Origin: Chordicoccus furentiruminis
Lineage (GTDB): Bacteria > Bacillota > Clostridia > Lachnospirales > Lachnospiraceae
Direction of reading: 5' to 3'
NCBI RefSeq assembly: GCF_019355395.1
Contig: NZ_CP048829.1
Span: 2,831,001-2,895,000 of the forward strand
DNA length: 64,000 bases
Position 1 is the stretch's first letter. Each line of letters opens with the position of its first letter. The notes beneath the pieces were generated by a model. That model was given only the letters and a program-made list of their open reading frames with translations. It searched no databases and had not been told where the DNA came from. Of the stretch, positions 1-64,000 are shown in pieces. The position numbers and the translations under genes were made by a program.

Positions 1-64
1 TACACGTATCACGCTATTGGAAATGTGCCGAATGTGCGCACACATATTTGTCTACTATTATACG

Positions 65-93
65 TGTACACACTTGCTTTAACGTGATATACT
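65..93 (+). promoter_or_regulatory. Extended -10 promoter with overlapping inverted repeat
   Basis: TATACT at 88-93 is preceded by TG at 85-86, an extended -10. A weak -35 (TGTACA) lies at 65-70 with a 17-base spacer. The -35 is covered by the right arm of a 9-base inverted repeat: ATACGTGTA at 60-68 pairs with TACACGTAT at 1-9. A second palindrome, TGTGCGCACA, lies at 33-42. These look like operator sites for the following small gene; the regulator is unknown. Confidence 0.5.
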
Positions 94-148
94 ATTCATG
101 ATGAAAAAAGTATAGTCACGCACAGTAGAAGCATCAGGGGACCGCCTC

Positions 149-412
149 ATGAACGAAAAAAAGACAAACTATCGCGGAAACACGGAAGCTCGCAAGCGCG
201 CCACAAACAAATACCACAAAGAGACAATTGAAACCATCGCGGTTCACGTTCCAAAGAGCGGACGTAACAAGGAATATTACAAATCTCAGGCAGTTGCATG
301 GGGGATGTCTCTTAATCAGTTCGCCGTTTCCGCTCTCGACGAAAAGATTGCCCGAGGACCTTTAAGCGGCGATGCGGATCAGGACGAAACCCGCGGCGAA
401 AAATCATCATAG
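149..412 (+). CDS. Small ribbon-helix-helix-like protein of mobile element
   Basis: This 87-residue basic protein is probably a DNA-binding ribbon-helix-helix (Arc/CopG-like) protein. The stretch around residues 28-70 has the expected layout: a beta strand (IAVHVP), a first helix with many charged residues, then a glycine turn and the helix beginning MSLNQFAV. Proteins of this shape in Firmicutes integrative elements act as antitoxin-like or relaxosome accessory regulators, but nothing here decides between these. A ribosome binding site (AGGGGAC) precedes the ATG. It faces the neighbouring small gene tail to tail, and its promoter has its own inverted repeats, so autoregulation is plausible. 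Confidence 0.55.
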   Translation: MNEKKTNYRGNTEARKRATNKYHKETIETIAVHVPKSGRNKEYYKSQAVAWGMSLNQFAVSALDEKIARGPLSGDADQDETRGEKSS

Positions 413-676
413 CCGGAGGCGGCAGCGGCCGCCCTGGCATATATCACGCGGCGATCAGTCAAAGCATCAATCCGTTTTTCTCGTAGTTCATGGCTACGTC
501 TTCAGCGTGGCTTGTCCTTGTCCTGCTGAACTTCCTAATGCCGCCGCTGACCGCGTGACCGTAGATATTTCCTCGCGCGCGCGAGCAGAGTTCCGAAGTT
601 TCCCACCCCGCATCCCGTTCGCCCCAAAAGAAAAACGACGGAAATTTTGACGGGGGGATTTTTTGATCAATTCAGA
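413..676. other. Intergenic stretch with G-run motif, no convincing gene
   Basis: I see no supportable gene here. An open frame at 372-650 has no ribosome binding site and overlaps the preceding gene in a composition typical of a shadow. Two items stand out: a GC palindrome near 421-436, and the motif TTTTGACGGGGGGATTTTTT at 646-665, just past the end of the leftward gene. The latter resembles G-run motifs found next to cohesive ends of some siphophages, but this is only a resemblance. Confidence 0.3.
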
Positions 677-970
677 TCATTCCGTATCAACAAGGCAAGC
701 GAAAGCAACATCTCGCGGAATTGGCATGATGCGGTACGCAATGGATTTGGATTGCACTCTATATTCCAGAAGGGCATAACCTTCTTTACCGCGGTCGTAG
801 AGCAGGTAAGAACAGCCATCAACTTCATCACCTGTCGCAAAAGGGGACCTGCGAACAAAACACACGTACGTCTTAAAAGGCGCAGGACTCCACTTACAGC
901 CGGACTGTTCAAGCCGTCTTAGCGTTGTTCCCGTGATGTGCGTGATTTCATCGATCTTTCTTTCCTGCAT
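677..970 (-). CDS. Hypothetical protein of mobile element, 97 aa
   Basis: I do not recognise a family. The ATG at 970 is chosen because AAAGGA stands about ten bases upstream; a longer reading from TTG at 994 lacks support. The predicted protein is soluble and mixed alpha/beta, opening with a charged helix that resembles a small DNA-binding segment (residues 5-25) and then hydrophobic strands. It is the last gene seen in the leftward operon, separated from the ATPase gene by 191 bases that hold the repeat cluster at 1029-1144. That spacing suggests it may be transcribed separately or that the repeats lie inside the operon transcript. Confidence 0.45.
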   Translation of the reverse strand: MQERKIDEITHITGTTLRRLEQSGCKWSPAPFKTYVCFVRRSPFATGDEVDGCSYLLYDRGKEGYALLEYRVQSKSIAYRIMPIPRDVAFACLVDTE

Positions 971-1028
971 TATCGTTTGTCCTTTCTCTATCAAAGATCT
1001 TTCGGCCTTACTAGATCAGACCATAGTT

Positions 1029-1144
1029 GCTTGCTGTACCACCATGGCACAGTAAAGTTTTTCCTACAGTTGCAGGCTTTTTCGCTTGCTGTACCACTTA
1101 TCGCGAATGCCCCAGAAGGTGCGGCGATAAGCGGTACAGCAAAG
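1029..1144. repeat. Left cluster of CTTRCTGTACCAC repeats with long hairpin
   Basis: Two identical 14-base copies of GCTTGCTGTACCAC sit at 1029-1042 and 1084-1097, exactly 55 bases apart. An inverted, partly matching copy lies at 1044-1056, back to back with the first. A further inverted copy at 1131-1144 forms a hairpin with the second: 1086-1104 pairs with 1124-1142 with one mismatch in 19. The same motif recurs beyond the repressor gene at 3886-3975. The cluster lies directly downstream of the ATPase gene, where satellite origins are often found, so iterons for replication initiation are a reasonable reading. Integrase arm sites are the alternative. Confidence 0.65.
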
Positions 1145-1161
1145 ATCGGCAGGCAGAAGAT

Positions 1162-2403
1162 TCAGCCGCCGCGGGCGGGTTCTTCCTTCAATGTCCAGAA
1201 ATATTTCTTATCTTTTCCATACCCACTGCTTTTCACCTCGATTCTGCCTTCGCGCTCCAAATCGCATTTTACCCGCTTGAATGCGCTCTTAGATATTCCC
1301 GCTGCCAATGCCGCCTCTTCAACGTCTTTGTACGGCTTCGATTCTACGCTTTCCAGATAGTTAAGAATAAATTTCTTCGCAGTATCCCTTGCGGGTGCTT
1401 CTCGCCTTCTCTCTGAAGGCTTCGCACTCTCTAGCACATATTCACGATCTTTCTTGTCAGTGCGACCACACGTCTTAATGTGGCCGTTCTCCACACGAAA
1501 TAAAAGTGTATCGGCCTTCGGAGCGTAGTTATTTTTTTCATTGGAGCAATAGCGGATGCCGTTCTCCCCAGTGTCGCCCACAATAAGCACGCTCCGCGCA
1601 AAATCCCACAAATCAGAGCTGTCAGAAATCCGGTTTCGGCCCCATGCATTTTGACGCTTGTTCGTGTGGAGTATAATAATAAATGCGGTTCCATACTTTT
1701 CGCCAAGGATAGGAAGCGGAGTCACGGCGTCCCGCATGGCGTTGCGCTGCGACATATTTACATCGGCCGGAATAAAACTCTGAAGCGGGTCGAAAATCAC
1801 AAGACCTGGACGGTATTCATCAATCAGGCGCTCAAGCTCAGAAGAACCGAACGTGATTTTCTTAATGTCGCCGTCTCCGACGTCAAGACCGCGAATCTTG
1901 TCCAGATTCGCGCCGGCCTTTTCCAGACGATCCCGCAGAACATAGGACATGCTATCTTCGCTACTGAAAAATAGAACATCTTCCGGGTCGTGGTCATCGA
2001 ACGGAACAGGACTCAGGGCGGGCGCGCGGCCGGTTGACACCGCTGCTGCTATATCGCACCATAGCGACGTTTTTCCAGTTCCACCATCGCCGGCCATTAA
2101 AGTAACCCCCATTCGCGGGACTATGTTCGGAATAAGCCACCGAATCGATTCCTTCTGGACTTCGGAAACCTTGCGCATCTGGACGGGCTTATGATCGCCA
2201 GCCCGCGCGCTTGCTATGTCTCTCTGGGCTTCCGCTATCCGAGTGCGGAACTGTTCGTAAACACCAAGACGTTCGGCCCTTGCGGAAAGATCCATAATCT
2301 TTCCGCTTCGGCCTTCCGCGCTTTGATCCCCAAAGATAGCGTCAATCACGGGATCTGACAGAATCTCATCAGATGTCAATTCGTCGGGTTTCATCAGATC
2401 CAT
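1162..2403 (-). CDS. RepA-like AAA ATPase (replicative helicase-type)
   Basis: This 413-residue protein is a RecA-fold ATPase of the AAA_25/RepA type found in plasmid, phage and satellite replication modules. Walker A is GDGGTGKT at residues 105-112 and a Walker B-like LVIFDP follows about 95 residues later. The C-terminal region (about 320-410) looks like a winged helix, which could bind DNA. The ATG at 2403 is chosen because AAGGAGGG stands just upstream; longer readings start inside the preceding gene without a site. It overlaps the CHC2 gene by 35 bases, indicating translational coupling. With CHC2 and excisionase genes ahead it forms the replication operon of the element. Confidence 0.8.
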   Translation of the reverse strand: MDLMKPDELTSDEILSDPVIDAIFGDQSAEGRSGKIMDLSARAERLGVYEQFRTRIAEAQRDIASARAGDHKPVQMRKVSEVQKESIRWLIPNIVPRMGVTLMAGDGGTGKTSLWCDIAAAVSTGRAPALSPVPFDDHDPEDVLFFSSEDSMSYVLRDRLEKAGANLDKIRGLDVGDGDIKKITFGSSELERLIDEYRPGLVIFDPLQSFIPADVNMSQRNAMRDAVTPLPILGEKYGTAFIIILHTNKRQNAWGRNRISDSSDLWDFARSVLIVGDTGENGIRYCSNEKNNYAPKADTLLFRVENGHIKTCGRTDKKDREYVLESAKPSERRREAPARDTAKKFILNYLESVESKPYKDVEEAALAAGISKSAFKRVKCDLEREGRIEVKSSGYGKDKKYFWTLKEEPARGG

Positions 2404-2911
2404 GCCGATTCCCTCCTTCCGCCTCTTCAAGTTCAAGTCGGGCACAATCCGCAAAGTAGGCAGTCTGTTCGATCACCCTTCCTGCGGCGCACCATTCGCT
2501 GTTGAACGGCTCCGCTGTCTGCATGACCTTTCTATACCTGTCCAGCTTCTGACACACTGCAATATACTTCGAGCGGGCAGCGGTCAGCCTCGCCGCTGCC
2601 GCTGCCGCTCTTCGCCTTCGCCGCGCCGCCTGAATTATTTGCAGATCGGTCAGAGGCTTGTCCGGATCCGTCCCGCCTAGCATCCGGAATGCCTCCCGAA
2701 ATCCGCACCCTTCCATTTTCTCAACGAAGGTGAAAGCATCCCCGCCGGCGTGGCAACCGAAGCAATAGAACGAATCGTTGTATACCTTGCACGACGGCGT
2801 GTGTTCGGAATGAAACGGGCAGAGCGCGAAGCCGTTCCGGTTAACCGCGATGCCGTACCTTGCGAACAGGTCGGACATCCGAACCGTTTCTTTTATTTCC
2901 TGGACCGTCAT
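2369..2911 (-). CDS. CHC2 zinc-finger (DnaG-type primase N-terminal) protein
   Basis: The 180-residue protein has a DnaG-type zinc finger: C31, H34, C50 and C53 give the CHC2 pattern within residues 28-75. DnaG uses this domain to read the template. There is no TOPRIM catalytic domain, so it cannot prime alone; the C-terminal half is an arginine- and alanine-rich helical region of unknown role. In related elements a CHC2 protein next to a RepA-like ATPase forms a split primase-helicase. Its ATG overlaps the stop of the excisionase-like gene by four bases (ATGA), and its own end overlaps the ATPase gene, so the three are one operon. Confidence 0.8.
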   Translation of the reverse strand: MTVQEIKETVRMSDLFARYGIAVNRNGFALCPFHSEHTPSCKVYNDSFYCFGCHAGGDAFTFVEKMEGCGFREAFRMLGGTDPDKPLTDLQIIQAARRRRRAAAAAARLTAARSKYIAVCQKLDRYRKVMQTAEPFNSEWCAAGRVIEQTAYFADCARLELEEAEGGNRHGSDETRRIDI

Positions 2912-3105
2912 GCGGGCGTCTCCATATCGAGAGCGCGGTCAATCGCGGCGCGGTCAAATACAACTCTTCCGCCGATATGACGCGTAGCGTTACAGCTGTC
3001 GCAAAACTCCCGCGCGGCACGCAGCCCAACACCCAAATAACTAGCGGCCTCCTGCCTGGTCAGCATTCGCTTTTCCTGTCCCTTGATTTCTTTTCTTTTA
3101 CGCAT
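2908..3105 (-). CDS. Excisionase-like helix-turn-helix protein
   Basis: This 65-residue basic protein has the MerR/AlpA-type helix-turn-helix seen in excisionases: LTRQEAASYLGVG at about residues 15-27, a recognition helix after it, then the strand HIGGRVVFDRAAID typical of helix_turn_helix domain 17 proteins. GGAGGG stands a few bases before the ATG at 3105. It is the first gene of the leftward operon, transcribed divergently from the repressor, the same position that excisionase or AlpA-type genes hold in phage satellites and integrative elements. It could direct excision, or act as an activator of the operon. Confidence 0.75.
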   Translation of the reverse strand: MRKRKEIKGQEKRMLTRQEAASYLGVGLRAAREFCDSCNATRHIGGRVVFDRAAIDRALDMETPA

Positions 3106-3146
3106 TTTTTCCCTCCAAAAATGAAATAGTCGTATCCTCTTACCGC

Positions 3147-3175
3147 ATTATATCCCCGCACGCTACGCTTTACAA
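3147..3175 (-). promoter_or_regulatory. Promoter of the leftward replication operon
   Basis: On the minus strand TTGTAA (3175-3170) and TATAAT (3152-3147) are separated by 17 bases. Transcription would start near 3140 and give a leader of about 35 bases before the excisionase-like gene. Confidence 0.7.
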
Positions 3176-3231
3176 GACTATGAAGAAACATAAAGAATTC
3201 AATTCAATAAATTTACCGATATTCTTATTGA

Positions 3232-3280
3232 GCGCATTTGTGTGCTTCTATTTACAAATGCGCAAATGTAATGCTAATAT
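3232..3280 (+). promoter_or_regulatory. Repressor promoter with inverted-repeat operator
   Basis: TTTACA at 3251-3256 and an extended -10 (TG then TAATAT at 3275-3280) form the likely rightward promoter with an 18-base spacer. A perfect 9-base inverted repeat, GCGCATTTG at 3232-3240 and CAAATGCGC at 3255-3263, covers the -35. It lies between the divergent promoters and is the best candidate operator for the Cro/CI-type repressor. Confidence 0.6.
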
Positions 3281-3355
3281 TGCAAGTAAGAGTTCGCATA
3301 AACTCTATTAGATGATTGCAATGAGGCATTCGCTATATTTGCAAAGGGGGAAAAG

Positions 3356-3856
3356 ATGGACTATTCAGCATTTCAGACAAACTTCAAAAGGTTGATCGGA
3401 AAGAAAACGCAAGAAGAGATGGCAGGCGCATTAGGTATCAACAAAGCAACCATTAGTAAAGTCATAAACGGAAAACAGGCACCAACGCTCGACATAGTTA
3501 TTAAAATAGCCAACTACTTCGATTGCTCTGTCGATTCGCTTCTTGGGATCAGTCATCAATACACGTATAACGATTTCATGAATATGCTGAACTACCTCTA
3601 TGAACAAAAGTGTATTGATTTTCCAGCGGACGAAGAAGCCTTTTCCGGGCGCGGCGTCTACATTACCAACAATAAGCGCCTGAAAGAGCTGATTTCAACA
3701 TACAGCAGTGTCGTTAATGCCTTGCAGGGGAAAGACGACGGACTGACACAAACCCTCATAAGCGCATTTCTGATGAAAGAAGAAAAAGACGGTGATATTC
3801 CGATTGTCCAAGATCCTCCGGAAACAGAAGAACCGTTTGAACTTCCTTTTTCATAA
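3356..3856 (+). CDS. Cro/CI-type (XRE) transcriptional repressor
   Basis: The 166-residue protein begins with a canonical XRE helix-turn-helix: TQEEMAGALGINKATISKV lies at about residues 18-37. The C-terminal 100 residues match no catalytic domain I recognise; there is no RecA-assisted autocleavage signature, so derepression probably depends on another signal, for example a protein partner as in satellite Stl repressors. The ATG follows AAAGGGGAAAAG. It is divergent from the excisionase-CHC2-ATPase operon with an inverted-repeat operator between, so it most likely keeps that operon silent in the integrated state. Confidence 0.8.
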   Translation: MDYSAFQTNFKRLIGKKTQEEMAGALGINKATISKVINGKQAPTLDIVIKIANYFDCSVDSLLGISHQYTYNDFMNMLNYLYEQKCIDFPADEEAFSGRGVYITNNKRLKELISTYSSVVNALQGKDDGLTQTLISAFLMKEEKDGDIPIVQDPPETEEPFELPFS

Positions 3857-3885
3857 TCGACGACTTCCCGGAGGCATTCGGAAAA

Positions 3886-3975
3886 GTGGTACAGTAAGTC
3901 AAAAACCACGAAAATACGGGGAAAACTGCACTTTTTGAAAGTGGTACAGTAAGCAGAATTAAGTGGTATAGCAAG
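3886..3975. repeat. Right cluster of GTGGTACAGTAAG repeats
   Basis: Three direct copies lie at 3886-3898, 3941-3953 and 3963-3975 (the last GTGGTATAGCAAG). The first two are identical and 55 bases apart, the same period as in the left cluster at 1029-1097. The third follows at 22 bases, about two helical turns. Relative to the left cluster these copies are in the opposite orientation. They lie just downstream of the repressor gene near the likely end of the element, so they are either replication iterons or integrase arm sites. Confidence 0.65.
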
Positions 3976-4428
3976 CACGATTATCTGGTTCGGAAATAGT
4001 GAAAGAAGAGCTTGCCGCCCACAACGCATTTAGCGCGTGAGGCGGCAAGCATGTGATTCAGGGTGGCCGTTACTTTGCAAACAGCAGTGGAACAACCCCC
4101 ATCGGCGACATCTGAGAGCGCAGCTGGTTATGCACGGAAGCCGGAGAATACAACACAGAAATTATCACAGTTTGTAGCACATCTGCATGTGATAACCGAT
4201 GAAAACGAATGAAGACGGATAAAACATTACATCACAAAGAACCCTTAACAAATCCCCAGAATAAGGCAAAAAATAACCGTCTGATGAAACCAGACGGTAT
4301 AGGATAAAACCTTCAGCGATTATTATGCACATAACGTAATTTATCGCAATCGCATTGGAATTTCAAGTGCGGGACCCTATATCGGATGACGGTGGAAGTA
4401 CGGCGTGTACATTGGAAGAGAGGGGGTG
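3976..4428. other. Gene-free stretch at the probable element end
   Basis: No gene is supported here. A perfect 10-base inverted repeat, GCTTGCCGCC at 4010-4019 and GGCGGCAAGC at 4041-4050, could form a hairpin. A leftward terminator lies at 4276-4298. The element-chromosome junction probably falls between here and 4628, but its direct repeat cannot be found without the other end. Confidence 0.4.
4267..4298 (-). terminator. Rho-independent terminator, leftward
   Basis: ACCGTCTG (4276-4283) and CAGACGGT (4291-4298) form an 8-base stem with a 7-base loop. Read leftward the stem is followed by TATTTTTTG. No gene ending here is apparent on the minus strand, so it may end a short RNA or be left from a lost gene. 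Confidence 0.6.
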
Positions 4429-4614
4429 ATGACAGAAGAGCAGAAAGCAGTGGCAAGGCGGTTTCTGCCTGAAATCAGAACAGCTTTGATTTGTATTCGC
4501 AGATTTCTGACAAGTTACCCGAAAGATAACAAAAACACAAGCATTTCTGACTCCTGTATGGTACAATGTTTGCAGAGAAAAACATTTCGCAGGCCAGACA
4601 AAATGTCATATTAA
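4429..4614 (+). CDS. Possible small protein, 61 aa, perhaps a gene remnant
   Basis: The ATG follows AGAGGGGGTG, a strong but closely spaced ribosome binding site. The first 30 residues (beginning MTEEQKAVARRF) look like a real amphipathic helical protein. The C-terminal half, however, has irregular composition and contains the promoter of the next gene, so the 3' end may have been replaced when the element integrated. I recognise no family. It could be the truncated first or last gene of the element. Confidence 0.3.
   Translation: MTEEQKAVARRFLPEIRTALICIRRFLTSYPKDNKNTSISDSCMVQCLQRKTFRRPDKMSY
4559..4567 (+). promoter_or_regulatory. Extended -10 promoter for the dehydrogenase gene
   Basis: TG at 4559-4560 followed by TACAAT at 4562-4567 is an extended -10; no good -35 is visible. 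It gives a leader of about 55 bases ending in AAGGAGG before the ATG at 4628. Confidence 0.5.
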
Positions 4615-4627
4615 GGAGGAAACGAAC

Positions 4628-5548
4628 ATGAGGATACTGGCGACGGATGGTCTTGCAAAACCAGCGGTGGAGAGGCTGACCGCTGGCGGACATGAAGTGG
4701 TGGAAGAACACTTTGAGCAGAGTGAGGTAGGAAACGCGATCCGGGATTTCGACGTGGTAGTTGTGCGTTCCGCGACCAAAGTGAAGGAGGCGGAAATCGA
4801 CGCGGCCAAAGGGAGCCGGCTGAAGCTGATCGTCCGCGCAGGCGTCGGTCTGGACAACATCAGCGTGGATTACGCGCGGGCGGCCGGAATCGAAGTCCGC
4901 AACACGCCGAAGGCGCCCTCCAACGCAGTGGCGGAGCTGGCGCTCGGCTTCCTCCTTTCCTGCGCACGGGGTATCGCGCCGGCGACGCATGATCTCAGGG
5001 AACAGAAATGGGACAAGAAGGGATACAGCAAAGGAATTGAGCTGGAAGGGAAGATCTGCGGCATCATCGGCTACGGACGGATCGGTCAGTGTCTCGGAAG
5101 AAAGGTTCAGGCGCTCGGCATGCATGTCCTGTCCGTTGTTCATTGCCATAAGCCGGCGGACTGCGAGAGTGAGACGATGCAGTTTGTCTCGATGCAGGAA
5201 CTGCTGGAGCGTTCCGACTTCATAGTTCTGTGCGCGCCTCCGGCTGAGAAGCCGATTCTTGACGCAGACGCTTTTGCCGATATGAAGGACGGCGTCTCCG
5301 TGATCAATGTCTCGCGTGCGAAGAATCTGGACGAAAACGCTCTTTACGACGCGCTGAATTCGGGCAAGGTGAGGGCGGCCGGCATTGATGTCTGGATGAC
5401 GGAAAAGGCGGCGAACTGGTATCTCGCCGGTCACCCGCATGTCACGGCAACTCCCCACATCGGTTCCGGAACTGCGGAGGCACAGCGCAGAATCGGGGAG
5501 GAGGTCGTTGAGATCATTGAGGAGAAGAGCAGAGAACTGAACGGGTGA
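4628..5548 (+). CDS. D-2-hydroxyacid dehydrogenase, phosphoglycerate dehydrogenase-like
   Basis: This 306-residue NAD-dependent dehydrogenase belongs to the D-2-hydroxyacid family. The nucleotide-binding motif GYGRIG is at about residues 146-151, the substrate arginine lies in NVSRAK, and the catalytic histidine is in TPHIGSGT near the C-terminus. The protein is of the short form without a C-terminal ACT domain, as in many clostridial 3-phosphoglycerate dehydrogenases, so serine feedback is not expected. No serC or serB neighbour is present, so the serine role is likely but not proven; another 2-hydroxyacid could be the substrate. It appears to be a single-gene unit. Confidence 0.8.
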   Translation: MRILATDGLAKPAVERLTAGGHEVVEEHFEQSEVGNAIRDFDVVVVRSATKVKEAEIDAAKGSRLKLIVRAGVGLDNISVDYARAAGIEVRNTPKAPSNAVAELALGFLLSCARGIAPATHDLREQKWDKKGYSKGIELEGKICGIIGYGRIGQCLGRKVQALGMHVLSVVHCHKPADCESETMQFVSMQELLERSDFIVLCAPPAEKPILDADAFADMKDGVSVINVSRAKNLDENALYDALNSGKVRAAGIDVWMTEKAANWYLAGHPHVTATPHIGSGTAEAQRRIGEEVVEIIEEKSRELNG

Positions 5549-5683
5549 GGCATTTGAGGGCTGACTGTTTCATAAATACGGGAATTGCCAGATGACGGGG
5601 CGTGCTGATGAAGCGTGCCTCGTTTTGATATGATTATGAAGATGTAACAAGTAGGACAGAAAGATTTTATCTATTATAGCAGA

Positions 5684-5712
5684 TTGATTTTGCGCATTTG
5701 CGTGAGTATACT
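5684..5712 (+). promoter_or_regulatory. Promoter of the sugar-kinase operon
   Basis: TTGATT at 5684-5689 and TATACT at 5707-5712 have a 17-base spacer. Transcription would start near 5719, leaving room for the AAGGTG site before the ATG at 5737. No clear operator is seen. Confidence 0.65.
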
Positions 5713-5736
5713 CCGATTTGTAAGGTGAACTTATAA

Positions 5737-6717
5737 ATGCCGATGGATGATGATGAGAAGAGGCAGGATATGGTTGATATCTATTGCATTGGCGAAATGG
5801 TTATCGATATGATTCCGGGAAGTGAGCCGGGAAGCTATTTAAGGAAGGCGGGCGGCGCACCGGCGAATGTGGCAATTACAGCGGCGAAGAACGGACTGAA
5901 AGCCAGAATGGCCTGTAAGGTGGGAAACGATGAATTCGGACGTTTTCTGATGGAAACATTGCGGCAGAATGGTGTCGGCCAGGCTGTGCCGGCTCTGTGT
6001 GATGAAGCGGTCACGACGCTTGCGTTTGTTACGCTCAGAGAGGACGGTGAACGGGTATTCACCTTTGCGAGGAAGCCGGGTGCCGATATGATGCTCTCCG
6101 AAGACGAAGTAAAGGAGTCAGACATCGATGAGGCAGCAATCATCCATGCAGGGTCATGCTCCCTGTCTGCTCATCCGGAACGGGAAGCCACAGAGAAGGC
6201 GCTCCGGATGGCACATGAGAAAGGGAAACTGGTTTCTTTCGATGTCAATTACCGGAATCTGATGTGGGAAGATGATCTGACCGCATGCACGGAGGCTGTG
6301 ATGGGCGTTCTGCCCTGTGTGGATATGCTGAAAATTTCCGAAGAGGAAGCAGGAATGCTCGGAGGTGAAGCATCGTTTCAGCAGCTTATGGAGAAGAACG
6401 GACTCACCATGCTTGTTGAAACGCTGGGGAGTCAGGGGGCGAAAGCCTTTTTCGGAAACCAGACGATTGAAGTGCCGGGTCAGAGAGTGAAAGCGGTGGA
6501 TGCGACAGGAGCCGGAGATGCCTTCTGGGGGGCATTTCTTTCCTATCTTCGTTTCCATCAGGTGACAAAGACGGCAGACATTTCAGCTGATCTGATTCGT
6601 GACGGCATGAATTACGGAAATGTATCAGGCTGTCTCTGCGTGCAGAGCAAGGGGGCGATTTCATCGATCCCGACCCGTCAGCAGATTGAAGCATACCTTG
6701 CAGGGAGGAAAGAATAA
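5737..6717 (+). CDS. PfkB-family sugar kinase, fructokinase-like
   Basis: The 326-residue protein is a ribokinase/PfkB-fold kinase. It has the N-terminal KAGGAPANVA substrate motif and the C-terminal ATP/catalytic motif DATGAGDAFWGAF with the base aspartate. The sequence is closest in feel to fructokinases, which phosphorylate a ketohexose at C6. An alternative ATG at 5770 has its own AGGCAGGA site, and the first eleven residues are not typical of the family, so the true start may be there. It opens a cluster of epimerase and isomerase genes and overlaps the next gene by one base, so its product probably feeds directly into them; allulose or fructose are plausible substrates. Confidence 0.75.
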   Translation: MPMDDDEKRQDMVDIYCIGEMVIDMIPGSEPGSYLRKAGGAPANVAITAAKNGLKARMACKVGNDEFGRFLMETLRQNGVGQAVPALCDEAVTTLAFVTLREDGERVFTFARKPGADMMLSEDEVKESDIDEAAIIHAGSCSLSAHPEREATEKALRMAHEKGKLVSFDVNYRNLMWEDDLTACTEAVMGVLPCVDMLKISEEEAGMLGGEASFQQLMEKNGLTMLVETLGSQGAKAFFGNQTIEVPGQRVKAVDATGAGDAFWGAFLSYLRFHQVTKTADISADLIRDGMNYGNVSGCLCVQSKGAISSIPTRQQIEAYLAGRKE

Positions 6718-7409
6718 TGTCGGTCTGGGAAGAAAGTTGTATCTTTTCCCCGTCTCTGATTTGTCTTGATATGTGCAATCTTGAAAGTCAGATGCGGGTT
6801 CTGGAACAATCAGGAATCGGGATGCTGCATGTGGATATTCTGGACGGCCATTTCAGCCCGAGCATGCCTCTTGGACTGGATACCGTGCGTCAGCTGAGGA
6901 AGAGAACGAATCTGTTCTTTGACTGTCACCTGATGACGGATCCTCAGGAATTTTTTATCGATGAACTTCTTGATATCGGTGTGCAGCAGATTGTGTTTCA
7001 GGCAGAGACTCAGCCGCATCTTGACGGAGCGATCAATAAGATCCATGCCCGCGGCGTAAAAGCCGGCGTTGCCCTGAAACCGGCCACACCGCTTTCTGAA
7101 CTGGAGTACGTTCTTGAGAAGTGCGATACGGTTCTTCTCATGCTGATCAATCCGGGATACGCATCCGTAAAGGGAGAGTCACAGGTACCTTACGCAGACA
7201 GAAAGATCGCTGAATTGAGGAAGATGATTGACAGACAGGTGCTGCCGACAAAGATTGAAATTGACGGACGTGTCTCTATGGACAATATCAGAAGGTACGG
7301 GAAACACGATGTGGATATTTTTGTGACGGGCAGTACATGTCTGAAAAGAGACGCGCTGGCGGAGAGCCTTGGGCAGCTTGGCGAGCTCCGGAAGACCGTT
7401 CTGGAGTAA
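6717..7409 (+). CDS. Ribulose-phosphate/allulose-phosphate 3-epimerase family
   Basis: The 230-residue TIM-barrel protein is of the Rpe/AlsE family, which inverts C3 of ketose phosphates using two aspartates and bound metal. Visible motifs are HVDILDGHF (metal histidine and aspartate), FDCHLM (second histidine), AGVALKPATP, and EIDGR in place of the usual VDGG around the second catalytic aspartate. The opening SPSLICLDM resembles AlsE. With a PfkB kinase upstream and a sugar-phosphate isomerase downstream, the likely reaction is allulose 6-phosphate to fructose 6-phosphate, or xylulose 5-phosphate to ribulose 5-phosphate. Its ATG overlaps the kinase stop by one base. Confidence 0.8.
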   Translation: MSVWEESCIFSPSLICLDMCNLESQMRVLEQSGIGMLHVDILDGHFSPSMPLGLDTVRQLRKRTNLFFDCHLMTDPQEFFIDELLDIGVQQIVFQAETQPHLDGAINKIHARGVKAGVALKPATPLSELEYVLEKCDTVLLMLINPGYASVKGESQVPYADRKIAELRKMIDRQVLPTKIEIDGRVSMDNIRRYGKHDVDIFVTGSTCLKRDALAESLGQLGELRKTVLE

Positions 7410-7419
7410 GGAGGAGAGT

Positions 7420-7995
7420 ATGGCATTTAAGGAGGATTATCAACAGACATGCCGCGCAGTGCTGGATGAACTGGAGAAGGCGTTGAGCAGTATTGATCCC
7501 GATTCGGTACAGCGTCTGACGGCAGACATTCTTCGGGCAGATCAGGTCTTCTTCGTCGGGGTCGGCCGTGTGATGCTGTCTCTGCAGAGTGTCTGCAAGC
7601 GGATGGCTCATCTGGGAATCAATGCGCACTGCGTTGGTGAGATTACAGAACCATGTTTTACGGATAAGGATCTTCTTATCGTTGCATCCGGATCCGGCGG
7701 ATCGCTTTTCCCGCTTGGTATTGCGGAGAAAGCAAGAGCGGTGGCGCCGCATTGTACGATTGTTCATGTCGGATCCAATCCGAACAGCAGGATGAAGGAA
7801 TACGCGGATTATATGGTCAGAATCCCGGTGCGGACAAAGCAGTATCTGGAGGATGAAATTGATTCCTGTCAGATCATGACTTCTCTTTTCGAACAGAGTG
7901 TGCTGCTGCTGGGTGACATCATCGCAAAAATGATCGTGGAACGGGAGCATGTGGATATGAAATCACTCTGGAAATATCATGCGAATCTGGAATGA
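7420..7995 (+). CDS. SIS-domain sugar-phosphate isomerase, HxlB-like
   Basis: The 191-residue protein consists of one SIS domain. Its shape matches 6-phospho-3-hexuloisomerase: VFFVGVGRVMLSLQ near residue 45, a serine-glycine-rich phosphate loop (ASGSGGS), and a C-terminal FEQSVLLLGDII helix. The family moves a carbonyl between C1, C2 or C3 of a sugar phosphate. The start at 7420 is set by GGAGGAGAG upstream; a longer frame runs back into the epimerase gene. In this operon it may supply the aldose-ketose step for which allose pathways usually employ RpiB. The precise substrate is unknown. Confidence 0.75.
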   Translation: MAFKEDYQQTCRAVLDELEKALSSIDPDSVQRLTADILRADQVFFVGVGRVMLSLQSVCKRMAHLGINAHCVGEITEPCFTDKDLLIVASGSGGSLFPLGIAEKARAVAPHCTIVHVGSNPNSRMKEYADYMVRIPVRTKQYLEDEIDSCQIMTSLFEQSVLLLGDIIAKMIVEREHVDMKSLWKYHANLE

Positions 7996-8024
7996 TTTTC
8001 TGTACTCTGCAGCTGAGGCGGATT

Positions 8025-9089
8025 ATGAAGAAACAGGAAGAACTGATGAAATATGTGGGAAGCATGCAGCAGGTTGCGTATGTGCGCCCACTGATTTACA
8101 CAGAAGGAAGAAGTACGCAGCTGCGGGCTTATGATGTGAAAAACGGGCCGATGCAGTTTCAGGTTATGTGTGACAAGGCATTGGATGTGAGTCAGCTGAG
8201 CTATGGCGGCGTCAACATCAATTTCCTGTCAAAACCGGGACTTCAGGGCAGAAACCAGTATGATACAAATGGAGATGAGGCTGTCCGCAGCATTATGGGA
8301 GGCCTGTTTTTTACTTCCGGCGTTGAGAACATCTGCGCTCCATGCAGAATCCACGGCGTTGACTATCCGATGCACGGAAGGATGCGTACGACACCGGCTG
8401 AACATGTTGGAGCGGATGCGTGCTGGAAGAATGGGGATTATGAACTGAGTGTATCCGGAGAGATGCGGGAAGCGGCTCTTTTCGGCGAAAACATGGTTCT
8501 GCGCCGTCGCATTTCCACTATTTACGGGACAAAAACGCTGACAGTCTCAGATGAGTTCGTGAATGAGGGGTTCCGCGAGGAACCGCTGATGCTTCTTTAT
8601 CATATCAATCTGGGATACCCGTTCCTGGACGAACATACTCGGCTGTACATTCATACAAAAAAAGTGACACCGCGGGACGAACAGGCCGCCGGACATGAAG
8701 AAAGATATGATCGTATGGATGCGCCGAGGGACAATGAACCTGAGTACGTCTTCATCCATGACATTATGGATCAGGAAGGCGGGCGGAACGAAGTGCTCGC
8801 GGTCAATGAACCGCTGGGCCTTGGACTCAGACTTTCCTACAGCATGAAGAATCTGCCGTATTTCATGGAATGGAAATCAGTTGCGTCCGGCGACTATGTG
8901 ATCGGGCTTGAACCGGCCAATTCCAGTGTATATGGACGGCCATGGCATGAAGAGAGACAAAGTGTGCACCTGCTGCCTCCTTTCGCCACAGAACGGAATG
9001 AACTGACATTTACGGTACTGGACGGAGAGAATGAGATCAAAGAAGCAGTCAGCCGCTTTGAGGCGGCCGGCCAGGATCAGCCGGGATGA
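8025..9089 (+). CDS. DUF4432 / aldose 1-epimerase-like protein
   Basis: This is a galactose-mutarotase-fold protein of the DUF4432 type, 354 residues from the ATG at 8025 (GAGGCGG upstream). A start at 7992 would overlap the previous stop but has no ribosome binding site. Supporting features are the GGLFFTSGVEN segment, the DYPMHGRMR strand with a conserved histidine, and GLEPANSSVYGR near the C-terminus. Relatives in sugar operons interconvert anomers or bind keto-sugars; few have been assayed. Its place between an isomerase and a lyxose isomerase-like gene fits presentation of one anomer of a free sugar to the next enzyme. Confidence 0.75.
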   Translation: MKKQEELMKYVGSMQQVAYVRPLIYTEGRSTQLRAYDVKNGPMQFQVMCDKALDVSQLSYGGVNINFLSKPGLQGRNQYDTNGDEAVRSIMGGLFFTSGVENICAPCRIHGVDYPMHGRMRTTPAEHVGADACWKNGDYELSVSGEMREAALFGENMVLRRRISTIYGTKTLTVSDEFVNEGFREEPLMLLYHINLGYPFLDEHTRLYIHTKKVTPRDEQAAGHEERYDRMDAPRDNEPEYVFIHDIMDQEGGRNEVLAVNEPLGLGLRLSYSMKNLPYFMEWKSVASGDYVIGLEPANSSVYGRPWHEERQSVHLLPPFATERNELTFTVLDGENEIKEAVSRFEAAGQDQPG

Positions 9090-9124
9090 TCCGATATGTT
9101 ACAGAGAAGAGAGAGGATGAAAGG

Positions 9125-9841
9125 ATGAAACGTTCGGAAATCAATGCTACGATCAGAAAATTCGAGGCTTTGCTTGAGGAGTGCAGATTCTGTCTTCCGC
9201 CTTATCTCAGCTTTACGCCGGATGAATGGAAGACGAAGAACCATGAGTACGATGAAATCAGGGATAATGAGCTGGGCTGGGATGTGACTGATTATGGAGA
9301 GGGTCACTTCGATAAGCTCGGACTTGCGCTGATTACGATTCGAAATGGAAATATTCATAATCCGGAATATCCGAAGCCGTATGCCGAGAAAATCATGATG
9401 TGCGACAGCGGGCAGGTTTCTCCGATGCATTATCATGTGAATAAGATGGAAGATATTATCTGCCGCGGCGGAAACGACATTGTGTTCACTTTCTATAATG
9501 CGGATCAAAGCCGCGTGCATCGTCAGGAAGATGGACGGGATGTTTTTGAGAAGGATCTTGAGAACGATGTTCTGATCTATCGTGACGGCCGACGGTACAA
9601 GGTCAGAGCCGGTGAACCGGTTCGTATCCATAAGGGAGAGTCGATTACACTGGTTCCGTATCAGTATCATGAGTTTATCATTCCTGCCGGAGGTCCGTCA
9701 CTGATTGGAGAAGTGTCCAAGGTGAATGATGACCATACGGACAATTTCTTCCATGAGCCGTTGGGCAGATTCCCTCATATTGAGGAGGATGAGCCTGCGT
9801 ATCGGCTGCTTTGCACGGAGTATCCGAAGGCAAAGGACTGA
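9125..9841 (+). CDS. D-lyxose isomerase-family sugar isomerase
   Basis: The 238-residue protein is a cupin-fold sugar isomerase of the D-lyxose ketol-isomerase family. Metal-binding histidines appear in SPMHYHVNKMEDI and the matching glutamate and histidine in LVPYQYHEF. The family converts D-lyxose to D-xylulose and often D-mannose to D-fructose. The start at 9125 is preceded by GAGGATGAAAGG; upstream ATGs lack a site. D-xylulose could be taken by the xylulokinase at the end of the island, and D-fructose by the PfkB kinase at its beginning. A structured terminator follows, so it is probably the last gene of the first operon. Confidence 0.85.
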   Translation: MKRSEINATIRKFEALLEECRFCLPPYLSFTPDEWKTKNHEYDEIRDNELGWDVTDYGEGHFDKLGLALITIRNGNIHNPEYPKPYAEKIMMCDSGQVSPMHYHVNKMEDIICRGGNDIVFTFYNADQSRVHRQEDGRDVFEKDLENDVLIYRDGRRYKVRAGEPVRIHKGESITLVPYQYHEFIIPAGGPSLIGEVSKVNDDHTDNFFHEPLGRFPHIEEDEPAYRLLCTEYPKAKD

Positions 9842-9874
9842 ATTCCGCGGATTTTCATGCATCCGGTACGGGAA

Positions 9875-9967
9875 GACTGCTGCAGAAACGCTGTCTGTGC
9901 GCAGGCACCGGCGAACAGAATGTTCGGGGTGCCCGCAGAGCGCTTCTGAAGCAGTCTGTCATTTTTT
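9875..9967 (+). terminator. Long structured hairpin ending in U-run
   Basis: An 18-base outer stem (9875-9892 with 9939-9956, 16 matches) encloses GGCACC/GGTGCC (9904-9909, 9928-9933) and an inner perfect stem CGAACA/TGTTCG (9912-9917, 9921-9926). Six T residues follow at 9962-9967. It lies between the isomerase and the ROK regulator. It is larger than a standard terminator and may be a structured RNA or regulated attenuator. Confidence 0.6.
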
Positions 9968-9982
9968 GACTAGGGAGAGGAT

Positions 9983-11170
9983 ATGGATGCAAGAAGCAGG
10001 AAAAGAGAAGAGGTCAGAAGGGAGAACCGCGGACTGATTCTGAGACTTGTCGCGACCGGACACTGCCATTCACGGCCGGAAATCGCAGAATGCACCGGTC
10101 TGAGCCGAATGTCCGTCACCTCGATTGTTTCGGAAATGCTGGAAGCAGGATATTTAACAGAGAATCATGAGCAGATCCCACAGAAGGAGAGGGGAAGAAA
10201 TGCCGTTAGTCTGAGCATCAGCCATCGCGCACCGAAGCTGGCGGGGGTTCTGATTTCCCGAAACCGGATAGAAGGAATCTGCTGTGACCTTTCACTGCAT
10301 GTTCTGGCGCGGCGCGCATCCATATTAGGGCCATCTACTACACGGGAAAGTCTGATCCGGAAGATTTTTGAGATTCTGGATGATATTCTAGTGCCAGGCT
10401 GCTCTGTTGCGGCGATCGGAGTGTCCTCTGTAGGACCTGTCAGCAGCACAAGCGGAATGATTCTGAAACCCTTCTATTTTTTTAATATCCATGATGTCCC
10501 GATTGTCCGGCTTCTTCAGGACCGATATCATATACCGGTTTTTCTTGACCATGACAACCAGAATGCAGTGCTGGCCGAGTACATGTACGGGAAGTGGCGT
10601 GATACGGAGGACCTTCTCTTTCTCGGAGTCGGCGACGGGATCGGGAGCGGTATTATTTCATGCGGAAAACGTTATGAAAACACCCGCGGCCTGCCGCCTG
10701 AAATCGGTCATGTCAGCATCGATATGAATGGCCGCCTTTGCCCATGCGGAAACAGAGGCTGTCTGGAGACTTATATCAGATCAGAGACGGTGCTGAATGA
10801 ACTGCGCAGTACAACGGGTCTGCCGCTGTCTTACCGGCAGTTTGCGGAATTGCAGGATCATCCGGAAGTGGATCGCGTGTTTCACGCCGTAATGAAGAGA
10901 CTGGCGGCCGGAACGATCAACGTGCTGAACATTGTGCACTGCCAGACGGTGATACTGGGAAATGACGCTTCGTTCTGGAAGGAACAGTATGTACGGGAAC
11001 TGGAACAGTATGTCAACCGTTATCAGTTTATCAGAGAACGCAATGAGATCAGGATCGTAAAGGCAAGCTTCGGGAGAGATGATGCGCTGCTCGGCGCTGC
11101 AGCTAATGCCGCCGAAATAATTTTCAGAGGAAACATTCTGTTTGACAAGGCACATGACGAAAATGATTGA
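9983..11170 (+). CDS. ROK-family transcriptional regulator (NagC/XylR-like)
   Basis: The 395-residue protein has an N-terminal winged helix-turn-helix (about residues 20-75, with ECTGLSRMSVTSIVSEM as recognition segment) followed by a ROK sugar-binding domain. The ROK zinc site is visible as GHVSIDMNGRLCPCGNRGCLE. ROK repressors release DNA when a sugar or sugar phosphate binds. GGGAGAGG precedes the ATG. It lies between the isomerase operon and the DeoR-phosphofructokinase operon, and a perfect inverted repeat overlaps its own stop codon, so it may act on either or both. The kinase motif region is degenerate compared with true ROK kinases. Confidence 0.85.
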   Translation: MDARSRKREEVRRENRGLILRLVATGHCHSRPEIAECTGLSRMSVTSIVSEMLEAGYLTENHEQIPQKERGRNAVSLSISHRAPKLAGVLISRNRIEGICCDLSLHVLARRASILGPSTTRESLIRKIFEILDDILVPGCSVAAIGVSSVGPVSSTSGMILKPFYFFNIHDVPIVRLLQDRYHIPVFLDHDNQNAVLAEYMYGKWRDTEDLLFLGVGDGIGSGIISCGKRYENTRGLPPEIGHVSIDMNGRLCPCGNRGCLETYIRSETVLNELRSTTGLPLSYRQFAELQDHPEVDRVFHAVMKRLAAGTINVLNIVHCQTVILGNDASFWKEQYVRELEQYVNRYQFIRERNEIRIVKASFGRDDALLGAAANAAEIIFRGNILFDKAHDEND

Positions 11171-11231
11171 TAATGATTATATTGATAAATTCAATCATTA
11201 TATTGACCGTATGAACAGAAAATAGTATCAT
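11162..11231 (+). promoter_or_regulatory. Promoter and operators ahead of the DeoR gene
   Basis: TTGACC at 11203-11208 and TATCAT at 11226-11231 have a 17-base spacer. Upstream, AATGATTGA (11162-11170) and TCAATCATT (11191-11199) are a perfect inverted repeat overlapping the ROK stop codon. ATTATATTGA occurs twice as a direct repeat, at 11176-11185 and 11197-11206, the second copy covering part of the -35. Either the ROK or the DeoR protein could bind here. Confidence 0.65.
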
Positions 11232-11275
11232 GCAATCATAAAGGGTCATGACAGTGCATTGTCAGAGGAGTGCGC

Positions 11276-12106
11276 ATGAAGGCGGAGAGACAGAAAAAAA
11301 TACTGGACTATCTGGACAAAAACGGTGCAGTAACCACTCAGGAGCTGATCGATATGACCGGTTCTTCTCCCGCGACTGTGCGCAGAGATCTCCATGATCT
11401 GAGCGAACAGGATATGATTCTGAAAACGCGCGGAGGGGCCCAGTCCCTGGAAAGAGGAAATGTGAATGGAAGCACGCCGGTATCTTCGGGGTACAGGCCA
11501 CGCAATGATATCCATTTTCTCTCGAAGAAAATGATTGCGTCGAAAGCAGCGGAATTTATCGGGTCAGGCAACCATGTTTTCATCGGGGCGGGCATGACCG
11601 GCAATCTTCTTTGCCGGTGCCTGAAGAAATCTGCGCTTGCTGATGTGACAGTCGTCACCTCGAATGTAACCGCGACACTTGAACTGGCAGGAGATGAACG
11701 CTTTTCCATTGTTCTGCTGGGCGGAACGATTCATGCAGGAAAGAATCATATTGAGACACTGGATGATATCACCATGGAATCCCTGTCCCGCTTTTATTTT
11801 GATAAGGCTTTTTTTACCGTGGACGGAGCGGACCCGGCCAATGGTTATACGATCAGCAACCGCTTTGAGATGGCACTGTACAGATACGTTCTGCATCATT
11901 GCGAGCAGTCGTTTCTGATGCTCGGTTCGGAGAAACTGAACCGGAGCAGATTCACGCGTATGGGCGGACTGGATGAGATCAAAAATGTGATTACGGATCA
12001 GGTGCTGCCTGAAGAGTATATGAACCGGTACAGACAATGCGGCGTCCGGGTTCTGCTGGCGGAAAGAAACGGGCATTTGGGTAAGGAGGAGTGCGTGAGG
12101 AAATGA
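11276..12106 (+). CDS. DeoR-family transcriptional regulator
   Basis: The 276-residue protein has a DeoR N-terminal helix-turn-helix (residues 1-57, signature ELIDMTGSSPATVRRDL) and a C-terminal DeoRC effector domain with GAGMTGN and the sensor-type FFTVDGADPANGYT segment. DeoR repressors of sugar operons respond to phosphorylated intermediates. AGGAG at 11266-11270 favours the ATG at 11276; a GTG at 11270 would sit on the site itself. It overlaps the phosphofructokinase start by four bases (ATGA), so it is the first gene of a DeoR-Pfk-aldolase-kinase operon and probably controls that operon. Confidence 0.85.
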   Translation: MKAERQKKILDYLDKNGAVTTQELIDMTGSSPATVRRDLHDLSEQDMILKTRGGAQSLERGNVNGSTPVSSGYRPRNDIHFLSKKMIASKAAEFIGSGNHVFIGAGMTGNLLCRCLKKSALADVTVVTSNVTATLELAGDERFSIVLLGGTIHAGKNHIETLDDITMESLSRFYFDKAFFTVDGADPANGYTISNRFEMALYRYVLHHCEQSFLMLGSEKLNRSRFTRMGGLDEIKNVITDQVLPEEYMNRYRQCGVRVLLAERNGHLGKEECVRK

Positions 12107-13305
12107 ACAATGTTCTGTACATTCAGTCCGGAGGGCCTACTTCTGTGATCAATTGCAGTGCGCGCGGCGTCATCGGGCAATGCCGTGAGCATTCGGGTGA
12201 GATCGGTAAGATCTATGCTGCTCTGCATGGAATCGACGGGGTGATCAGAAACGAACTATACGATTGCTCTATGCTGAATGAACAGCAGCTGAAGGATCTG
12301 GCGCTTACTCCTTCAATGGCTTTCGGATCCTGCAGATATATGGTCAGAGAGAAAACGGAGGATGACTACAGAAGCATTCTTTGCACCCTGCGGGCTCATC
12401 AGATTTCCATGATTCTGTTGAACGGCGGAAATGGAAGCGCGTCGGCGGCCCTGAAGCTGATGCGGCATTTGAAACAGATGGGGTTCGCCGGATCCGTCCT
12501 GCTGATTCCAAAGACGGTGGATAATGATATTGCTGGGATTGATCATTCGCCGGGATTCCCATCCGCTGCGCGCCATGTGGTGACAGCGGTATCAGAGCTG
12601 GCGCATGATATGTATACGTATGATACGGATCTGATCATGGCCGTTGAGGTGATGGGAAGAAATACGGGATACCTTGCGGCAGCAGCGATGGCGGCCTGTC
12701 AGACTGGCTGGGGGCCTGATCTGATCTATGTGCCTGAGCGTACCTTTTCTCCTGAGATGTTTGTGAGGGATGTGGCAGGAACGCTGGAGAAAAAGGGAAA
12801 ATGTCTTGCGGTATTGTCCGAGGGCGTAAAAACGGAGGACGGCAAATATCTGTTTGAAGACACCACGGTCAACAAAGCGGCGGACCCTTCCCGCAATATG
12901 GGAGGAATCACCCCTTATCTGAGCACACTTCTGCGAAAACATTTTACCTGCAAGATCCGCTGCATTGATCTCGGACTGATGCAGCGATGCGATGCTCATA
13001 ATGCTTCCCCGCTGGATCGGAAAGAAGCGGAGAAACTTGGGAGATATGCGGTGGATGCGGCGCTGCGCGGGCTGGACGGCCAGATGGTGACGATCCGGCG
13101 GCTCTCGGATAAACCGTATACCAGCCGTATGGAATGCATTCCTCTGGAAGCCGTGGCGGATGTGGAGCGCACGATGGACCGGAGATTTCTGATGAAGGAC
13201 AGACCTTTCATCAGAGATGGATACCTGGACTACATTCTTCCTCTGATCGGCAGGCTGCCGGCGTATGCTGATCTGAAAATACAAAGAACCGGCGAAAGGG
13301 GCTGA
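12103..13305 (+). CDS. 6-phosphofructokinase family, hybrid phosphoryl-donor signature
   Basis: The 400-residue protein is a PfkA-fold kinase phosphorylating C1 of fructose 6-phosphate or a similar ketose phosphate. Visible motifs are the nucleotide loop QSGGPTSVIN, the donor-site GGNGSASA, the catalytic PKTVDNDI, and VMGRNTGYLA. The glycine in GGNGS is of the ATP-using type, while the lysine in PKTVDND is of the pyrophosphate type, so the donor cannot be decided. The first donor-loop aspartate is asparagine. The ATG at 12103 couples to the DeoR stop; a GTG at 12091 is less likely. Aldolase follows after one base, so the pair makes triose phosphates from the imported sugar. Confidence 0.85.
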   Translation: MNNVLYIQSGGPTSVINCSARGVIGQCREHSGEIGKIYAALHGIDGVIRNELYDCSMLNEQQLKDLALTPSMAFGSCRYMVREKTEDDYRSILCTLRAHQISMILLNGGNGSASAALKLMRHLKQMGFAGSVLLIPKTVDNDIAGIDHSPGFPSAARHVVTAVSELAHDMYTYDTDLIMAVEVMGRNTGYLAAAAMAACQTGWGPDLIYVPERTFSPEMFVRDVAGTLEKKGKCLAVLSEGVKTEDGKYLFEDTTVNKAADPSRNMGGITPYLSTLLRKHFTCKIRCIDLGLMQRCDAHNASPLDRKEAEKLGRYAVDAALRGLDGQMVTIRRLSDKPYTSRMECIPLEAVADVERTMDRRFLMKDRPFIRDGYLDYILPLIGRLPAYADLKIQRTGERG

Positions 13306-13306
13306 C

Positions 13307-14284
13307 ATGAGATACGACTATCATGAGTTGGGACTGGTTAATACAGCGCAGATGTTTGAAAATGCATACCGATATGGTTACGCCGTTCCGGCGCTGAATT
13401 TTGTGTCCATTGAGCAGCTGAATGCGATCGTGGATGCGGTTATTGAAAAAAAATCACCGGTAATTCTGCTTGTTTCTCCGAATCTTCACCGACAGATCGG
13501 CCATGAGATGACGGCCAGACTGGCACAAGTGGCGACAGACCGAATCAGGTCCGCCGGCCTCTCCATTCCGGCAGCCCTGCACCTTGATCATGGAATGACA
13601 TTCGAGCAGGTGGAGATGGCGGTGGAAGGCGGTTTCTCATCGGTTATGATCGACGGAAGCAAGCTGCCGTTTGAGGAGAACATCGCTCTGACCAGAAAAG
13701 TTGCTGAGTATGCTCATGCCCGGAAGGTGACGGTGGAGGCAGAACTTGGCATATTGAAGGGCAAGGAAGAACAGGGAACGGAGGGTACCTGTGAAAGCAT
13801 GTATACGGACCCGGAAATGGCTGTCGATTTTATAGAGCGCTCTGGCTGCGACAGTCTGGCGATTTCCATCGGTACCTGCCACGGTCTCGTCAAGATGAAG
13901 CCGAATCCGGACGGGACACTGCCGGAGCTGAGGTTTGATATTCTGTCCCGTATTCAGGAACGTAAACCTGGTTTCCCGATCGTACTGCATGGCTGCTCCA
14001 ACATTCCGAAAGAGTATGTCGACATGATCAACCGGCATGGAGGCCATATCGAGAGAACGGTTGGGATACCGGATGAGCAGGTCCGGAAGGCAGCGAAGAT
14101 GGCTGTCTGCAAGGTGAATATCGCGACGGATGGCTGGATCTGCGCGCTGGCCAATACGAGACGCATTCTGGACGAAAATCCTGACGCTATCGACAGCCGG
14201 GTTTTCTCATTGAAAATCCGTCCGATCCTGAAAGAGCTGTATGAACACAAAATTGACATTATGGGGAGTGCCGGGCGCGCATGA
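13307..14284 (+). CDS. Class II (zinc) fructose/tagatose-bisphosphate aldolase family
   Basis: The 325-residue TIM-barrel protein is a class II aldolase. Catalytic Asp94 and zinc-ligand His95 lie in HLDHG; further metal ligands lie in VEAELG, GTCHG and LHGCS. The C-terminal VNIATDGW matches the phosphate-binding segment. The family splits fructose or tagatose 1,6-bisphosphate, and some members take other ketose bisphosphates. It starts one base after the phosphofructokinase stop and overlaps the next gene by four bases, so it is within the DeoR operon. It is probably a dedicated catabolic copy rather than the glycolytic enzyme, though the genome's other aldolases are not visible. Confidence 0.85.
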   Translation: MRYDYHELGLVNTAQMFENAYRYGYAVPALNFVSIEQLNAIVDAVIEKKSPVILLVSPNLHRQIGHEMTARLAQVATDRIRSAGLSIPAALHLDHGMTFEQVEMAVEGGFSSVMIDGSKLPFEENIALTRKVAEYAHARKVTVEAELGILKGKEEQGTEGTCESMYTDPEMAVDFIERSGCDSLAISIGTCHGLVKMKPNPDGTLPELRFDILSRIQERKPGFPIVLHGCSNIPKEYVDMINRHGGHIERTVGIPDEQVRKAAKMAVCKVNIATDGWICALANTRRILDENPDAIDSRVFSLKIRPILKELYEHKIDIMGSAGRA

Positions 14285-15183
14285 GAGAAAGAGATGGCAA
14301 TATTCTGTGCGTTGAGATCGGAGGAACGAATCTTCGATGGGGCGTGACAGATCCGAACAATCACCTGCTCGCCTTTGAAAAAATTTCTTCTGCGGATTTT
14401 TCGGAGGCAGGGGATAAAGGAGCGTATCTGCAGCAGCTTCTGAAACCGGCCAGAGAGCGGTATGGAGGTATATGCCTGTCCCTCTCTCTGGCCTCTCTGA
14501 TGGATCGTGACAGAACGATCTGCTACAATTCTCCAAACCTGAAAGGGATGGATCATCTTCCGCTGAAGACCATGCTTGAAGAACGGTTCCGTCTGCCTGT
14601 TGTGATGGAACGGGATGTGAATACTTCACTTCTGTACGAACTCAGAAAGCAAAGGCTGAACGCGGAGGGGATCGTTATCGGGATCTTCATCGGAACCGGA
14701 CTGGGCAATGCCATGAGCATTGACGGAAAAATATATCGGGGATATACAGGTTCCTCCTGTGAGCTTGGCCACATCCCTCTGTATGGCCTGAACGAGACGT
14801 GCGGATGCGGAAAGAAGGGGTGCCTTGAACTGAAGGGAAGCGGCAGGACTCTGGCAACTCTGGCGGAGGAGAAATATCATTGTGCGGTGGAAGATATTTT
14901 TACTCTTCACGGTGAAGAGGCGGAGGTGCGCGAGGTCGTACGAATCTGTGCGGCCGCTGCGGCGACGGAGATCACGATTCTTGATCCCGTCTGTGTGATT
15001 CTGGGCGGCGGCGTAACGAAAATGAGAGCTTTTCCGGAGGAATATTTCAGGAAATGTGTGAAGGAAAACCTTAGAATTCCGAACCCCAGAGAATCGCTCC
15101 GAATCATTCCAGCCAGCGATGATCCGGAAGCCGGTGTTGTGGGAGCAGCGCTGAACGCGGAAGCCATACTGGCTTTGCGGTAA
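14281..15183 (+). CDS. ROK-family sugar kinase
   Basis: This 300-residue protein has no DNA-binding domain and begins with the ATP-binding motif VEIGGTNLRWGV, so it is a ROK kinase (glucokinase, allokinase or N-acyl-hexosamine kinase type). The catalytic aspartate region VMERDVNTS and the zinc motif GHIPLYGLNETCGCGKKGCLE are present. The substrate histidine-glutamate pair of glucokinases is partly altered, which points to a sugar other than glucose. It is the last gene before a terminator and overlaps the aldolase stop by four bases. An AlsK-like role (allose to allose 6-phosphate) would fit with the epimerase upstream, but that is inference. Confidence 0.8.
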   Translation: MRERDGNILCVEIGGTNLRWGVTDPNNHLLAFEKISSADFSEAGDKGAYLQQLLKPARERYGGICLSLSLASLMDRDRTICYNSPNLKGMDHLPLKTMLEERFRLPVVMERDVNTSLLYELRKQRLNAEGIVIGIFIGTGLGNAMSIDGKIYRGYTGSSCELGHIPLYGLNETCGCGKKGCLELKGSGRTLATLAEEKYHCAVEDIFTLHGEEAEVREVVRICAAAAATEITILDPVCVILGGGVTKMRAFPEEYFRKCVKENLRIPNPRESLRIIPASDDPEAGVVGAALNAEAILALR

Positions 15184-15247
15184 AAGGAAGCCGACGGCCT
15201 GCAGCAGAGGACTGCGGTCCGGTTTCTGCGAGAAAACAAGACAGAGA

Positions 15248-15281
15248 AGCCCATATGCCTGTCAGGGTGTATGGGCTTTTT
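15248..15281 (+). terminator. Rho-independent terminator after ROK kinase
   Basis: AGCCCATA (15248-15255) pairs with TATGGGCT (15270-15277), followed by a T-run to 15281. It closes the DeoR-Pfk-aldolase-kinase operon. Confidence 0.8.
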
Positions 15282-15346
15282 GACGTGCGAATATAACGGC
15301 TGACATATCCGGAAACATTGGTTATGATTGAAAATGATCGATCCTG

Positions 15347-15375
15347 TTGACCAGCGGAGGCTTTGAATTTATAAT
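15347..15375 (+). promoter_or_regulatory. Promoter of second ROK regulator
   Basis: TTGACC at 15347-15352 and TATAAT at 15370-15375 are 17 bases apart. The AT-rich palindrome TTAATTAA (15375-15382) and ATTAAATGAATTTAG (15379-15393) overlap the start of transcription and resemble the operator at 16768-16782, suggesting autoregulation. Confidence 0.75.
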
Positions 15376-15475
15376 TAATTAAATGAATTTAGCAATTAAA
15401 AGAATGAAAAAACCGATTCCCGGGCTAAGTGTTCTGCTCTGGGTATATCAAAGCAGGATGATTTTGGTGAATGTG

Positions 15476-16678
15476 ATGAAATATACAGAATCAGGACTGA
15501 ATCAGGAAAACATTCAGAATATGAACCGTACACTGCTGCTGAATCTTCTCCGGCGGAAAGGGACCTGTGCGAGAGTGGATCTCGCAAAGCAATCCGGCCT
15601 TCGACAAGCCACTGTTACGTATATCATCAATGACTTTATGAAATGGGGCCTGGTTCATGAGACCGGCCTTATGACCGGACAGAAGGGCCGGCGTTCTATC
15701 GCGATCGGGCTGGACAGCGAACAGTATGCTGTCGCAGGAATCCGGATTGCGAGAAAAAACTATTCGATCGGGCTTTTCAATCTGTATGGAAAGTCCATCG
15801 AGGTGAAGCGCCGGAATCTGGAGAAAGGCATAAAGGCGCGTGAAGTGCTTGATGAAATCATGGATGAGATGGAGAAGATGATCGATTCCCGTTCCTCTTT
15901 CCGAGTACTTGCGCTGGGAGCCGCCATCCCCGGGCCTTACAGTTTCCGGGAAGGCCGGATCGAACTGATGTCCGGTGTGGAAGGGTGGAATGAGATTCCG
16001 CTGGAAGAGGAACTGAAGAAGCGGTTTCGCGTGCCGGTGGTGCTGGAACAGGATGCCAATGCGGCGGCGATGGCGCAGTACTGGTATGATGACGATGCGA
16101 ACGGCCCCGATGTGCTGATGTATGTGGCTGTGGGACAGGGAGTCGGCTCCGGAATAGTGAACGCTGGGGAGCTTTTTCGCGGGAACATCGGCTCTGCGGG
16201 GGAAATCGGACATATGACCATTGACTGCCACGGGCCGAGGTGCGTATGCGGAAATTATGGCTGTCTGGAAAATTATTGTTCCTCGATCGCCTTCACCAGA
16301 AGGGTGAATGAGGAGTACAGCCCGGAAAAAGAATATACCTTTGAGGACGCCAGACGGCTGGTAAGGGGGAAAGACCGAAAGGCGGTACAGGTATTCCTTG
16401 AGTGCTGCGATTATCTGTCTGTCGGGATTGTGAATGCAATTAATATTTTCAACCCGCAGATCATTGTCATCGGAGATGAAATGGCGCATATAGAACCGGA
16501 GCTGATGCTGGAACGGATTATGATGAATGTCAGAGAGAGGGTGGTTCCTAACCTGATGAAGACAACAGAGATCCGGATGAATCAGGGGGAAAAGGATTCG
16601 ATGATCCACGGGGCGGCTGTAGCGGCGATTCATTCTGTTTTTCATGATCCCGCACAGTTTTTTTCTATAGGCGCATGA
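15476..16678 (+). CDS. ROK-family transcriptional repressor
   Basis: From the ATG at 15476 the protein has 400 residues: a winged helix-turn-helix (LAKQSGLRQATVTYIINDF at about residues 30-48) and a ROK domain with GHMTIDCHGPRCVCGNYGCLE at its zinc site. An in-frame ATG at 15383 is eight bases from the -10 and would need leaderless translation while adding 31 residues with no homologue feel; the later start has GGTGA upstream and begins with the usual family N-terminus. It sits between the DeoR operon and the ABC transporter operon, and similar AT-rich inverted repeats lie at both promoters, so it probably controls the transporter and itself. Confidence 0.85.
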   Translation: MKYTESGLNQENIQNMNRTLLLNLLRRKGTCARVDLAKQSGLRQATVTYIINDFMKWGLVHETGLMTGQKGRRSIAIGLDSEQYAVAGIRIARKNYSIGLFNLYGKSIEVKRRNLEKGIKAREVLDEIMDEMEKMIDSRSSFRVLALGAAIPGPYSFREGRIELMSGVEGWNEIPLEEELKKRFRVPVVLEQDANAAAMAQYWYDDDANGPDVLMYVAVGQGVGSGIVNAGELFRGNIGSAGEIGHMTIDCHGPRCVCGNYGCLENYCSSIAFTRRVNEEYSPEKEYTFEDARRLVRGKDRKAVQVFLECCDYLSVGIVNAINIFNPQIIVIGDEMAHIEPELMLERIMMNVRERVVPNLMKTTEIRMNQGEKDSMIHGAAVAAIHSVFHDPAQFFSIGA

Positions 16679-16755
16679 TGTATTTGTCGATTTTGACAAA
16701 AAACATCCGGATATTTGTCACTTGCTCCGAAAAATGTGAACATACAGAAAATTCA

Positions 16756-16784
16756 TTGACATCATCAATTAAACGATTTAATCT
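16756..16784 (+). promoter_or_regulatory. Transporter promoter overlapped by ROK-type operator
   Basis: TTGACA at 16756-16761 and TAATCT at 16779-16784 are 17 bases apart. The inverted repeat ATTAAA-CGA-TTTAAT (16768-16782) covers the spacer and -10, so a bound repressor would block RNA polymerase. Its AT-rich half-sites suit a ROK regulator, whose gene ends just upstream. Confidence 0.75.
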
Positions 16785-16844
16785 ATTTGCAGCTTCTGAA
16801 ACGGAATGCTCGAAGGAAGAGCAAAAATCAAAGGAGGAGAGAAA

Positions 16845-18005
16845 ATGAAAAAACTGATTGCAGCAGCGCTGGCGGCAGCTATGGTTGTCGGTTCATGCGC
16901 CGGAACGCTCCCTGTACTTGCGGATTCAGCGGTGGAATCTGCGGCGGAAAAAACATCCGATCGTGGTACGGCTGCTGATGCCGGTCTGATTCCTGACGGA
17001 ATCAATCCGTCGGATTATCATCTCGGTATCTGCATCCATTCCATGGACAATGAGTACTGGGCGCAGGAAGCAGAAGGTGCAAAGCTGGCAGCCGAGTACT
17101 ATGGCCTCAACTGTGACATCCTTACCTGTGACAGCGATGACAACAAGCAGCTCCAGGGGATCAAGGATTATATTGCGCAGTACGGTGACAAGGCCTGTTT
17201 CGTGGTCGATCCGTCTTCGACAGCTAATACAGTCAATATTGCAGAGACCTGTGAGGACGCCGGTGTGTTTGTGACAATTCTTGCACACAGAGCGGATGGG
17301 CTCTATCCGAAGGATTATCCGCATTTTGTGGTTTCTCTTATGCTTGATGATATGGCGATCGGCAAGGCGACTGCGAAAGCACTGTTTGATTCTATCGGCG
17401 GTGAAGGTGAGGTCTGTGAGCTTCAGGGACTTCTGGGCGACGATTCCGCAACGAACCGTCATGCCGCGTTCCAGGCAGCGCTCAAGGATTATCCGAACAT
17501 CAAAGTGGTGGACAGTCAGACAGCAAGCTGGAGCCAGTCGGATGCAATGACGCTGGCAGAGAACTGGATCGTCAATTATCCGGATCTTAAGGGTATTTAC
17601 TCTGCTAATGATACGATGGCGCTTGGCGCGGTTGAAGCTCTTAAAAATGCAGGAAAGAACGGCACGGTCAAGGTCAGCGGATGCGACGGCATCGAGGCGG
17701 CACTGAACGCGGTCAAGGATGGCGATATGGTCATCACGAACGCGAACGACGGATATTGCATCGCTGGCTATGGCGCTTCTTATGCGATTCAGGCGGCTCT
17801 GGGCATCCTTGATCCGACGACGATTCCGGACAACGAGCGGCTGATCTTCTGCAAGACGACGCTGGTTACAGCGGACAATGCGGATGACATCATCAATAAG
17901 TTCATCAAGACGGGCGATCCGGGATATGATTATTCTGATCTCAGCTACTGCATCAGCGCTTATCAGGAAGATACAACCTCAGATGTTGAGTCTGCAGCTT
18001 CATAA
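16845..18005 (+). CDS. Sugar ABC transporter substrate-binding protein
   Basis: The 386-residue exported protein binds the sugar for the ABC transporter encoded next. AAGGAGGA stands ahead of the ATG at 16845. The signal peptide has KK, a hydrophobic core and either a signal peptidase I site near VLADS or, less likely, a weak lipobox (VGSC). The mature part is a type 1 periplasmic-binding fold of the ribose/xylose class: HLGICIHSMDNEYWAQEAEGA opens lobe one in two linked segments, and IYSANDTMALGAVEAL is the hinge-side motif. A terminator-like hairpin follows, so the binding protein is probably made in excess over the membrane subunits. Confidence 0.85.
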   Translation: MKKLIAAALAAAMVVGSCAGTLPVLADSAVESAAEKTSDRGTAADAGLIPDGINPSDYHLGICIHSMDNEYWAQEAEGAKLAAEYYGLNCDILTCDSDDNKQLQGIKDYIAQYGDKACFVVDPSSTANTVNIAETCEDAGVFVTILAHRADGLYPKDYPHFVVSLMLDDMAIGKATAKALFDSIGGEGEVCELQGLLGDDSATNRHAAFQAALKDYPNIKVVDSQTASWSQSDAMTLAENWIVNYPDLKGIYSANDTMALGAVEALKNAGKNGTVKVSGCDGIEAALNAVKDGDMVITNANDGYCIAGYGASYAIQAALGILDPTTIPDNERLIFCKTTLVTADNADDIINKFIKTGDPGYDYSDLSYCISAYQEDTTSDVESAAS

Positions 18006-18055
18006 GCGGAACATCCAGATCACATCCAGAATGTCTTGTGTTCCAGGATAACGGG

Positions 18056-18086
18056 AAGGGAATGCATGGGAGTGCATTCCCTTTTA
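18056..18086 (+). terminator. Attenuating hairpin between binding protein and permease
   Basis: AAGGGAATGCA (18056-18066) pairs with TGCATTCCCTT (18073-18083) and is followed by TTATTTC. Its place inside the transporter operon suggests partial termination. Confidence 0.65.
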
Positions 18087-18186
18087 TTTCTTTCATGAGA
18101 AGAGAACAGGGCTCCGGATGAAAGCGCGGGCGGGCGTGCAGAGAGCCGGTTCTGACAGAAACGAGTCTGAGTGGTGAGGGTGACAT

Positions 18187-19212
18187 ATGAAGAAAAAATG
18201 GCGCGAGCAGCTGACTACGATGTCAGTAGGACAGCAGTTTATCGCAAAGTCAGAGGAAAATGCCAGGATGGACAAGATCAGGCGGTATGCGCCTCTGATC
18301 CTGCTGATCATTATGACGGTGATAGGCGCTGTCTCGCAGAAAAATTTTTTTACATGGGCGAATATTGTGAATATCATGTATCAGATGTCCATCCCGCTGG
18401 TTATTTCAGTCGGGCTCAGCTTTGTCCTGCTCCTGGGCAGTATTGATCTGTCGATCGAGGGCAATATGGGATTTGCGGGATCACTGGCGGCTTATCTGGT
18501 GATCAATAATTCCAATTCGAATGATTTCGGGATCTGGGGCATTCTCTTTGTTGTTCTGATCGGCGCGGGGGTCGGTACGATTACGGGATTCCTGCATACA
18601 AAGGCAAGGATTGCCAGTTTTATCGTTTCCTATGCCATCGGCTGCATTATGACGGGAGCTGCCGTTCTGATCTACCGGGGGACGCCGATTCAGGTGAAAG
18701 ATCCGATGTTTAACGCGATCTCGCAGGGGAAACTGATCGGGATTCCCTATCTTACCCTTATTTCCTTTGCCGTGTTTATTATCGGCGCCATCATTATGAA
18801 TTATACGGCGTTCGGGAGAGCCGTTTATGCCATCGGTGATAATGAGACGGCGGCTGCCTCGACTGGCATTAATATTACGAAAACCAAGATCAAGGTATTT
18901 GCGCTGAGCGGCTGCACCGCTGCGATTGCCGGTGTTTTGCTCTGCATGAGGTTGAAACTCGGCCAGTCCAGTATAGGGACCAACCAGATGTTCCCGGTGG
19001 TTACAGCGATTGTCCTGGGCGGAGGATCAGTAAGCGGGGGCAAGGGAGGTTCACTGGAATCCTTTGTCGGTGTACTGATCTACACGGAGCTGGCGAACTG
19101 GCTGACGCTGATGGGAGTGGATACAAATCTCAAGAAGGTAATCCAGGGCGTCATCATTATCATTGCCGTCGCCGCAACGGTCGAGCACAGCAGAAAAACG
19201 GTGGCAAGATAA
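18187..19212 (+). CDS. Sugar ABC transporter permease, RbsC-like (first)
   Basis: The 341-residue membrane protein has about nine hydrophobic segments and the BPD_transp_2 layout of ribose/xylose/galactose importers. A cytoplasmic N-terminal arm of about 35 residues precedes the first segment. The GIDLS-like motif (GSIDLSIEGNMGF) and the EAA-like loop with AIGDNETAAASTGIN are visible. It is paired with a second permease at 20762, so the transporter is a heterodimeric CUT2 type. GGTGAGGGTGAC precedes its ATG. Confidence 0.85.
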   Translation: MKKKWREQLTTMSVGQQFIAKSEENARMDKIRRYAPLILLIIMTVIGAVSQKNFFTWANIVNIMYQMSIPLVISVGLSFVLLLGSIDLSIEGNMGFAGSLAAYLVINNSNSNDFGIWGILFVVLIGAGVGTITGFLHTKARIASFIVSYAIGCIMTGAAVLIYRGTPIQVKDPMFNAISQGKLIGIPYLTLISFAVFIIGAIIMNYTAFGRAVYAIGDNETAAASTGINITKTKIKVFALSGCTAAIAGVLLCMRLKLGQSSIGTNQMFPVVTAIVLGGGSVSGGKGGSLESFVGVLIYTELANWLTLMGVDTNLKKVIQGVIIIIAVAATVEHSRKTVAR

Positions 19213-19227
19213 GCGCGGAGGGAGCAT

Positions 19228-20748
19228 ATGAACGAAGTTCTGTTTGAAACGAAAGGCGTGGGAAAGATTTACGGCACCAACACGGTGCTTCACGATATCG
19301 ATATGCAGATTCACAGCGGGGAAGTGATCGGGCTGATCGGGGAAAACGGCGCGGGAAAGTCAACGCTGATGAAACTGATAAGCGGTGTTGAGAAGCCGTC
19401 CATGGGAGAGATGTTCTACATGGGGAAACCTTATTCCGCTTCTTCCATCATTCAGGCAAACCATCAGGGTGTCGGAATGGTCTTTCAGGAGCAGTCGCTG
19501 GTTGCCAATCTGACCATTGCGCAGAATATCTATCTTGGCCGTGAAAAAAAGTATTCAAAGGGAGGCATCGTCAGCTGGTCGAAGATGAACCGGGATGCGA
19601 AGGAAGCGCTGAAACGGGTCGATCTTAATGTCGATCCTGCCAGAAAAGTCAGGGACATCAATATGGCGACCCGGGAAATGGTGGAGATTGCCAAGGTTCT
19701 TGATGCGGTGACGGAGGTGGCAGACGGCCACGCGATCATTCTGCTCGATGAGCCGACAACTGTTCTGTCCGACGATGAAATCAAGGAGATGTATGTTCAG
19801 ATCAGAAAGATGAAGGAAGCCGGAAATGGCATCGTGTTCATCTCCCATCATCTGGATGAGATTCTGGCTATCACGGATACCATCTATGTATTCAAGGACG
19901 GAGCGGAAACGGCCACGCTGCCGACGAAAGGCGCAGACCTGAATCTTCTTTATGAAAAAATGGTCGGACGCAACACTACAGGAGAATTTTATGTCGAGGA
20001 CAGGCAGACAAAACCGGGTGAGAAGATTCTGCTCGAGGTGCAGGATCTGAGCCTGTTCGGCGCTTTTCAGCATATATCTTTCCAGCTGCATGAAGGGGAG
20101 GTCCTTTCTCTCGCCGGTCTGGACGGTTCCGGAATTGAGGATGTCTGTGCCTGTCTGGTCGGTCAGGTGGCCCCGACGGCCGGGAAAATATTCGTGGAAG
20201 GAAAGGAAAGGAAATTTTCCAATTCCTGTCAGGCCAGAAAAGCCGGGATCCTCTCAGTGCCAAAAGAGCGTCGGGATGAAGGAATCATCGGTATCATGTC
20301 AATTGAGGACAACATCACCATTTCCAGCTATGATCATCTCAAGAAGCACGGGTTCCTTTCGGGAAGGGAAATCAGACGAACGGCAAACCGCTGGATCAAG
20401 GAAGCGGACATAAAATGCACCGGGCCTACCGAGCGAATTGCGCAGCTCTCCGGCGGCAATGCGCAGAAGGCGATCATTGCCAGAGCCATTGAAAGCAACT
20501 GCAAGATCCTGATTCTGAATCATCCGACGCGGGGAGTCGATGTCGGTGCGAAGCAGGAGATTTACCGCCTTGTCCGGGATATGACCGGGCAGGGACATGC
20601 CATCATTGTACTGGGAGATACCCTTGACGAGTGCCTGGGGCTGGCCAGCCGGGTCATCGTTCTTCGAGACGGCGAAATCAGTGGGTCTTTTGATTGCCCT
20701 GTATTTGAGAAGCCTTCGCAGCAGGAAGTCGTTCAGTTCATGATGTGA
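19228..20748 (+). CDS. Sugar ABC transporter ATP-binding protein, RbsA-like
   Basis: The 506-residue protein has two ABC cassettes in tandem, the CUT2 arrangement. Cassette one has a good Walker A (GENGAGKST, near residue 40) and Walker B ([10 protein letters not shown]) but a degenerate signature ([11 protein letters not shown]). Cassette two has a degenerate Walker A (LDGSGIEDV) but a good signature ([15 protein letters not shown]). This complementary decay is normal for RbsA-type proteins and leaves one composite active site of each kind. It lies between two permease genes, 14 to 15 bases from each neighbour. Confidence 0.9.
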
Positions 20749-20761
20749 GGAGGACTGGAAA

Positions 20762-21727
20762 ATGGCAGCAAAAAGAGCAAAGGGAAAGACCTTGTCTGAT
20801 TTTTCACAGTACATGGTCATCCTGAGTGTGATTCTGGTTTTTCTGATCTTTACGGTTTTGAACCATAATTTTGTCAGCGCTTACAGTCTGCAGAACATCA
20901 TGATCGAGGTGTCACCGCTGATTCTGCTGGCATGCGGCCTGTCTTTTATCATTTTCACAGGAGGAATTGACCTCGGATCCGGCTCCATGGTATCGGCCAC
21001 CTGCGTGATATCGGGGCTCTATGTGAGCCGATTCGGGAATTGGATTATTCCGATCATGCTTCTGATCGGCATGATCCTCGGACTCCTCAATGGCGTTATC
21101 GTCACCAAGCTGAAAATTCCGTCATTTATTGTAACACTGTGCACGCAGAACTTCTGGGACTATATCGCGCTGACGCTTTGCCCGAACGGTTCTGTCGCGA
21201 TTGATCTGTCTTTCAGGAAGCAGATCAGCTGGATGACGGAGAAGGTGGCGGGGATTCCGGTGATCTTTCTGATCGCGATTGCATCAGTGATCGTGCTGTA
21301 CGTGTTTCAGCAGTACACATCTTCGGGACGCGCGATCTTCGCGGTCGGAGCCAATATCCGTTCTGCGAGACTGGCCGGAGTGGATACGGATCTCGCGCAG
21401 ATCATGGCTTTCGTGGTCAGCGGCGCCTGCAGCTCTCTGGCCGGAGCCCTGTACGCATATAAACAGAAATCCGCCGTCCCCACGATCGGAAGCTCCCTGA
21501 CACTGTCCGCGATCGCCGCGATCGCACTGGGAGGAACATCGATGGCAGGAGGACGGGGCAGCGTACTCCGGACAGCTCTAGGCGTAGTTACCATCACCGC
21601 GATTACCTCCGGCTTGAACATGATGGGAGTTGACCCGCTGTGGAAGGATATCATCATCGGTCTTATCCTGATCGGAGCGGTGTATCTCAATTCCGACACG
21701 AAGGGAAGGGATATCATCGTAAAATAA
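20762..21727 (+). CDS. Sugar ABC transporter permease, RbsC-like (second)
   Basis: The 321-residue protein is a second BPD_transp_2 permease, with GGIDLGSGSMV near residue 70, the loop AVGANIRSARLAGVDT, and LGGTSMAGGRGSV near the C-terminus. About eight or nine membrane segments are predicted. GAGGAGGACTGGAA precedes the ATG. Two different permeases flanking the ATPase suggest a heterodimeric channel rather than the usual RbsC homodimer. Confidence 0.85.
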   Translation: MAAKRAKGKTLSDFSQYMVILSVILVFLIFTVLNHNFVSAYSLQNIMIEVSPLILLACGLSFIIFTGGIDLGSGSMVSATCVISGLYVSRFGNWIIPIMLLIGMILGLLNGVIVTKLKIPSFIVTLCTQNFWDYIALTLCPNGSVAIDLSFRKQISWMTEKVAGIPVIFLIAIASVIVLYVFQQYTSSGRAIFAVGANIRSARLAGVDTDLAQIMAFVVSGACSSLAGALYAYKQKSAVPTIGSSLTLSAIAAIALGGTSMAGGRGSVLRTALGVVTITAITSGLNMMGVDPLWKDIIIGLILIGAVYLNSDTKGRDIIVK

Positions 21728-21832
21728 GGACCGATTCTTCTGTGATCCGGACGGCATACCGCTGGCTGGCATGATGCCCACGGCCGATGCTGCGGATGAT
21801 TTCAGACGGCTGTATTCGACGGGAAGGAGATT

Positions 21833-22225
21833 ATGATGAGAATCACAGGACTGAATCACATTACAATCAATGTCACGGATCTGGAAGCTTCTCTGCGTTT
21901 TTACACTGATGTGCTGGAGTTGCAAGAACTGAATGAGATCGATATGGGAGACCATACACTGACTTATTTTGAACTGCCCCAGCATGTCAGATTGGAACTG
22001 TTGAATTTCTGTGAAAAAGGACCGGTCATCAGACACAGAGAAAATGCAGTCGGAATCTATCGGCATTTCTGCCTTGAAACGGATGATTTAGAGGAACTGG
22101 CTGAACGGTGCAGAAACAGCCATGTCATCATCAGCAAGGAACCTTCTTATGTTGAGAAGCTCGGATGCAGTACCATGCTGCTGATTGATCCGAACGGAGT
22201 GGAGATCGAAGCGATACAGAGGTGA
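21833..22225 (+). CDS. VOC-family (glyoxalase-like) protein
   Basis: The 130-residue protein is a vicinal-oxygen-chelate fold member with two beta-alpha-beta-beta-beta units: HITINVTDLEASLRFYTDVL opens the first, HFCLETDDLEELAER the second, and the metal glutamate lies in IDPNGVEIEAIQ. Members include glyoxalases, isomerases and dioxygenases, so function is open. It overlaps the xylulokinase upstream region and lies in a sugar operon, so a sugar-derived aldehyde or epimer is a possible substrate. An ATG three bases further in is equally possible as start. Confidence 0.7.
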   Translation: MMRITGLNHITINVTDLEASLRFYTDVLELQELNEIDMGDHTLTYFELPQHVRLELLNFCEKGPVIRHRENAVGIYRHFCLETDDLEELAERCRNSHVIISKEPSYVEKLGCSTMLLIDPNGVEIEAIQR

Positions 22226-22239
22226 TCAGGAGGGCTGTC

Positions 22240-23727
22240 ATGAAATATGTGATGGGAATCGATCTGGGAACTTCCAGCACAAAAGCGCTCCTGACAGATC
22301 TGGCCGGTCATGAGGCTGGCGTCGGACACGGGAGTTATCCGATTCGGATCCCGCAGGCGTCCTGGGCGGAACAGGATCCTGAATGCTGGATGAAAGCTGT
22401 GAAACAGGCCGTCGCAGGTGCATTGAGGGACGCCGGACTGAAGGGCGAGGATGTTCTTGGCATCGGTTTTTCAGGTCAGATGCATGGTGTGGTCGCGCTG
22501 GATAAGGAGAAAAATCTTCTGGGTCCGGCTGTGATCCATCTTGATCAGCGGGCGGCGGAGGATCTTCCGGATCTTCGTGAAGCGGCCGGCAATCTGATGA
22601 AGGAACAGCTTCTGAATCAGCCGAGTGCGGGCATGATGATCAGTACGCTTTACTGGATGAAGCGTCACCGTCCGGAAATATATGACAGGATCCGATATGT
22701 TCTTTCACCGAAGGACTATATCCGGTTCCGTCTTTCCGGAGAACTGGGAACCGATGTGACGGATGCCGGTGCGACGCTGGCCTTCTCTGTCCGGGAACGC
22801 AGGTGGTGTACCGAGCTGTTTACAAGACTGGGTCTGTACTCCGACATATGGATGCCTGTCCATGAGAGCTTTGAACCGGCTGGAAGTGTGACGCGTCAGG
22901 CTGCCGCGGAAACGGGTCTGGCGGAAGGGACGCCGGTTGTCTACGGCGCCGGCGACAGTATGGCGGCGTTGACCGGCAACGGCGTGGTGGAAAAAGGCAC
23001 GATGGCCTGCAATATCGGAACCGCCTCGCAGCTTGCGGCTGTCGAGGACAGGCCTGTATTTGACCGCAGCATGCGAATTCAGACCTGGTGCCACACGGTG
23101 CCGGGACATTGGGTCGTCCAGAGCGGAGCACTGAACGGAGGCAGTACATTAAGCTGGCTGCGAGACAGCGTGCTTCGGGACACGAAACCGTTCAGCGAGC
23201 TGGACCGGGAGGCGGGAGAGATCCCTGCCGGCGCGGAAGGCCTTCTTTTTATTCCTTATCTGGCGGGAGAACGGACACCCTATAACGACCCGTACGCGCG
23301 AGGCGTATTTTTCGGACTTGGCATGCATCATGAGCAGGGACATCTGATCCGGGCGGTGATGGAGGGGGTACTGTATAATCTGAAAGAATGCCTGAAAATT
23401 TACAGCGAGATGCATGTAAGCTGTCAGAAGCTGATCGCTTCCGGCGGTGCGGCTAGGAGCGTGACATGGAAGCAGATTCAGGCGGATATGCTTGATCAGC
23501 CGGTTTATTCGACGGAGGTAAGGGAAGAGGCCTGTCAGGGCGCCGCCGTTCTGGCTGCCGTAGGAAACGGAGTCTATCGGGATATCCGGGAAGCCTGCGG
23601 CGCGATGGTGCGGATGAGCGATCGGGTTGTGGAGCCAATTCCCGGCAATGTACGGCTGTACGACGAGAAGCTGCAGCTGTTTCACGATCTGTACGCACAG
23701 CTTCGTGACATGTACCGAAGAATCTGA
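22240..23727 (+). CDS. xylB: Xylulokinase (FGGY family)
   Basis: The 495-residue protein is a FGGY sugar kinase. The N-terminal phosphate motif MGIDLGTSSTKAL and the xylulokinase-type GFSGQMHGVV near residue 80 are present; the catalytic aspartate lies in LDQRAAED-like context and GAGDSMAAL in domain two. It phosphorylates D-xylulose or a related pentulose. AGGAGG seven bases upstream sets the ATG at 22240. It is the last gene of the transporter operon and is followed by a strong terminator. D-lyxose isomerase at 9125 would provide D-xylulose for it. Confidence 0.85.
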   Translation: MKYVMGIDLGTSSTKALLTDLAGHEAGVGHGSYPIRIPQASWAEQDPECWMKAVKQAVAGALRDAGLKGEDVLGIGFSGQMHGVVALDKEKNLLGPAVIHLDQRAAEDLPDLREAAGNLMKEQLLNQPSAGMMISTLYWMKRHRPEIYDRIRYVLSPKDYIRFRLSGELGTDVTDAGATLAFSVRERRWCTELFTRLGLYSDIWMPVHESFEPAGSVTRQAAAETGLAEGTPVVYGAGDSMAALTGNGVVEKGTMACNIGTASQLAAVEDRPVFDRSMRIQTWCHTVPGHWVVQSGALNGGSTLSWLRDSVLRDTKPFSELDREAGEIPAGAEGLLFIPYLAGERTPYNDPYARGVFFGLGMHHEQGHLIRAVMEGVLYNLKECLKIYSEMHVSCQKLIASGGAARSVTWKQIQADMLDQPVYSTEVREEACQGAAVLAAVGNGVYRDIREACGAMVRMSDRVVEPIPGNVRLYDEKLQLFHDLYAQLRDMYRRI

Positions 23728-23787
23728 AAGCCTGCTGAGGTCATGTTTCCGGCAGGTATCCTGATTGATGACGCAAACAGTCTGACT

Positions 23788-23837
23788 GCGGCCCTCCGCA
23801 GCGGCCTTGACGGATCGCTGCGGAGGGCCGCTTTTTT
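23788..23837 (+). terminator. Strong rho-independent terminator after xylulokinase
   Basis: A perfect 16-base stem (23788-23803 with 23816-23831) is followed by six T residues, closing the sugar island. Confidence 0.9.
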
Positions 23838-23855
23838 GCTTTCCCGCCTCTGTTC

Positions 23856-23884
23856 TTGAAATATTACAAACATATTGATATATT
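23856..23884 (+). promoter_or_regulatory. Promoter of the acyl-modification operon
   Basis: TTGAAA at 23856-23861 and TATATT at 23879-23884 have a 17-base spacer. The leader is about 28 bases and contains GAGGGGGG before the ATG at 23920. Confidence 0.7.
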
Positions 23885-23919
23885 TTTAAGAGATGTAACA
23901 ATGAACTGAGGGGGGAAAT

Positions 23920-25485
23920 ATGTCTGGAAGATTACTTGACAGAATCCGGGAGTTTTCGCAGAGTCGGCCCTCCCGGGCAGCCCTGTGTTTCAGAAAGGAA
24001 CAGGTTACGTACGGCCAGCTGTGGGACAGGGTTTGCCGATCGGCCGGAAAGCTGTCCGAAGCCGGCGTCAGGCCGGGGGAATGTGCCGCGTACAGCGCAC
24101 TGTCCCGCCCTTCTTCCGTGATCGTTTATCTCGCGATCCAGTACATCGGCGGCATTGCCGTTCATATAGATAAAAACGCGGCGCCTTCCCGGGCGCTTGC
24201 TGTCTGTGAGGAGGCGGGAGCGTCTGTCTTCCTGACGGATATGAAAATGAACGGGACGGCTGTTCCGGATCATGTGCATCTGCTCTCTCTGAAACAGCTG
24301 ACAGCAGAAGGACACGGACCTGAAACAGAGCGGCCAGAGGAAGACGGCGAAACGGATCTGCCTGCGGCGGAAACAGGCGATGAGGATATCGCGGAGCTGA
24401 TTTTTACGAGCGGGACAACGGGCCGCCCGAAGGGGGTGATGCTCAGCTGCCGGGCGGTGATGTCGATCACGGAGCATACCCGTACGGGAATCGGGATCCG
24501 GCCGGATGATGCGGTGCTGATTCCGCTGCCGCTGCATCATTCGTATGGCCTGCGCGTGCTGCGTGCTGTGCTGGCGGCAGGAGCGACCGCTGTCCTCCAG
24601 AACGGCTTCGCGTTCGCCGGGGATATCGAGAAGAATCTTGACCGGTGGAACTGCACCGGCTTTGCGGCGGTGCCAGCTTCGATGGAGCTTCTCCGGGAGC
24701 AGATGAAAGACCGGTTCTATGAGATCATGGGCCGGTTCCGCTATATTGAGATCGGGGCCGGAGCCCTCACGCAGGAGCAGCGGAAAAGACTTTCCGCCAG
24801 ACTTCCGGAGACCGCTCTTTATAACACATGGGGGGCATCCGAGACCGGGGGTGCTGTCTTCACCGACGTTCATGAAGCGGTCCGAAAAGAGAATACCGTG
24901 ACGACGATCGGGAAGCCTCTGCCGGATATTGAGGTGAGGATCGCGGATGAGCATGGAGCGATTCTTGCACATACGGATGAAGAACATCCCGGGCGGATGC
25001 AGCTGCGCGGCGCGATGCTGATGTCGGGCTACTGGAACCGGCCGGATCTGACGGCGGAGACGCTGCGGGACGGCTGGCTTATGACGGGTGATATGGTCTG
25101 GCGTGACGGGGACGGATTCCTTTACATGCTGGGCCGAGCGGACGATCTGATTAACGTGGGAGGCGAGAAAGTCTCGCCCGTTGAGATCGAGAACATCGCG
25201 AGCGAATATCCTTATCTCAGGGAGTGCGCCTGTATCGGGGTAAAGGAAGAGACAAAAGGACTGGGCCAGGTGCCTGTCCTGTATCTGGCTGTGCGGCGGG
25301 GGTATACGGAAGAAGGGCTGGTTTCGTTTCTTTCGGATCGTCTGGAGCGCCTGAAGATGCCCGCGGCGTACCGGGTAGTGGAGGCCATTCCGCGCAACCG
25401 GATGCAGAAGATTGACCGGAGAGCGATCCGGACGCTCTGGGAGTCGGAGCAGGCGGCCGGTGAGACGAAACCGGAACGGACATGA
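23920..25485 (+). CDS. AMP-forming acyl ligase (ANL superfamily)
   Basis: The 521-residue protein activates a carboxylic acid as its adenylate. Core motifs are LIFTSGTTGRPKGVM (P-loop), YNTWGASETGG, MTGDMVWRDGDGFLYMLGRADDLINVGGEKV (hinge, given in segments TGDM and GRADDLINVGG), and a C-terminal catalytic lysine in NRMQKIDRR. Substrate cannot be read from the sequence. It shares an operon with an MBOAT acyltransferase and DltD-like protein, so it probably charges an acyl donor for cell-envelope modification, as DltA does with D-alanine. No carrier protein gene accompanies it, so the acceptor may be CoA or a carrier encoded elsewhere. Confidence 0.8.
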   Translation: MSGRLLDRIREFSQSRPSRAALCFRKEQVTYGQLWDRVCRSAGKLSEAGVRPGECAAYSALSRPSSVIVYLAIQYIGGIAVHIDKNAAPSRALAVCEEAGASVFLTDMKMNGTAVPDHVHLLSLKQLTAEGHGPETERPEEDGETDLPAAETGDEDIAELIFTSGTTGRPKGVMLSCRAVMSITEHTRTGIGIRPDDAVLIPLPLHHSYGLRVLRAVLAAGATAVLQNGFAFAGDIEKNLDRWNCTGFAAVPASMELLREQMKDRFYEIMGRFRYIEIGAGALTQEQRKRLSARLPETALYNTWGASETGGAVFTDVHEAVRKENTVTTIGKPLPDIEVRIADEHGAILAHTDEEHPGRMQLRGAMLMSGYWNRPDLTAETLRDGWLMTGDMVWRDGDGFLYMLGRADDLINVGGEKVSPVEIENIASEYPYLRECACIGVKEETKGLGQVPVLYLAVRRGYTEEGLVSFLSDRLERLKMPAAYRVVEAIPRNRMQKIDRRAIRTLWESEQAAGETKPERT

Positions 25486-25505
25486 AAGAGCGGCGGGGAG
25501 AACGC

Positions 25506-26981
25506 GTGAAAAAGATATTCAGAGAGTGTCTGTCGGCGGTTGCATTTCTCATGATTCTTGCGATCCTGATCGGACAGCTGACAGAACTGTTCAGGAACAA
25601 GGGCGAGTGGCCGCTGCCGCAGGATTTTTACAGTTATCCGTCAAACAGCTTTGATGTGGTTTTTCTCGGTGCGTCAACCATTATGACGTCTGTCTATCCG
25701 ATGCAGCTGTATCAGGATTACGGCATTGTCTCTTACAATCTGTCTTCGGCGGAGCAGAGCATCGGAGAGAGCTATTATCTCGCGAAGGATGTCATCAAAA
25801 GGCATCAGCCGAAGGTGCTGATGATTGACGCCGGAACGATTACTTATGGCACAACGGTGAGCAGGGCGGAGACGCTTCATCATATCACCGATAACATGCC
25901 GCTGACTTCCGCAGCACGTTGGGAGATGATCCTGCACCTAGATCCGACCGATTTTCTGCAGTATGTGTTTCCTTTGGATTTGTACCACACCAAATGGAAG
26001 TCACTGTCGGAGGATGACCTGAAGCCGGTGACCCGAGCCGCCGCGTTGGGCGCGAGGATTAATTCCATCCGCTCGTCTTCCTCGGCCGTTTCAAAATCGG
26101 ATCCGATCGACGAAAGCTATACACTGCCGAAGTGGAGCCTCACTTATATAGATAAACTGATCCGTCTGTGCAACAAGACGGCGACGAAGCTGATTTTTGT
26201 CTCACTTCCCTATGTGTCTGCTGCCCAGAGCGTTTATGACAACCGGGTGAATGCGGCGGCAGCTCTGTCAAGATATCTGCGGCCCTACGGTGTGACGCAT
26301 CTCAACTATATGGACCGGGCCGGTGATTTTGACATCGGTCCGTCCGATACCTGGGACAGGCATCACATGAACTACTGGGGCGCGACGAAGTTTACCGCTT
26401 TTATCGGGAAGTATCTGACAGAAGCGTGCGGCGTCAGTGACCGGCGAGGGGATCCGTCCTATTCGTTTATGGACAGAAAACTCGCGGCGTACGAGTCTTT
26501 CCGATGGCAGCGGCTTCTGGCGACAGCCAATGACACCAAGACATATCTGGATGTTCTGAGGGATGCCGCAAAGCAGGAAGGGTACCTGGTCGTTCTGGCG
26601 CTGAACGGAGAAATCGCAAAAACGGTGGACGCTTCTCTTGCCGCGCGGCTGAACGGGCTGGGCACGATGACGTTGCTTTCCGGTTACGGCGCGAACAGCT
26701 ATCTGGCTGTACTGAACGGGAATAAGGTTGTCTGCGAATCGGATGTAAGGAGCAGAACTTCTGAGGAGACATACAAGGGAACGGTCGGGAAGCTGAAGGT
26801 TGAGGCTGCCAGCTCCGTCACATCGAATGACTCGAAGGCGGAGATCCGGATCAACGGCCGGGATTACGCGCTGAATAAGGCAGGCCTGAATGTGGTTGTA
26901 TTCAACCCGTCAAGCGGGGAAATGGTGGACTCGTCGGTGATCAGCCTCAGCGACGGAAGCGATTCGTTATCTCATCAGTGA
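25506..26981 (+). CDS. DltD/AlgJ-like SGNH membrane-anchored protein
   Basis: The roughly 491-residue protein has an N-terminal membrane anchor (CLSAVAFLMILAILIGQL) and an extracellular SGNH-like domain: the serine motif GASTIMTSVYP near residue 55 and the Asp-His motif DRHHMNYWGATKF near residue 285. This is the layout of DltD and AlgJ/AlgX-type partners of MBOAT acyltransferases. The GTG at 25506 has GGGGAGA upstream; an ATG at 25482 overlapping the ligase stop is the alternative. About 160 residues after the SGNH core form an extra beta-rich domain I do not recognise. The MBOAT gene follows directly. Confidence 0.75.
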   Translation: MKKIFRECLSAVAFLMILAILIGQLTELFRNKGEWPLPQDFYSYPSNSFDVVFLGASTIMTSVYPMQLYQDYGIVSYNLSSAEQSIGESYYLAKDVIKRHQPKVLMIDAGTITYGTTVSRAETLHHITDNMPLTSAARWEMILHLDPTDFLQYVFPLDLYHTKWKSLSEDDLKPVTRAAALGARINSIRSSSSAVSKSDPIDESYTLPKWSLTYIDKLIRLCNKTATKLIFVSLPYVSAAQSVYDNRVNAAAALSRYLRPYGVTHLNYMDRAGDFDIGPSDTWDRHHMNYWGATKFTAFIGKYLTEACGVSDRRGDPSYSFMDRKLAAYESFRWQRLLATANDTKTYLDVLRDAAKQEGYLVVLALNGEIAKTVDASLAARLNGLGTMTLLSGYGANSYLAVLNGNKVVCESDVRSRTSEETYKGTVGKLKVEAASSVTSNDSKAEIRINGRDYALNKAGLNVVVFNPSSGEMVDSSVISLSDGSDSLSHQ

Positions 26982-26998
26982 GGCAGGGTGAAGCACAT

Positions 26999-28609
26999 AT
27001 GATATTTGACTTTATGGAAGAGACGGGCATCACCCTTTCGTATCAGACTGCGGGGTTCATCGTATTTTTTGCGGTCGTGCTGGCGCTCTGCTGTCTGATG
27101 CGCGCCCAGGTGGTCCGGAAGCTGGTGCTTCTTCTGGCGAACGGCTTCTTCTACTACGCGATGGGAGGCTTCGGCGCGCTGGAACTGGTTCTGCTGACAT
27201 CAGCGGCTGTCTACACAGGCTCGGCTCTGATGGGAATTGTCTATGTCCGATTTGAGCGTGCGTCCGCCGGACTTGATAAAAAAGAGAAAAGAAGGCGGCT
27301 GACACCGTACAAGAAAAGAGCAAGAGGAATTCTGTTCGCGACACTGGCGGTGATTCTGGCGATCTTCGTGTATGTGAAGGCGGGAGGTCTTCTGCATTTT
27401 TCCCCTGTAGACTCGCTGTCATCACTTACGCCGGGACATGTGCTTGCTCCGCTGGGCATTTCCTACTATACTTTTTCGTGTATAGGATATCTTGCCGATG
27501 TATACTGGCGCAAAGTCCCGTTTGAAAAGAACGGCTTCGATCTTTTAATTGCCATTCTGTATTTTCCGATCATTGTCGAAGGACCAATTTCAAACTACGG
27601 CCGTCTTCTCAGCCAGCTGAAGAAGCTGCCGGCCCCGAACTACCGTACGGTCTGCTTCGGACTGCAGCGTATGATCTGGGGCTTTTTCAAGAAGCTGGTC
27701 GTCGCGGACCGTCTGACCCAGTTCACAACGCCGGTTTTTGCGTCGGTCGGAGACTACGCGGGCGCGGAGATGGTGATCGCTGTATTGTTTAATGCACTGG
27801 CGATTTACGCTGATTTTTCCGGCTGCATGGACATTGTGATCGGCGCGTCGCAGGCTCTCGGCATCGAACTGGAAGAAAATTTCAGACAGCCGTTTTTCTC
27901 GAGAACGGCTGCGGAGTTCTGGCGCCGCTGGCATATCACGCTTGGCGCATGGTTCCGGGATTATGTCTATATGCCTCTGGCGATGGGACCGTATTTCCGG
28001 AAGCGGGCGGCGGAGGTCCGAAAGAAAAGAGGAACGGCCGCGGCTCAGCTGGCGCAGGGAGCCGTTCCGCTGCTGATCGTGTGGATCTGCACCGGCCTCT
28101 GGCATGGAACCGGAACGGACTATTTGGTCTGGGGCCTGTATTGGGGCAGCCTGATGATCGCGGGCATGGCGTTTCAGGGTACGGCGGACCGGATCAATCA
28201 GGCACTTCATGTGGATCCGGACTCTTTCAGCCACCGGCTGTTTCAGATGATTCGTACTTTCCTGATTTTCTGCGGCGGCCGGATGCTGACGGCGACCGGT
28301 GAACCGGGCGGCTTCTTTCTGATTCTGCATCAGGTGTTTTCGGAATCAAGGCTGAACGTCCTGTTCGACGGTTCGCTCTATTCTCATGGGCTCGAGCAGA
28401 AGGACTGGTATGTGGCGATTGTCGGCATCGTGGCGATGTGGGTTGTCGACATGCTTCATGAACGGAAGATCCGCATCCGGGAGGTCATCGCCTCTCAGCC
28501 GCTGATTCTTCGCTGGGCGGTCTATATCGGCTCGATTTTATTTGTTCTGGTGTACGGGATTTACGGCGCCTCCTACAGTGCGACCGCATTCGCGTACGGC
28601 GCGTTCTAA
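26999..28609 (+). CDS. MBOAT acyltransferase (DltB/AlgI-like)
   Basis: The 536-residue protein has about eleven membrane segments and the MBOAT signature: EFWRRWHITLGAWFRDYVY, then LLIVWICTGLWHG with the catalytic histidine. DltB/AlgI proteins carry acyl groups across the membrane for attachment to teichoic acid or exopolysaccharide. The ATG at 26999 is preferred because the family starts with a membrane segment; a GTG overlapping the previous stop (26978) is possible. A charged loop of about 25 residues (KKEKRRRLTPYKKR) between segments is longer than usual. Confidence 0.85.
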   Translation: MIFDFMEETGITLSYQTAGFIVFFAVVLALCCLMRAQVVRKLVLLLANGFFYYAMGGFGALELVLLTSAAVYTGSALMGIVYVRFERASAGLDKKEKRRRLTPYKKRARGILFATLAVILAIFVYVKAGGLLHFSPVDSLSSLTPGHVLAPLGISYYTFSCIGYLADVYWRKVPFEKNGFDLLIAILYFPIIVEGPISNYGRLLSQLKKLPAPNYRTVCFGLQRMIWGFFKKLVVADRLTQFTTPVFASVGDYAGAEMVIAVLFNALAIYADFSGCMDIVIGASQALGIELEENFRQPFFSRTAAEFWRRWHITLGAWFRDYVYMPLAMGPYFRKRAAEVRKKRGTAAAQLAQGAVPLLIVWICTGLWHGTGTDYLVWGLYWGSLMIAGMAFQGTADRINQALHVDPDSFSHRLFQMIRTFLIFCGGRMLTATGEPGGFFLILHQVFSESRLNVLFDGSLYSHGLEQKDWYVAIVGIVAMWVVDMLHERKIRIREVIASQPLILRWAVYIGSILFVLVYGIYGASYSATAFAYGAF

Positions 28610-28675
28610 GAACAGCGTATATTTCGTCTTTTCAGCGAAAAAAGAATGAAAACCATGGCGGGGAAGGAGGAACAT

Positions 28676-30217
28676 ATGATGAGCGGTATGAAACGACGGG
28701 CAGTTCATGCTCTGGCAGCTCTGACTTTTGCCGTGCTGTGCGTTTTGGCGGTTGTGTTCCCATGCAGGGCCGCAAGCCGCCCGGTGCGGTATCTGATGGT
28801 GGGCGATTCCTACTCGGATCACGGTTCCTGCGGATCTGGCCCGCTCTGGCAGGAGTATGTTTCGGGCGGTCTGGGACTTTCGAATACCGTCTATGCCCAG
28901 AAGGGCGGATGCGGTTTCGCGAAGACGACCGGGCAGGGCGCATATCAGTTCCTGACCATTCTCAAGAAGGCGGCGGCTCAGACGGACTGCAGGTCGATTA
29001 CGCATATTCTCGTCGGAGGCGGGATCGGCAACGATTATACATATAAGAGCGGTGGCGCGACGGAACAGGAGATCCGCTCCGCTATGAGGACGTTTGATGA
29101 TTATGCCAACTCGGTCTTTCCCAATCTCACCTGTATTGAATATGCCGGCATCAACTGGGGGATTTCCGAGACACGGAAAGACTACTGTCGGAAACGGTGT
29201 TACATCTATTATGATGAGGCGAAGCGGCTCGGATGGCAGCCTCTGTACGGCTCAGAGAGCGGACTGCGTAAGACGGAATATGAAACATTCTTTTACTATA
29301 AGAATGATCGAATCCATCCGAGGGATCCCGGGGAACGCCTGATCGCCAATGCGATCATGCGGAGCATGGTCAAGTATGCGGGACGGACCGGTGTCAGAAA
29401 GGCGTCCTATCTGACGGTGCCGAAGCCGGCGATCTACTCTGTTTCCTACCAGCTCGGCGGCGGGAAGGTTTCCGGCAATCCGGCCTCCTACAGGCAGGGA
29501 TTCGTAAAGGCGTGGACGCTGAAAAATCCTGCGCGCACGGGCTATACCTTCGTCGGCTGGACCGGCACGGGACTGTCCGGTGCGGTGAAGACTGTGACCG
29601 TGAAGCCGGGGCGGACAGGAAACCTTGCATACAAGGCGGCCTGGAAGAAGAATCCAGCACCGGTTTTGCCGGAACCGAAGACAGTGCTGCGGGCTTACAT
29701 GAAACGGACGACATCAAACTCCGTCACCCTTTCGTGGAACCGCGTTTCCGGCGCCTATGCTTATGTGATCTACGGGTCGGACTGTCAGCATACGATGAAG
29801 AAGCTCGCGAAGGTCGGCAGCGGGGTGACGTCCTGGACCTGCCGGAAACTGAAGCGCGGCACATATTACAAATTCCGGGTGTATGCCGTGAATCGCCGGA
29901 TCGAGCAGATGTATCATTCCGAAAAGCTGTTCATCACGACGAACGGAGGACGGTATACCAACTATTACGGAGTTATGCTGAACACAAAGCGCGTGACGAT
30001 GAAGAAGGGGCGAACCTTTCGCGTGAAGGCGTCTGGCAAACCAGTCGGCGGAGGACGTGTGAAGGTGCATGCCGGCATCGTTTATCTCACGGACAACCCG
30101 AAGGTGGCGAAGGTGGGAAGCGGAGGCGTGATCACGGCGAAGGGAAAAGGAAGCTGCTATATCTATGCCATTTCTCAGAGCGGCTGCTGGAACCGGGTCA
30201 GGGTGACGGTATCATGA
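28676..30217 (+). CDS. Secreted SGNH esterase with InlB-type, Fn3 and Ig-like domains
   Basis: The 513-residue protein has a signal peptide (KRR then LAALTFAVLCVLAVVF, cleavage near CRAASR) and an SGNH hydrolase-like domain opening with MVGDSYSDHGS and closing with an NDRIHPRDPGERL Asp-His motif. After it come an InlB/Flg_new-type beta repeat (about residues 265-325, with GYTFVGWTG), a fibronectin type III-like unit, and a bacterial Ig-like domain (KVAKVGSGGVITAKGKG). AAGGAGG precedes the ATG. As the last gene of the acyl-modification operon it could remove or rearrange the acyl groups that the MBOAT protein adds, or bind the wall. Confidence 0.75.
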   Translation: MMSGMKRRAVHALAALTFAVLCVLAVVFPCRAASRPVRYLMVGDSYSDHGSCGSGPLWQEYVSGGLGLSNTVYAQKGGCGFAKTTGQGAYQFLTILKKAAAQTDCRSITHILVGGGIGNDYTYKSGGATEQEIRSAMRTFDDYANSVFPNLTCIEYAGINWGISETRKDYCRKRCYIYYDEAKRLGWQPLYGSESGLRKTEYETFFYYKNDRIHPRDPGERLIANAIMRSMVKYAGRTGVRKASYLTVPKPAIYSVSYQLGGGKVSGNPASYRQGFVKAWTLKNPARTGYTFVGWTGTGLSGAVKTVTVKPGRTGNLAYKAAWKKNPAPVLPEPKTVLRAYMKRTTSNSVTLSWNRVSGAYAYVIYGSDCQHTMKKLAKVGSGVTSWTCRKLKRGTYYKFRVYAVNRRIEQMYHSEKLFITTNGGRYTNYYGVMLNTKRVTMKKGRTFRVKASGKPVGGGRVKVHAGIVYLTDNPKVAKVGSGGVITAKGKGSCYIYAISQSGCWNRVRVTVS

Positions 30218-30378
30218 ATTCCGCAGAAACGGAATATGCCTTTGCCGTACCTGCGGGACGCCTTCTTACCGTTCGGACTGGTACGGGCTGTACCCGAATG
30301 GAATGATGAGAGCGGAGGTGTCCGGACGCTGTCCGGGCTGCGCGACGGTCCTGTTTGGGGCGGAGAAAGGATCGGGAA

Positions 30379-31499
30379 ATGGATCGGAATGATCTTGAAA
30401 AAATCATACAGCTGCGTCATGATCTCCACGCGCATCCGGAGCTTTCCCTTAAGGAAGACGAAACGAAGGCGCGCCTTATGGCCTTTCTCGAGGAAAATAC
30501 GGACCTCTCCGTCGCAGACAGGGGGAAATGGTTCTACGCTGTCTCCGGTTCGGACGGCCCGGCCGGACGGAACCCGGTCACGTTCCGGGCTGATCTTGAC
30601 GCGCTGCCGATTCCGGAGACAATTTGTCTTCCGTACGGTTCACTGAGACCCGGTGTATCGCATAAATGCGGTCATGACGGCCACGCGGCGGCGCTGGCCG
30701 GACTGGCGCTGGAGCTTTCAAAGAAAAAAATCCGGGACCGCTCCGTTTATCTGATTTTTCAGATGGGAGAAGAGATCGGGCGGGCGGTGAGGAATGCTCG
30801 CGTCTGATCGATGAGAAACGGATCGGCGAGGTCTACGCGTTTCACAATCTCAGCGGTTACCCGGAGGGGACCGTGGTCTACAGGCCGCGTCTGACTCAGC
30901 CCGCATCGGAAGGTCTGACGATTGCATTTGAAGGAAGAACCTGCCATGCGAGCGAACCGGAAAAAGGAAGGAATCCATCTCAGGCAATCGCCGAGATGGT
31001 GCTGTTTCTCGGAGAGAAGTTACGAGAGCCGCATCAGGGTATGCTGCTGGGGACGGTTGTCGGAATTCAGTCCGGAGGAAATGATTTCGGTCTTTCAGCC
31101 GGAGAGGGGGCGTTTCGGGTGACGCTCCGCGCGGAGGAAGAGACGGAGATGACGGCGCTTGAGACGGCGCTCCGTGAGAGGGCGGAGATGCTCGGAAAGC
31201 GGGACGGACTGCGGGTACATGTCCGGACGGAGGACCCGTTCTCCGCCACCGTGAACGATGACCGGTGCCTTGAGAAGGTGAAGGCGGCCGCCGCAGCGCT
31301 CGGTATTCCATCGATGAAAATGAATACGCTCTGGCGCGCTTCCGAGGATTTCGGATATTACCAGAAACGGTGCCCGGGCGCGATTTTCTATATCGGAAAC
31401 GGCGAGTCGTATCCGCCGCTTCACACGGCGGAACATGACTTTGATGACCGGATTCTTCCGCACGCAGTTGATCTCTTCTATGAGATTGCGCGGATGTAA
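30379..31499 (+). pseudogene. M20-family amidohydrolase, frameshifted
   Basis: Two frames together encode one M20 hydrolase (amidohydrolase/aminoacylase type). The first (ATG 30379 to stop 30807) has LRHDLHAHPELS and KCGHDGHAAAL metal-site motifs and runs to GEEIGR. The continuation, GEECSRLIDEKRIGEVYAFHN and onward, is in another frame and reads to 31499, with RASEDFGYYQ and HTAEHDFDD at the C-terminus. One missing G in the G-rich tract at about 30778-30790 would restore a protein of about 373 residues. It is either a recent pseudogene or a sequencing error. The substrate would be an N-acyl amino acid or similar. Confidence 0.8.
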
Positions 31500-31597
31500 G
31501 CTAAGATCCCTTCAATTGCGCAGAGCTGCCGGAGTCTCTTTCCCGGCAGAAGCGGTTTGCGCTTTGTGTACAATCGGGCGGCTGCGGCTGAATTGTG

Positions 31598-31626
31598 TTG
31601 AGATCATGAGACCCCTCTGCTATAAT
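31598..31626 (+). promoter_or_regulatory. Promoter of ychF-lgt
   Basis: TTGAGA at 31598-31603 and TATAAT at 31621-31626 are 17 bases apart. The leader to the ATG at 31765 is about 130 bases and GC-rich with several short inverted repeats, none matching a riboswitch I know. Confidence 0.75.
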
Positions 31627-31764
31627 TCAGTGCTGTGTCAGGCCTCTTGCGATCGAACGCGGGAGTTCAGTATTAAGATGAAACCGGAAGGCAAGGGCTG
31701 CCGGCTTTCAGGCAAAAGCTCGGGCTGAGACCGGATAAAGTCTCAATTTATAAAGGAGATTCCA

Positions 31765-32868
31765 ATGAAATTAGGTATCGTGGGACTGCCGAATGTCGGA
31801 AAAAGCACTCTGTTCAATTCACTGACGAAGGCGGGCGCTGAGGCGGCCAACTATCCTTTCTGCACGATCGACCCCAATGTCGGTGTCGTGGCGGTGCCGG
31901 ACGAACGTCTGCAGATGCTTGGAGATTTCAGCCACTCGAAGAAGGTGACGCCGGCCACAGTGGAATTTGTCGACATCGCGGGTCTGGTCAAGGGCGCGTC
32001 AAAGGGCGAGGGACTCGGCAATCAGTTTCTCGCCAATATCCGGGAATGCGATGCGATCGTCCATGTCGTGCGCTGCTTCGAGGATCCGAACGTGATCCAT
32101 GTGGACGGTTCGATCGACCCGAGGCGTGACATCGAGACGATCAACCTTGAGCTGCTGTTCGCCGATCTGGAAGTGCTCGACCGGCGGATCGCCAAGACGG
32201 CTAAGTCAGCCAAATCCGGAGCGGACAAGAACGCGAAACGGGAGTATGACATTCTTCGGAAGATTCATGACTGGCTCGAGGACGGCCGTCTCTGCATCTC
32301 ACTTCATTTTGAGGATGAGGAAGACGAGGCGTTCAAAGAGAGCCTTGACCTGCTGACGGATAAACCGGTGATCTATGCGGCTAATGTGGCGGATGAGGAT
32401 CTGGCGGACGACGGCGCGTCGAATCCTTTTGTCGCGTCGGTCCGTGAGGTGGCGAAGGAACAGAATGCGGAAGTCTTTGTCGTCTCGGCGGAGATCGAAC
32501 AGGAGATTTCGGAACTGAGCGACGAGGAGAAAAAGGATTTTTTCGAGGATCTGGGTATCACGAAGTCCGGCCTTGAGAAGCTGATCACGGCCAGTTACCA
32601 TATTCTCGGACTTCAGAGCTTCCTGACGACGGGTGAAGATGAGACGAGGGCCTGGACCATTCCGATCGGCTGCAAGGCGCCCCAGGCGGCGGGCAAGATC
32701 CATACGGACTTTGAGCGCGGCTTCATCAAGGCGGAGGTGATCAATTATCAGACGCTGCTGGACTGCGGTTCCTACGCGGCGGCCCGCGACAAGGGTCTCG
32801 TCCGTATGGAGGGCAAGGATTACGTCGTGAAGGACGGCGACGTCATCCTGTTCAGATTCAATGTCTGA
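31765..32868 (+). CDS. ychF: Ribosome-binding ATPase YchF
   Basis: The 367-residue protein is the universally conserved Obg-family P-loop ATPase YchF, which binds ribosomes. The G1 loop GLPNVGKST is at residues 6-14, the G3 region [18 protein letters not shown] matches the family exactly, and the C-terminal TGS-like domain ([12 protein letters not shown]-type segment, here [12 protein letters not shown]) follows. AAAGGAGATTCC precedes the ATG. Length and motifs are normal. lgt begins eight bases before its stop, so the two are coupled. Confidence 0.95.
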
Positions 32869-33721
32869 CGCGATCTATTTCCCGCATCTTCATCTTTATC
32901 TGCACCATGTCGGAAAGACGCTGCGCATCGGGCCGGTCACCATCGCCTATTATGGGATTTGTATCGCCGTCGGGATGCTGCTTGGTATCTGGGCCGTGAC
33001 ACGCCGGGCAAAGGAGACCGGGCAGAAGCCGGATGACTATGTCGACATCGTGATCTGGACGATGCTGTTCTCCATCATCGGGGCGCGTGTGTATTATGTG
33101 GCGTTTGACTGGGATGCGTATCGGAACGATCTGCTGTCTGTTTTTCGTATTCGTGAAGGCGGGCTGGCGATTTACGGCGGCATCATCGCCGGAGTGCTGA
33201 CGCTTTTTATCCAGTCCCGTATCCGGAAAATGCGTTTCCGCGTACTTCTGGACACCTGTGTGATCGGTCTTCCGATCGGTCAGATTGTGGGACGATGGGG
33301 GAATTTTTTTAACCGCGAAGCGTTCGGCGGCTACACGGACGGTCTGTTCGCCATGCAGCTTCCGGTCAGCGCGGTCAGGCAGAATGAAATCACGACCGCG
33401 ATGTGGGAGCATCTGGTGAACATAAACGGTACGGATTTTATACAGGTGCATCCCGCGTTTCTTTATGAAGGACTCTGGAACTGCTTTGTTCTGCTGCTTC
33501 TCGTGGTTATGCGGAACCGGACGAAGTTCGACGGCGAGCTGTTCCTGGTCTATGCGGCCGGTTACGGGGCGGGACGCTTCTTTATCGAGAGCATCCGAAC
33601 GGACCAGCTTCTGATTCCGGGTACACAGATTCCGGTTTCCATGGTCGTTTCCGCAGCGCTTGTGATCGGGTCGCTGGTTCTGACTGCCGCAGGAAGACGG
33701 AGAAAAAGAACATCCGGGTGA
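32861..33721 (+). CDS. lgt: Prolipoprotein diacylglyceryl transferase
   Basis: The 286-residue membrane protein transfers diacylglycerol from phosphatidylglycerol to the lipobox cysteine of prolipoproteins. The Lgt signature GQIVGRWGNFFNREAFGG is at about residues 140-157; GGLAIYGGIIAG and HPAFLYEGLWN are also typical, as are seven membrane segments. It overlaps ychF by eight bases and ends before a strong terminator. Confidence 0.95.
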   Translation: MSDAIYFPHLHLYLHHVGKTLRIGPVTIAYYGICIAVGMLLGIWAVTRRAKETGQKPDDYVDIVIWTMLFSIIGARVYYVAFDWDAYRNDLLSVFRIREGGLAIYGGIIAGVLTLFIQSRIRKMRFRVLLDTCVIGLPIGQIVGRWGNFFNREAFGGYTDGLFAMQLPVSAVRQNEITTAMWEHLVNINGTDFIQVHPAFLYEGLWNCFVLLLLVVMRNRTKFDGELFLVYAAGYGAGRFFIESIRTDQLLIPGTQIPVSMVVSAALVIGSLVLTAAGRRRKRTSG

Positions 33722-33775
33722 AGACGATTCGCGGCTTTCGGAGCGTCTTGCATAACGGAATCGTGAAAAGGAGGT

Positions 33776-33819
33776 ATCCTCCGCTTATCCATTGAACATG
33801 GATGAGCGGAGGATTTTTT
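33776..33819 (+). terminator. Strong rho-independent terminator after lgt
   Basis: A 17-base stem with one G-U pair (33776-33792 with 33798-33814) and 5-base loop is followed by six T residues. It separates ychF-lgt from the division cluster. Confidence 0.9.
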
Positions 33820-33897
33820 GCGTGTACAGGCTGTCAGAGCCGGGCGCCGCCGGTATGTCGGGTTGTGCTCTGATGCGAAAATTCTATCTGGCCGCAG

Positions 33898-33974
33898 TTG
33901 CTTTTTATGATGCGATGGGGTAAACTTTCAATTAAGTGGTGACGAAGTGGGACGGAAATGCCACGAAATGGGAG
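33898..33974 (+). promoter_or_regulatory. dcw promoter with MraZ operator repeats
   Basis: TTGCTT at 33898-33903 and TAAACT at 33921-33926 are 17 bases apart. Downstream, AAGTGG (33934), AAGTGGG (33945) and AAATGGG (33966), with a weaker AAATGCC between, repeat at 10 to 11 bases. This is the TGGG-N-type array bound by MraZ, placed to block early transcription. Confidence 0.75.
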
Positions 33975-33981
33975 ATCAGGA

Positions 33982-34419
33982 ATGTTTCTGGGGAAATACA
34001 GCCATACAATCGACAGTAAGGGCAGGCTGATCATCCCCGCCAAATTCCGTGACGAGATCGGCGCACAGAAGCTGGTCGTCGCACCGTGGTGGGAAGGTGA
34101 CCTGACTGTTTTTACGCAGGATGGCTTCCGGGAGTATATCCGGTCTCTCGATGAACTTCAGGGAAGCGCGGAAGCGCGCAGACGGATAAAGCGGTTCATT
34201 ACCAGCGGTGCGGACGAGTGCCGGCTCGATGCGCAGGGGCGGATTCTTCTGAATCAGAGTCTCCGCGATTATGCGCATCTTAGCGGGGATGTGGTCCTGA
34301 CCGGCAATATGGACAGCTTTGAAATCTGGAATCCGGAGATCTGGGCAAAGACAGAGAGTCTGCTGAGCAACGCGGACGAGATGCGGGACGAGCTGGAAAG
34401 CCTGAAGCAGATGATGTGA
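33982..34419 (+). CDS. mraZ: Transcriptional regulator MraZ
   Basis: The 145-residue protein is MraZ, an AbrB-like repressor of the division and cell-wall cluster. It has the two repeated halves, beginning MFLGKYSHTIDSKGRLIIPAKFR and, later, DAQGRILLNQSLRDYA (given as the motifs DSKGR and DAQGR). The ATG at 33982 follows AGATCAGGA; an ATG eight codons upstream lies inside the operator repeats and is rejected. The repeats just upstream show autoregulation is likely. rsmH follows after 75 bases. Confidence 0.95.
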   Translation: MFLGKYSHTIDSKGRLIIPAKFRDEIGAQKLVVAPWWEGDLTVFTQDGFREYIRSLDELQGSAEARRRIKRFITSGADECRLDAQGRILLNQSLRDYAHLSGDVVLTGNMDSFEIWNPEIWAKTESLLSNADEMRDELESLKQMM

Positions 34420-34494
34420 CCGGTTTTCTGCGATGCGGGTCTGGGGAGTCCCGGATGGCAGAAGACGGAAAATACAGCTGCACAAGGAGGCAGA

Positions 34495-35433
34495 ATGGCA
34501 TTCGTTCACAAATCAGTCCTGCTGGATGAGACTGTTTCTTCGCTTCGGGTCAGACCAGGCGGTGTCTATGTCGACGGCACGCTGGGCGGAGGAGGTCATT
34601 CTCTGGAAATTGCAAAGCGTATGGCCGGACAGGGCCGGCTGATCGGTATCGACAGGGATGAGGCTGCGATCGAAGCTGCTGGGGAGCGGCTGCGTGACAT
34701 GGGGGAGCTTGTCACAATCGTTCGCGGAAACTTTGACCGGATGCCGTCCATTGTACAGGCTCTGGGCATACAGCGGGTGAACGGAATCATACTGGATCTC
34801 GGCGTGTCCTCGTATCAGCTGGACACGGCTGACCGCGGCTTTTCCTATATGCAGGACGCTCCGCTTGACATGCGGATGGACCAGCGGGAGAAACGCACGG
34901 CGGGCGATATTGTCAACGGGTACAGTGAGCATGAGCTGTTCCGGATTATCCGCGATTATGGAGAGGAGAGGTTCGCGCAGAATATCGCGAAACATATTGT
35001 GGCGGAGCGGGAGCGGAAGAGGATTGAAACCACTGGGGAGCTGGCTTCGATCATTCGCGCTTCCATTCCGAAGAAGGTGCAGGCGACAGGCGGCCACCCT
35101 GCGAAACGGACGTTTCAGGCGATCCGGATCGAGCTGAACGGTGAGCTGACTGCGCTGGAGGATTCGCTGGACGGAATGATCAATCTGCTGGATGACGGAG
35201 GGAGAATCGCTGTCATCACGTTTCATTCTCTTGAGGATCGCATCGTTAAAGCGGCGTTCAGACGAAACGAGAATCCGTGTACCTGTCCGCCGGATTTTCC
35301 GGTCTGCGTATGCGGCAAGAAGCCGAAGGGTTTTGTCGTTACCAGAAAACCGGTCATTCCGTCGGAGGAGGAAACCGCCGAGAATCCGAGGGCAAAGAGC
35401 GCGAAGCTCAGAGTCTTCGAGCGAAAGGCATAA
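34495..35433 (+). CDS. rsmH: 16S rRNA C1402 N4-methyltransferase
   Basis: The 312-residue protein methylates N4 of C1402 in 16S rRNA. The S-adenosylmethionine motif [12 protein letters not shown] is near residue 22, [10 protein letters not shown] near 105, and [12 protein letters not shown] near 240, all signatures of RsmH (MraW). AAGGAGGC precedes the ATG. It is in its standard place after mraZ and before ftsL. Confidence 0.95.
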
Positions 35434-35439
35434 GAAGCG

Positions 35440-35943
35440 ATGACTTATCACGATACGGCTGTTGGAAGGGTAAATCGAAGATCGGAACGAAGTCGTATGC
35501 AGTATCGTGTGGAAGGAACGGCGGCTTATGTCCCTGCGCATGTGGCGACCGGAAGAACAGAGAGAAGAAGAAGAAAACGTTCCAGCGCGGCTGTCCGGAG
35601 AAACAGGATCCGTGCACTAAAGATGAACGCGGCGTATGTCGTCTTTCTTTCTCTGGTTTCGGCTCTGACGGTGCTGATGTGCGTCTATTATCTTGAGCTG
35701 AAGGAGACGGCGTCATCCATTGCGGCGGAGAATCAGAGCACGGAAACAAATCTGATGGCGCTCCGGAGCGAGAACGACGCGCTTTACGAGATGGCTGTCA
35801 ACAGTGTGGACTGGAACAGGATCCGTGAAACCGCTGTCGGGAGACTGGGAATGAAATATGCGGCAGAGGACCAGATCGTGTGGTATAATAAGCAGGATTC
35901 TTATTCTATCAGACAGTATCGGGATGTCGATGCCGGTTCGTAA
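35440..35943 (+). CDS. ftsL: Cell division protein FtsL-like
   Basis: The 167-residue protein has a basic cytoplasmic N-terminus of about 70 residues, one membrane segment (NAAYVVFLSLVSALTVLMCVYY region, about 72-92), then a short coiled coil with leucine spacing and a conserved-looking end (RIRETAVGRLGMKYA). This is the plan of FtsL/DivIC proteins in clostridia. Its place between rsmH and the transpeptidase gene supports the call. FtsL bridges the FtsQ-DivIC complex to FtsW-FtsI. Confidence 0.8.
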   Translation: MTYHDTAVGRVNRRSERSRMQYRVEGTAAYVPAHVATGRTERRRRKRSSAAVRRNRIRALKMNAAYVVFLSLVSALTVLMCVYYLELKETASSIAAENQSTETNLMALRSENDALYEMAVNSVDWNRIRETAVGRLGMKYAAEDQIVWYNKQDSYSIRQYRDVDAGS

Positions 35944-35999
35944 GCGGTTTCTCTCCCGTGGCAGCAAGACGTTTGGGAGACAGGGAAACCGTTCGGAAT

Positions 36000-38321
36000 A
36001 TGAGTGAGAAAAAGGATGTTCGGAAGGCGGACGGGGAGGGAAACGTCCGCGACATCAGAAGGAACGGAAAACGAATCCGAAAATTGAATGCAGTGATGAG
36101 GAGAAAGCTGGCAGGACTGTTTCTGGTTGTCGTGCTGGCTTTACTTGTTTTGCTCATCCGTATGACGTACATCAGCGCGGTGGACGGCGAACGGTACGCG
36201 AAGGCCGTACTGGCGAGGTCACAGAGCCAGTTTGCCTCACAGACGCTTGCCTACAAGCGGGGGGATATCCTCGACCGGAACGGAACCGTGCTGGCAACTT
36301 CGGAGAAACGGTACAATGTGATTCTCGATCCAAGCGTTGCGAACGCCCAGTCGGGCGGCGCCGACGCGACTGTGGCAGCACTGGTTTCCGTCTTCGGTGT
36401 GGAGGATAGCAGCGTGCGAAGCCTCCTGGAGGATGAGGCCACGAAGGATTCCCAGTATCAGGTCGTGAAATCCGGCGCAACCATCGAGGATAAGCAGGCA
36501 TTCTCCTCGTATTGCGAGTCGCACAGCGGGGTGCGCGGCGTCTGGTTCGAGGAGACTTATGTCCGCACCTATCCGCGCGGATCACTGGCCGGAGAAGTGC
36601 TCGGCTTTGTTTACGATACGGATAAGGCGGACTGGGGGATCGAGGGATATTACAATTACTCTCTGTCAGGAGTGAACGGCAGACGCTATGGGTACTGGGA
36701 TTCAGGTTCCGAGATCGAGCAGACGATCGCGGAGCCGGTGGACGGCGACACGCTGGTCAGCACCCTGGACGCCGGCATTCAGGAAGTCTGTGAGAAGACG
36801 ATTGCGGACTTCGGGAGCACTTACAAAAACGGCCCGTACAGCACGACAAAGGCGGCGAAGCATATCGGTGTCGTGGTGATGAATCCCGACAACGGTGCGA
36901 TCTACGCGATGGCATCCAACGAAGGGTACGATCCGAATCATCCGCGTGATCTCAGGTTATATTACACTGAGGATGAGATCAGCGCCATGACAGCGGATCA
37001 GCAGGCGGAGAAACTGAACGAGATCTGGAAGAATTTCTGCGTTTCGGACAGTTTCGAGCCCGGATCTGTCTTCAAACCGGTGACGATGGCGTCCGCGCTT
37101 GAAAGCGGGGCGGTCAGTTCCTCGGACACCTTCGTCTGCGACGGAGGTGAGACGGTGGCCGGTGTCAGAATCAAGTGCTCGAACACAGACGGCCACGGGG
37201 AAGAATCACTGAAAGACGTGATCAAAAATTCATGCAATGATGCGATGATGCAGATCGGCGCAAAGCTCGGTGTGGAAGGCTTCAGCCGTTACCAGCAGAT
37301 GTTCGGTTTCGGATCAAGGACCGGGATCGATCTTTCGGGTGAAGCGGCCGGTATCATCAGCGATGCGGATACGATGGGATCTGTGGATCTCGCCTGCGCC
37401 TCGTTCGGTCAGGGCTTCAACGTCACGATGCTGCAGGAGGCGGCGGCCGTCAGTTCGATCGTCAACGGCGGCAATTATTACAAGCCGCATGTGGTGAGCC
37501 AGATCCGAAGCAGCGACGGCACGGTGAAGCAGAGCTTTGACGGGATCCTGATGAAGCAGACAGTGGCTTCCGATGTATCCGGGCTCGTCAAGTCCTACAT
37601 GAAGGCCAGCGTGGACGAGGGAACGTCGCAGTACGCCAAGGTCGACGGGTATTCGATGGGAGGGAAGACCGGAACCGCACAGAAGATCCCGCGCGGAAAC
37701 GGAAAATATCTGGACTCATGGATCGGCTTCGCGCCTTACAGTCATCCCAAGGTCGTGATTTACGTCGTCGTCGACGAGCCGAATGTTTCCGAGCAGGCGG
37801 ACAACCGTTATCCGCAGTGGATCGCCAGAGATATCCTCAAGCAGATTCTTCCGTATCTGGGAATCGAGCCGGACGAGGCGTCCGATGCCGATAATGTCTA
37901 TCTTTCCTATGACTACAGCAATCCGACGGGGGACCAGAAGCCGACGGCGGACGATGAGGACAGCGGAGAGCCGGATGAAGAGGAGGATACTGACACTTAC
38001 TATTATGACGAGAACGGAGACCGGCGTAACTCGGAAGGGCATCTGGTTGACTCGGAAGGCTATCTGATCAATTCGGACAGTCAGTACGTTGATCAGAATG
38101 ACAACGTGATCGACGAGAGCCAGAAGATCCGCGCGGGCGGAACCGTTTCTTCCGGAGATTCGTCATCCGGCCGGTCGGATGGTTCCACCCCGGATCACGC
38201 TGATACAGCAGCCGATACCAATGTGCCGGAGCCGAAGGGAACGGAGGCTCAATCGGACACGGAGGGCGGAAATACGATGGAAACCGACGGGTACACGAAT
38301 GACGAAACCGGTCTGACATAA
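36000..38321 (+). CDS. Division penicillin-binding protein (FtsI/SpoVD type) with acidic tail
   Basis: The 773-residue class B transpeptidase crosslinks septal peptidoglycan. An N-terminal membrane segment (LFLVVVLALLVLLI) is followed by the PBP dimer domain (RGDILDRNGTVLA) and the transpeptidase domain with catalytic serine in PGSVFKP, SCN as SxN, and GGKTGTAQ as KTG. No PASTA domain is present. Instead about 140 residues of Asp/Glu/Ser/Gly-rich tail follow, with short repeats such as SEGHLVDSEGYL. The ATG at 36000 is preferred over a GTG at 35958 that has no ribosome binding site. It may be FtsI or a SpoVD-like protein; only one such gene is in this cluster. Confidence 0.85.
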   Translation: MSEKKDVRKADGEGNVRDIRRNGKRIRKLNAVMRRKLAGLFLVVVLALLVLLIRMTYISAVDGERYAKAVLARSQSQFASQTLAYKRGDILDRNGTVLATSEKRYNVILDPSVANAQSGGADATVAALVSVFGVEDSSVRSLLEDEATKDSQYQVVKSGATIEDKQAFSSYCESHSGVRGVWFEETYVRTYPRGSLAGEVLGFVYDTDKADWGIEGYYNYSLSGVNGRRYGYWDSGSEIEQTIAEPVDGDTLVSTLDAGIQEVCEKTIADFGSTYKNGPYSTTKAAKHIGVVVMNPDNGAIYAMASNEGYDPNHPRDLRLYYTEDEISAMTADQQAEKLNEIWKNFCVSDSFEPGSVFKPVTMASALESGAVSSSDTFVCDGGETVAGVRIKCSNTDGHGEESLKDVIKNSCNDAMMQIGAKLGVEGFSRYQQMFGFGSRTGIDLSGEAAGIISDADTMGSVDLACASFGQGFNVTMLQEAAAVSSIVNGGNYYKPHVVSQIRSSDGTVKQSFDGILMKQTVASDVSGLVKSYMKASVDEGTSQYAKVDGYSMGGKTGTAQKIPRGNGKYLDSWIGFAPYSHPKVVIYVVVDEPNVSEQADNRYPQWIARDILKQILPYLGIEPDEASDADNVYLSYDYSNPTGDQKPTADDEDSGEPDEEEDTDTYYYDENGDRRNSEGHLVDSEGYLINSDSQYVDQNDNVIDESQKIRAGGTVSSGDSSSGRSDGSTPDHADTAADTNVPEPKGTEAQSDTEGGNTMETDGYTNDETGLT

Positions 38322-38340
38322 GCGAAGGAGGAACAAATAA

Positions 38341-39309
38341 ATGCTGGATACATCGACTGTGGGAGCGATCGCGGCTGTGCTTGCTTCATTTGCCGTCTCG
38401 GCGATTCTCGGACCTTTTGTGATCCCGGTGCTAAGGCATCTGAAGATGAATCAGACGGAGCGTACGTACGGGATGGAAACCCATCTCAAGAAAGCGGGCA
38501 CGCCCACGATGGGCGGCGTGCTGATTCTTCTGGCCTTTACGGTTGCCTGTCTGCTGATGATTTTCCGCTATCCGAAGATCGGGCCGGTACTGTTTCTGAC
38601 ACTGGCATTCGGACTGATCGGATTTGTCGATGATTACCTGAAGGTTGTGAAGCACAATTCCGACGGCCTGATCGCGTGGCAGAAGCTGCTTCTGGAATTT
38701 GCGGTGACAGCTGTGTTCGCCTTTTATCTGTCTCGGTTTAAGGATGTGAGTTTTCAGCTCAGAATCCCGTTCAGCGGCGGCCGGATGGCGGACATCGGCG
38801 TATTTGCGATCCCGCTTCTGTTTTTTGCGGTGCTCGGCACAGTCAACGCGGTCAATTTTACGGATGGCCTTGACGGACTTGCGAGCTCGGTGACGATTGT
38901 GGTGGCACTCTACTTCGCGCTGGTTTCACTGCTTTTAAAGAGCGGAACGGCTCCGGCTCCGGCAGCGGTGATCGGCGCTCTGATGGGCTTTCTTCTCTAC
39001 AACGCGTATCCTGCGAAGGTTTTTATGGGAGATACCGGATCGCTGGCGCTCGGGGGATTCGTGGCAGGAATGGCATACATTCTCCATATGCCGCTTTACA
39101 TTCTGATCGTCGGGATCATTTACCTGATCGAAATTCTTTCGGTGATGATACAGGTGACCTATTTCAAGGCGACGCACGGCAAGCGGATCTTCCGCATGAC
39201 GCCGATTCATCATCATTTTGAGAAATGCAACTGGTCAGAGACACGCATTGTGGCAGTATTCACGGTGATCACGGCCCTCGCCTCCCTGGTCGGACTTCTG
39301 GCGCTCTGA
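38341..39309 (+). CDS. mraY: Phospho-N-acetylmuramoyl-pentapeptide transferase
   Basis: The 322-residue membrane enzyme makes lipid I on undecaprenyl phosphate. Signatures are KKAGTPTMGGVL near residue 55, FVDDYLKV near 97, NFTDGLDGLA near 175 with the catalytic aspartates, and TPIHHHFE near 283. About ten membrane segments are seen. AAGGAGGAAC precedes the ATG. It lies between the transpeptidase and murD as usual. Confidence 0.95.
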   Translation: MLDTSTVGAIAAVLASFAVSAILGPFVIPVLRHLKMNQTERTYGMETHLKKAGTPTMGGVLILLAFTVACLLMIFRYPKIGPVLFLTLAFGLIGFVDDYLKVVKHNSDGLIAWQKLLLEFAVTAVFAFYLSRFKDVSFQLRIPFSGGRMADIGVFAIPLLFFAVLGTVNAVNFTDGLDGLASSVTIVVALYFALVSLLLKSGTAPAPAAVIGALMGFLLYNAYPAKVFMGDTGSLALGGFVAGMAYILHMPLYILIVGIIYLIEILSVMIQVTYFKATHGKRIFRMTPIHHHFEKCNWSETRIVAVFTVITALASLVGLLAL

Positions 39310-39373
39310 AGAATATGTGCTGGTTCGGATCCGGACGGAAAACGAGGCGGACTGATTGAAGGAGGATAGAGAC

Positions 39374-40738
39374 ATGGATTTTTCTGGGAAAAAGGTGCTG
39401 GTTTACGGTGCGGGGAAAAGCGGGATCGGGGCGGTCAATCTGCTGGTGAAGCTGGGAGCGCATCCGGTGCTCTTCGATGAAAAGCCCGGACTTACCGGGG
39501 AGCAAATGCTCGCAGGCGTGGATGAGCCCGGTGAGGTGACGGTCTGCGCCGGAACGCTTCCGGAAAACATCGCGCATGCTCTCGATCTCATTGTCATGAG
39601 TCCCGGTGTGCCGGTGGATCTTCCCCGCGTCCGTGCCTGGAAGGAAGCCGGCCTTCCGGTGATCGGCGAGGTGGAGCTTGCGTACCGGGCCGGACATGGG
39701 CGCGTGCTGGCAGTGACCGGAACAAACGGAAAAACGACGACGACTTCTCTTCTCGGTGATATCATGCGGGCAGCCGTTCCCGAGGTCTTTGTGGTCGGAA
39801 ACATCGGAAACGCGTACACGGGAGCCGCACTCAGGACGACAGAGCGATCGACGGTCGTCGCCGAGATCAGCAGCTTTCAGCTTGAGACGATCGATACGTT
39901 CCGTCCGGATGTGAGCGCGATTCTGAACATCACCGAAGACCATATGAACCGGCATCACACGATGGAGGAGTACATCCGGGTCAAGGAGATGATCACGAAG
40001 AACCAGGATCGGACAAACACCTGCGTGCTGAATTACGAGGATCCGGTCCTGAGAGAGTTTGCGGCCGGATGTCCCGCGAAAGTGCGCTTTTTCTCGTCGA
40101 AGCATACGCTTGACGAGGGCGTATATCTCGACGGCAATGAAATCGTGATCGCGGAACACGGGAGGAAAACGCCGGTTGTGGATGTCACGGCGCTGAAACT
40201 GATCGGAATGCATAACTACGAGAATGTGATGGCGGCAGTCGCGATGGCCGCGAGCGCCGGAGTGGATCTGAACCTCATCGCGGATACGGCGCGCCGTTTC
40301 CGCCCGGTGGAGCACCGGATCGAATATGTGGATGAGAAGCGGGGCGTGATCTGGTACAATGACTCAAAGGGAACCAATCCGGACGCGGCGATCCGGGGCA
40401 TTGAGGCGATGAGCCGACCGACTTTTCTGATTGCGGGAGGTTACGACAAACAGTCTGACTATGATCCCTGGATCCGGAGCTTTGGAGGGCGCGTGAAGAA
40501 GCTGGTGCTGGAAGGAGCGACAAAGGACAATATCCGTGTTTCCGCGGTTGCCCTCGGATTTCCTGAAGAAGATATTGTGATGTGCGGGAACATGCACGAG
40601 GCGATGGACTACTGCCGCGACCATGCGGAGGAAGGCGATGCGGTGCTGCTGTCCCCGGCCTGTGCGTCATGGGGCGAGTTCCCGAATTACGAAGTGCGAG
40701 GAGACGTGTTCAAGGAATATGTCAGGAAAGAGGTCTAA
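39374..40738 (+). CDS. murD: UDP-N-acetylmuramoylalanine-D-glutamate ligase
   Basis: The 454-residue ligase adds D-glutamate to UDP-MurNAc-L-alanine. It has an N-terminal Rossmann-like domain (VLVYGAGKSGIGAV), the ATP loop GTNGKTTTTSL near residue 115, and ligase motifs NITEDHMNRH and WYNDSKGTNPDAA. AAGGAGGATAG sets the ATG at 39374, and a TTG 18 bases upstream lies before that site. In most Firmicutes ftsW and murG follow murD; here divIB begins inside its last 20 bases instead. Confidence 0.95.
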   Translation: MDFSGKKVLVYGAGKSGIGAVNLLVKLGAHPVLFDEKPGLTGEQMLAGVDEPGEVTVCAGTLPENIAHALDLIVMSPGVPVDLPRVRAWKEAGLPVIGEVELAYRAGHGRVLAVTGTNGKTTTTSLLGDIMRAAVPEVFVVGNIGNAYTGAALRTTERSTVVAEISSFQLETIDTFRPDVSAILNITEDHMNRHHTMEEYIRVKEMITKNQDRTNTCVLNYEDPVLREFAAGCPAKVRFFSSKHTLDEGVYLDGNEIVIAEHGRKTPVVDVTALKLIGMHNYENVMAAVAMAASAGVDLNLIADTARRFRPVEHRIEYVDEKRGVIWYNDSKGTNPDAAIRGIEAMSRPTFLIAGGYDKQSDYDPWIRSFGGRVKKLVLEGATKDNIRVSAVALGFPEEDIVMCGNMHEAMDYCRDHAEEGDAVLLSPACASWGEFPNYEVRGDVFKEYVRKEV

Positions 40739-41477
40739 GGCACGGCGGAGACGGCGCCGTGCGCGCCGATTCGTTCTCCGGTTTTTATTTTTCGCGGCGG
40801 TGCTGGCGGCGCTTGCGTTTGTGTTTCAGCTGAAGACGGTTGTCGTGCGGGGGAATCTTCACGAGACGCCGGAAGAGATCACGGAGATGATTCTGTCACG
40901 GCCGGTTTTCGGGAATACGCTGCTGGCCAAAGCGTTCAACACGAACCGCAGGATTGAATCGGATGGATTTGTGGAAAAGCTTGACGTCAGGATCCTGTCG
41001 CCGGACACGATTCGCGTGTACGTGACCGAGCGGAATTTTGTCGGCTGCCTCACCAGCGGAGGACGGTGGTGGTATTTCGACAGCGCCGGCGCTGTCCGGG
41101 CCAGTGCGCTGAGCCGGACGGACGGGGAGCAGATTCCGCCTGTAGAGGGACTTGAGCTGGGAAGCGATCCTGCAGTCGGAAAAGCACTCCCGATTACCAA
41201 TACAAAAGTTTTCTCCATGCTCGGCGTTCTGAGCAATCTGGTTTCGGCAGATTCGACGCTTATGCCTGATATGGTGACGTTTGACGGCAAGAGCAGCATG
41301 ACGCTGACATACGGGGATATCACCGTTCTGCTGGGTACGGGGGAAAAGCTGGAACTGCGGATCCGGAAAATGGGCGAAGTGCTGCCGGCGATTGAGGGAA
41401 AATACAAGGGGACGCTTCATCTCGAGACGTATGACGGATCTCAGAGCAATCTGATCTTTGATCCGTCCGGCTCCTGA
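40719..41477 (+). CDS. divIB: Cell division protein DivIB/FtsQ
   Basis: The 252-residue protein has a very basic cytoplasmic N-terminus (KRSKARRRRRRARR), one membrane segment (FLFFAAVLAALAFVF), and an extracellular POTRA/FtsQ region starting TVVVRGNLHETPEEI. It stabilises the FtsL-DivIC complex at the septum. The ATG at 40719 has AAGGA upstream inside murD; a frame opening at 40623 is a shadow of murD. It is followed by the separate ftsZ promoter. Confidence 0.85.
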   Translation: MSGKRSKARRRRRRARRFVLRFLFFAAVLAALAFVFQLKTVVVRGNLHETPEEITEMILSRPVFGNTLLAKAFNTNRRIESDGFVEKLDVRILSPDTIRVYVTERNFVGCLTSGGRWWYFDSAGAVRASALSRTDGEQIPPVEGLELGSDPAVGKALPITNTKVFSMLGVLSNLVSADSTLMPDMVTFDGKSSMTLTYGDITVLLGTGEKLELRIRKMGEVLPAIEGKYKGTLHLETYDGSQSNLIFDPSGS

Positions 41478-41513
41478 GACAGCTTCCGAGTTTTAACAAA
41501 TTCGAAATTAATC

Positions 41514-41542
41514 TTGATAAAAGAGCCTAAACACTATATCAT
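41514..41542 (+). promoter_or_regulatory. ftsZ promoter
   Basis: TTGATA at 41514-41519 and TATCAT at 41537-41542 are 17 bases apart. The leader to the TTG start at 41623 is about 75 bases. ftsZ can therefore be transcribed apart from the rest of the cluster. Confidence 0.7.
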
Positions 41543-41622
41543 TTATCTATGTTTGACATAAGATGACGAAAGTCTTTCCATATAGCGTCTGAGTCCTTTG
41601 GAAGGGAAAAAGGAGGAGCATT

Positions 41623-42828
41623 TTGTTAGAGATTACATCGAATGAAGCCGAATCCGAGGCCCGTATCATCGTTGTCGGTGTAGGCGGAGCCGGCAACAAT
41701 GCTGTCAACCGGATGGTGGACGAGACCATCGGCGGCGTCGAATTCGTTGGAGTGAACACTGACAAGCAGGCGCTTTCACTTTGCAAGGCGCCGACGATCG
41801 TGCAGATCGGGGAAAAGGTGACGAAGGGTCTCGGCGCCGGCGCGAAGCCGGAAGTCGGAGAACAGGCTGCGACCGAGAGTGCGGAAGAGATCAAGCAGAC
41901 TCTGACAGGCGCGGATATGGTTTTTGTGACCTGCGGTATGGGCGGCGGTACCGGGACAGGCGGCGCGCCGGTTGTGGCGAGCATCGCGAAGGAGCTCGGG
42001 TGCCTGACTGTCGGCGTTGTCACAAAGCCTTTCCGATTTGAGGCGAACAAGCGGATGGAGAACGCGATGCGAGGCATCGAGAAGCTGCAGCAGAGCGTGG
42101 ATACGCTGATCGTGATCCCGAATGACAGGCTTCTTGACATTGTCGATCGAAGAACGACGATGCCGGAAGCACTGAAGAAAGCAGATGAAGTTCTTCAGCA
42201 GGCGGTGCAGGGCATTACGGACCTGATCAATCAGCCGGCCCTCATCAATCTTGACTTCGCAGATGTTCAGACGGTTATGACGAACGGCGGGATCGCGCAT
42301 ATCGGTATCGGCGAGTCGAAGGGCGACGACAAGGCACTTGAGGCTGTGCAGCAGGCGGTGCAGAGCCCGCTCCTCGAGACATCGATTCAGGGTGCGAAGA
42401 ATGTCATCATCAATATCCGCGGCGATATTTCCCTCATGGACGCCAATGACGCCGCCAGCTATGTCCAGCAGATGGTAGGCGATGACGCCAATATCATCTT
42501 CGGCGCAATGTATGATGACTCGGAGGTTGATACCTGCAAGATTACGGTGATCGCGACCGGACTTCAGGACGCGGACAAGATCGCGCGGGAGCAGGCGGCG
42601 AAGAAAGCCAGAGAAGCGAAGAAGGCCAGAGAAGCGAAGCAGCCGTTCCAGAGTTCCTTCACGGCGCCGACCTTTACGGCACCGACTTTCACGGCTCCGA
42701 ACTTCAAGGCCCAGAAGTCTCCGAAGGCGGATACGGCTCCGATGACGCTCCAGCAGCCGAAGATCCAAAGTACGGTACAGAAGCAGGATATCCAGATCCC
42801 GGATTTCCTTAAGAACAGGAACCACTGA
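41623..42828 (+). CDS. ftsZ: Cell division GTPase FtsZ
   Basis: The 401-residue tubulin homologue forms the division ring. The GTP loop GGGTGTG is at residues 107-113, the T7 loop [10 protein letters not shown] near 205, and the C-terminal peptide IPDFLKNR, which binds FtsA/SepF-type partners, is intact. The linker contains three repeats of TFTAP. It starts with TTG, fixed by AAGGAGGA a few bases upstream; no in-frame ATG is nearby. There is no ftsA ahead of it, so SepF may anchor the ring. nrdR starts on the last base of its stop. Confidence 0.95.
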
Positions 42829-43277
42829 TGAAGTGTCCATACTGCGGCAACCCGGATACACGGGTCGTCGATTCAAGACCGGTGGATGATAATTCATCGA
42901 TCCGCAGACGGCGGGTCTGCGATGAGTGCGGCAGGCGGTTTACCTCCTATGAGCGCGTGGAGATGGTTCCGCTTGTTGTAATAAAAAAAGACAGGACGAG
43001 AGAGATATTCGACCGCTCAAAGATAGAGGCCGGTGTGCTTCGCGCCTGTCACAAACGACCGATTTCCGCCCAGCAGGTTCATGATCTTGTGGACAATGTC
43101 GAGACGGAGATCTATAACCGCGGCGAGCGGGAGGTTTCCAGCACGGAAATCGGTGAGCTGGTGATGGACCGCCTCAAGGATCTGGATCCGGTGGCGTACG
43201 TTCGCTTCGCCAGTGTGTACCGCGAATTCAAGGACGCGGCCACCTTTATGGATGAACTGAAGAAGCTGCTGGAGTGA
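42828..43277 (+). CDS. nrdR: Ribonucleotide reductase repressor NrdR
   Basis: The 149-residue protein is NrdR: zinc ribbon cysteines C3, C6, C31 and C34, the basic loop IRRRRVCDECGRRFTSYER (in parts), then an ATP-cone domain (VIKKDRTREIFDRSKI). It senses ATP/dATP and represses ribonucleotide reductase genes. It is translationally coupled to ftsZ, a link between division and DNA precursor supply seen in several clostridia. Confidence 0.95.
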   Translation: MKCPYCGNPDTRVVDSRPVDDNSSIRRRRVCDECGRRFTSYERVEMVPLVVIKKDRTREIFDRSKIEAGVLRACHKRPISAQQVHDLVDNVETEIYNRGEREVSSTEIGELVMDRLKDLDPVAYVRFASVYREFKDAATFMDELKKLLE

Positions 43278-43296
43278 TGGCGGCGGAATTATAAGA

Positions 43297-43324
43297 GAAG
43301 CCGGGGGCGGAAGCCTCCGGCTTC
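43297..43324 (+). terminator. Probable terminator hairpin after nrdR
   Basis: GAAGCCGGGGG (43297-43307) pairs with CCTCCGGCTTC (43314-43324) in an 11-base stem with one G-U. The T tail is weak (CCTTATG), so termination may be partial. Confidence 0.5.
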
Positions 43325-43392
43325 CCTTATGACGGACACAGGACGGACCGGTTTCCAGCCGGTCAAAACTCCACCCACAAGCAGGCTATCTA

Positions 43393-43401
43393 TGCTATAA
43401 T
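43393..43401 (+). promoter_or_regulatory. Extended -10 promoter of pyrH
   Basis: TGCTATAAT at 43393-43401 is a consensus extended -10; no good -35 is visible. Transcripts would start near 43408, about 120 bases before pyrH. Confidence 0.6.
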
Positions 43402-43530
43402 GGCACCAGATTGAACGTGTGCGCAACAGGATGGCACCCGGCTCCGGCCCGGAAGAAAAGACGATCGGCGGGGAGGAAACGGCTGCCTTGTGTTTGCGTG
43501 CACCGAATGACCAGTCATGTGGAGGTACGG

Positions 43531-44226
43531 ATGAGAAGGGTACTGCTGAAGCTGAGCGGAGAGGCGCTCGCAGGTGAGAAGAAGACAGGTTTTGACGAGG
43601 AAACGGTGACTCGGGTTGCCGTTCAGGTAAAGGAGATCCTCGCTGAAGGCATTCAGGTGGCGATCGTGATCGGCGGGGGCAATTTCTGGCGCGGACGGAC
43701 ATCTCATGCCATCGACCGCACAAAGGCCGATCAGATCGGGATGCTGGCGACCGTCATGAACTGCATCTATGTGTCGGAAATTTTCCGCTCACAGGGAATG
43801 AGGACAAACGTGATGACGCCTTTTGCCGTTGGCGCGTTTACAGAGCTGTTTTCGAAGGATCGTGCAGTGGAACTGCTTGAGCAGGGAGAGGTTGTGTTTT
43901 TTGCGGGAGGCACCGGTCATCCGTATTTTTCGACGGATACAGGAGTCGTACTGCGGGCCATCGAGATGGAAGCGGACGAGATCCTGCTGGCAAAGGCGGT
44001 CGACGGCGTTTACGACAGTGATCCGAAGACCAACCCCGATGCGAGGAAGTATGATTCGGTTTCCATCGACGAGGTCGTGGAGAAGCAGCTCGGCGTGGTC
44101 GACGGGGCGGCGGCCGTGATGGCGAAGGAAAACCGGATGCCGATGCTCGTCTTCGGATTGAACGGCGAGAACAGCATCGCGAAGGCGGCCCGCGGCGTGG
44201 TCAGCGGAACCAGAGTGACAGTCTGA
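43531..44226 (+). CDS. pyrH: UMP kinase
   Basis: The 231-residue hexameric enzyme phosphorylates UMP to UDP. It shows the amino-acid-kinase loops LKLSGEAL, IVIGGGNFWRG, FFAGGTGHPYFSTDT and AVDGVYDSDPK. GGAGG precedes the ATG at 43531; a longer frame from 43411 has no site. frr and dxr follow, the usual gene order, except that uppS is missing between them. Confidence 0.95.
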   Translation: MRRVLLKLSGEALAGEKKTGFDEETVTRVAVQVKEILAEGIQVAIVIGGGNFWRGRTSHAIDRTKADQIGMLATVMNCIYVSEIFRSQGMRTNVMTPFAVGAFTELFSKDRAVELLEQGEVVFFAGGTGHPYFSTDTGVVLRAIEMEADEILLAKAVDGVYDSDPKTNPDARKYDSVSIDEVVEKQLGVVDGAAAVMAKENRMPMLVFGLNGENSIAKAARGVVSGTRVTV

Positions 44227-44262
44227 CGAACGGCTGCAAACGACGAAAGGAAGGACTGTAAG

Positions 44263-44817
44263 ATGAACGAGAGACTGAAGATCTATGATGAGAAGATGAC
44301 AAAAACGATGAAGAGCCTGGAGAGCGAGCTGCAGGCAGTCCGCGCAGGACGGGCGAATCCGCATGTCCTTGACAGGATCATGGTGGATTACTACGGCTCG
44401 CCGACCGCGATTCAGCAGGTCGCGAATGTGCAGGTGCCGGAGGCCCGTATGATCACCATCACACCCTGGGAGCCGAAGATGGTGAAGGCGATCAACAAGG
44501 CGATTCTTACATCTGATCTGGGAATCAATCCCTCGGATGACGGGCGCGTGATCCGCCTGGTGTTCCCTGAGCTGACCGAGGACCGGAGAAAGCAGCTTGT
44601 CAAAGACGTGAAGAAAAAGGGCGAGGGCGCCAAAGTGGCGGTGCGGAATATCCGCCGGGACGGCAACGAGATGCTGAAGAAGCTGAAAAAATCCGAGGAG
44701 GTTTCCGAGGACGAGGTCAGCGATGACGAGGAGCAGCTTCAGAAGATGACAGACCGGTACATCAAAAAAATCGACACCGCCATCGAGGAAAAGACGAAGG
44801 AGCTGATGACAATCTGA
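44263..44817 (+). CDS. frr: Ribosome recycling factor
   Basis: The 184-residue factor splits post-termination ribosomes with EF-G. The N-terminal helix with LQAVRAGRANPHVLD and the segment YYGSPTAIQQVA are family signatures, and the length is normal. AAAGGAAGGAC precedes the ATG. dxr starts on the last base of its stop. Confidence 0.95.
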   Translation: MNERLKIYDEKMTKTMKSLESELQAVRAGRANPHVLDRIMVDYYGSPTAIQQVANVQVPEARMITITPWEPKMVKAINKAILTSDLGINPSDDGRVIRLVFPELTEDRRKQLVKDVKKKGEGAKVAVRNIRRDGNEMLKKLKKSEEVSEDEVSDDEEQLQKMTDRYIKKIDTAIEEKTKELMTI

Positions 44818-45971
44818 TGAAGCGGATCGCTGTTCTTGGCTCGACCGGGTCGATCGGCACACAGACACTTGATGTCGTGCGGATGCACCCGGATCTTCTC
44901 CGTGTCACCGCACTTGGGTGCGGCCGTTCCATTGAACTTCTGGAGAAGCAGATTCGTGAATTTCATCCTGCTGTCGCGGCTGTCTTTGACCGGAAGGCGG
45001 CGGAGGATCTGAGAGCCCGGGTGAAGGATCTGCCCGTTCGTGTCGTGAGCGGCATGGACGGACTGATCGCGATGTGTTCCTCGGATGACGTCGACGTTGT
45101 GGTTACCGGGATCGTCGGCATGATCGGGATCCGTCCGACGATCGCCGCAATTGAGGCGGGGAAGGATATCGCGCTGGCGAACAAAGAGACCTGCGTGACG
45201 GCGGGACATATCATCATGCCGCTGGCCCGGAAGCATCAGGTCAGGATCCTGCCCGTGGATTCGGAGCATTCGGCGATTTTTCAGTCCCTTCAGGGGAGGG
45301 CCGGATCCCGGATCGGACGGATTATTCTGACAGCGTCCGGAGGACCGTTCCGCCGCATGACGGCAGAGCAGCTCTCTCAGGTGACGGTAAAGGAAGCACT
45401 GGCCCATCCGACATGGAGCATGGGACCGAAGGTGACCATCGATTCGGCCTCTATGGTTAATAAAGGACTGGAGGTCATCGAAGCCTGCTGGCTGTTTAAC
45501 GTGACGCCGGATCAGGTTGAAGTGGTGATTCAGCCTCAGAGCGCGATCCATTCGGCAGTGGAGTATGAGGACGGATCCATTCTCGCTCAGATGGGCGTAT
45601 CGGATATGAGGATCCCGATTCAGTACGCGCTGACCTGGCCGGAGCATCTTCCTTCGCCGGCCGCGCAGCTGGATTTGTTCGCTCTTGGCCATCTTGATTT
45701 TGAACGGCCGCGAGATGATTTGTTCCGGGGACTGCCGCTGGCGATATCGGCCGCCCGCACAGGCGGATCGATGCCGTGCGTATTCAACGCGGCGAACGAG
45801 TGGGCCAATGCCCGCTTCCGCAAAGGCGGCATCCGTTTCACGGAGATCTACGATATCATCGAGGCGGCGATGGCCGCGCATCAGGTGATCCGCGACCCGT
45901 CAGTCGACGATATTCTTCAGATTGAGGAGGAAATCGACCGCCGTCTTGATGAAACCTTTCAAGAAAGCTGA
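44817..45971 (+). CDS. dxr: 1-deoxy-D-xylulose 5-phosphate reductoisomerase
   Basis: The 384-residue enzyme makes 2-C-methyl-D-erythritol 4-phosphate in isoprenoid synthesis. NADPH loop GSTGSIGTQTL is at residues 7-17, LANKETCVTAG and PVDSEHSAIFQ are active-site segments with the metal ligands, and GGPFRRM is the flexible loop. It is coupled to frr. Instead of cdsA, an oxoacid dehydrogenase operon starts five bases downstream. Confidence 0.95.
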   Translation: MKRIAVLGSTGSIGTQTLDVVRMHPDLLRVTALGCGRSIELLEKQIREFHPAVAAVFDRKAAEDLRARVKDLPVRVVSGMDGLIAMCSSDDVDVVVTGIVGMIGIRPTIAAIEAGKDIALANKETCVTAGHIIMPLARKHQVRILPVDSEHSAIFQSLQGRAGSRIGRIILTASGGPFRRMTAEQLSQVTVKEALAHPTWSMGPKVTIDSASMVNKGLEVIEACWLFNVTPDQVEVVIQPQSAIHSAVEYEDGSILAQMGVSDMRIPIQYALTWPEHLPSPAAQLDLFALGHLDFERPRDDLFRGLPLAISAARTGGSMPCVFNAANEWANARFRKGGIRFTEIYDIIEAAMAAHQVIRDPSVDDILQIEEEIDRRLDETFQES

Positions 45972-45976
45972 ATATT

Positions 45977-46933
45977 ATGGATAAAGAACTCGCTATCAGG
46001 CTGCTCGGAAAGATGATGCTGGTGCGTAAGTTTGAGGAAAACGTACAGTACTATTTTTCACTGGGCATGATTCACGGCACCACCCATCTCGGGATCGGCG
46101 AGGAAGCGACGGACGCGGGCACCTGTCTCGCGCTGACAGCCGCTGACGATATGTTCGCCACGCACAGAGGACACGGGGCGGCGATCTGCAAGGGAATCGA
46201 TATCCGGCGCATGATGGCCGAGATCTTCGGGAAATCCACCGGGGTCTGCAAGGGCCGTGGCGGTTCGATGCACATTGCGGACAAGGACGCCGGTGTGCTC
46301 GGCGCAAACGGAATCGTCGGGCCCTCAATGGCGCTGGCCTGCGGGGCGGCTTTTGCGCATAAGAGACGGGGCGAAGAGGCGGTAGCGGCGGCGTTCTTCG
46401 GCGACGGCGCGACCAATGAGGGCATTTTTCACGAATCGATGAATCTGGCGTCCGTCTGGGGACTGCCGGTTCTCTTCGTGTGCATCAACAATCTGTACGG
46501 AATGAGCACCCATATTTCAAGGGTGATGAAGGATACCAATCTGGCAGACCGTGCAATTCCGTACGCGATGAAGGCGTGGACGGTGGACGGGAACGATGCG
46601 GAGGCGGTCTGCGATACGGTGACGAAGGCACGTGCATACGCGCTCTCAAGGAAGGAGCCTGTCCTGATCGTGGAGAATACCTACCGTATTTCAGGACACA
46701 GCAAGTCGGACGGCAACCTTTACCGGACAAAGGAAGAGATCAATTACTGGAAACAGCTGGATCCGATCCGGCTGCATGAGAAGAAAATGCTGGAACGCGG
46801 ACTGGCCACACAGAAGGAGATCGAAGAGCTGGAGCGGCAGGCAGCCGGGCTCGTTGAGGATGCGGTCAATTTCGCGATCGAAAGTCCGTATCCGAAAGTG
46901 GAGGATCTGTACGAAGATGTCTACGCAGAATGA
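45977..46933 (+). CDS. 2-oxoacid (pyruvate or acetoin) dehydrogenase E1 alpha
   Basis: The 318-residue subunit binds thiamine diphosphate: [15 protein letters not shown] and INNLYG form the cofactor motif near residue 145. [10 protein letters not shown] and GRGGSMH are typical of the PdhA/AcoA group. Sequence alone does not separate pyruvate from acetoin dehydrogenase. It starts five bases after dxr, probably read from the same transcript, and overlaps E1 beta by 17 bases. Confidence 0.85.
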
Positions 46934-47900
46934 AATCACATACGCTCAGGCGATCCGGGATGCGATGTGCGAGGAACTGCGGCGGGATGAAAACGTCTTC
47001 CTGATGGGAGAGGACATCGGCGTGTACCGCGGCGCGTTCGGTGTGACACAGGATATGTATCAGAAGTTTCCGGACCGGGTGATTGACACACCGATTTCGG
47101 AGGCAGGGTTTGTGGGCTGCGCCATCGGAGCCGCACTGGAAGGCATGCGTCCGATCGTGGAGATCATGTTCTCGGACTTCCTGAGCGTCTGCTGGGATAT
47201 GATCCTCAATCAGGCCCCGAAGATGCACTTTATGTTCGGAGGAAAGGTTTCGGTGCCGCTCGTGATCCGGACGGCGGCCGGCTGCGGAACCGGCGCAGCC
47301 GCCCAGCATTCTCAATCTCTGGAGGCGATGCTCTGTCACATTCCGGGACTCAAGGTGATCGCGCCCTCAACGCCGTACGACGCGAAGGGGCTCCTGAAGT
47401 CGGCGGTCCGTGACAACAATCCGGTCATTTTCCTTGAGCAGAAACTGCTTTACCGCACGAGAGGCGTTGTTCCGGAGAAAGAGTACACAATTCCGATCGG
47501 GAAGGCCGACGTCAAGCGGACCGGAACGGATGTCACCATCGTCACGTACGGACGCATGGTGACGCTCTGCCTTTCGGCGGCGGAGACGCTGGCGAAGGAG
47601 GGCATTTCCGCGGAAGTGATCGACCTCCGGACACTGCTTCCGATGGACAAGCCCGCGGTGATCGAATCGGTGAGGAAAACAAAGCACCTCCTGATCGTCC
47701 ATGAAGCGGTGAAGACGGGCGGTCTGGGCGGAGAGATCGCGGCCAGTGTCGCGGAGTCGGATGCATTCTACTATCTGGACGCACCGATCCGAAGGCTGGC
47801 GGCGGCGGATACGCCGGTGCCATTCTCTCCGGTTCTGGAGAAGGGCGCGCTGCCGGACGAAGAGAAGATCTGCGAGGCGGTGCGTGAGGAAGTCGGGTGA
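46917..47900 (+). CDS. 2-oxoacid (pyruvate or acetoin) dehydrogenase E1 beta
   Basis: The 327-residue transketolase-like subunit completes the E1 tetramer. Its signatures are [26 protein letters not shown], and, in the C-terminal domain, DLRTLLPMD and [12 protein letters not shown]. The ATG at 46917 has a GGAGG-containing site; the frame that opens at 46776 is a shadow of E1 alpha. The E2 gene starts four bases after its stop. Confidence 0.9.
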
Positions 47901-47904
47901 AGCG

Positions 47905-48894
47905 ATGACGTTTGTAAAGGCGACCCCCTATGCGCGGAAGACGGCGAAACAGTATCATATCGATCTTTCGGCCGTGACGCCGACCGGGCCGGACGGCGCG
48001 GTAAAGGCGAGGGACGTGCTTCGCGCGAGAGAGGGAAGACAGAGGATCCGCGAGGTGTTTGCGACGCCGCTGGCACGCAGAATCGCGGATTCGATGCATA
48101 TCGATCTGGAAGGAATCCGCGGAACCGGCATCGGCGGCAGAATCGGAAAGGATGACGTTCTGCACGCAGCGGGGAAGGCGGATTATGTTCTGCAGCCCGG
48201 AGAACTCAGGGAGAGCATGAGCAGCATGCGCAGGGTGATCGCGGCAAGTATGAGCGAGGCCGCCGCGATTCCGACTGTGACGGTGACGACCAAGGTGGAT
48301 GTCACGCGGCTTCAGGAGATGAGGCTTCATCATAACGGGAAGAGTAAGATTCACTACACGGTCAACGATCTCGTACTGATGGCCGCGGCGAAGGCGCTTC
48401 TCAAAAACAAACGGCTTCTGTGCTCTTACGCGGGCGACCGTATCATTTACAAGAACGACATCAACATCGGCATTGCCGTGTCTCTTGATGAAGGAATCCT
48501 TGTTCCGGTTCTTAAGGAGGCGGACACGCTGACTCCGGAGGAGCTCGCGGAGAAGGCGCATGATCTTATCCGAAGAGCCAGAGAGAAAAGTGTGACGCCG
48601 GATGAATGCAGCCATTCGACCTTCACGGTCACGAATATGGGGATGTACGGTGTGGAGGCGTTTACGCCGATGCTTCATCTGCCTGAAGCCGCGGTTCTCG
48701 GGGTCTGCTCGATCTATGACGGGTGCGCGGTGAAGGACGGTGCCGTCGAGGTCCGGAAGCTCATGCACATCTGCACGACATTTGATCACCGGCTTCTGGA
48801 TGGAGCGCAGGCCGCCGTGTTCAACCTGGCTGTCCGTGAGTTTCTTGAGCATCCGGAAAGCCTGATCGGCGGAACGGAAGCGGCGGAAGAATGA
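47905..48894 (+). CDS. Dihydrolipoyl acyltransferase E2 without lipoyl domain
   Basis: The 329-residue protein has two peripheral-subunit-binding domains in tandem (about residues 6-45 and 53-90: TPYARKTAKQYHIDL and TPLARRIADSMHIDL) and then the E2 catalytic core, with the active-site DHRLLDG near residue 300. A normal E2 starts with one or more lipoyl domains of about 80 residues; here none exists, and the E1 beta stop four bases upstream leaves no room for one. Acyl groups must therefore be carried by a lipoyl domain on another subunit, presumably the E3-like protein encoded next. The core would still form the 24- or 60-subunit scaffold. Confidence 0.85.
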   Translation: MTFVKATPYARKTAKQYHIDLSAVTPTGPDGAVKARDVLRAREGRQRIREVFATPLARRIADSMHIDLEGIRGTGIGGRIGKDDVLHAAGKADYVLQPGELRESMSSMRRVIAASMSEAAAIPTVTVTTKVDVTRLQEMRLHHNGKSKIHYTVNDLVLMAAAKALLKNKRLLCSYAGDRIIYKNDINIGIAVSLDEGILVPVLKEADTLTPEELAEKAHDLIRRAREKSVTPDECSHSTFTVTNMGMYGVEAFTPMLHLPEAAVLGVCSIYDGCAVKDGAVEVRKLMHICTTFDHRLLDGAQAAVFNLAVREFLEHPESLIGGTEAAEE

Positions 48895-48926
48895 CAGGAA
48901 CGATGGATCAGCGGGGAGAAAAAAGC

Positions 48927-48956
48927 CGGGCGCTCTTCGGGGCGCCCGTTTTTTTT
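48927..48956 (+). terminator. Strong terminator between E2 and the E3-like gene
   Basis: CGGGCGC (48927-48933) pairs with GCGCCCG (48942-48948), followed by eight T residues. It would reduce expression of the E3-like gene relative to E1-E2 unless bypassed; no separate promoter is obvious in the short gap. Confidence 0.85.
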
Positions 48957-48978
48957 GAAGCGAATTCTGGAGGATAAA

Positions 48979-50682
48979 ATGGCAAAAGAAGTGTTTATGC
49001 CGAAGGCCGGCATGGATATGCAGGAAGGCACAATCGTCCGCTGGCTTGCGGAAACAGGCGATACGGTGAAACAAGGCGATGCACTGCTGGAGATCGAGAC
49101 GGACAAGGTCACGATGGAGGTCGAATCGCCTGCGGACGGCACGCTTCTCGTGAAATATTTTGATGACGGCGCGGTCGTTCCGGTCGTGACCGTCATCGGG
49201 TATGTTGGCGAGAAGGGCGAGAAGGTGCCGGATCATCCGACGATGGCCGGAGGGAGCGTCCGCGAGGAGGAGGAGAGGATGCTCGGCGCGGATGAGCGCC
49301 GCTCGCAGGAGCGGACGTACGAATACCGCGTGGCCGTCATCGGGGGCGGTCCGGCCGGCTGTGTCGCCGCGCTGAAAGCGGCCCGGATGGGAGCAAAGAC
49401 CGTGCTGTTCGAACGCGGACATCTGGGAGGAACCAGTACAGGAGAGGGATCGGTCCCGATGACGGCTTATAACCGGACCGCCGCCGTTCTGGATGCGGCG
49501 GAAGCGGAAGCCGGACGCGGTATCCGATCGTCCGGCTTTTCCTTTGACCTTGCGGAGCTGAAGGAATGGAAGGATCGGACGGTCGCGTCAATCCGGAGGG
49601 AGACGGAAGAGAAGCTGAAAAAAGAAGGCGTGGAGATCGTAAGAGACATGGCCGCGCTGATCGGGCGCCACCATATCCGGACGGGTCAGAAGACCTACCG
49701 AGCGGAGAACATCATTCTGTGCTGCGGATCGCATGCGGTCCGCCTTGATGTGCCGGGGGCGGATCTTGAGGGAATCGTCACGAGCGAGGCGATGTTCGAA
49801 CTTACGGAAGTGCCGGCCAGCCTGGTTATCGTCGGAGGCGGCGTCATCGGGTGCGAGATGGCTTCCGTTTGGAGCCGTTTCGGATCCCGCGTGACGCTGG
49901 TCGAGCGTCAGCCGTCCATTCTTCCTACCTTTGACGGGGAAATTGCGTCTGCGGTTTCGAACGCGTTCACTGCCCGTGGAATCCGGGTGCTGACCGGGAG
50001 ACAGGTGGCGTCTTTCGAGGGAGAAAACGGTCATCCGATGCTCGTGCTCAGGGACGGAGAGGAGCTGTCCGCCGAACGGATCCTGCTGGCAGCGGGGCGG
50101 AAGCCAGAGCTCGGCGCGCTGGGTTCCCTTGCCGGCCAGCTCGATTTTGAGAGAGGAAAGCTGATGGTCGATTCCTGCTGCCGCACGAACCTCGACAGTA
50201 TTTTCGCCTGCGGCGATATGACGAACCAGAGCATACTCGCACACTCCGCGATGAAGATGGGCGAGGCGGCCGCCCAGACCGCGTGCGGATCACCGAAGGA
50301 GGTTCACCTGAACCGTGTGCCTCTCAATCTTTACGCGATCCCGGAAGCGGCCGGCATCGGGCTCACTGAAGCGCAGGCGCGGAAACGGGGGGATATCCTG
50401 GTCGGCCGGTGCCCGTTTTCTCTTAACAGCCGCGCCGTTGCAGGCGGACAGACAGAAGGGTTTGTGAAGGTCATCGCTGACCGTGCGTACGGGGAGATCC
50501 TCGGCGTGCATATCGTAGGAGGTCTTGCGACCGAGATGATCGCCGAGGCCAAGACGCTGATGGATATGGAGATCACGGTTTATGAAGTGAAGGATATCGT
50601 GCATGCGCATCCGACATGGAATGAGGCGATTCAGGCGGCATGCGCCGACGCGATCGGAGACAGGCTGGTTCTGACGGTCTGA
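48979..50682 (+). CDS. Lipoyl-domain E3-like flavoprotein lacking redox cysteines
   Basis: The 567-residue protein joins a lipoyl domain (residues 1-80, lipoylation lysine K43 in ETDKVTM) to a dihydrolipoyl dehydrogenase-like flavoprotein (FAD loop GGGPAGCVAA near 122, NAD loop VGGGVIGCEMAS, GDMTNQ, and C-terminal HAHPTWNEA with the His-Glu pair). In true E3 the FAD loop is followed by a CxxxxC disulfide. Here LGGTSTGEGS places serines at 153 (codon AGT, 49435) and 158 (codon TCG, 49450), so the normal disulfide relay cannot work. It may serve mainly as lipoyl carrier for the lipoyl-less E2, with oxidation by another E3, or use a different mechanism. GGAGG sets the ATG. Confidence 0.85.
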   Translation: MAKEVFMPKAGMDMQEGTIVRWLAETGDTVKQGDALLEIETDKVTMEVESPADGTLLVKYFDDGAVVPVVTVIGYVGEKGEKVPDHPTMAGGSVREEEERMLGADERRSQERTYEYRVAVIGGGPAGCVAALKAARMGAKTVLFERGHLGGTSTGEGSVPMTAYNRTAAVLDAAEAEAGRGIRSSGFSFDLAELKEWKDRTVASIRRETEEKLKKEGVEIVRDMAALIGRHHIRTGQKTYRAENIILCCGSHAVRLDVPGADLEGIVTSEAMFELTEVPASLVIVGGGVIGCEMASVWSRFGSRVTLVERQPSILPTFDGEIASAVSNAFTARGIRVLTGRQVASFEGENGHPMLVLRDGEELSAERILLAAGRKPELGALGSLAGQLDFERGKLMVDSCCRTNLDSIFACGDMTNQSILAHSAMKMGEAAAQTACGSPKEVHLNRVPLNLYAIPEAAGIGLTEAQARKRGDILVGRCPFSLNSRAVAGGQTEGFVKVIADRAYGEILGVHIVGGLATEMIAEAKTLMDMEITVYEVKDIVHAHPTWNEAIQAACADAIGDRLVLTV

Positions 50683-50683
50683 G

Positions 50684-50700
50684 GCGCCTGCTTCAGGCGC
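50684..50700. other. Short hairpin between convergent genes
   Basis: GCGCCTG and CAGGCGC form a perfect 7-base stem with a 3-base loop. No T-run follows on either strand, so it is not a standard terminator, though it may help to separate the convergent genes. Confidence 0.4.
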
Positions 50701-50721
50701 AAATAAGTTGAAACGATACGG

Positions 50722-51288
50722 TCACGGATGAGTCCGGAGCCATTCGGAAAATGCGTCCGCCAGCCGGAGGTGGCCGGCTGCATTTAAATGAAGGCCGTCG
50801 GCAAGAAAGCCGCGCAGCGCATCGAAAGTCAGGGATTCAAAGACAGCCGCGAAATCAACGCACTCTTTCTGTGAGCGGATCCACTCGTTAAGAGAGAGCC
50901 GGAGGAGCTGCGCGTCGTCAAGGCAGACCGCTTTCCTGAAAGCGGCAGGAGCCATGGAAGGAAGATAGGGAGGAATTGTGGCGAGAAGCGTGCGGATATC
51001 GTACGCTTCCGCTTCACGGACGAGAAACAGAAGGAAACGGCGGGTCTCGGCCGGATCGCGGCGAAGGAAAAAATCGTTGGATCCGGCAAGGAGAAGAACG
51101 GCATCGGGACGCTCTGCCAGTACCTGACGGTCGAAACGGCTCAGAAGACCGCGCGTCGTGTCTCCGTTCCGCCCCCGGTTAATCACCCGGAAGCCGCAGC
51201 GGCCTCCGAGTTTTGCCGTCCAGCACTCAGAGCGCCGTACCAGAGGCCCGAAGACCAGACTGTCTCCTATGCAGATCATTGTTTTCAT
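50722..51288 (-). CDS. SGNH/GDSL hydrolase
   Basis: The 188-residue cytoplasmic esterase-like protein has all SGNH blocks: GDSLVFG (nucleophile serine near residue 8), a glycine-containing NRGRNGDT, GSNDFF, and DGLHLNAAGH with the Asp-His pair. It resembles small acyl-hydrolases such as TesA-like enzymes; substrate unknown. The ATG at 51288 lies inside the end of lplA, giving a 62-base overlap, and a start five codons earlier is also open. It is transcribed with lplA, convergent with the E3-like gene. Confidence 0.75.
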   Translation of the reverse strand: MKTMICIGDSLVFGPLVRRSECWTAKLGGRCGFRVINRGRNGDTTRGLLSRFDRQVLAERPDAVLLLAGSNDFFLRRDPAETRRFLLFLVREAEAYDIRTLLATIPPYLPSMAPAAFRKAVCLDDAQLLRLSLNEWIRSQKECVDFAAVFESLTFDALRGFLADGLHLNAAGHLRLADAFSEWLRTHP

Positions 51289-52078
51289 CGGATTTCCTGT
51301 CAAAAATGCCGTCGAGCATGCTCTTCGGCCGGATGCATTTCACCGGAGGAACGGTTTTGACCAGACTGTCGAGATCACCGGCGGCATCGTTCAGGGGAAG
51401 CACCCGCTGCATCTGGCTCAGAATGCCGGCTTCAAGAAGATTCATGAACTGGGAGGTGCTCACGCCGGGAAAATAGACGGAAAGAGGCACCACGCGGCTG
51501 TGCACCGAGCAGATTCCGTGACGGGCCATCTTGGACTGGGAAGGAGTCAGCACGCAGTCCATGATGTCAAGATCCACGTTGTAACAGATACAGCCGTGGG
51601 AGAGAATCCGGTTTCCGTCCAGACAGGCCGCCGTACCGCAGACCTTCATACCGTTGATCATGATATCGTTCCGGTCGTTGAAGGCAGCCGGCAGCCCCAT
51701 GCGCCTGAGCGCAAGGAGAACCGGCCCGGCCAGCTCTCTGAGCGAGAAGCCGCCATCCTCGGGAAGGTCGGTGATCATCGTGTAGTTGATGTTGCCGAGA
51801 TCATGATAGACGGCGCCCCCGCCGGTGGAGCGGCGGACGACCTGAATGCCCTGAGAACTCGCGTAGCGCAGATCGACCTCGTTCTCGGCGATCTGGTTCT
51901 TTCCGATGACGACGGTTCTCTGATTGCGCCACAGCAGAAAGACCGGGTATGATCGGACATTCCTGAGAAGCGCTTCCTCCAGACGGAGGTTCCAGGTCGG
52001 GTCGTAAGAGGGACTGCGGCCGTACAGCACGGTTTGAGCGGAAAAATCAAACGGATTTGTATCAGCTGAAGTATTCAT
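51227..52078 (-). CDS. lplA: Lipoate-protein ligase A, short form
   Basis: The 283-residue protein attaches lipoate to lipoyl domains. Signatures are RRSTGGGAVYHDLGNINYT near residue 75 and the lysine motif NGMKVCGTA near 150. It is shorter than full LplA (about 330 residues), and the C-terminal accessory domain appears reduced, so it may depend on a partner or act as a lipoyl transferase. Placing it beside an oxoacid dehydrogenase operon fits lipoylation of K43 in the E3-like protein. No ribosome binding site precedes the ATG and the promoter ends about seven bases before it, suggesting leaderless translation. Confidence 0.85.
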   Translation of the reverse strand: MNTSADTNPFDFSAQTVLYGRSPSYDPTWNLRLEEALLRNVRSYPVFLLWRNQRTVVIGKNQIAENEVDLRYASSQGIQVVRRSTGGGAVYHDLGNINYTMITDLPEDGGFSLRELAGPVLLALRRMGLPAAFNDRNDIMINGMKVCGTAACLDGNRILSHGCICYNVDLDIMDCVLTPSQSKMARHGICSVHSRVVPLSVYFPGVSTSQFMNLLEAGILSQMQRVLPLNDAAGDLDSLVKTVPPVKCIRPKSMLDGIFDRKSDENNDLHRRQSGLRASGTAL

Positions 52079-52085
52079 GAGAATC

Positions 52086-52114
52086 AGTATAGCATGCTTT
52101 ATTATGCGTGACAA
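52086..52114 (-). promoter_or_regulatory. lplA promoter, close to start codon
   Basis: On the minus strand TTGTCA (52114-52109) and TATACT (52091-52086) are 17 bases apart. Transcription would begin at about 52079, one base before the ATG. Confidence 0.65.
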
Positions 52115-52330
52115 AAGACGAAAATGGCAGAATTACAGACAAAACCATCTGAAAATTATGCAAAATTCCTAAAAACGACAGACACCCGCCGAATTCCCGG
52201 ATTGAGTTTTACATGAGGCTGTGTGATAATGCTGATAGAAAATGTCCGGTGACGGGACGGGACGCCGGGAGCATGCAGCCCGCTGCGGATCCGCAGACCG
52301 GGTACCGGGAGGAAGCGAGGCGCAGATAAA
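52115..52330. other. Gap between divergent lplA and cdsA
   Basis: Nothing recognisable as a gene is present. The rightward promoter of cdsA is not obvious; short GC-rich inverted repeats near 52250-52315 were not resolved into a known element. Confidence 0.3.
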
Positions 52331-53137
52331 ATGAAAACGAGAGTGATCAGCGGCGCGGTTCTGGCCGCCATCGGCCTGATAACGATCTGGCTCGGAGGGC
52401 CGGTCCTGGCAGCGGTTCTTCTGTTCTGTTCTCTGGTCGGGATGTACGAGCTGCAAAAGGCCTGCGGTGTGATCAGGGACGGTGAAAAATGGCCCGCGCT
52501 TTCGGTGGCGGGATTTGCCGGCGCCGCGTTCTACGACCTGTTTCTGCTCTTATCGGGAAGACGTTTTGCGGTCGTGATCGCCGCGTTTGCCGTGATGGCC
52601 GTGATGATGGTCTATGTCCTGACGTTTCCGAAATATCACGCGGACCAGGCAATCGCGGTGTGCTTTTCCTTCTTCTATGTGACGGTTATGCTCGGTTTCA
52701 TCTTACTGATCCGGCTCGAGAAGGAAGGGCTGATCCTTGTCTGGCTTGTTTTCCTCTCGTCGTGGGTCGCCGATACCTGCGCCTATTTTGTCGGGCGTGC
52801 CGTCGGGCGCCACAAGATGGCGCCGGTACTGAGCCCGAAGAAGACATGGGAGGGTGCGGCGGGAGGCATCGCCGGAGCCGGGATTTCCGGGGCCCTGTTC
52901 GCACTGATTTTCGCCGAAGGCCGTCTGGTCGGGGAATGCGCCCTGATCTGCGCGGTCGGCGCGGTGATCTCCATATTTGGCGATCTTGCCGCTTCCGCGG
53001 TCAAGAGGGACCGCAGCATCAAGGATTACGGAAATCTGATCCCGGGACACGGCGGCATCATGGACCGGTTCGACAGCGTGATCTTCACGGCTCCGGTGAT
53101 CTATTTTCTGTCACTTCTTCTTGTCAGCGGGATCTGA
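52331..53137 (+). CDS. cdsA: Phosphatidate cytidylyltransferase
   Basis: The 268-residue membrane enzyme makes CDP-diacylglycerol. The CdsA signature is visible in the C-terminal third (SAVKRDRSIKDYGNLIPGHGG then MDRFDS), preceded by SPKKTWEGAAGG, and about seven membrane segments are predicted. It normally follows uppS and precedes dxr; here uppS is absent and dxr lies 6 kb upstream. rseP follows. Confidence 0.95.
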   Translation: MKTRVISGAVLAAIGLITIWLGGPVLAAVLLFCSLVGMYELQKACGVIRDGEKWPALSVAGFAGAAFYDLFLLLSGRRFAVVIAAFAVMAVMMVYVLTFPKYHADQAIAVCFSFFYVTVMLGFILLIRLEKEGLILVWLVFLSSWVADTCAYFVGRAVGRHKMAPVLSPKKTWEGAAGGIAGAGISGALFALIFAEGRLVGECALICAVGAVISIFGDLAASAVKRDRSIKDYGNLIPGHGGIMDRFDSVIFTAPVIYFLSLLLVSGI

Positions 53138-53183
53138 CAATCCGCTGGCTGACTATTGATTTGAATCGGAGGCATCGTCTTTC

Positions 53184-54503
53184 TTGAAGTGGATAATTGC
53201 AATCCTGATTTTTTCGCTCCTCATCCTGTTCCATGAGTTTGGCCACTTTCTGATGGCCAGACTCAACGGAGTCGCGGTTGAGGAGTTTTCTCTTGGATTC
53301 GGACCTCGACTTCTCAGCGCGAAGAGGGGGGAGACCCGTTATTCGTTGAAGCTTCTGCTGTTCGGCGGCTCCTGCCGGATGAGAGGCATGCTCGGAGGCA
53401 CGGAGGACGAAGACGGGAATCTTTCTCCGGAACCGGGATCCTTTCAGGCGGCTTCGGCGGGGCAGCGCGCGGCCATCATATTCGGAGGCCCTTTCTTCAA
53501 CTTCCTGCTGGCATGGATCTGTGCCGTCGTCGTGCTCGCTGTGGTTGGCTATGACCCGGCCGTCGTCACCTCCGTTGAAGACGGATCCGCCGCGCAGCAG
53601 GCGGGGCTTAAGGCCGGAGATACGATTACGTCCTTCATGGGCCGACGCGTGGAGATTGGGCGGGATGTGGACACATGGTTTGTGTTTCACGACCTCTCGG
53701 GAGGGCAGAACGTTACACTGACTTTCAAACGGGACGGTCAAACCCATACCGTATCCTATACGCCGGATGTGCAGAGGAGGTACATGCTGGGGCTGACCTA
53801 CAGCGTGGACGGGGACAGGGCTGAAATTCAGTCGGTTTCCGTCGGATCTCCTCTTGACAAGGCGGGCGTCCGCGCAGGCGATGTCATCACAGCGGTGGAC
53901 GGCACAAAGATCACGACAGCGAAGTCCCTGTATCGGTATTTTCAGGATCATCCCCTCGGTCAGAGCAGTGTGAAGCTTACGCTCAGCAGGGGCGGGAGGT
54001 TCTGGGAAACCGATGTAAAACCGCTGAAACGGGACGATGTCCGGATCGGATTCGGCTACAACCTCGGACGGACGAAGACGACGGCGCCTCAGGTGATCCG
54101 TCTGAGCTTTGTGGAACTGCGTTACTGGATCGGCACGACGCTTGAATCTATCGGCGCGCTGTTTACGGGCCGGTTCGGCATCAATGACCTTTCGGGGCCG
54201 GTCGGAATCGTGGATGTAGTCGGGACTACCTATGAGGAGTCAAGGAGCGAGGGCGCCCTGATGACATGGATGAACATGATCAATCTGATCATTCTTCTTT
54301 CGGCCAATCTTGGCGTCATGAACCTTCTTCCGATTCCCGCGCTCGACGGCGGGAGGCTGCTGTTCCTCCTGATTGAGGCGATCCGAGGCAAGCCGGTGAA
54401 CCCGGCGGTCGAGGCTTCCGTCGAGACGGTCGTGGCGGTCCTTCTGATGCTCCTGATGGTTTATGTGATGTACCATGACGTGCTGACCTTTGTGTCGCCG
54501 TAG
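53184..54503 (+). CDS. rseP: Site-2 zinc metalloprotease RseP/RasP
   Basis: The 439-residue intramembrane protease cuts anti-sigma factors or signal peptides. Zinc motif HEFGH is at residues 17-21 in the first membrane segment, and the third-ligand region NLLPIPALDGG is near residue 385. Two PDZ domains lie between (about 120-205 and 215-290), which is the E. coli RseP plan rather than the single PDZ usual in Gram-positives. It starts with TTG, placed after CGGAGG. ispG, its frequent downstream neighbour, is not here. Confidence 0.9.
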   Translation: MKWIIAILIFSLLILFHEFGHFLMARLNGVAVEEFSLGFGPRLLSAKRGETRYSLKLLLFGGSCRMRGMLGGTEDEDGNLSPEPGSFQAASAGQRAAIIFGGPFFNFLLAWICAVVVLAVVGYDPAVVTSVEDGSAAQQAGLKAGDTITSFMGRRVEIGRDVDTWFVFHDLSGGQNVTLTFKRDGQTHTVSYTPDVQRRYMLGLTYSVDGDRAEIQSVSVGSPLDKAGVRAGDVITAVDGTKITTAKSLYRYFQDHPLGQSSVKLTLSRGGRFWETDVKPLKRDDVRIGFGYNLGRTKTTAPQVIRLSFVELRYWIGTTLESIGALFTGRFGINDLSGPVGIVDVVGTTYEESRSEGALMTWMNMINLIILLSANLGVMNLLPIPALDGGRLLFLLIEAIRGKPVNPAVEASVETVVAVLLMLLMVYVMYHDVLTFVSP

Positions 54504-54602
54504 CATCCGGGTGCGGCAGGCGGTACAGCGGCCGCAAGACGGACATCAGGAAAGGAAAGGCCCGGAAGAACAGACTGCCGGAAGTGCTTCAGGAGACGAA
54601 TC

Positions 54603-55736
54603 GTGAAATCGTATGTCTTTACCAGAACGGATACAAAGATCATGAAGGGAGTCGCCATTCTGCTGATGCTGATGCATCATCTCTGGGGATTTCCCGAGCG
54701 GCAGCCGGGCGGCGCGTACGCGATCCAGTCGCCTGTTTTCCCTCAGGTGCTCGGAAAGGAATGGTTTGCCGCTGTCGGACAGTTTGGCAAGATCTGCCTC
54801 CCGGTATTTATGTTCCTGACGGGCTACGGCATGTACCGGCAGTATGAGTCGGGTAAACTTTCCGTCGAACGGAAAATCGGCCGGTTTTACATCTCCTACT
54901 GGAAGACGGCTTCGGTGATGCTGGCCGCCGCATTTCTCTTCTTCAGGTCGCAGGAGCAGCTGATCAGCGGAAAGAGGGACTTCTCTCGGCTCTATTCGTC
55001 CGTACATCAGCAGGATCTTGCGATGACGCTGATCGGCTTTTCGAAAAAATACAATCTGGAATGGTGGTATGCGGGCTGCTTCGTGATCGCGGTACTGTTC
55101 GGATACCTTTATATTCTGCTCACGCGGAAGCTGCACAACGGCTATATCGAGCTCTTCATCGGTTTCATGATCTGTCTGACCGCCTACCAGATTCTGCCGA
55201 TGCTGAAGGATGTCCCGTCCTTCGCCTGGATGAAGGAGGACGCTCTTTACAACTTTTACCTGAAGCAGGGCTGCGTCGGGGAAATCTACGCCGGCATCAC
55301 CTTCGCGCGCTATCATGCGCTGGATCGGGCCATGACGGCTGTCATGTCGTGGAACGTGCCGTCGCGGATTGCGTTTTCACTCGCGGGCGGACTGGTGATT
55401 TTCAACCTTCGGGCTATGAACGACCGATACCAGCAGTATTTTTATATCCTGACCCCGGCGTTCGTCATCGTCTCGATGAATCTTATCCGGCTGATCCGCT
55501 TCCTTGACCGGCCGCTTGCCTTCCTCGGTGCCCACAGTGAGAATCTCTGGCTGACACATTCATTTTTTTGTTATTATTTTTCGTTTTTTGTGAAGATCGT
55601 CTATGCTTCGGGAAATGCATTCGCCGATCTTGCCGTTCTTCTGGCCCTTTCTCTGGCAGCCTCGCTTCTGATCGAAGCATTCTGCGCGCTGGCCGGAAAA
55701 ATGGTCAGAGCCGTATCCGGGAGGGTTTCATCATGA
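54603..55736 (+). CDS. Acyltransferase-3 family membrane protein
   Basis: The 377-residue protein has about ten membrane segments and begins with the acyltransferase-3 pattern: KIMKGVAILLMLMHHLWGF, where the HH pair is part of the active site. Members O-acetylate or succinylate envelope sugars using CoA donors. The GTG start follows AGGAGA. Its stop overlaps the pyridoxal kinase ATG by four bases. Substrate is unknown; a link with the envelope-acylation operon at 23.9 kb is possible but unsupported. Confidence 0.75.
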   Translation: MKSYVFTRTDTKIMKGVAILLMLMHHLWGFPERQPGGAYAIQSPVFPQVLGKEWFAAVGQFGKICLPVFMFLTGYGMYRQYESGKLSVERKIGRFYISYWKTASVMLAAAFLFFRSQEQLISGKRDFSRLYSSVHQQDLAMTLIGFSKKYNLEWWYAGCFVIAVLFGYLYILLTRKLHNGYIELFIGFMICLTAYQILPMLKDVPSFAWMKEDALYNFYLKQGCVGEIYAGITFARYHALDRAMTAVMSWNVPSRIAFSLAGGLVIFNLRAMNDRYQQYFYILTPAFVIVSMNLIRLIRFLDRPLAFLGAHSENLWLTHSFFCYYFSFFVKIVYASGNAFADLAVLLALSLAASLLIEAFCALAGKMVRAVSGRVSS

Positions 55737-56581
55737 GCGCAGCGCAGCGTGCCGACCACAACAGACAGAAAAAAATCGCGGCGGTCAATGATCTGACCGG
55801 ATTCGGACGCTGCTCGCTGACCGTGCAGATCCCGATCATCTCAAAGCTCCGGGTGCAGTGCTGTCCGGTGCCGACCGCGATTCTGTCAAATCATACCGGC
55901 TTCGACAGCTTCTACGCGGATGACTATACCGATCATCTCGCGGCGTACACAGCGGAGTGGAAAAAGCTGGGGCTGACATTCTCAGGCATCGCGACCGGCT
56001 ATCTCGGGTCAGAGAGGCAGTTCGGGATGGTCCGGAATTTTATCAGGGATTTCTCCGACGAAAAAACGGTCGTGATCGTGGATCCGGTGATGGGCGACGG
56101 AGGGAGGACCTACGCATCCTATTCGGATGAGATGTGCGAAGGCATGCGGCATCTGACGGCGCTGGCTGATCTGATCACGCCGAATCTGACCGAAGCCTGC
56201 ATTCTCACCGGAAGACAATACCATGAGGCTCCCTGGCACAGGGAGGAGCTGGAGGCCATGCTGCATGAGCTGCGGGCGATGGGACCGGAAAAAATCGTGA
56301 TTACCGGAATTCCGCAGGGAGAATTCATCGCGAGTATCTGTCTGGACGGGGATGGCGCCATCGGGCTGACGCGGCAGTACCGGGTCGGGGAGCAGCGCTG
56401 CGGCACCGGCGACGTCTTCGCATCCGTCATTGCCGCGGATGCGGTGAACGGGGTGAATTTTGCCGCTTCGGTGAAAAAGGCGTCCGCCTTCGTCAAGTCA
56501 TGCATCCTGAATACAATCCGGCTCGGTATTCCGTCTACGGACGGAGTGAGCTTTGAGGAAGTTCTGGACCGTCTTCACTGA
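55733..56581 (+). CDS. pdxK: Pyridoxal/pyridoxamine kinase
   Basis: The 282-residue ribokinase-fold enzyme has the pyridoxal kinase pattern: VNDLTGFGRCSLTVQIPI, VDPVMGDGG, TPNLTEACILTG, and the catalytic GTGDVFASVI. It salvages B6 vitamers to pyridoxal phosphate. GGGAGGG precedes the ATG at 55733, which is coupled to the acyltransferase stop; an upstream-extended frame is a shadow. ThiD-like hydroxymethylpyrimidine kinase activity is a lesser possibility. Confidence 0.85.
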   Translation: MSAAQRADHNRQKKIAAVNDLTGFGRCSLTVQIPIISKLRVQCCPVPTAILSNHTGFDSFYADDYTDHLAAYTAEWKKLGLTFSGIATGYLGSERQFGMVRNFIRDFSDEKTVVIVDPVMGDGGRTYASYSDEMCEGMRHLTALADLITPNLTEACILTGRQYHEAPWHREELEAMLHELRAMGPEKIVITGIPQGEFIASICLDGDGAIGLTRQYRVGEQRCGTGDVFASVIAADAVNGVNFAASVKKASAFVKSCILNTIRLGIPSTDGVSFEEVLDRLH

Positions 56582-56607
56582 CGGAACGCGGCAGGAGGTG
56601 AACCGAA

Positions 56608-57270
56608 ATGAACGGAAAAAAGGCAGCGGCGGAAACACCGCGCTATTACCACACGGATCACCGGGGAATGACGATCCTCTATGAGGCGTACGGCAATCTC
56701 TATATCAATCTGACGAACCGCTGTCCCTGTGCCTGTGAGTTCTGCGAGCGGAAACTGTTCGATCATATCGGATCGAACGGGACGCTGTGGCTCAGTCACG
56801 AGCCGACGGCGGAGGAAGTGAAGGCTGCGCTGGATCAGAAAGATCTGAGCCGGTACGGGGAAGTGGTTTTCTGCGGCTTCGGCGAGCCGACGGAGGCACT
56901 GCCGGTTCTGCTTGAAACCGCCGATGAACTGAAGAGAAGAGGAGCGGGAAATGTACGCATCAATACAAACGGACTGGGCAATCTGGTGAACAGAAGGGAT
57001 ATTACGCCTGAGTTTGAAGGACGGATCGATACAGTTTCCATCAGCCTCAATACACCGGACGCGGATGCGTATCTCCGGCTCGTCCACCCACGGTTCGGGA
57101 AGGGCTCGTTCGAAGCCCTTGTGGAGTTTGCCAGAGGCTGTACGCGCTTCGTTCCCCATGTCATTCTGACGACCGTGGAGCGGACGATCACAAAGGAGCA
57201 GGAGGCGCAGTGCGCCTCGCTCTGCCGGTCTGTCGGCGCGGAGTACCGGATCCGCCCGCTGGAAAGCTGA
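56608..57270 (+). CDS. Radical SAM protein, TatD-associated type
   Basis: The 220-residue protein is a small radical S-adenosylmethionine enzyme. The 4Fe-4S cysteines are C39, C43 and C46 in NRCPCACEFCER; GFGEPT supplies the SAM glycine motif and TNGLGN a later strand. The length and the INLTNRCPCACEFC context match the TatD-linked radical SAM family, whose function is unknown. No tatD gene is adjacent here. AGGAGGTGAACC precedes the ATG. Confidence 0.8.
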   Translation: MNGKKAAAETPRYYHTDHRGMTILYEAYGNLYINLTNRCPCACEFCERKLFDHIGSNGTLWLSHEPTAEEVKAALDQKDLSRYGEVVFCGFGEPTEALPVLLETADELKRRGAGNVRINTNGLGNLVNRRDITPEFEGRIDTVSISLNTPDADAYLRLVHPRFGKGSFEALVEFARGCTRFVPHVILTTVERTITKEQEAQCASLCRSVGAEYRIRPLES

Positions 57271-57330
57271 CACCGGCGGCCGGTTTTATGAAACAATTCT
57301 TAAATATGCCACAAAGCAGGAACGAAGCAG

Positions 57331-57336
57331 TATAAT
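57331..57336 (+). promoter_or_regulatory. -10 element ahead of the DUF1002 gene
   Basis: TATAAT at 57331-57336 is a consensus -10, but no good -35 is seen at the expected distance. The leader would be about 90 bases and ends in AGGAGGAAC. Confidence 0.45.
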
Positions 57337-57431
57337 TAAAAAGCCATCTGACGGTTCAGCACCCGGAGAGGGCAGCCGGATCAGACAACGGGATCCGGAA
57401 TGATTTGAGAGAACAGAAGGAGGAACGATTG

Positions 57432-59411
57432 ATGCGCAGAATGAAGAAAATGACCGGACTGCTGGCTGCGGTCAGCATGATGGCGGTCTCACTGTCACCG
57501 GCTGCGGTTCAGGCGGACTCGCAGAAAGTGGTGACGCTCGGCGCGGATCTGACGGATTCCCAGAAATCCGTCATGCTGAAGTATTTTGGCGTCAGCGCGG
57601 ACAGCGTGCAGGTGATTGAGGTGACGAATCAGGAAGAACGGGATACGCTGGGAAGCTATGTGCCGCTTGAGCAGATCGGGACGCGGACGCTCAGCTGTGC
57701 CTATGTACAGCCGACAGCATCCGGAGGAATCCAGGTGAAAACGGCGAATCTTAACTTCGTGACGTCCAACATGATCGCGGCGGCGCTATCCACTTCGGGT
57801 GTGAAGAACTGCAACGTTGTTGCGGCCTGCCCGATCGAGGTTTCCGGCACAGGTGCGCTGACCGGCGTGACCAAGGCGTTCGAGGCCGCGACCAATACGG
57901 CGCTGGATGCGGGAAAGAAGCAGACGGCGGCAAAGGAAATCGTCACGACAGGCAAAGTCGCCGAGGCCGTCGGACAGAAGCAGGCTACGGAGATCGTCAA
58001 CGATATCAAGATCCAGATTATCCAGAACCAGGTTGCCGAATCCGATACGGAGCAGATCACGAACATCGTCAATGACGCGGTGGATGATGCCTCCAATCCG
58101 GACAGCGGAGCGGAGAAAACGGATTCCGCTGTGACGGTCCGGCTCTCCGATGAGGACCGTCAGGCGCTGGAGGATCTGGCGAAGCAGATCGCGGCCGAGA
58201 AATACAACTATGACGATGTGAAGGAAACGCTGGACCGGGTGGAAAAGAACACTTCCTCCGGTGACACAAATGTGAATGTCAACGTAAACGTGGACAATTC
58301 CAACAGCAACGTGAACAGCGCGGAGAATACGAATACAAATACGAATACGGATTCGTCGACTGAGAGCCTCAGCAGCGACAACATCATGATGAATACGGAT
58401 GACGCCGCGCTGGGGAAGGATGTCATCGAAGATGCGACGAACCAGCAGGCGCTGACAGGGCCGGATTCTTCCGCCCCAACCGATTCGACCGCGTCCGACG
58501 GCGCTCTCTTCACGATCACAGCGCAGGATGAGTACGAGGACAGCACCGCGCAGACGGCGGGCTCCGGCGCAGCTCAGGACGACGAGCAGGCGGCTGATTC
58601 CGCGGCTGTCCAGAGCTCTGCCGCACAGAATTCGGCGTCTCCGTCGGAAACGGCAGGCGCTGACGCCGCAACGGATACGCCCGCGGCGGATGCCGCTTCC
58701 TCCGCTCCGGCCGTAACACAGGCGCCGGCGATCGCTTTTGCGGCCGGTGATCTTGAGCAGCCGCTGCTGAATTCCTTCGCGCTGCGGTTCTATGTTGAAG
58801 GCCGGTTCGTTCCGGCTTCCGGTACTGTTACGATTACCGATAGCGCCGGCAATGAAGTGAAAACAGTCGATCTCTCGAATACGGCAGCGTGGGGCTCCGT
58901 TGATGTGACGGATGACGAGAAGCTGAACGGCCTCGGCTGGGAAGAAGCGACGGAAATCGATGTTCTTACCGGCGACGCGCCGCTGACGGACGGAACCTAT
59001 ACCATCTCGGGCAGCATCGCCTTTGCGGCGAAAGGCGAGGACGGCATGCCTCAGGAAGGCACCGTGACGGAAGCCGCGGTCATTGACGGACAGCAGATTC
59101 CGTATGCTTCCTCGACGCTGACGATTCAGGCGGATACCGAGCAAGGGTTCAAGGCCGGGAACACCGCGTCGCTGACGGTCGCGATGCCCGACGGAGCCGT
59201 GACGGCCGAGGTGACGTCTGCCCATGAGGAAGTGGCATCCCTTCCGAACGCGACGATCGGCTCGTCCGACGAGAGCGGAGCGGAAGCACCAGATCAATCC
59301 CCGCTCTCCGTCAGCCTGAATGCCGCCGGTGATACGGAACTGGACGTGACGTATTATGACGCGGATGGCAGCGAGATCGGGACGCAGACTCTCTCTATTG
59401 CAGTGTTCTGA
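57432..59411 (+). CDS. Large exported DUF1002 protein
   Basis: The 659-residue protein has a signal peptide (RRMKKM, then LLAAVSMMAVSLSPAAVQA, cut near QADSQK) and an N-terminal DUF1002 domain (about residues 25-270), as in YpuA of bacilli. The middle (about 270-430) is a low-complexity linker rich in Asn, Thr, Ser, Asp and Ala, with short NVNVNVDN-type repeats. The C-terminal third is beta-rich, with Ig-like strands. AGGAGG sets the ATG at 57432. It has no sortase motif or wall-binding repeat, so it is probably released or held by the envelope non-covalently. Function is unknown. Confidence 0.8.
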   Translation: MRRMKKMTGLLAAVSMMAVSLSPAAVQADSQKVVTLGADLTDSQKSVMLKYFGVSADSVQVIEVTNQEERDTLGSYVPLEQIGTRTLSCAYVQPTASGGIQVKTANLNFVTSNMIAAALSTSGVKNCNVVAACPIEVSGTGALTGVTKAFEAATNTALDAGKKQTAAKEIVTTGKVAEAVGQKQATEIVNDIKIQIIQNQVAESDTEQITNIVNDAVDDASNPDSGAEKTDSAVTVRLSDEDRQALEDLAKQIAAEKYNYDDVKETLDRVEKNTSSGDTNVNVNVNVDNSNSNVNSAENTNTNTNTDSSTESLSSDNIMMNTDDAALGKDVIEDATNQQALTGPDSSAPTDSTASDGALFTITAQDEYEDSTAQTAGSGAAQDDEQAADSAAVQSSAAQNSASPSETAGADAATDTPAADAASSAPAVTQAPAIAFAAGDLEQPLLNSFALRFYVEGRFVPASGTVTITDSAGNEVKTVDLSNTAAWGSVDVTDDEKLNGLGWEEATEIDVLTGDAPLTDGTYTISGSIAFAAKGEDGMPQEGTVTEAAVIDGQQIPYASSTLTIQADTEQGFKAGNTASLTVAMPDGAVTAEVTSAHEEVASLPNATIGSSDESGAEAPDQSPLSVSLNAAGDTELDVTYYDADGSEIGTQTLSIAVF

Positions 59412-59440
59412 CAGAAAAACAATAAAATTTATAGCAGTGA

Positions 59441-59469
59441 TTGACAAACCGTCGGCCTTCTCCTATAAT
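59441..59469 (+). promoter_or_regulatory. Consensus promoter of tRNA-Leu
   Basis: TTGACA at 59441-59446 and TATAAT at 59464-59469 match consensus fully with a 17-base spacer, as expected for a stable RNA. Confidence 0.9.
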
Positions 59470-59507
59470 AGCATCGTTGACTTCGGAAGACGTTCCGGAG
59501 GCATGAT

Positions 59508-59592
59508 GCGGAAGTGTCGGAATTGGCAGACGAGCTAGACTAAGGATCTAGTGATCATTGCGATCGTGTGGGTTCAAGTCCCATCTTCCGCA
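59508..59592 (+). tRNA. tRNA-Leu, anticodon AAG
   Basis: The 85-base gene folds as a class II tRNA. Acceptor arms are GCGGAAG (59508-59514) and CTTCCGC (59585-59591), with discriminator A. Anticodon stem CTAGA/TCTAG encloses loop CTAAGGA, giving anticodon AAG. A long variable arm (GATC...GATC) and T-loop TTCAAGT are present. CCA is not encoded. Adenosine at position 34 would need conversion to inosine by TadA to read CUU and CUC; most bacteria use GAG here. Confidence 0.9.
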
Positions 59593-59600
59593 CGAGGGTT

Positions 59601-59639
59601 TCGCCCTGTGACACAGGATGTCACAGGGCGATATTTTTT
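59601..59639 (+). terminator. Terminator after tRNA-Leu
   Basis: CGCCCTGTGA (59602-59611) pairs with TCACAGGGCG (59621-59630), extended by one T-A pair, and six T residues follow at 59634-59639. Confidence 0.9.
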
Positions 59640-59899
59640 CTGAAAAAGCCCGGAAATAAAGGATTTCTGAACCATCCGGATCGCTATGGGGCGCTGCTCG
59701 GTGCCGTGCCGTTTCATGGTGAAAAAGCCGGTTTGTGGTAGTAAGTGTGGTAGTATATACCGGCAGCAGGGGAAATACGGAAGCGAAATGATGGATGCGG
59801 AACAGACGTGGCTGTTATCATTTCACAGAAATGCAATCACATTGAAATGACTTTCTCCTGACTCCGTGCTATAGTGAGAGTCAGGAGGAGGCGATTTCA
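59640..59899. repeat. Gap with direct repeat, probable mobile-element scar
   Basis: No gene is supported in this gap. TGTGGTAGTA occurs twice, at 59734-59743 and 59746-59755, 12 bases apart. Such direct repeats beside a tRNA gene are like the arm-binding sites of tyrosine integrases. The small phage-like frames just downstream support the idea that a prophage or similar element once occupied this site. Confidence 0.4.
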
Positions 59900-60058
59900 A
59901 TGGTCCTCGCATGGGTGATTATTATACTGTTGATTACAGCTCCATTGTGGATTTGGGCGTTGTACCTGCTGTTTCTGGCAAAACTTGAGGAATTGGACGA
60001 CAAGTTAAGCCCGGAAGAACGGAAGAAGAGATGGGAGCGTACTTTGTACGGTAGGTAA
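59900..60058 (+). CDS. Small membrane protein, 52 aa, phage-like
   Basis: The ATG at 59900 follows AGGAGGAGGCG. The protein has one strongly hydrophobic segment (residues 2-24, opening VLAWVIIILLITAPLWIW) and a charged helical tail (LEELDDKLSPEERKKRWE). I do not recognise a family with certainty. Its size and layout resemble small proteins encoded near tail genes in siphophages. A terminator follows directly. Confidence 0.5.
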   Translation: MVLAWVIIILLITAPLWIWALYLLFLAKLEELDDKLSPEERKKRWERTLYGR

Positions 60059-60080
60059 TCGAAATTGACTTGTGCTTTTA

Positions 60081-60112
60081 GCGTCTGTACAGCAATGTGC
60101 AGGCGCTTTTTT
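60081..60112 (+). terminator. Terminator after the small membrane protein gene
   Basis: GCGTCTGTAC (60081-60090) pairs with GTGCAGGCGC (60097-60106), with two wobble pairs, followed by six T residues. Confidence 0.75.
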
Positions 60113-60134
60113 ATGCCCATAATGAGGTGACTTC

Positions 60135-60335
60135 ATGGCAGAAAAAATTAAAATCGTACTGGCCCTTGACGGGGAATCGAAATTTTCTCAGGAAGGGCAG
60201 CGCCAAACAGAGCCAAACGGTGTGAAACGGATTCACATGTGCCGCGCCGTCGCGCCTTGTCATCGCCGGTTCGATGATGCTATAATCAAAATATGTCAAT
60301 CAATGAAGAGTCCTTCAAGAAAATCCGGAGTCTGA
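60135..60335 (+). pseudogene. Truncated phage-tail-like gene fragment
   Basis: The first 17 or so residues, MAEKIKIVLALDGESKF, read like the N-terminus of a siphophage tape-measure or tail protein, and GAGGTGAC precedes the ATG. After about residue 18 the composition changes and the frame runs into the next gene, so the rest is probably unrelated sequence read in frame. I take it as a deleted prophage gene start. Recognition rests on a short segment only. Confidence 0.4.
60257..60286 (+). promoter_or_regulatory. Promoter of AI-2E-family gene, close to start codon
   Basis: TTGTCA at 60257-60262 and TATAAT at 60281-60286, with TG at 60278-60279, form a promoter with an 18-base spacer. The predicted start of transcription coincides with the ATG at 60293. 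Confidence 0.65.
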
Positions 60336-61588
60336 TCCTGCTGGCGGGCGTCGTCCTGCTGGTTGTTTTGAATATCTCGAAGGTCTTCGTTGGAATCGCG
60401 TATGTGATCGGTATTCTTTATCCCCTTCTGCTCGGATTGTGCATCGCGTTCGTGCTCAACATCCCGATGAGCTTTTTCGAGCGGCATCTGTTCGGCAGGA
60501 AGACGAAGAAGGGAAGAAGTCTGCCGAAGGGATTGGCGCGCAGCCTCAGCATCGCCATCTGTTTCGTGATTTTCCTGACGCTGCTTCTGCTTTCGATTCT
60601 CTACTTCATACCGAAGATGACCGAGACGCTGGGGCGGCTGTCTGTGGCGCTTGATGAAAATGCACCCGTCTGGCAGGAGAGGCTTGTCAGAAAGTTCAGG
60701 AAGGTTCAGCCGGTCCTCAACTGGCTGGAGAAGCACCGTCTCAGTGACATCCACTGGAGCGATGTCATCCTGCAGCTCCTTTCCGTAGCCAGAAACGGCG
60801 CGACCATCTCGACGAAAAACTATCTCGAGCTTGCCACGAAGCTGCTGGGGCGCGCATCGAACATGGTGATCGCGATTGCATTCTCCGTCTATGTGTGCGG
60901 CGCGAAGGAAGCGCATCGCAAGCGCTTCTACCGGGTTCTGTACGGAACGATGTCGCGGGGACATGTCGCGCGGATCCGTCAGATCCTTCTGATCTGTGTT
61001 CAGACGTTTCGCCGCTTCATTACGGGACAATGTCTCGAGGCGCTTCTGGACGGCGTGCTGGTCGCGCTTATCATGACCGTCGCGGGGATGCCGTACAGCT
61101 TCCTTCTGGGCATTATGGCGGCGGTCTGTTCGTTCATCCCGATGTTCGGCGCGTGGATCGCCGGCGCGTTCGGCGCCGTGATGCTGCTTACGGTAAGTCC
61201 GGCGCGTATGGTGGCGTTTCTTATTATCTACGTGCTGTTCCGCATATTTGATGACAACTTCATGTATCCGAGAATTATGGGAAATTCAATCGGCATGCCA
61301 TCTGTCTATGTGCTTGTCGGCATCACGATCGGCGGCGCGCTCTTCGGATTCGGCGGCATGCTGTTCTTCATCCCGCTGACATCCCTTATTTTCAATCTGG
61401 TGTCGCTCTCGGTGAACCGCCAGCTTGCCGAGAAGCATCTGACGGTGGACTCGTCGGGCGTCGCGAGGACGCTTGAACGGAAAGCAGACAGATCCGCCGG
61501 CAGGCAGACGGATGAAGCGGTGCGGAAGGCGGAGGATCAGACCGGGAAGTCCGGTCATACGGACGGGAGAAAAGAACAGGACGGATGA
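60293..61588 (+). CDS. AI-2E (PerM/YtvI) family membrane protein
   Basis: The 431-residue protein has about eight membrane segments in the AI-2E transporter arrangement: two N-terminal hairpins (VLLVVLNISKVFVGIAYVIG region), a long extracellular helical stretch, and the conserved C-terminal FGAWIAGAFGAV and GGMLFFIPL segments. Members export autoinducer-like or sodium-coupled substrates; most are unassigned. The last 60 residues are a charged, disordered tail. No ribosome binding site is seen; the promoter is placed so that ATG is at or near the first base of the RNA. Confidence 0.8.
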   Translation: MSINEESFKKIRSLILLAGVVLLVVLNISKVFVGIAYVIGILYPLLLGLCIAFVLNIPMSFFERHLFGRKTKKGRSLPKGLARSLSIAICFVIFLTLLLLSILYFIPKMTETLGRLSVALDENAPVWQERLVRKFRKVQPVLNWLEKHRLSDIHWSDVILQLLSVARNGATISTKNYLELATKLLGRASNMVIAIAFSVYVCGAKEAHRKRFYRVLYGTMSRGHVARIRQILLICVQTFRRFITGQCLEALLDGVLVALIMTVAGMPYSFLLGIMAAVCSFIPMFGAWIAGAFGAVMLLTVSPARMVAFLIIYVLFRIFDDNFMYPRIMGNSIGMPSVYVLVGITIGGALFGFGGMLFFIPLTSLIFNLVSLSVNRQLAEKHLTVDSSGVARTLERKADRSAGRQTDEAVRKAEDQTGKSGHTDGRKEQDG

Positions 61589-61663
61589 GCCGCCAATACG
61601 GGAAGACGGACTCATTCGGAGAAAATCGGGTGTTCAGGACGACGGGACAGAAAGGCAGGATAT

Positions 61664-62185
61664 ATGGACAATCTGATTATCGAGGGCTTCATCGGATCGG
61701 GCAAGGGCGCAGTCGCGCGTGCGATCGCGAAAAAGCTGAGCCTGCCCTGCATCGACATCGACAAGAAGGTGTCGGAACGGCTCAGGATGACGACGCCGGA
61801 GATCTACGACCGGTTCGGCGTTCCGTATTACAGGGCGATGGAGACGCTGATCCTTGATGAGCTGACGCGGGATGAGAAGCGGCATGTGATCGTGCTCGGA
61901 AGCGGACTGGCGACGATGCCGCAGAACGCGCCGTATCTGAAACAACTGGGACGCGTCTATTATCTGAAAATGAAGGAGTCCGGTCTTCTTGCGCATATGC
62001 GCAGGAGCCAGAAGCATGCCTGGATCCGCAGCGAAACTTGGGATGAGCAGGTGGAGAAGCTGCTGAAGGAGCGGGAGCCCTGGTACCGGAAGACGGCGGA
62101 CGTCACGATTGACGCAAATGACAAAAGCGCGGACGCCGTTGCGGATGAAATTATAGCAGATCAGGAGAGGGCGTCGGGGAACTGA
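61664..62185 (+). CDS. Shikimate kinase-like protein with altered P-loop
   Basis: The 173-residue protein has the shikimate-kinase fold. Its P-loop is GFIGSGKG (residues 8-15), where the residue after lysine, normally Ser or Thr that binds magnesium, is glycine. IDIDKKV matches the substrate aspartate, FGVPYYRAMETLIL the arginine-glutamate pair, and VLGSGLATMP the glycine loop, but the lid RPLL motif is replaced (QKHAWI). It may be a weak or repurposed kinase. A canonical shikimate kinase domain begins at the window end. AGGCAGGA precedes the ATG. Its 3' end overlaps aroE (opposite strand) by 35 bases. Confidence 0.7.
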   Translation: MDNLIIEGFIGSGKGAVARAIAKKLSLPCIDIDKKVSERLRMTTPEIYDRFGVPYYRAMETLILDELTRDEKRHVIVLGSGLATMPQNAPYLKQLGRVYYLKMKESGLLAHMRRSQKHAWIRSETWDEQVEKLLKEREPWYRKTADVTIDANDKSADAVADEIIADQERASGN

Positions 62186-63023
62186 GATACGCGGCGACTT
62201 CGTCCACGGGCATCTCCCGCCCGGTCCAGATATGAAACGATGCGGCACCCTGACCGATCAGCATGGACAGGCCGTTCGAGCAGCGGCAGCCTGCGAAACG
62301 GGCCTGGGTGAGCAGCGGCGTGCATGCCGGATGATAGATGATGTCGTAGACGAACAGCCCGGGATGAAGATACGTACTATCCGGAATCAGAGATTCTTCC
62401 GGGTGCGGACTGCCGGCCATCCCGACATTGGTTCCGTTGGCCAGCACCGTGCTTCCGCCAAGGTCGGCCCGAAGCTGTTCTGGATCATGATAGGAGCGGA
62501 TGCGGATGACAGTGCGGCTGTGGGGCGCAAGTTTTTCCGCGATTTCCTCCACATGCTGGCGTGAGGACGGACGGTTGCAGTAGACCGCGATCTCGCCCGC
62601 GCCGTCAAGGGCAGCCTGAATGAGAATCGCACTGGCCGCTCCGCCGCTTCCAAGAAGCGTCAGTTTCCGGCCGTTCAGACGGATTCCATATTGCCCGAGC
62701 GCGCTGAGAAAACCGATTCCGTCAGTTGTGTAACCGTAAAGGCGTCCGTTGTCATTCTTCACGGTGTTGACAGAACCGCCGATCCGGGAGGCGGTGGAGA
62801 GCTCGTCGCAAAGAGAGAGCATGGCCTGCTTGTCCGGCATCGTCACGTTCCAGCCGGACGCGCCGCGGCTCTTCAGCCATTCGACAGCATCCGGAACCTC
62901 GTCTGCCTGAGCCTCGTGCAGTGCATATATAGCATCGATACCGAGACGGCGGAAGGTGTAGTTCATCATCGCGGGTGAAGAAGAGTGCGCGATCGGGCTT
63001 CCGATCAGATAATAGGACTGCAT
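62151..63023 (-). CDS. aroE: Shikimate dehydrogenase
   Basis: The 290-residue enzyme reduces 3-dehydroshikimate with NADPH. Substrate motifs are GSPIAHSSSPAMMN at the N-terminus and NVTMPDK, where the catalytic lysine is kept although Asp replaces the usual His before it. The nucleotide loop GSGGAASAI is near residue 130 and NGTNVGM near 195. GGAGGC precedes the ATG; a TGCTAAAAT extended -10 lies near 63056-63064 on the same strand. It is convergent with the kinase-like gene and divergent from aroD-aroK. Confidence 0.9.
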   Translation of the reverse strand: MQSYYLIGSPIAHSSSPAMMNYTFRRLGIDAIYALHEAQADEVPDAVEWLKSRGASGWNVTMPDKQAMLSLCDELSTASRIGGSVNTVKNDNGRLYGYTTDGIGFLSALGQYGIRLNGRKLTLLGSGGAASAILIQAALDGAGEIAVYCNRPSSRQHVEEIAEKLAPHSRTVIRIRSYHDPEQLRADLGGSTVLANGTNVGMAGSPHPEESLIPDSTYLHPGLFVYDIIYHPACTPLLTQARFAGCRCSNGLSMLIGQGAASFHIWTGREMPVDEVAAYLSSPTPSPDLL

Positions 63024-63190
63024 GACATTTGCCTCCGATCTGTCAGGATTGCTTCATTTTAGCACAGCGAAGCGAAAGGCGGAAGACGGGGAATGTGTTT
63101 CACGACAGGCGCTGAAACAGGCAGACAAACACGGTTGACAGGTCCCGGCCGGCTGCATACAGAACGGCGGGACAGGAAATGAGGGAAGAG

Positions 63191-64000
63191 ATGCGGCAGA
63201 TTATCGTACGGGGGACAGCACTTGGAGATGGTATTCCGAAGACAGCCGTGCCGCTGATGGCGGAAGATGAGGCGGGATGCCTTACAGATGCGGCTGAAGC
63301 GATCCGCGCGGGAAGTGAAATACTGGAGCTTCGCGCGGATGCGCTGAGAGCGGACTTGTGTCGTGCCCCGAAGCTTCATGAGCTCCTGTGCTCTCTCCGA
63401 AAGACAGCCGGGGATGTACCGGTTCTGTTTACGTTCCGGACGAAAGCGGAGGGAGGAAGGCGTGAGGCGGATGACGCGGAATATGCCGGTATTGTCCGGG
63501 ACGCGCTGAACTCACGGATGGTCGATCTGATCGACATCGAGCAGGAACGTACGGCGTCGGCGGATCTTCTTGAGGAGGCGCATGCGGTTTCTGTACCGGC
63601 GGTTCTTTCCTTTCATGACTTCCGGCAAACACCTCCGCTTTCCGCTCTCGAGGAGCGGCTTGAAGCGATGAAAGACGCCGGAGCGGATCTGGCGAAGATT
63701 GCCGTCACGCCGAGAGATCATCTGGATCCTTCGCGCGTGCTCGCCGCGTCCGCCTGGGCGAAACAGCATCTGGGTCTGCCTTTCGTGCTGATCTCGATGG
63801 GAGAGATCGGACGGATTACCAGGCTTTCCGCGGCCTTTTTTGGAAGTGTCTTTACCTTCGGATGCCTTCCGGGCCGGGACAGCGCGCCGGGACAGATGGA
63901 GGTTCCGGCACTTCGTGCGAAAATGAGGGAAGCGGCCGGGGCAAAGCGGAAAGAAGGGGCGATTTTCCTGAACGGCTTCATGGGCTCCGGGAAGACGACG
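63191..64000 (+). CDS. AroD-AroK fusion: dehydroquinate dehydratase + shikimate kinase (partial)
   Basis: The open frame continues past the window end; 270 codons are visible. Residues 1-245 are a type I 3-dehydroquinate dehydratase: ELRAD near residue 46, E87 in the RTKAEGG segment, H142 in FHDF, and the Schiff-base lysine K169 in LAKIAV. After a short linker (KRKEG) the sequence goes on in frame to FLNGFMGSGKTT, the start of a canonical shikimate kinase P-loop at 262-269. It is thus a fused enzyme for two non-adjacent steps, with aroE for the step between encoded divergently. GAGGGA favours the ATG at 63191 over one at 63179. Confidence 0.9.
   Translation, partial: MRQIIVRGTALGDGIPKTAVPLMAEDEAGCLTDAAEAIRAGSEILELRADALRADLCRAPKLHELLCSLRKTAGDVPVLFTFRTKAEGGRREADDAEYAGIVRDALNSRMVDLIDIEQERTASADLLEEAHAVSVPAVLSFHDFRQTPPLSALEERLEAMKDAGADLAKIAVTPRDHLDPSRVLAASAWAKQHLGLPFVLISMGEIGRITRLSAAFFGSVFTFGCLPGRDSAPGQMEVPALRAKMREAAGAKRKEGAIFLNGFMGSGKTT

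Follow-up and report, generated by a model that had tools for sequence, protein, structure and literature searches.

A lipoyl-bearing E3-like subunit without the redox cysteine pair in the PDH operon of Chordicoccus furentiruminis and four relatives

Introduction

E3 paralogues that lack cysteines and complexes that carry the lipoyl domain on E3 are each already known. In Saccharomyces cerevisiae, the E3 paralogue Irc15p, which has no redox cysteines, is reported to bind FAD and to accept electrons from NADH, but not to react with lipoamide (PMC6296175). In the PDH complex of Mycoplasma hyopneumoniae, the lipoyl domain is located on E3 (PdhD) (PMC7873978). The soluble pyridine nucleotide transhydrogenase SthA is described as having a conserved CXXXXT motif and a Tyr in place of the catalytic His (PMC9460512).

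Here, we analyzed an E3-like gene of Chordicoccus furentiruminis (Lachnospiraceae) located in a stretch of 64,000 nucleotides (assembly GCF_019355395.1, contig NZ_CP048829.1, positions 2,831,001 to 2,895,000), which is referred to as the window and whose first letter is position 1. An initial annotation, made from the sequence of the window, had claimed that serines replace both redox cysteines in an otherwise well-conserved, lipoyl-bearing E3, and proposed selection for a changed role, such as lipoyl carriage or a non-disulfide chemistry, rather than decay.

Materials and methods

The sample of close relatives comprised 42 genomes of the genus, with the window genome designated G000. The E3 gene of G064 is cut before the redox motif and was kept out of all motif counts, whereas that of G034, which starts at query residue 118, was included in the motif counts and the E3 trees and omitted from the E1+E2 tree and from the rate and codon tables. 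The outgroup G730 was left out of the E1+E2 tree and the rate table. G015, whose CxxxxC E3 has ~37% identity to the window E3 and no lipoyl part in the alignment, was not counted as a copy, and the more distant E3s of the genus members G002, G010, G022, G027 and G061 were left out of the counts. The presence of a lipoyl domain on E2 was assessed by Pfam for the window E2 and by reading the sequences for the other nine same-genus and three outgroup E2s.

Results and discussion

Organization of the PDH operon and the E3-like subunit

In the window, the genes for E1 alpha, E1 beta, E2 and a lipoyl-bearing E3 follow one another in this order, and the last of them is convergent with a lipoate-protein ligase gene:

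45977..46933, plus strand: E1 alpha subunit (ORF, Pfam, NCBIfam)
46917..47900, plus strand: E1 beta subunit (ORF, Pfam, NCBIfam; start codon chosen by eye)
47905..48894, plus strand: E2 acyltransferase that lacks a lipoyl domain and has two peripheral-subunit-binding domains (Pfam E3_binding in two stretches, 2-oxoacid_dh; start chosen by eye)
48927..48956, plus strand: terminator-like hairpin in the E2-E3 gap (9 pairs, 8 of them G-C; TTCG loop; T8 run)
48979..50682, plus strand: E3-like subunit without redox cysteines, with lipoyl and FAD/NAD disulfide-oxidoreductase domains (ORF, Pfam, NCBIfam, alignment, AlphaFold2, Foldseek)
48988..49185, plus strand: lipoyl domain, residues 4-69, with the lipoyl-lysine Lys43 in ETDKV (Pfam PF00364)
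49246..49311, plus strand: low-confidence stretch, residues 90-111 (pLDDT <50)
51227..52114, minus strand: LplA-like lipoate-protein ligase (Pfam PF21948, 8e-57)

The E3-like ORF begins with an ATG at 48979, ends with a stop codon at 50682 and encodes 567 amino acids, in which Pfam also recognized Pyr_redox_2 (residues 116-428) and the dimerisation domain (residues 448-554). Its AlphaFold2 model has a mean pLDDT of 86.6, and residues 90-111 are, judging from this model, probably a flexible linker. Foldseek placed the E3 2eq6 as the top PDB match of the model (TMt 0.93), and all 50 of the matches listed are E3s. The protein scored 391.5 bits against the NCBIfam E3 model TIGR01350, below the cut-off of 408.8; as this cut-off is also missed by two CxxxxC-containing E3s of the genus (399.1 bits in G014 and 370.4 in G015), the score alone cannot separate the two kinds. 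When compared with what defines a catalytic E3, the window protein has the predicted fold, the FAD and NAD motifs, the His-Glu pair and the dimerisation domain, and lacks the redox CxxxxC.

No lipoyl domain was detected in the window E2 or in any of the nine other same-genus E2s retrieved (9/9), whether or not the E3 of the same organism keeps its cysteines; the outgroup E2s L055, L057 and L076 do carry one. PF00364 had four matches in the window genome, namely this E3, GcvH (ESVKA) and two proteins with biotinyl sites (ESMKM and EAMKM). Thus, no PDH-type lipoyl domain other than that of the window E3 was found in the genome, and the arrangement is that of a PDH complex whose lipoyl domain lies on E3 and not on E2. 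D42 and K43 of this domain are invariant in 21 sequences. The two peripheral-subunit-binding domains of the window E2 are arranged in tandem at 47920-48162, and the layout of E2 is the same with or without the E3 cysteines.

As a class, terminator-like sites are not commoner in the region than in shuffles (4 vs 3.7 expected). In none of nine same-genus relatives do the 110 bases preceding E3 contain a hairpin of at least six perfect pairs, and two of three outgroup E2-E3 gaps have one, both without a T run. The hairpin might lower E3 expression in the window genome alone. The LplA-like ligase reached 217 bits against TIGR00545, under the cut-off of 280. It is one of two lipoate ligases in the window genome, the first (51227-52114, minus strand) lying beside the PDH genes and the second (G000:C1, ~2212.0-2213.0 kb) in the glycine-cleavage operon.

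Loss of the redox cysteines in the window E3 and its relatives

The following residues of the window E3 were located by alignment:

49435..49437, plus strand: Ser153 (AGT), at the position of the first redox Cys
49450..49452, plus strand: Ser158 (TCG), at the position of the second redox Cys
49462..49464, plus strand: Thr162, in place of the Lys found in 14 other rows compared
50608..50625, plus strand: His544 to Glu549, the retained His-Glu pair (H and E in 5/5 lost, 6/6 kept and 4/4 outgroup rows)

The redox motif of the window E3 reads GGTSTGEGSVPMT, with glycines at 150-151 and serines at 153 and 158, and both the ORF and the alignment bear out the two serine codons first noted. In phmmer comparisons with the solved E3s 2eq6 and 1ebd, the segment lggtstgegsvp falls on the GGxCxNxGCIP motif, and hence the alignment puts no alternative cysteine pair next to the flavin; such a pair would, according to the initial annotation, have been fatal to its own reading. 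The Lys after the second cysteine, which is present in all other rows compared, is replaced by Thr162, a change absent from that annotation.

An E3 copy at at least 58% identity was found in 12 of the 42 genomes, with the lipoyl part lying within the contig in 10 of the 12, and the motif was readable in 11, the copy of G064 being cut off before it. Six of these 11 keep both cysteines (G004, G016, G019, G028, G034 and G036), and five have lost one or both: the window E3 (S/S), G006 (N/G), G065 (G/S), G012 (C/S) and G014 (G/S). The reading frame of E3 is intact in all five. More distant E3s were surveyed among the best-scoring loci of each search, a subset of all E3s from which partial rows were left out and which was deduplicated on columns 300-400; among the loci fetched, both cysteines are present in 50 of 50 distinct lipoyl-fused E3s with less than 55% identity to the window E3 and in 73 of 73 matches without a lipoyl part, a set into which the incomplete G034 copy falls by its coordinates. 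Tabulating homologues, as the initial annotation had suggested, thus shows that the loss is shared by four further genomes and is not an isolated error among relatives that keep the pair. It is seen in one group of uncultured Lachnospiraceae bacteria. On the evidence of the aligned sequences, the cysteine loss is neither an error nor serine-specific.

Further residues expected of an E3 remain in all five rows (5/5) that lost cysteines. These are Gly122/124/127, Glu145 and Gly412-Asp413, which we take to belong to the FAD site, and Gly286/288/291 and Glu309, which we assign to the NAD site, as well as His544, Glu549 and the lipoyl Lys43. The claim that the FAD, NAD, His-Glu and lipoyl features are well kept therefore holds for the five rows, and the Pfam domains agree with it. 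The His-Glu pair of E3 is known for its part in thiol chemistry.

We also looked for cysteines that might have taken over. A shifted pair within the loop was rejected, as the lost rows carry only one or no loop cysteine (none in the window E3 and G014, and one each at 152 in G006, 156 in G065 and 153 in G012). A new conserved pair elsewhere was rejected as well, since no cysteine is present in all five lost rows yet absent from the kept rows. Two further cysteine sites were observed. Residues 248-249 (window 49720-49725) are Cys-Cys in three of five lost and none of six kept rows; Cys249 adjoins Cys248, and the CxxxxC-bearing protein of G015 likewise reads LCCGS there. At the site of Cys380 (window 50116-50118), far from the motif in sequence, Cys is found in all six kept same-genus E3s and in none of the five lost ones.

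Evolution of the lost clade

In the phylogenetic tree built from both E1 subunits together with E2 (13 rows), the five lost species form one clade (97/97), which requires one change, and its sister is G016, in which the pair is kept. The tree of E3 with the loop removed (15 rows) does not place the five lost rows together (two changes), although their grouping is not rejected (p-AU 0.309). Judging from these sequences, the simplest history is a single loss, probably affecting the second cysteine first and followed by drift of the site, with the C/S state surviving in G012.

Branch lengths of the lost clade were compared with those of the kept clade on a fixed tree (five vs four tips). The lost/kept ratio is 5.31 for the loop and 1.66 for E3 without the loop. 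Along the protein, it is 2.98 for residues 113-147, 1.87 when the remainder of the first FAD segment is taken together with these, 1.71 for the NAD segment, 1.67 for the lipoyl domain, 1.40 for the interface and 1.33 for the second FAD segment, and for the partner subunits it is 1.26 (E1 beta), 1.14 (E1 alpha) and 1.05 (E2). The kept and outgroup rows share 160 invariant columns; the lost clade departs from 26 of them, distributed as 15/34 in the first FAD segment, 4/26 in the NAD segment, 3/18 in the second FAD segment, 3/43 in the interface, 1/36 in the lipoyl domain and 0/3 in the linker. Within the loop (residues 148-166), 6 of 11 invariant columns are broken, compared with 20 of 149 elsewhere (p 0.003). 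In the reverse control, 15 of 149 columns are broken, and the first FAD segment again has the largest share (8/27).

The initial annotation had named a non-disulfide chemistry as one role for which the two matched replacements might have been selected. Selection for such a chemistry based on serine was not supported: the relatives have N/G, G/S, C/S and G/S, and the loop evolves fast (5.31, against 1.66 for the remainder of E3), which looks like a site released from constraint after one loss. Identities at the three codon positions are 0.73/0.78/0.44 in the lost and 0.75/0.81/0.44 in the kept clade (10 pairs each), implying that the E3 protein is still under purifying selection in the lost clade. 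The E3 of G016 (L077, 6001-7692), which has both cysteines, is also fast (tip length 0.46 vs 0.42 for the window E3), and the acceleration may therefore predate the cysteine loss.

A second, canonical E3 in the glycine-cleavage operon

The presence of another, canonical E3 in the same genome was one of the checks initially suggested, and such a gene was indeed found in the window genome. It encodes GGTCLNHGCIPTK, scores 460.7 bits against the E3 model (cut-off 408.8) and sits behind gcvT, gcvH, gcvPA, gcvPB and a lipoate ligase gene. An operon with GcvT, GcvP and a CxxxxC E3 also occurs in G012, G014 and G065, where the remaining gene names were read by eye, and its E3s score 478.7, 399.1 and 478.4 bits, respectively. 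Counting genomes with a readable motif, a glycine-cleavage E3 is present in four of five lost and none of six kept ones (Fisher p 0.015); the assemblies of the six in which it was not found are only 71-91% complete, and, as the lost species form one clade, the two traits coincide only once, not five times.

The remaining member of the lost clade, G006 (N/G; 90% complete), shows no GcvT and no GcvP that passes the cut-off, nor does it have a close second E3. Its locus L044 (GGTCTNFGCDAK) encodes a CxxxxC disulfide reductase for which the E3 model is the best match, at 256.7 bits, far below the cut-off of 408.8. G006 neither fits nor clearly breaks the second-E3 pattern. In G064, whose motif could not be read, a second E3 scores 474.7 bits, over the cut-off, with its neighbourhood cut off. 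The second match of G019 was rejected as an E3, as this 359-aa piece fits RclA best (271.8 bits). The second E3s of G000, G012, G014, G065 and G064 group together in the tree (SH-aLRT 93).

A probable lipoyl-carrier role and its alternatives

The window E3 descends from a normal lipoyl-bearing E3 and has lost the disulfide, while the predicted fold, the lipoyl-lysine, the cofactor-site residues and the interface are kept. We consider it reasonably probable that the gene encodes an E3 pseudoenzyme that is kept as a lipoyl carrier, with NADH formation passed to another E3. According to this model, the protein would dock as a dimer on one of the peripheral-subunit-binding domains of E2, and its lipoyl domain, tethered by a flexible linker of ~22 residues, would bring acetyl from E1 to E2. 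The dihydrolipoyl group formed in this way could not be oxidised by its own subunit and would instead be oxidised by the glycine-cleavage E3; elsewhere, E3s oxidise free lipoyl domains and GcvH. The subunit would have to be retained as the carrier of the one PDH-type lipoyl domain identified in the genome, and its redox centre would have been free to drift after a second E3 had become available. The diverse replacements within one clade, without a fixed new motif, favour such a pseudoenzyme. A changed role, such as lipoyl carriage, rather than decay had been suggested from the start. With lipoyl carriage as its most likely form, this agrees with the intact frames (5/5), the selection on codon positions and the second E3. 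As deduced from sequence, the action of the second E3 on the PDH complex, the assembly of this complex and the lipoylation of Lys43 are all putative. The retention of the His-Glu pair in all five rows fits the carrier role least well; the pair may have a packing function where the two subunits of the dimer meet, or some flavin chemistry may persist. The lipoyl ratio (1.67), which exceeds those of E1 and E2, also counts against it, as do the fast E3 of G016 and the large share of the first FAD segment in the reverse control.

The protein could still be a flavoenzyme with redox activity, in the manner of Irc15p or the soluble transhydrogenases. NADH would be its donor or acceptor, and FAD would hand electrons to a partner other than a disulfide (quinone, oxygen, NADP or a small redox protein). 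The FAD and NAD signature residues in 5/5 rows and the intact predicted fold would suit such an enzyme, as would the binding of FAD by the cysteine-free Irc15p and its reduction by NADH (PMC6296175). However, the CXXXXT motif and the Tyr for His reported for the transhydrogenase (PMC9460512) were not found here, the loop of the lost clade converges on no motif, and both the place in the PDH operon and the possession of the only PDH-type lipoyl domain found point to a function within the complex, so that we regard such a redox function as unlikely. It is less likely still that the protein's own dihydrolipoyl arm is oxidised directly by FAD with the help of the His-Glu pair and without a protein disulfide. 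His544 and Glu549 are present in 5/5 lost rows, although their known task is with thiols; on the other hand, reduced Irc15p is reported to be unreactive with lipoamide (PMC6296175), and five rows with four different residue pairs do not resemble a new active site. If true, a 2-oxoacid dehydrogenase complex would here complete its cycle by a route that needs no disulfide.

Alternatively, the whole PDH complex might be in the course of being lost in the clade, beginning with the active site of E3 and without any substitute E3. The faster evolution of E3 in the lost clade is compatible with this, as are the missing Lys162 and the terminator-like hairpin before E3 in the window copy and the lack of a second E3 above the model cut-off in G006. 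Yet the rates of E1 and E2 are barely raised (1.05-1.26), the E3 frames are intact in 5/5 genomes, the codon-position selection is much like that of the kept clade, and only one of 36 invariant lipoyl sites is broken; a complex on its way out is thus improbable. As for a sequencing or assembly error, nothing was found in its favour and its chance is practically negligible, given that the loss is shared, with differing residues, by four further genomes, one of which, JAUNAG01, is from a deposit series other than that of the three RUG records. We take RUG in these record names to stand for rumen genomes.

If the lipoyl-carrier role is right, an E3 has lost its chemistry and yet must stay as the bearer of the swinging arm of its complex, and the PDH complex can hand its last step to the E3 of another pathway. 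The loss would also have been caught in steps, with a sister that has both cysteines, one species that has one and others that have none. Such a protein would separate the parts of E3 needed for structure from those needed for catalysis, and a sharp test of this is possible. Automatic annotation may label proteins of this kind dihydrolipoyl dehydrogenase.

Comparison with known systems

In the open-access literature, with most subscription journals lying outside, we found no report of a cysteine-less E3 that bears the lipoyl domain of its own complex. Irc15p resembles the window E3 in having neither redox cysteine and in the presence of a canonical E3 in the same genome, a likeness that does not imply close kinship; unlike the window E3, it is microtubule-associated, and the part of the report used here describes no lipoyl domain or membership of a 2-oxoacid dehydrogenase complex (PMC6296175). 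SthA is likewise a disulfide-reductase relative with a broken CxxxxC, but it has CXXXXT and Tyr (PMC9460512), whereas the window E3 has S/S and keeps His544. The assignment of the window E3 as an SthA transhydrogenase was rejected (275.4 bits vs the cut-off of 465, motif absent). M. hyopneumoniae shares with the window genome both the PDH lipoyl domain on E3 and two lipoate ligases; no cysteine loss is mentioned for PdhD in the part of that report used here (PMC7873978). With the canonical E3 (TIGR01350; 2eq6 and 1ebd), the window E3 has in common the predicted fold, the motifs, the His-Glu pair, the interface and the place after E1 and E2; the canonical enzyme has a redox disulfide, and the window E3 has none.
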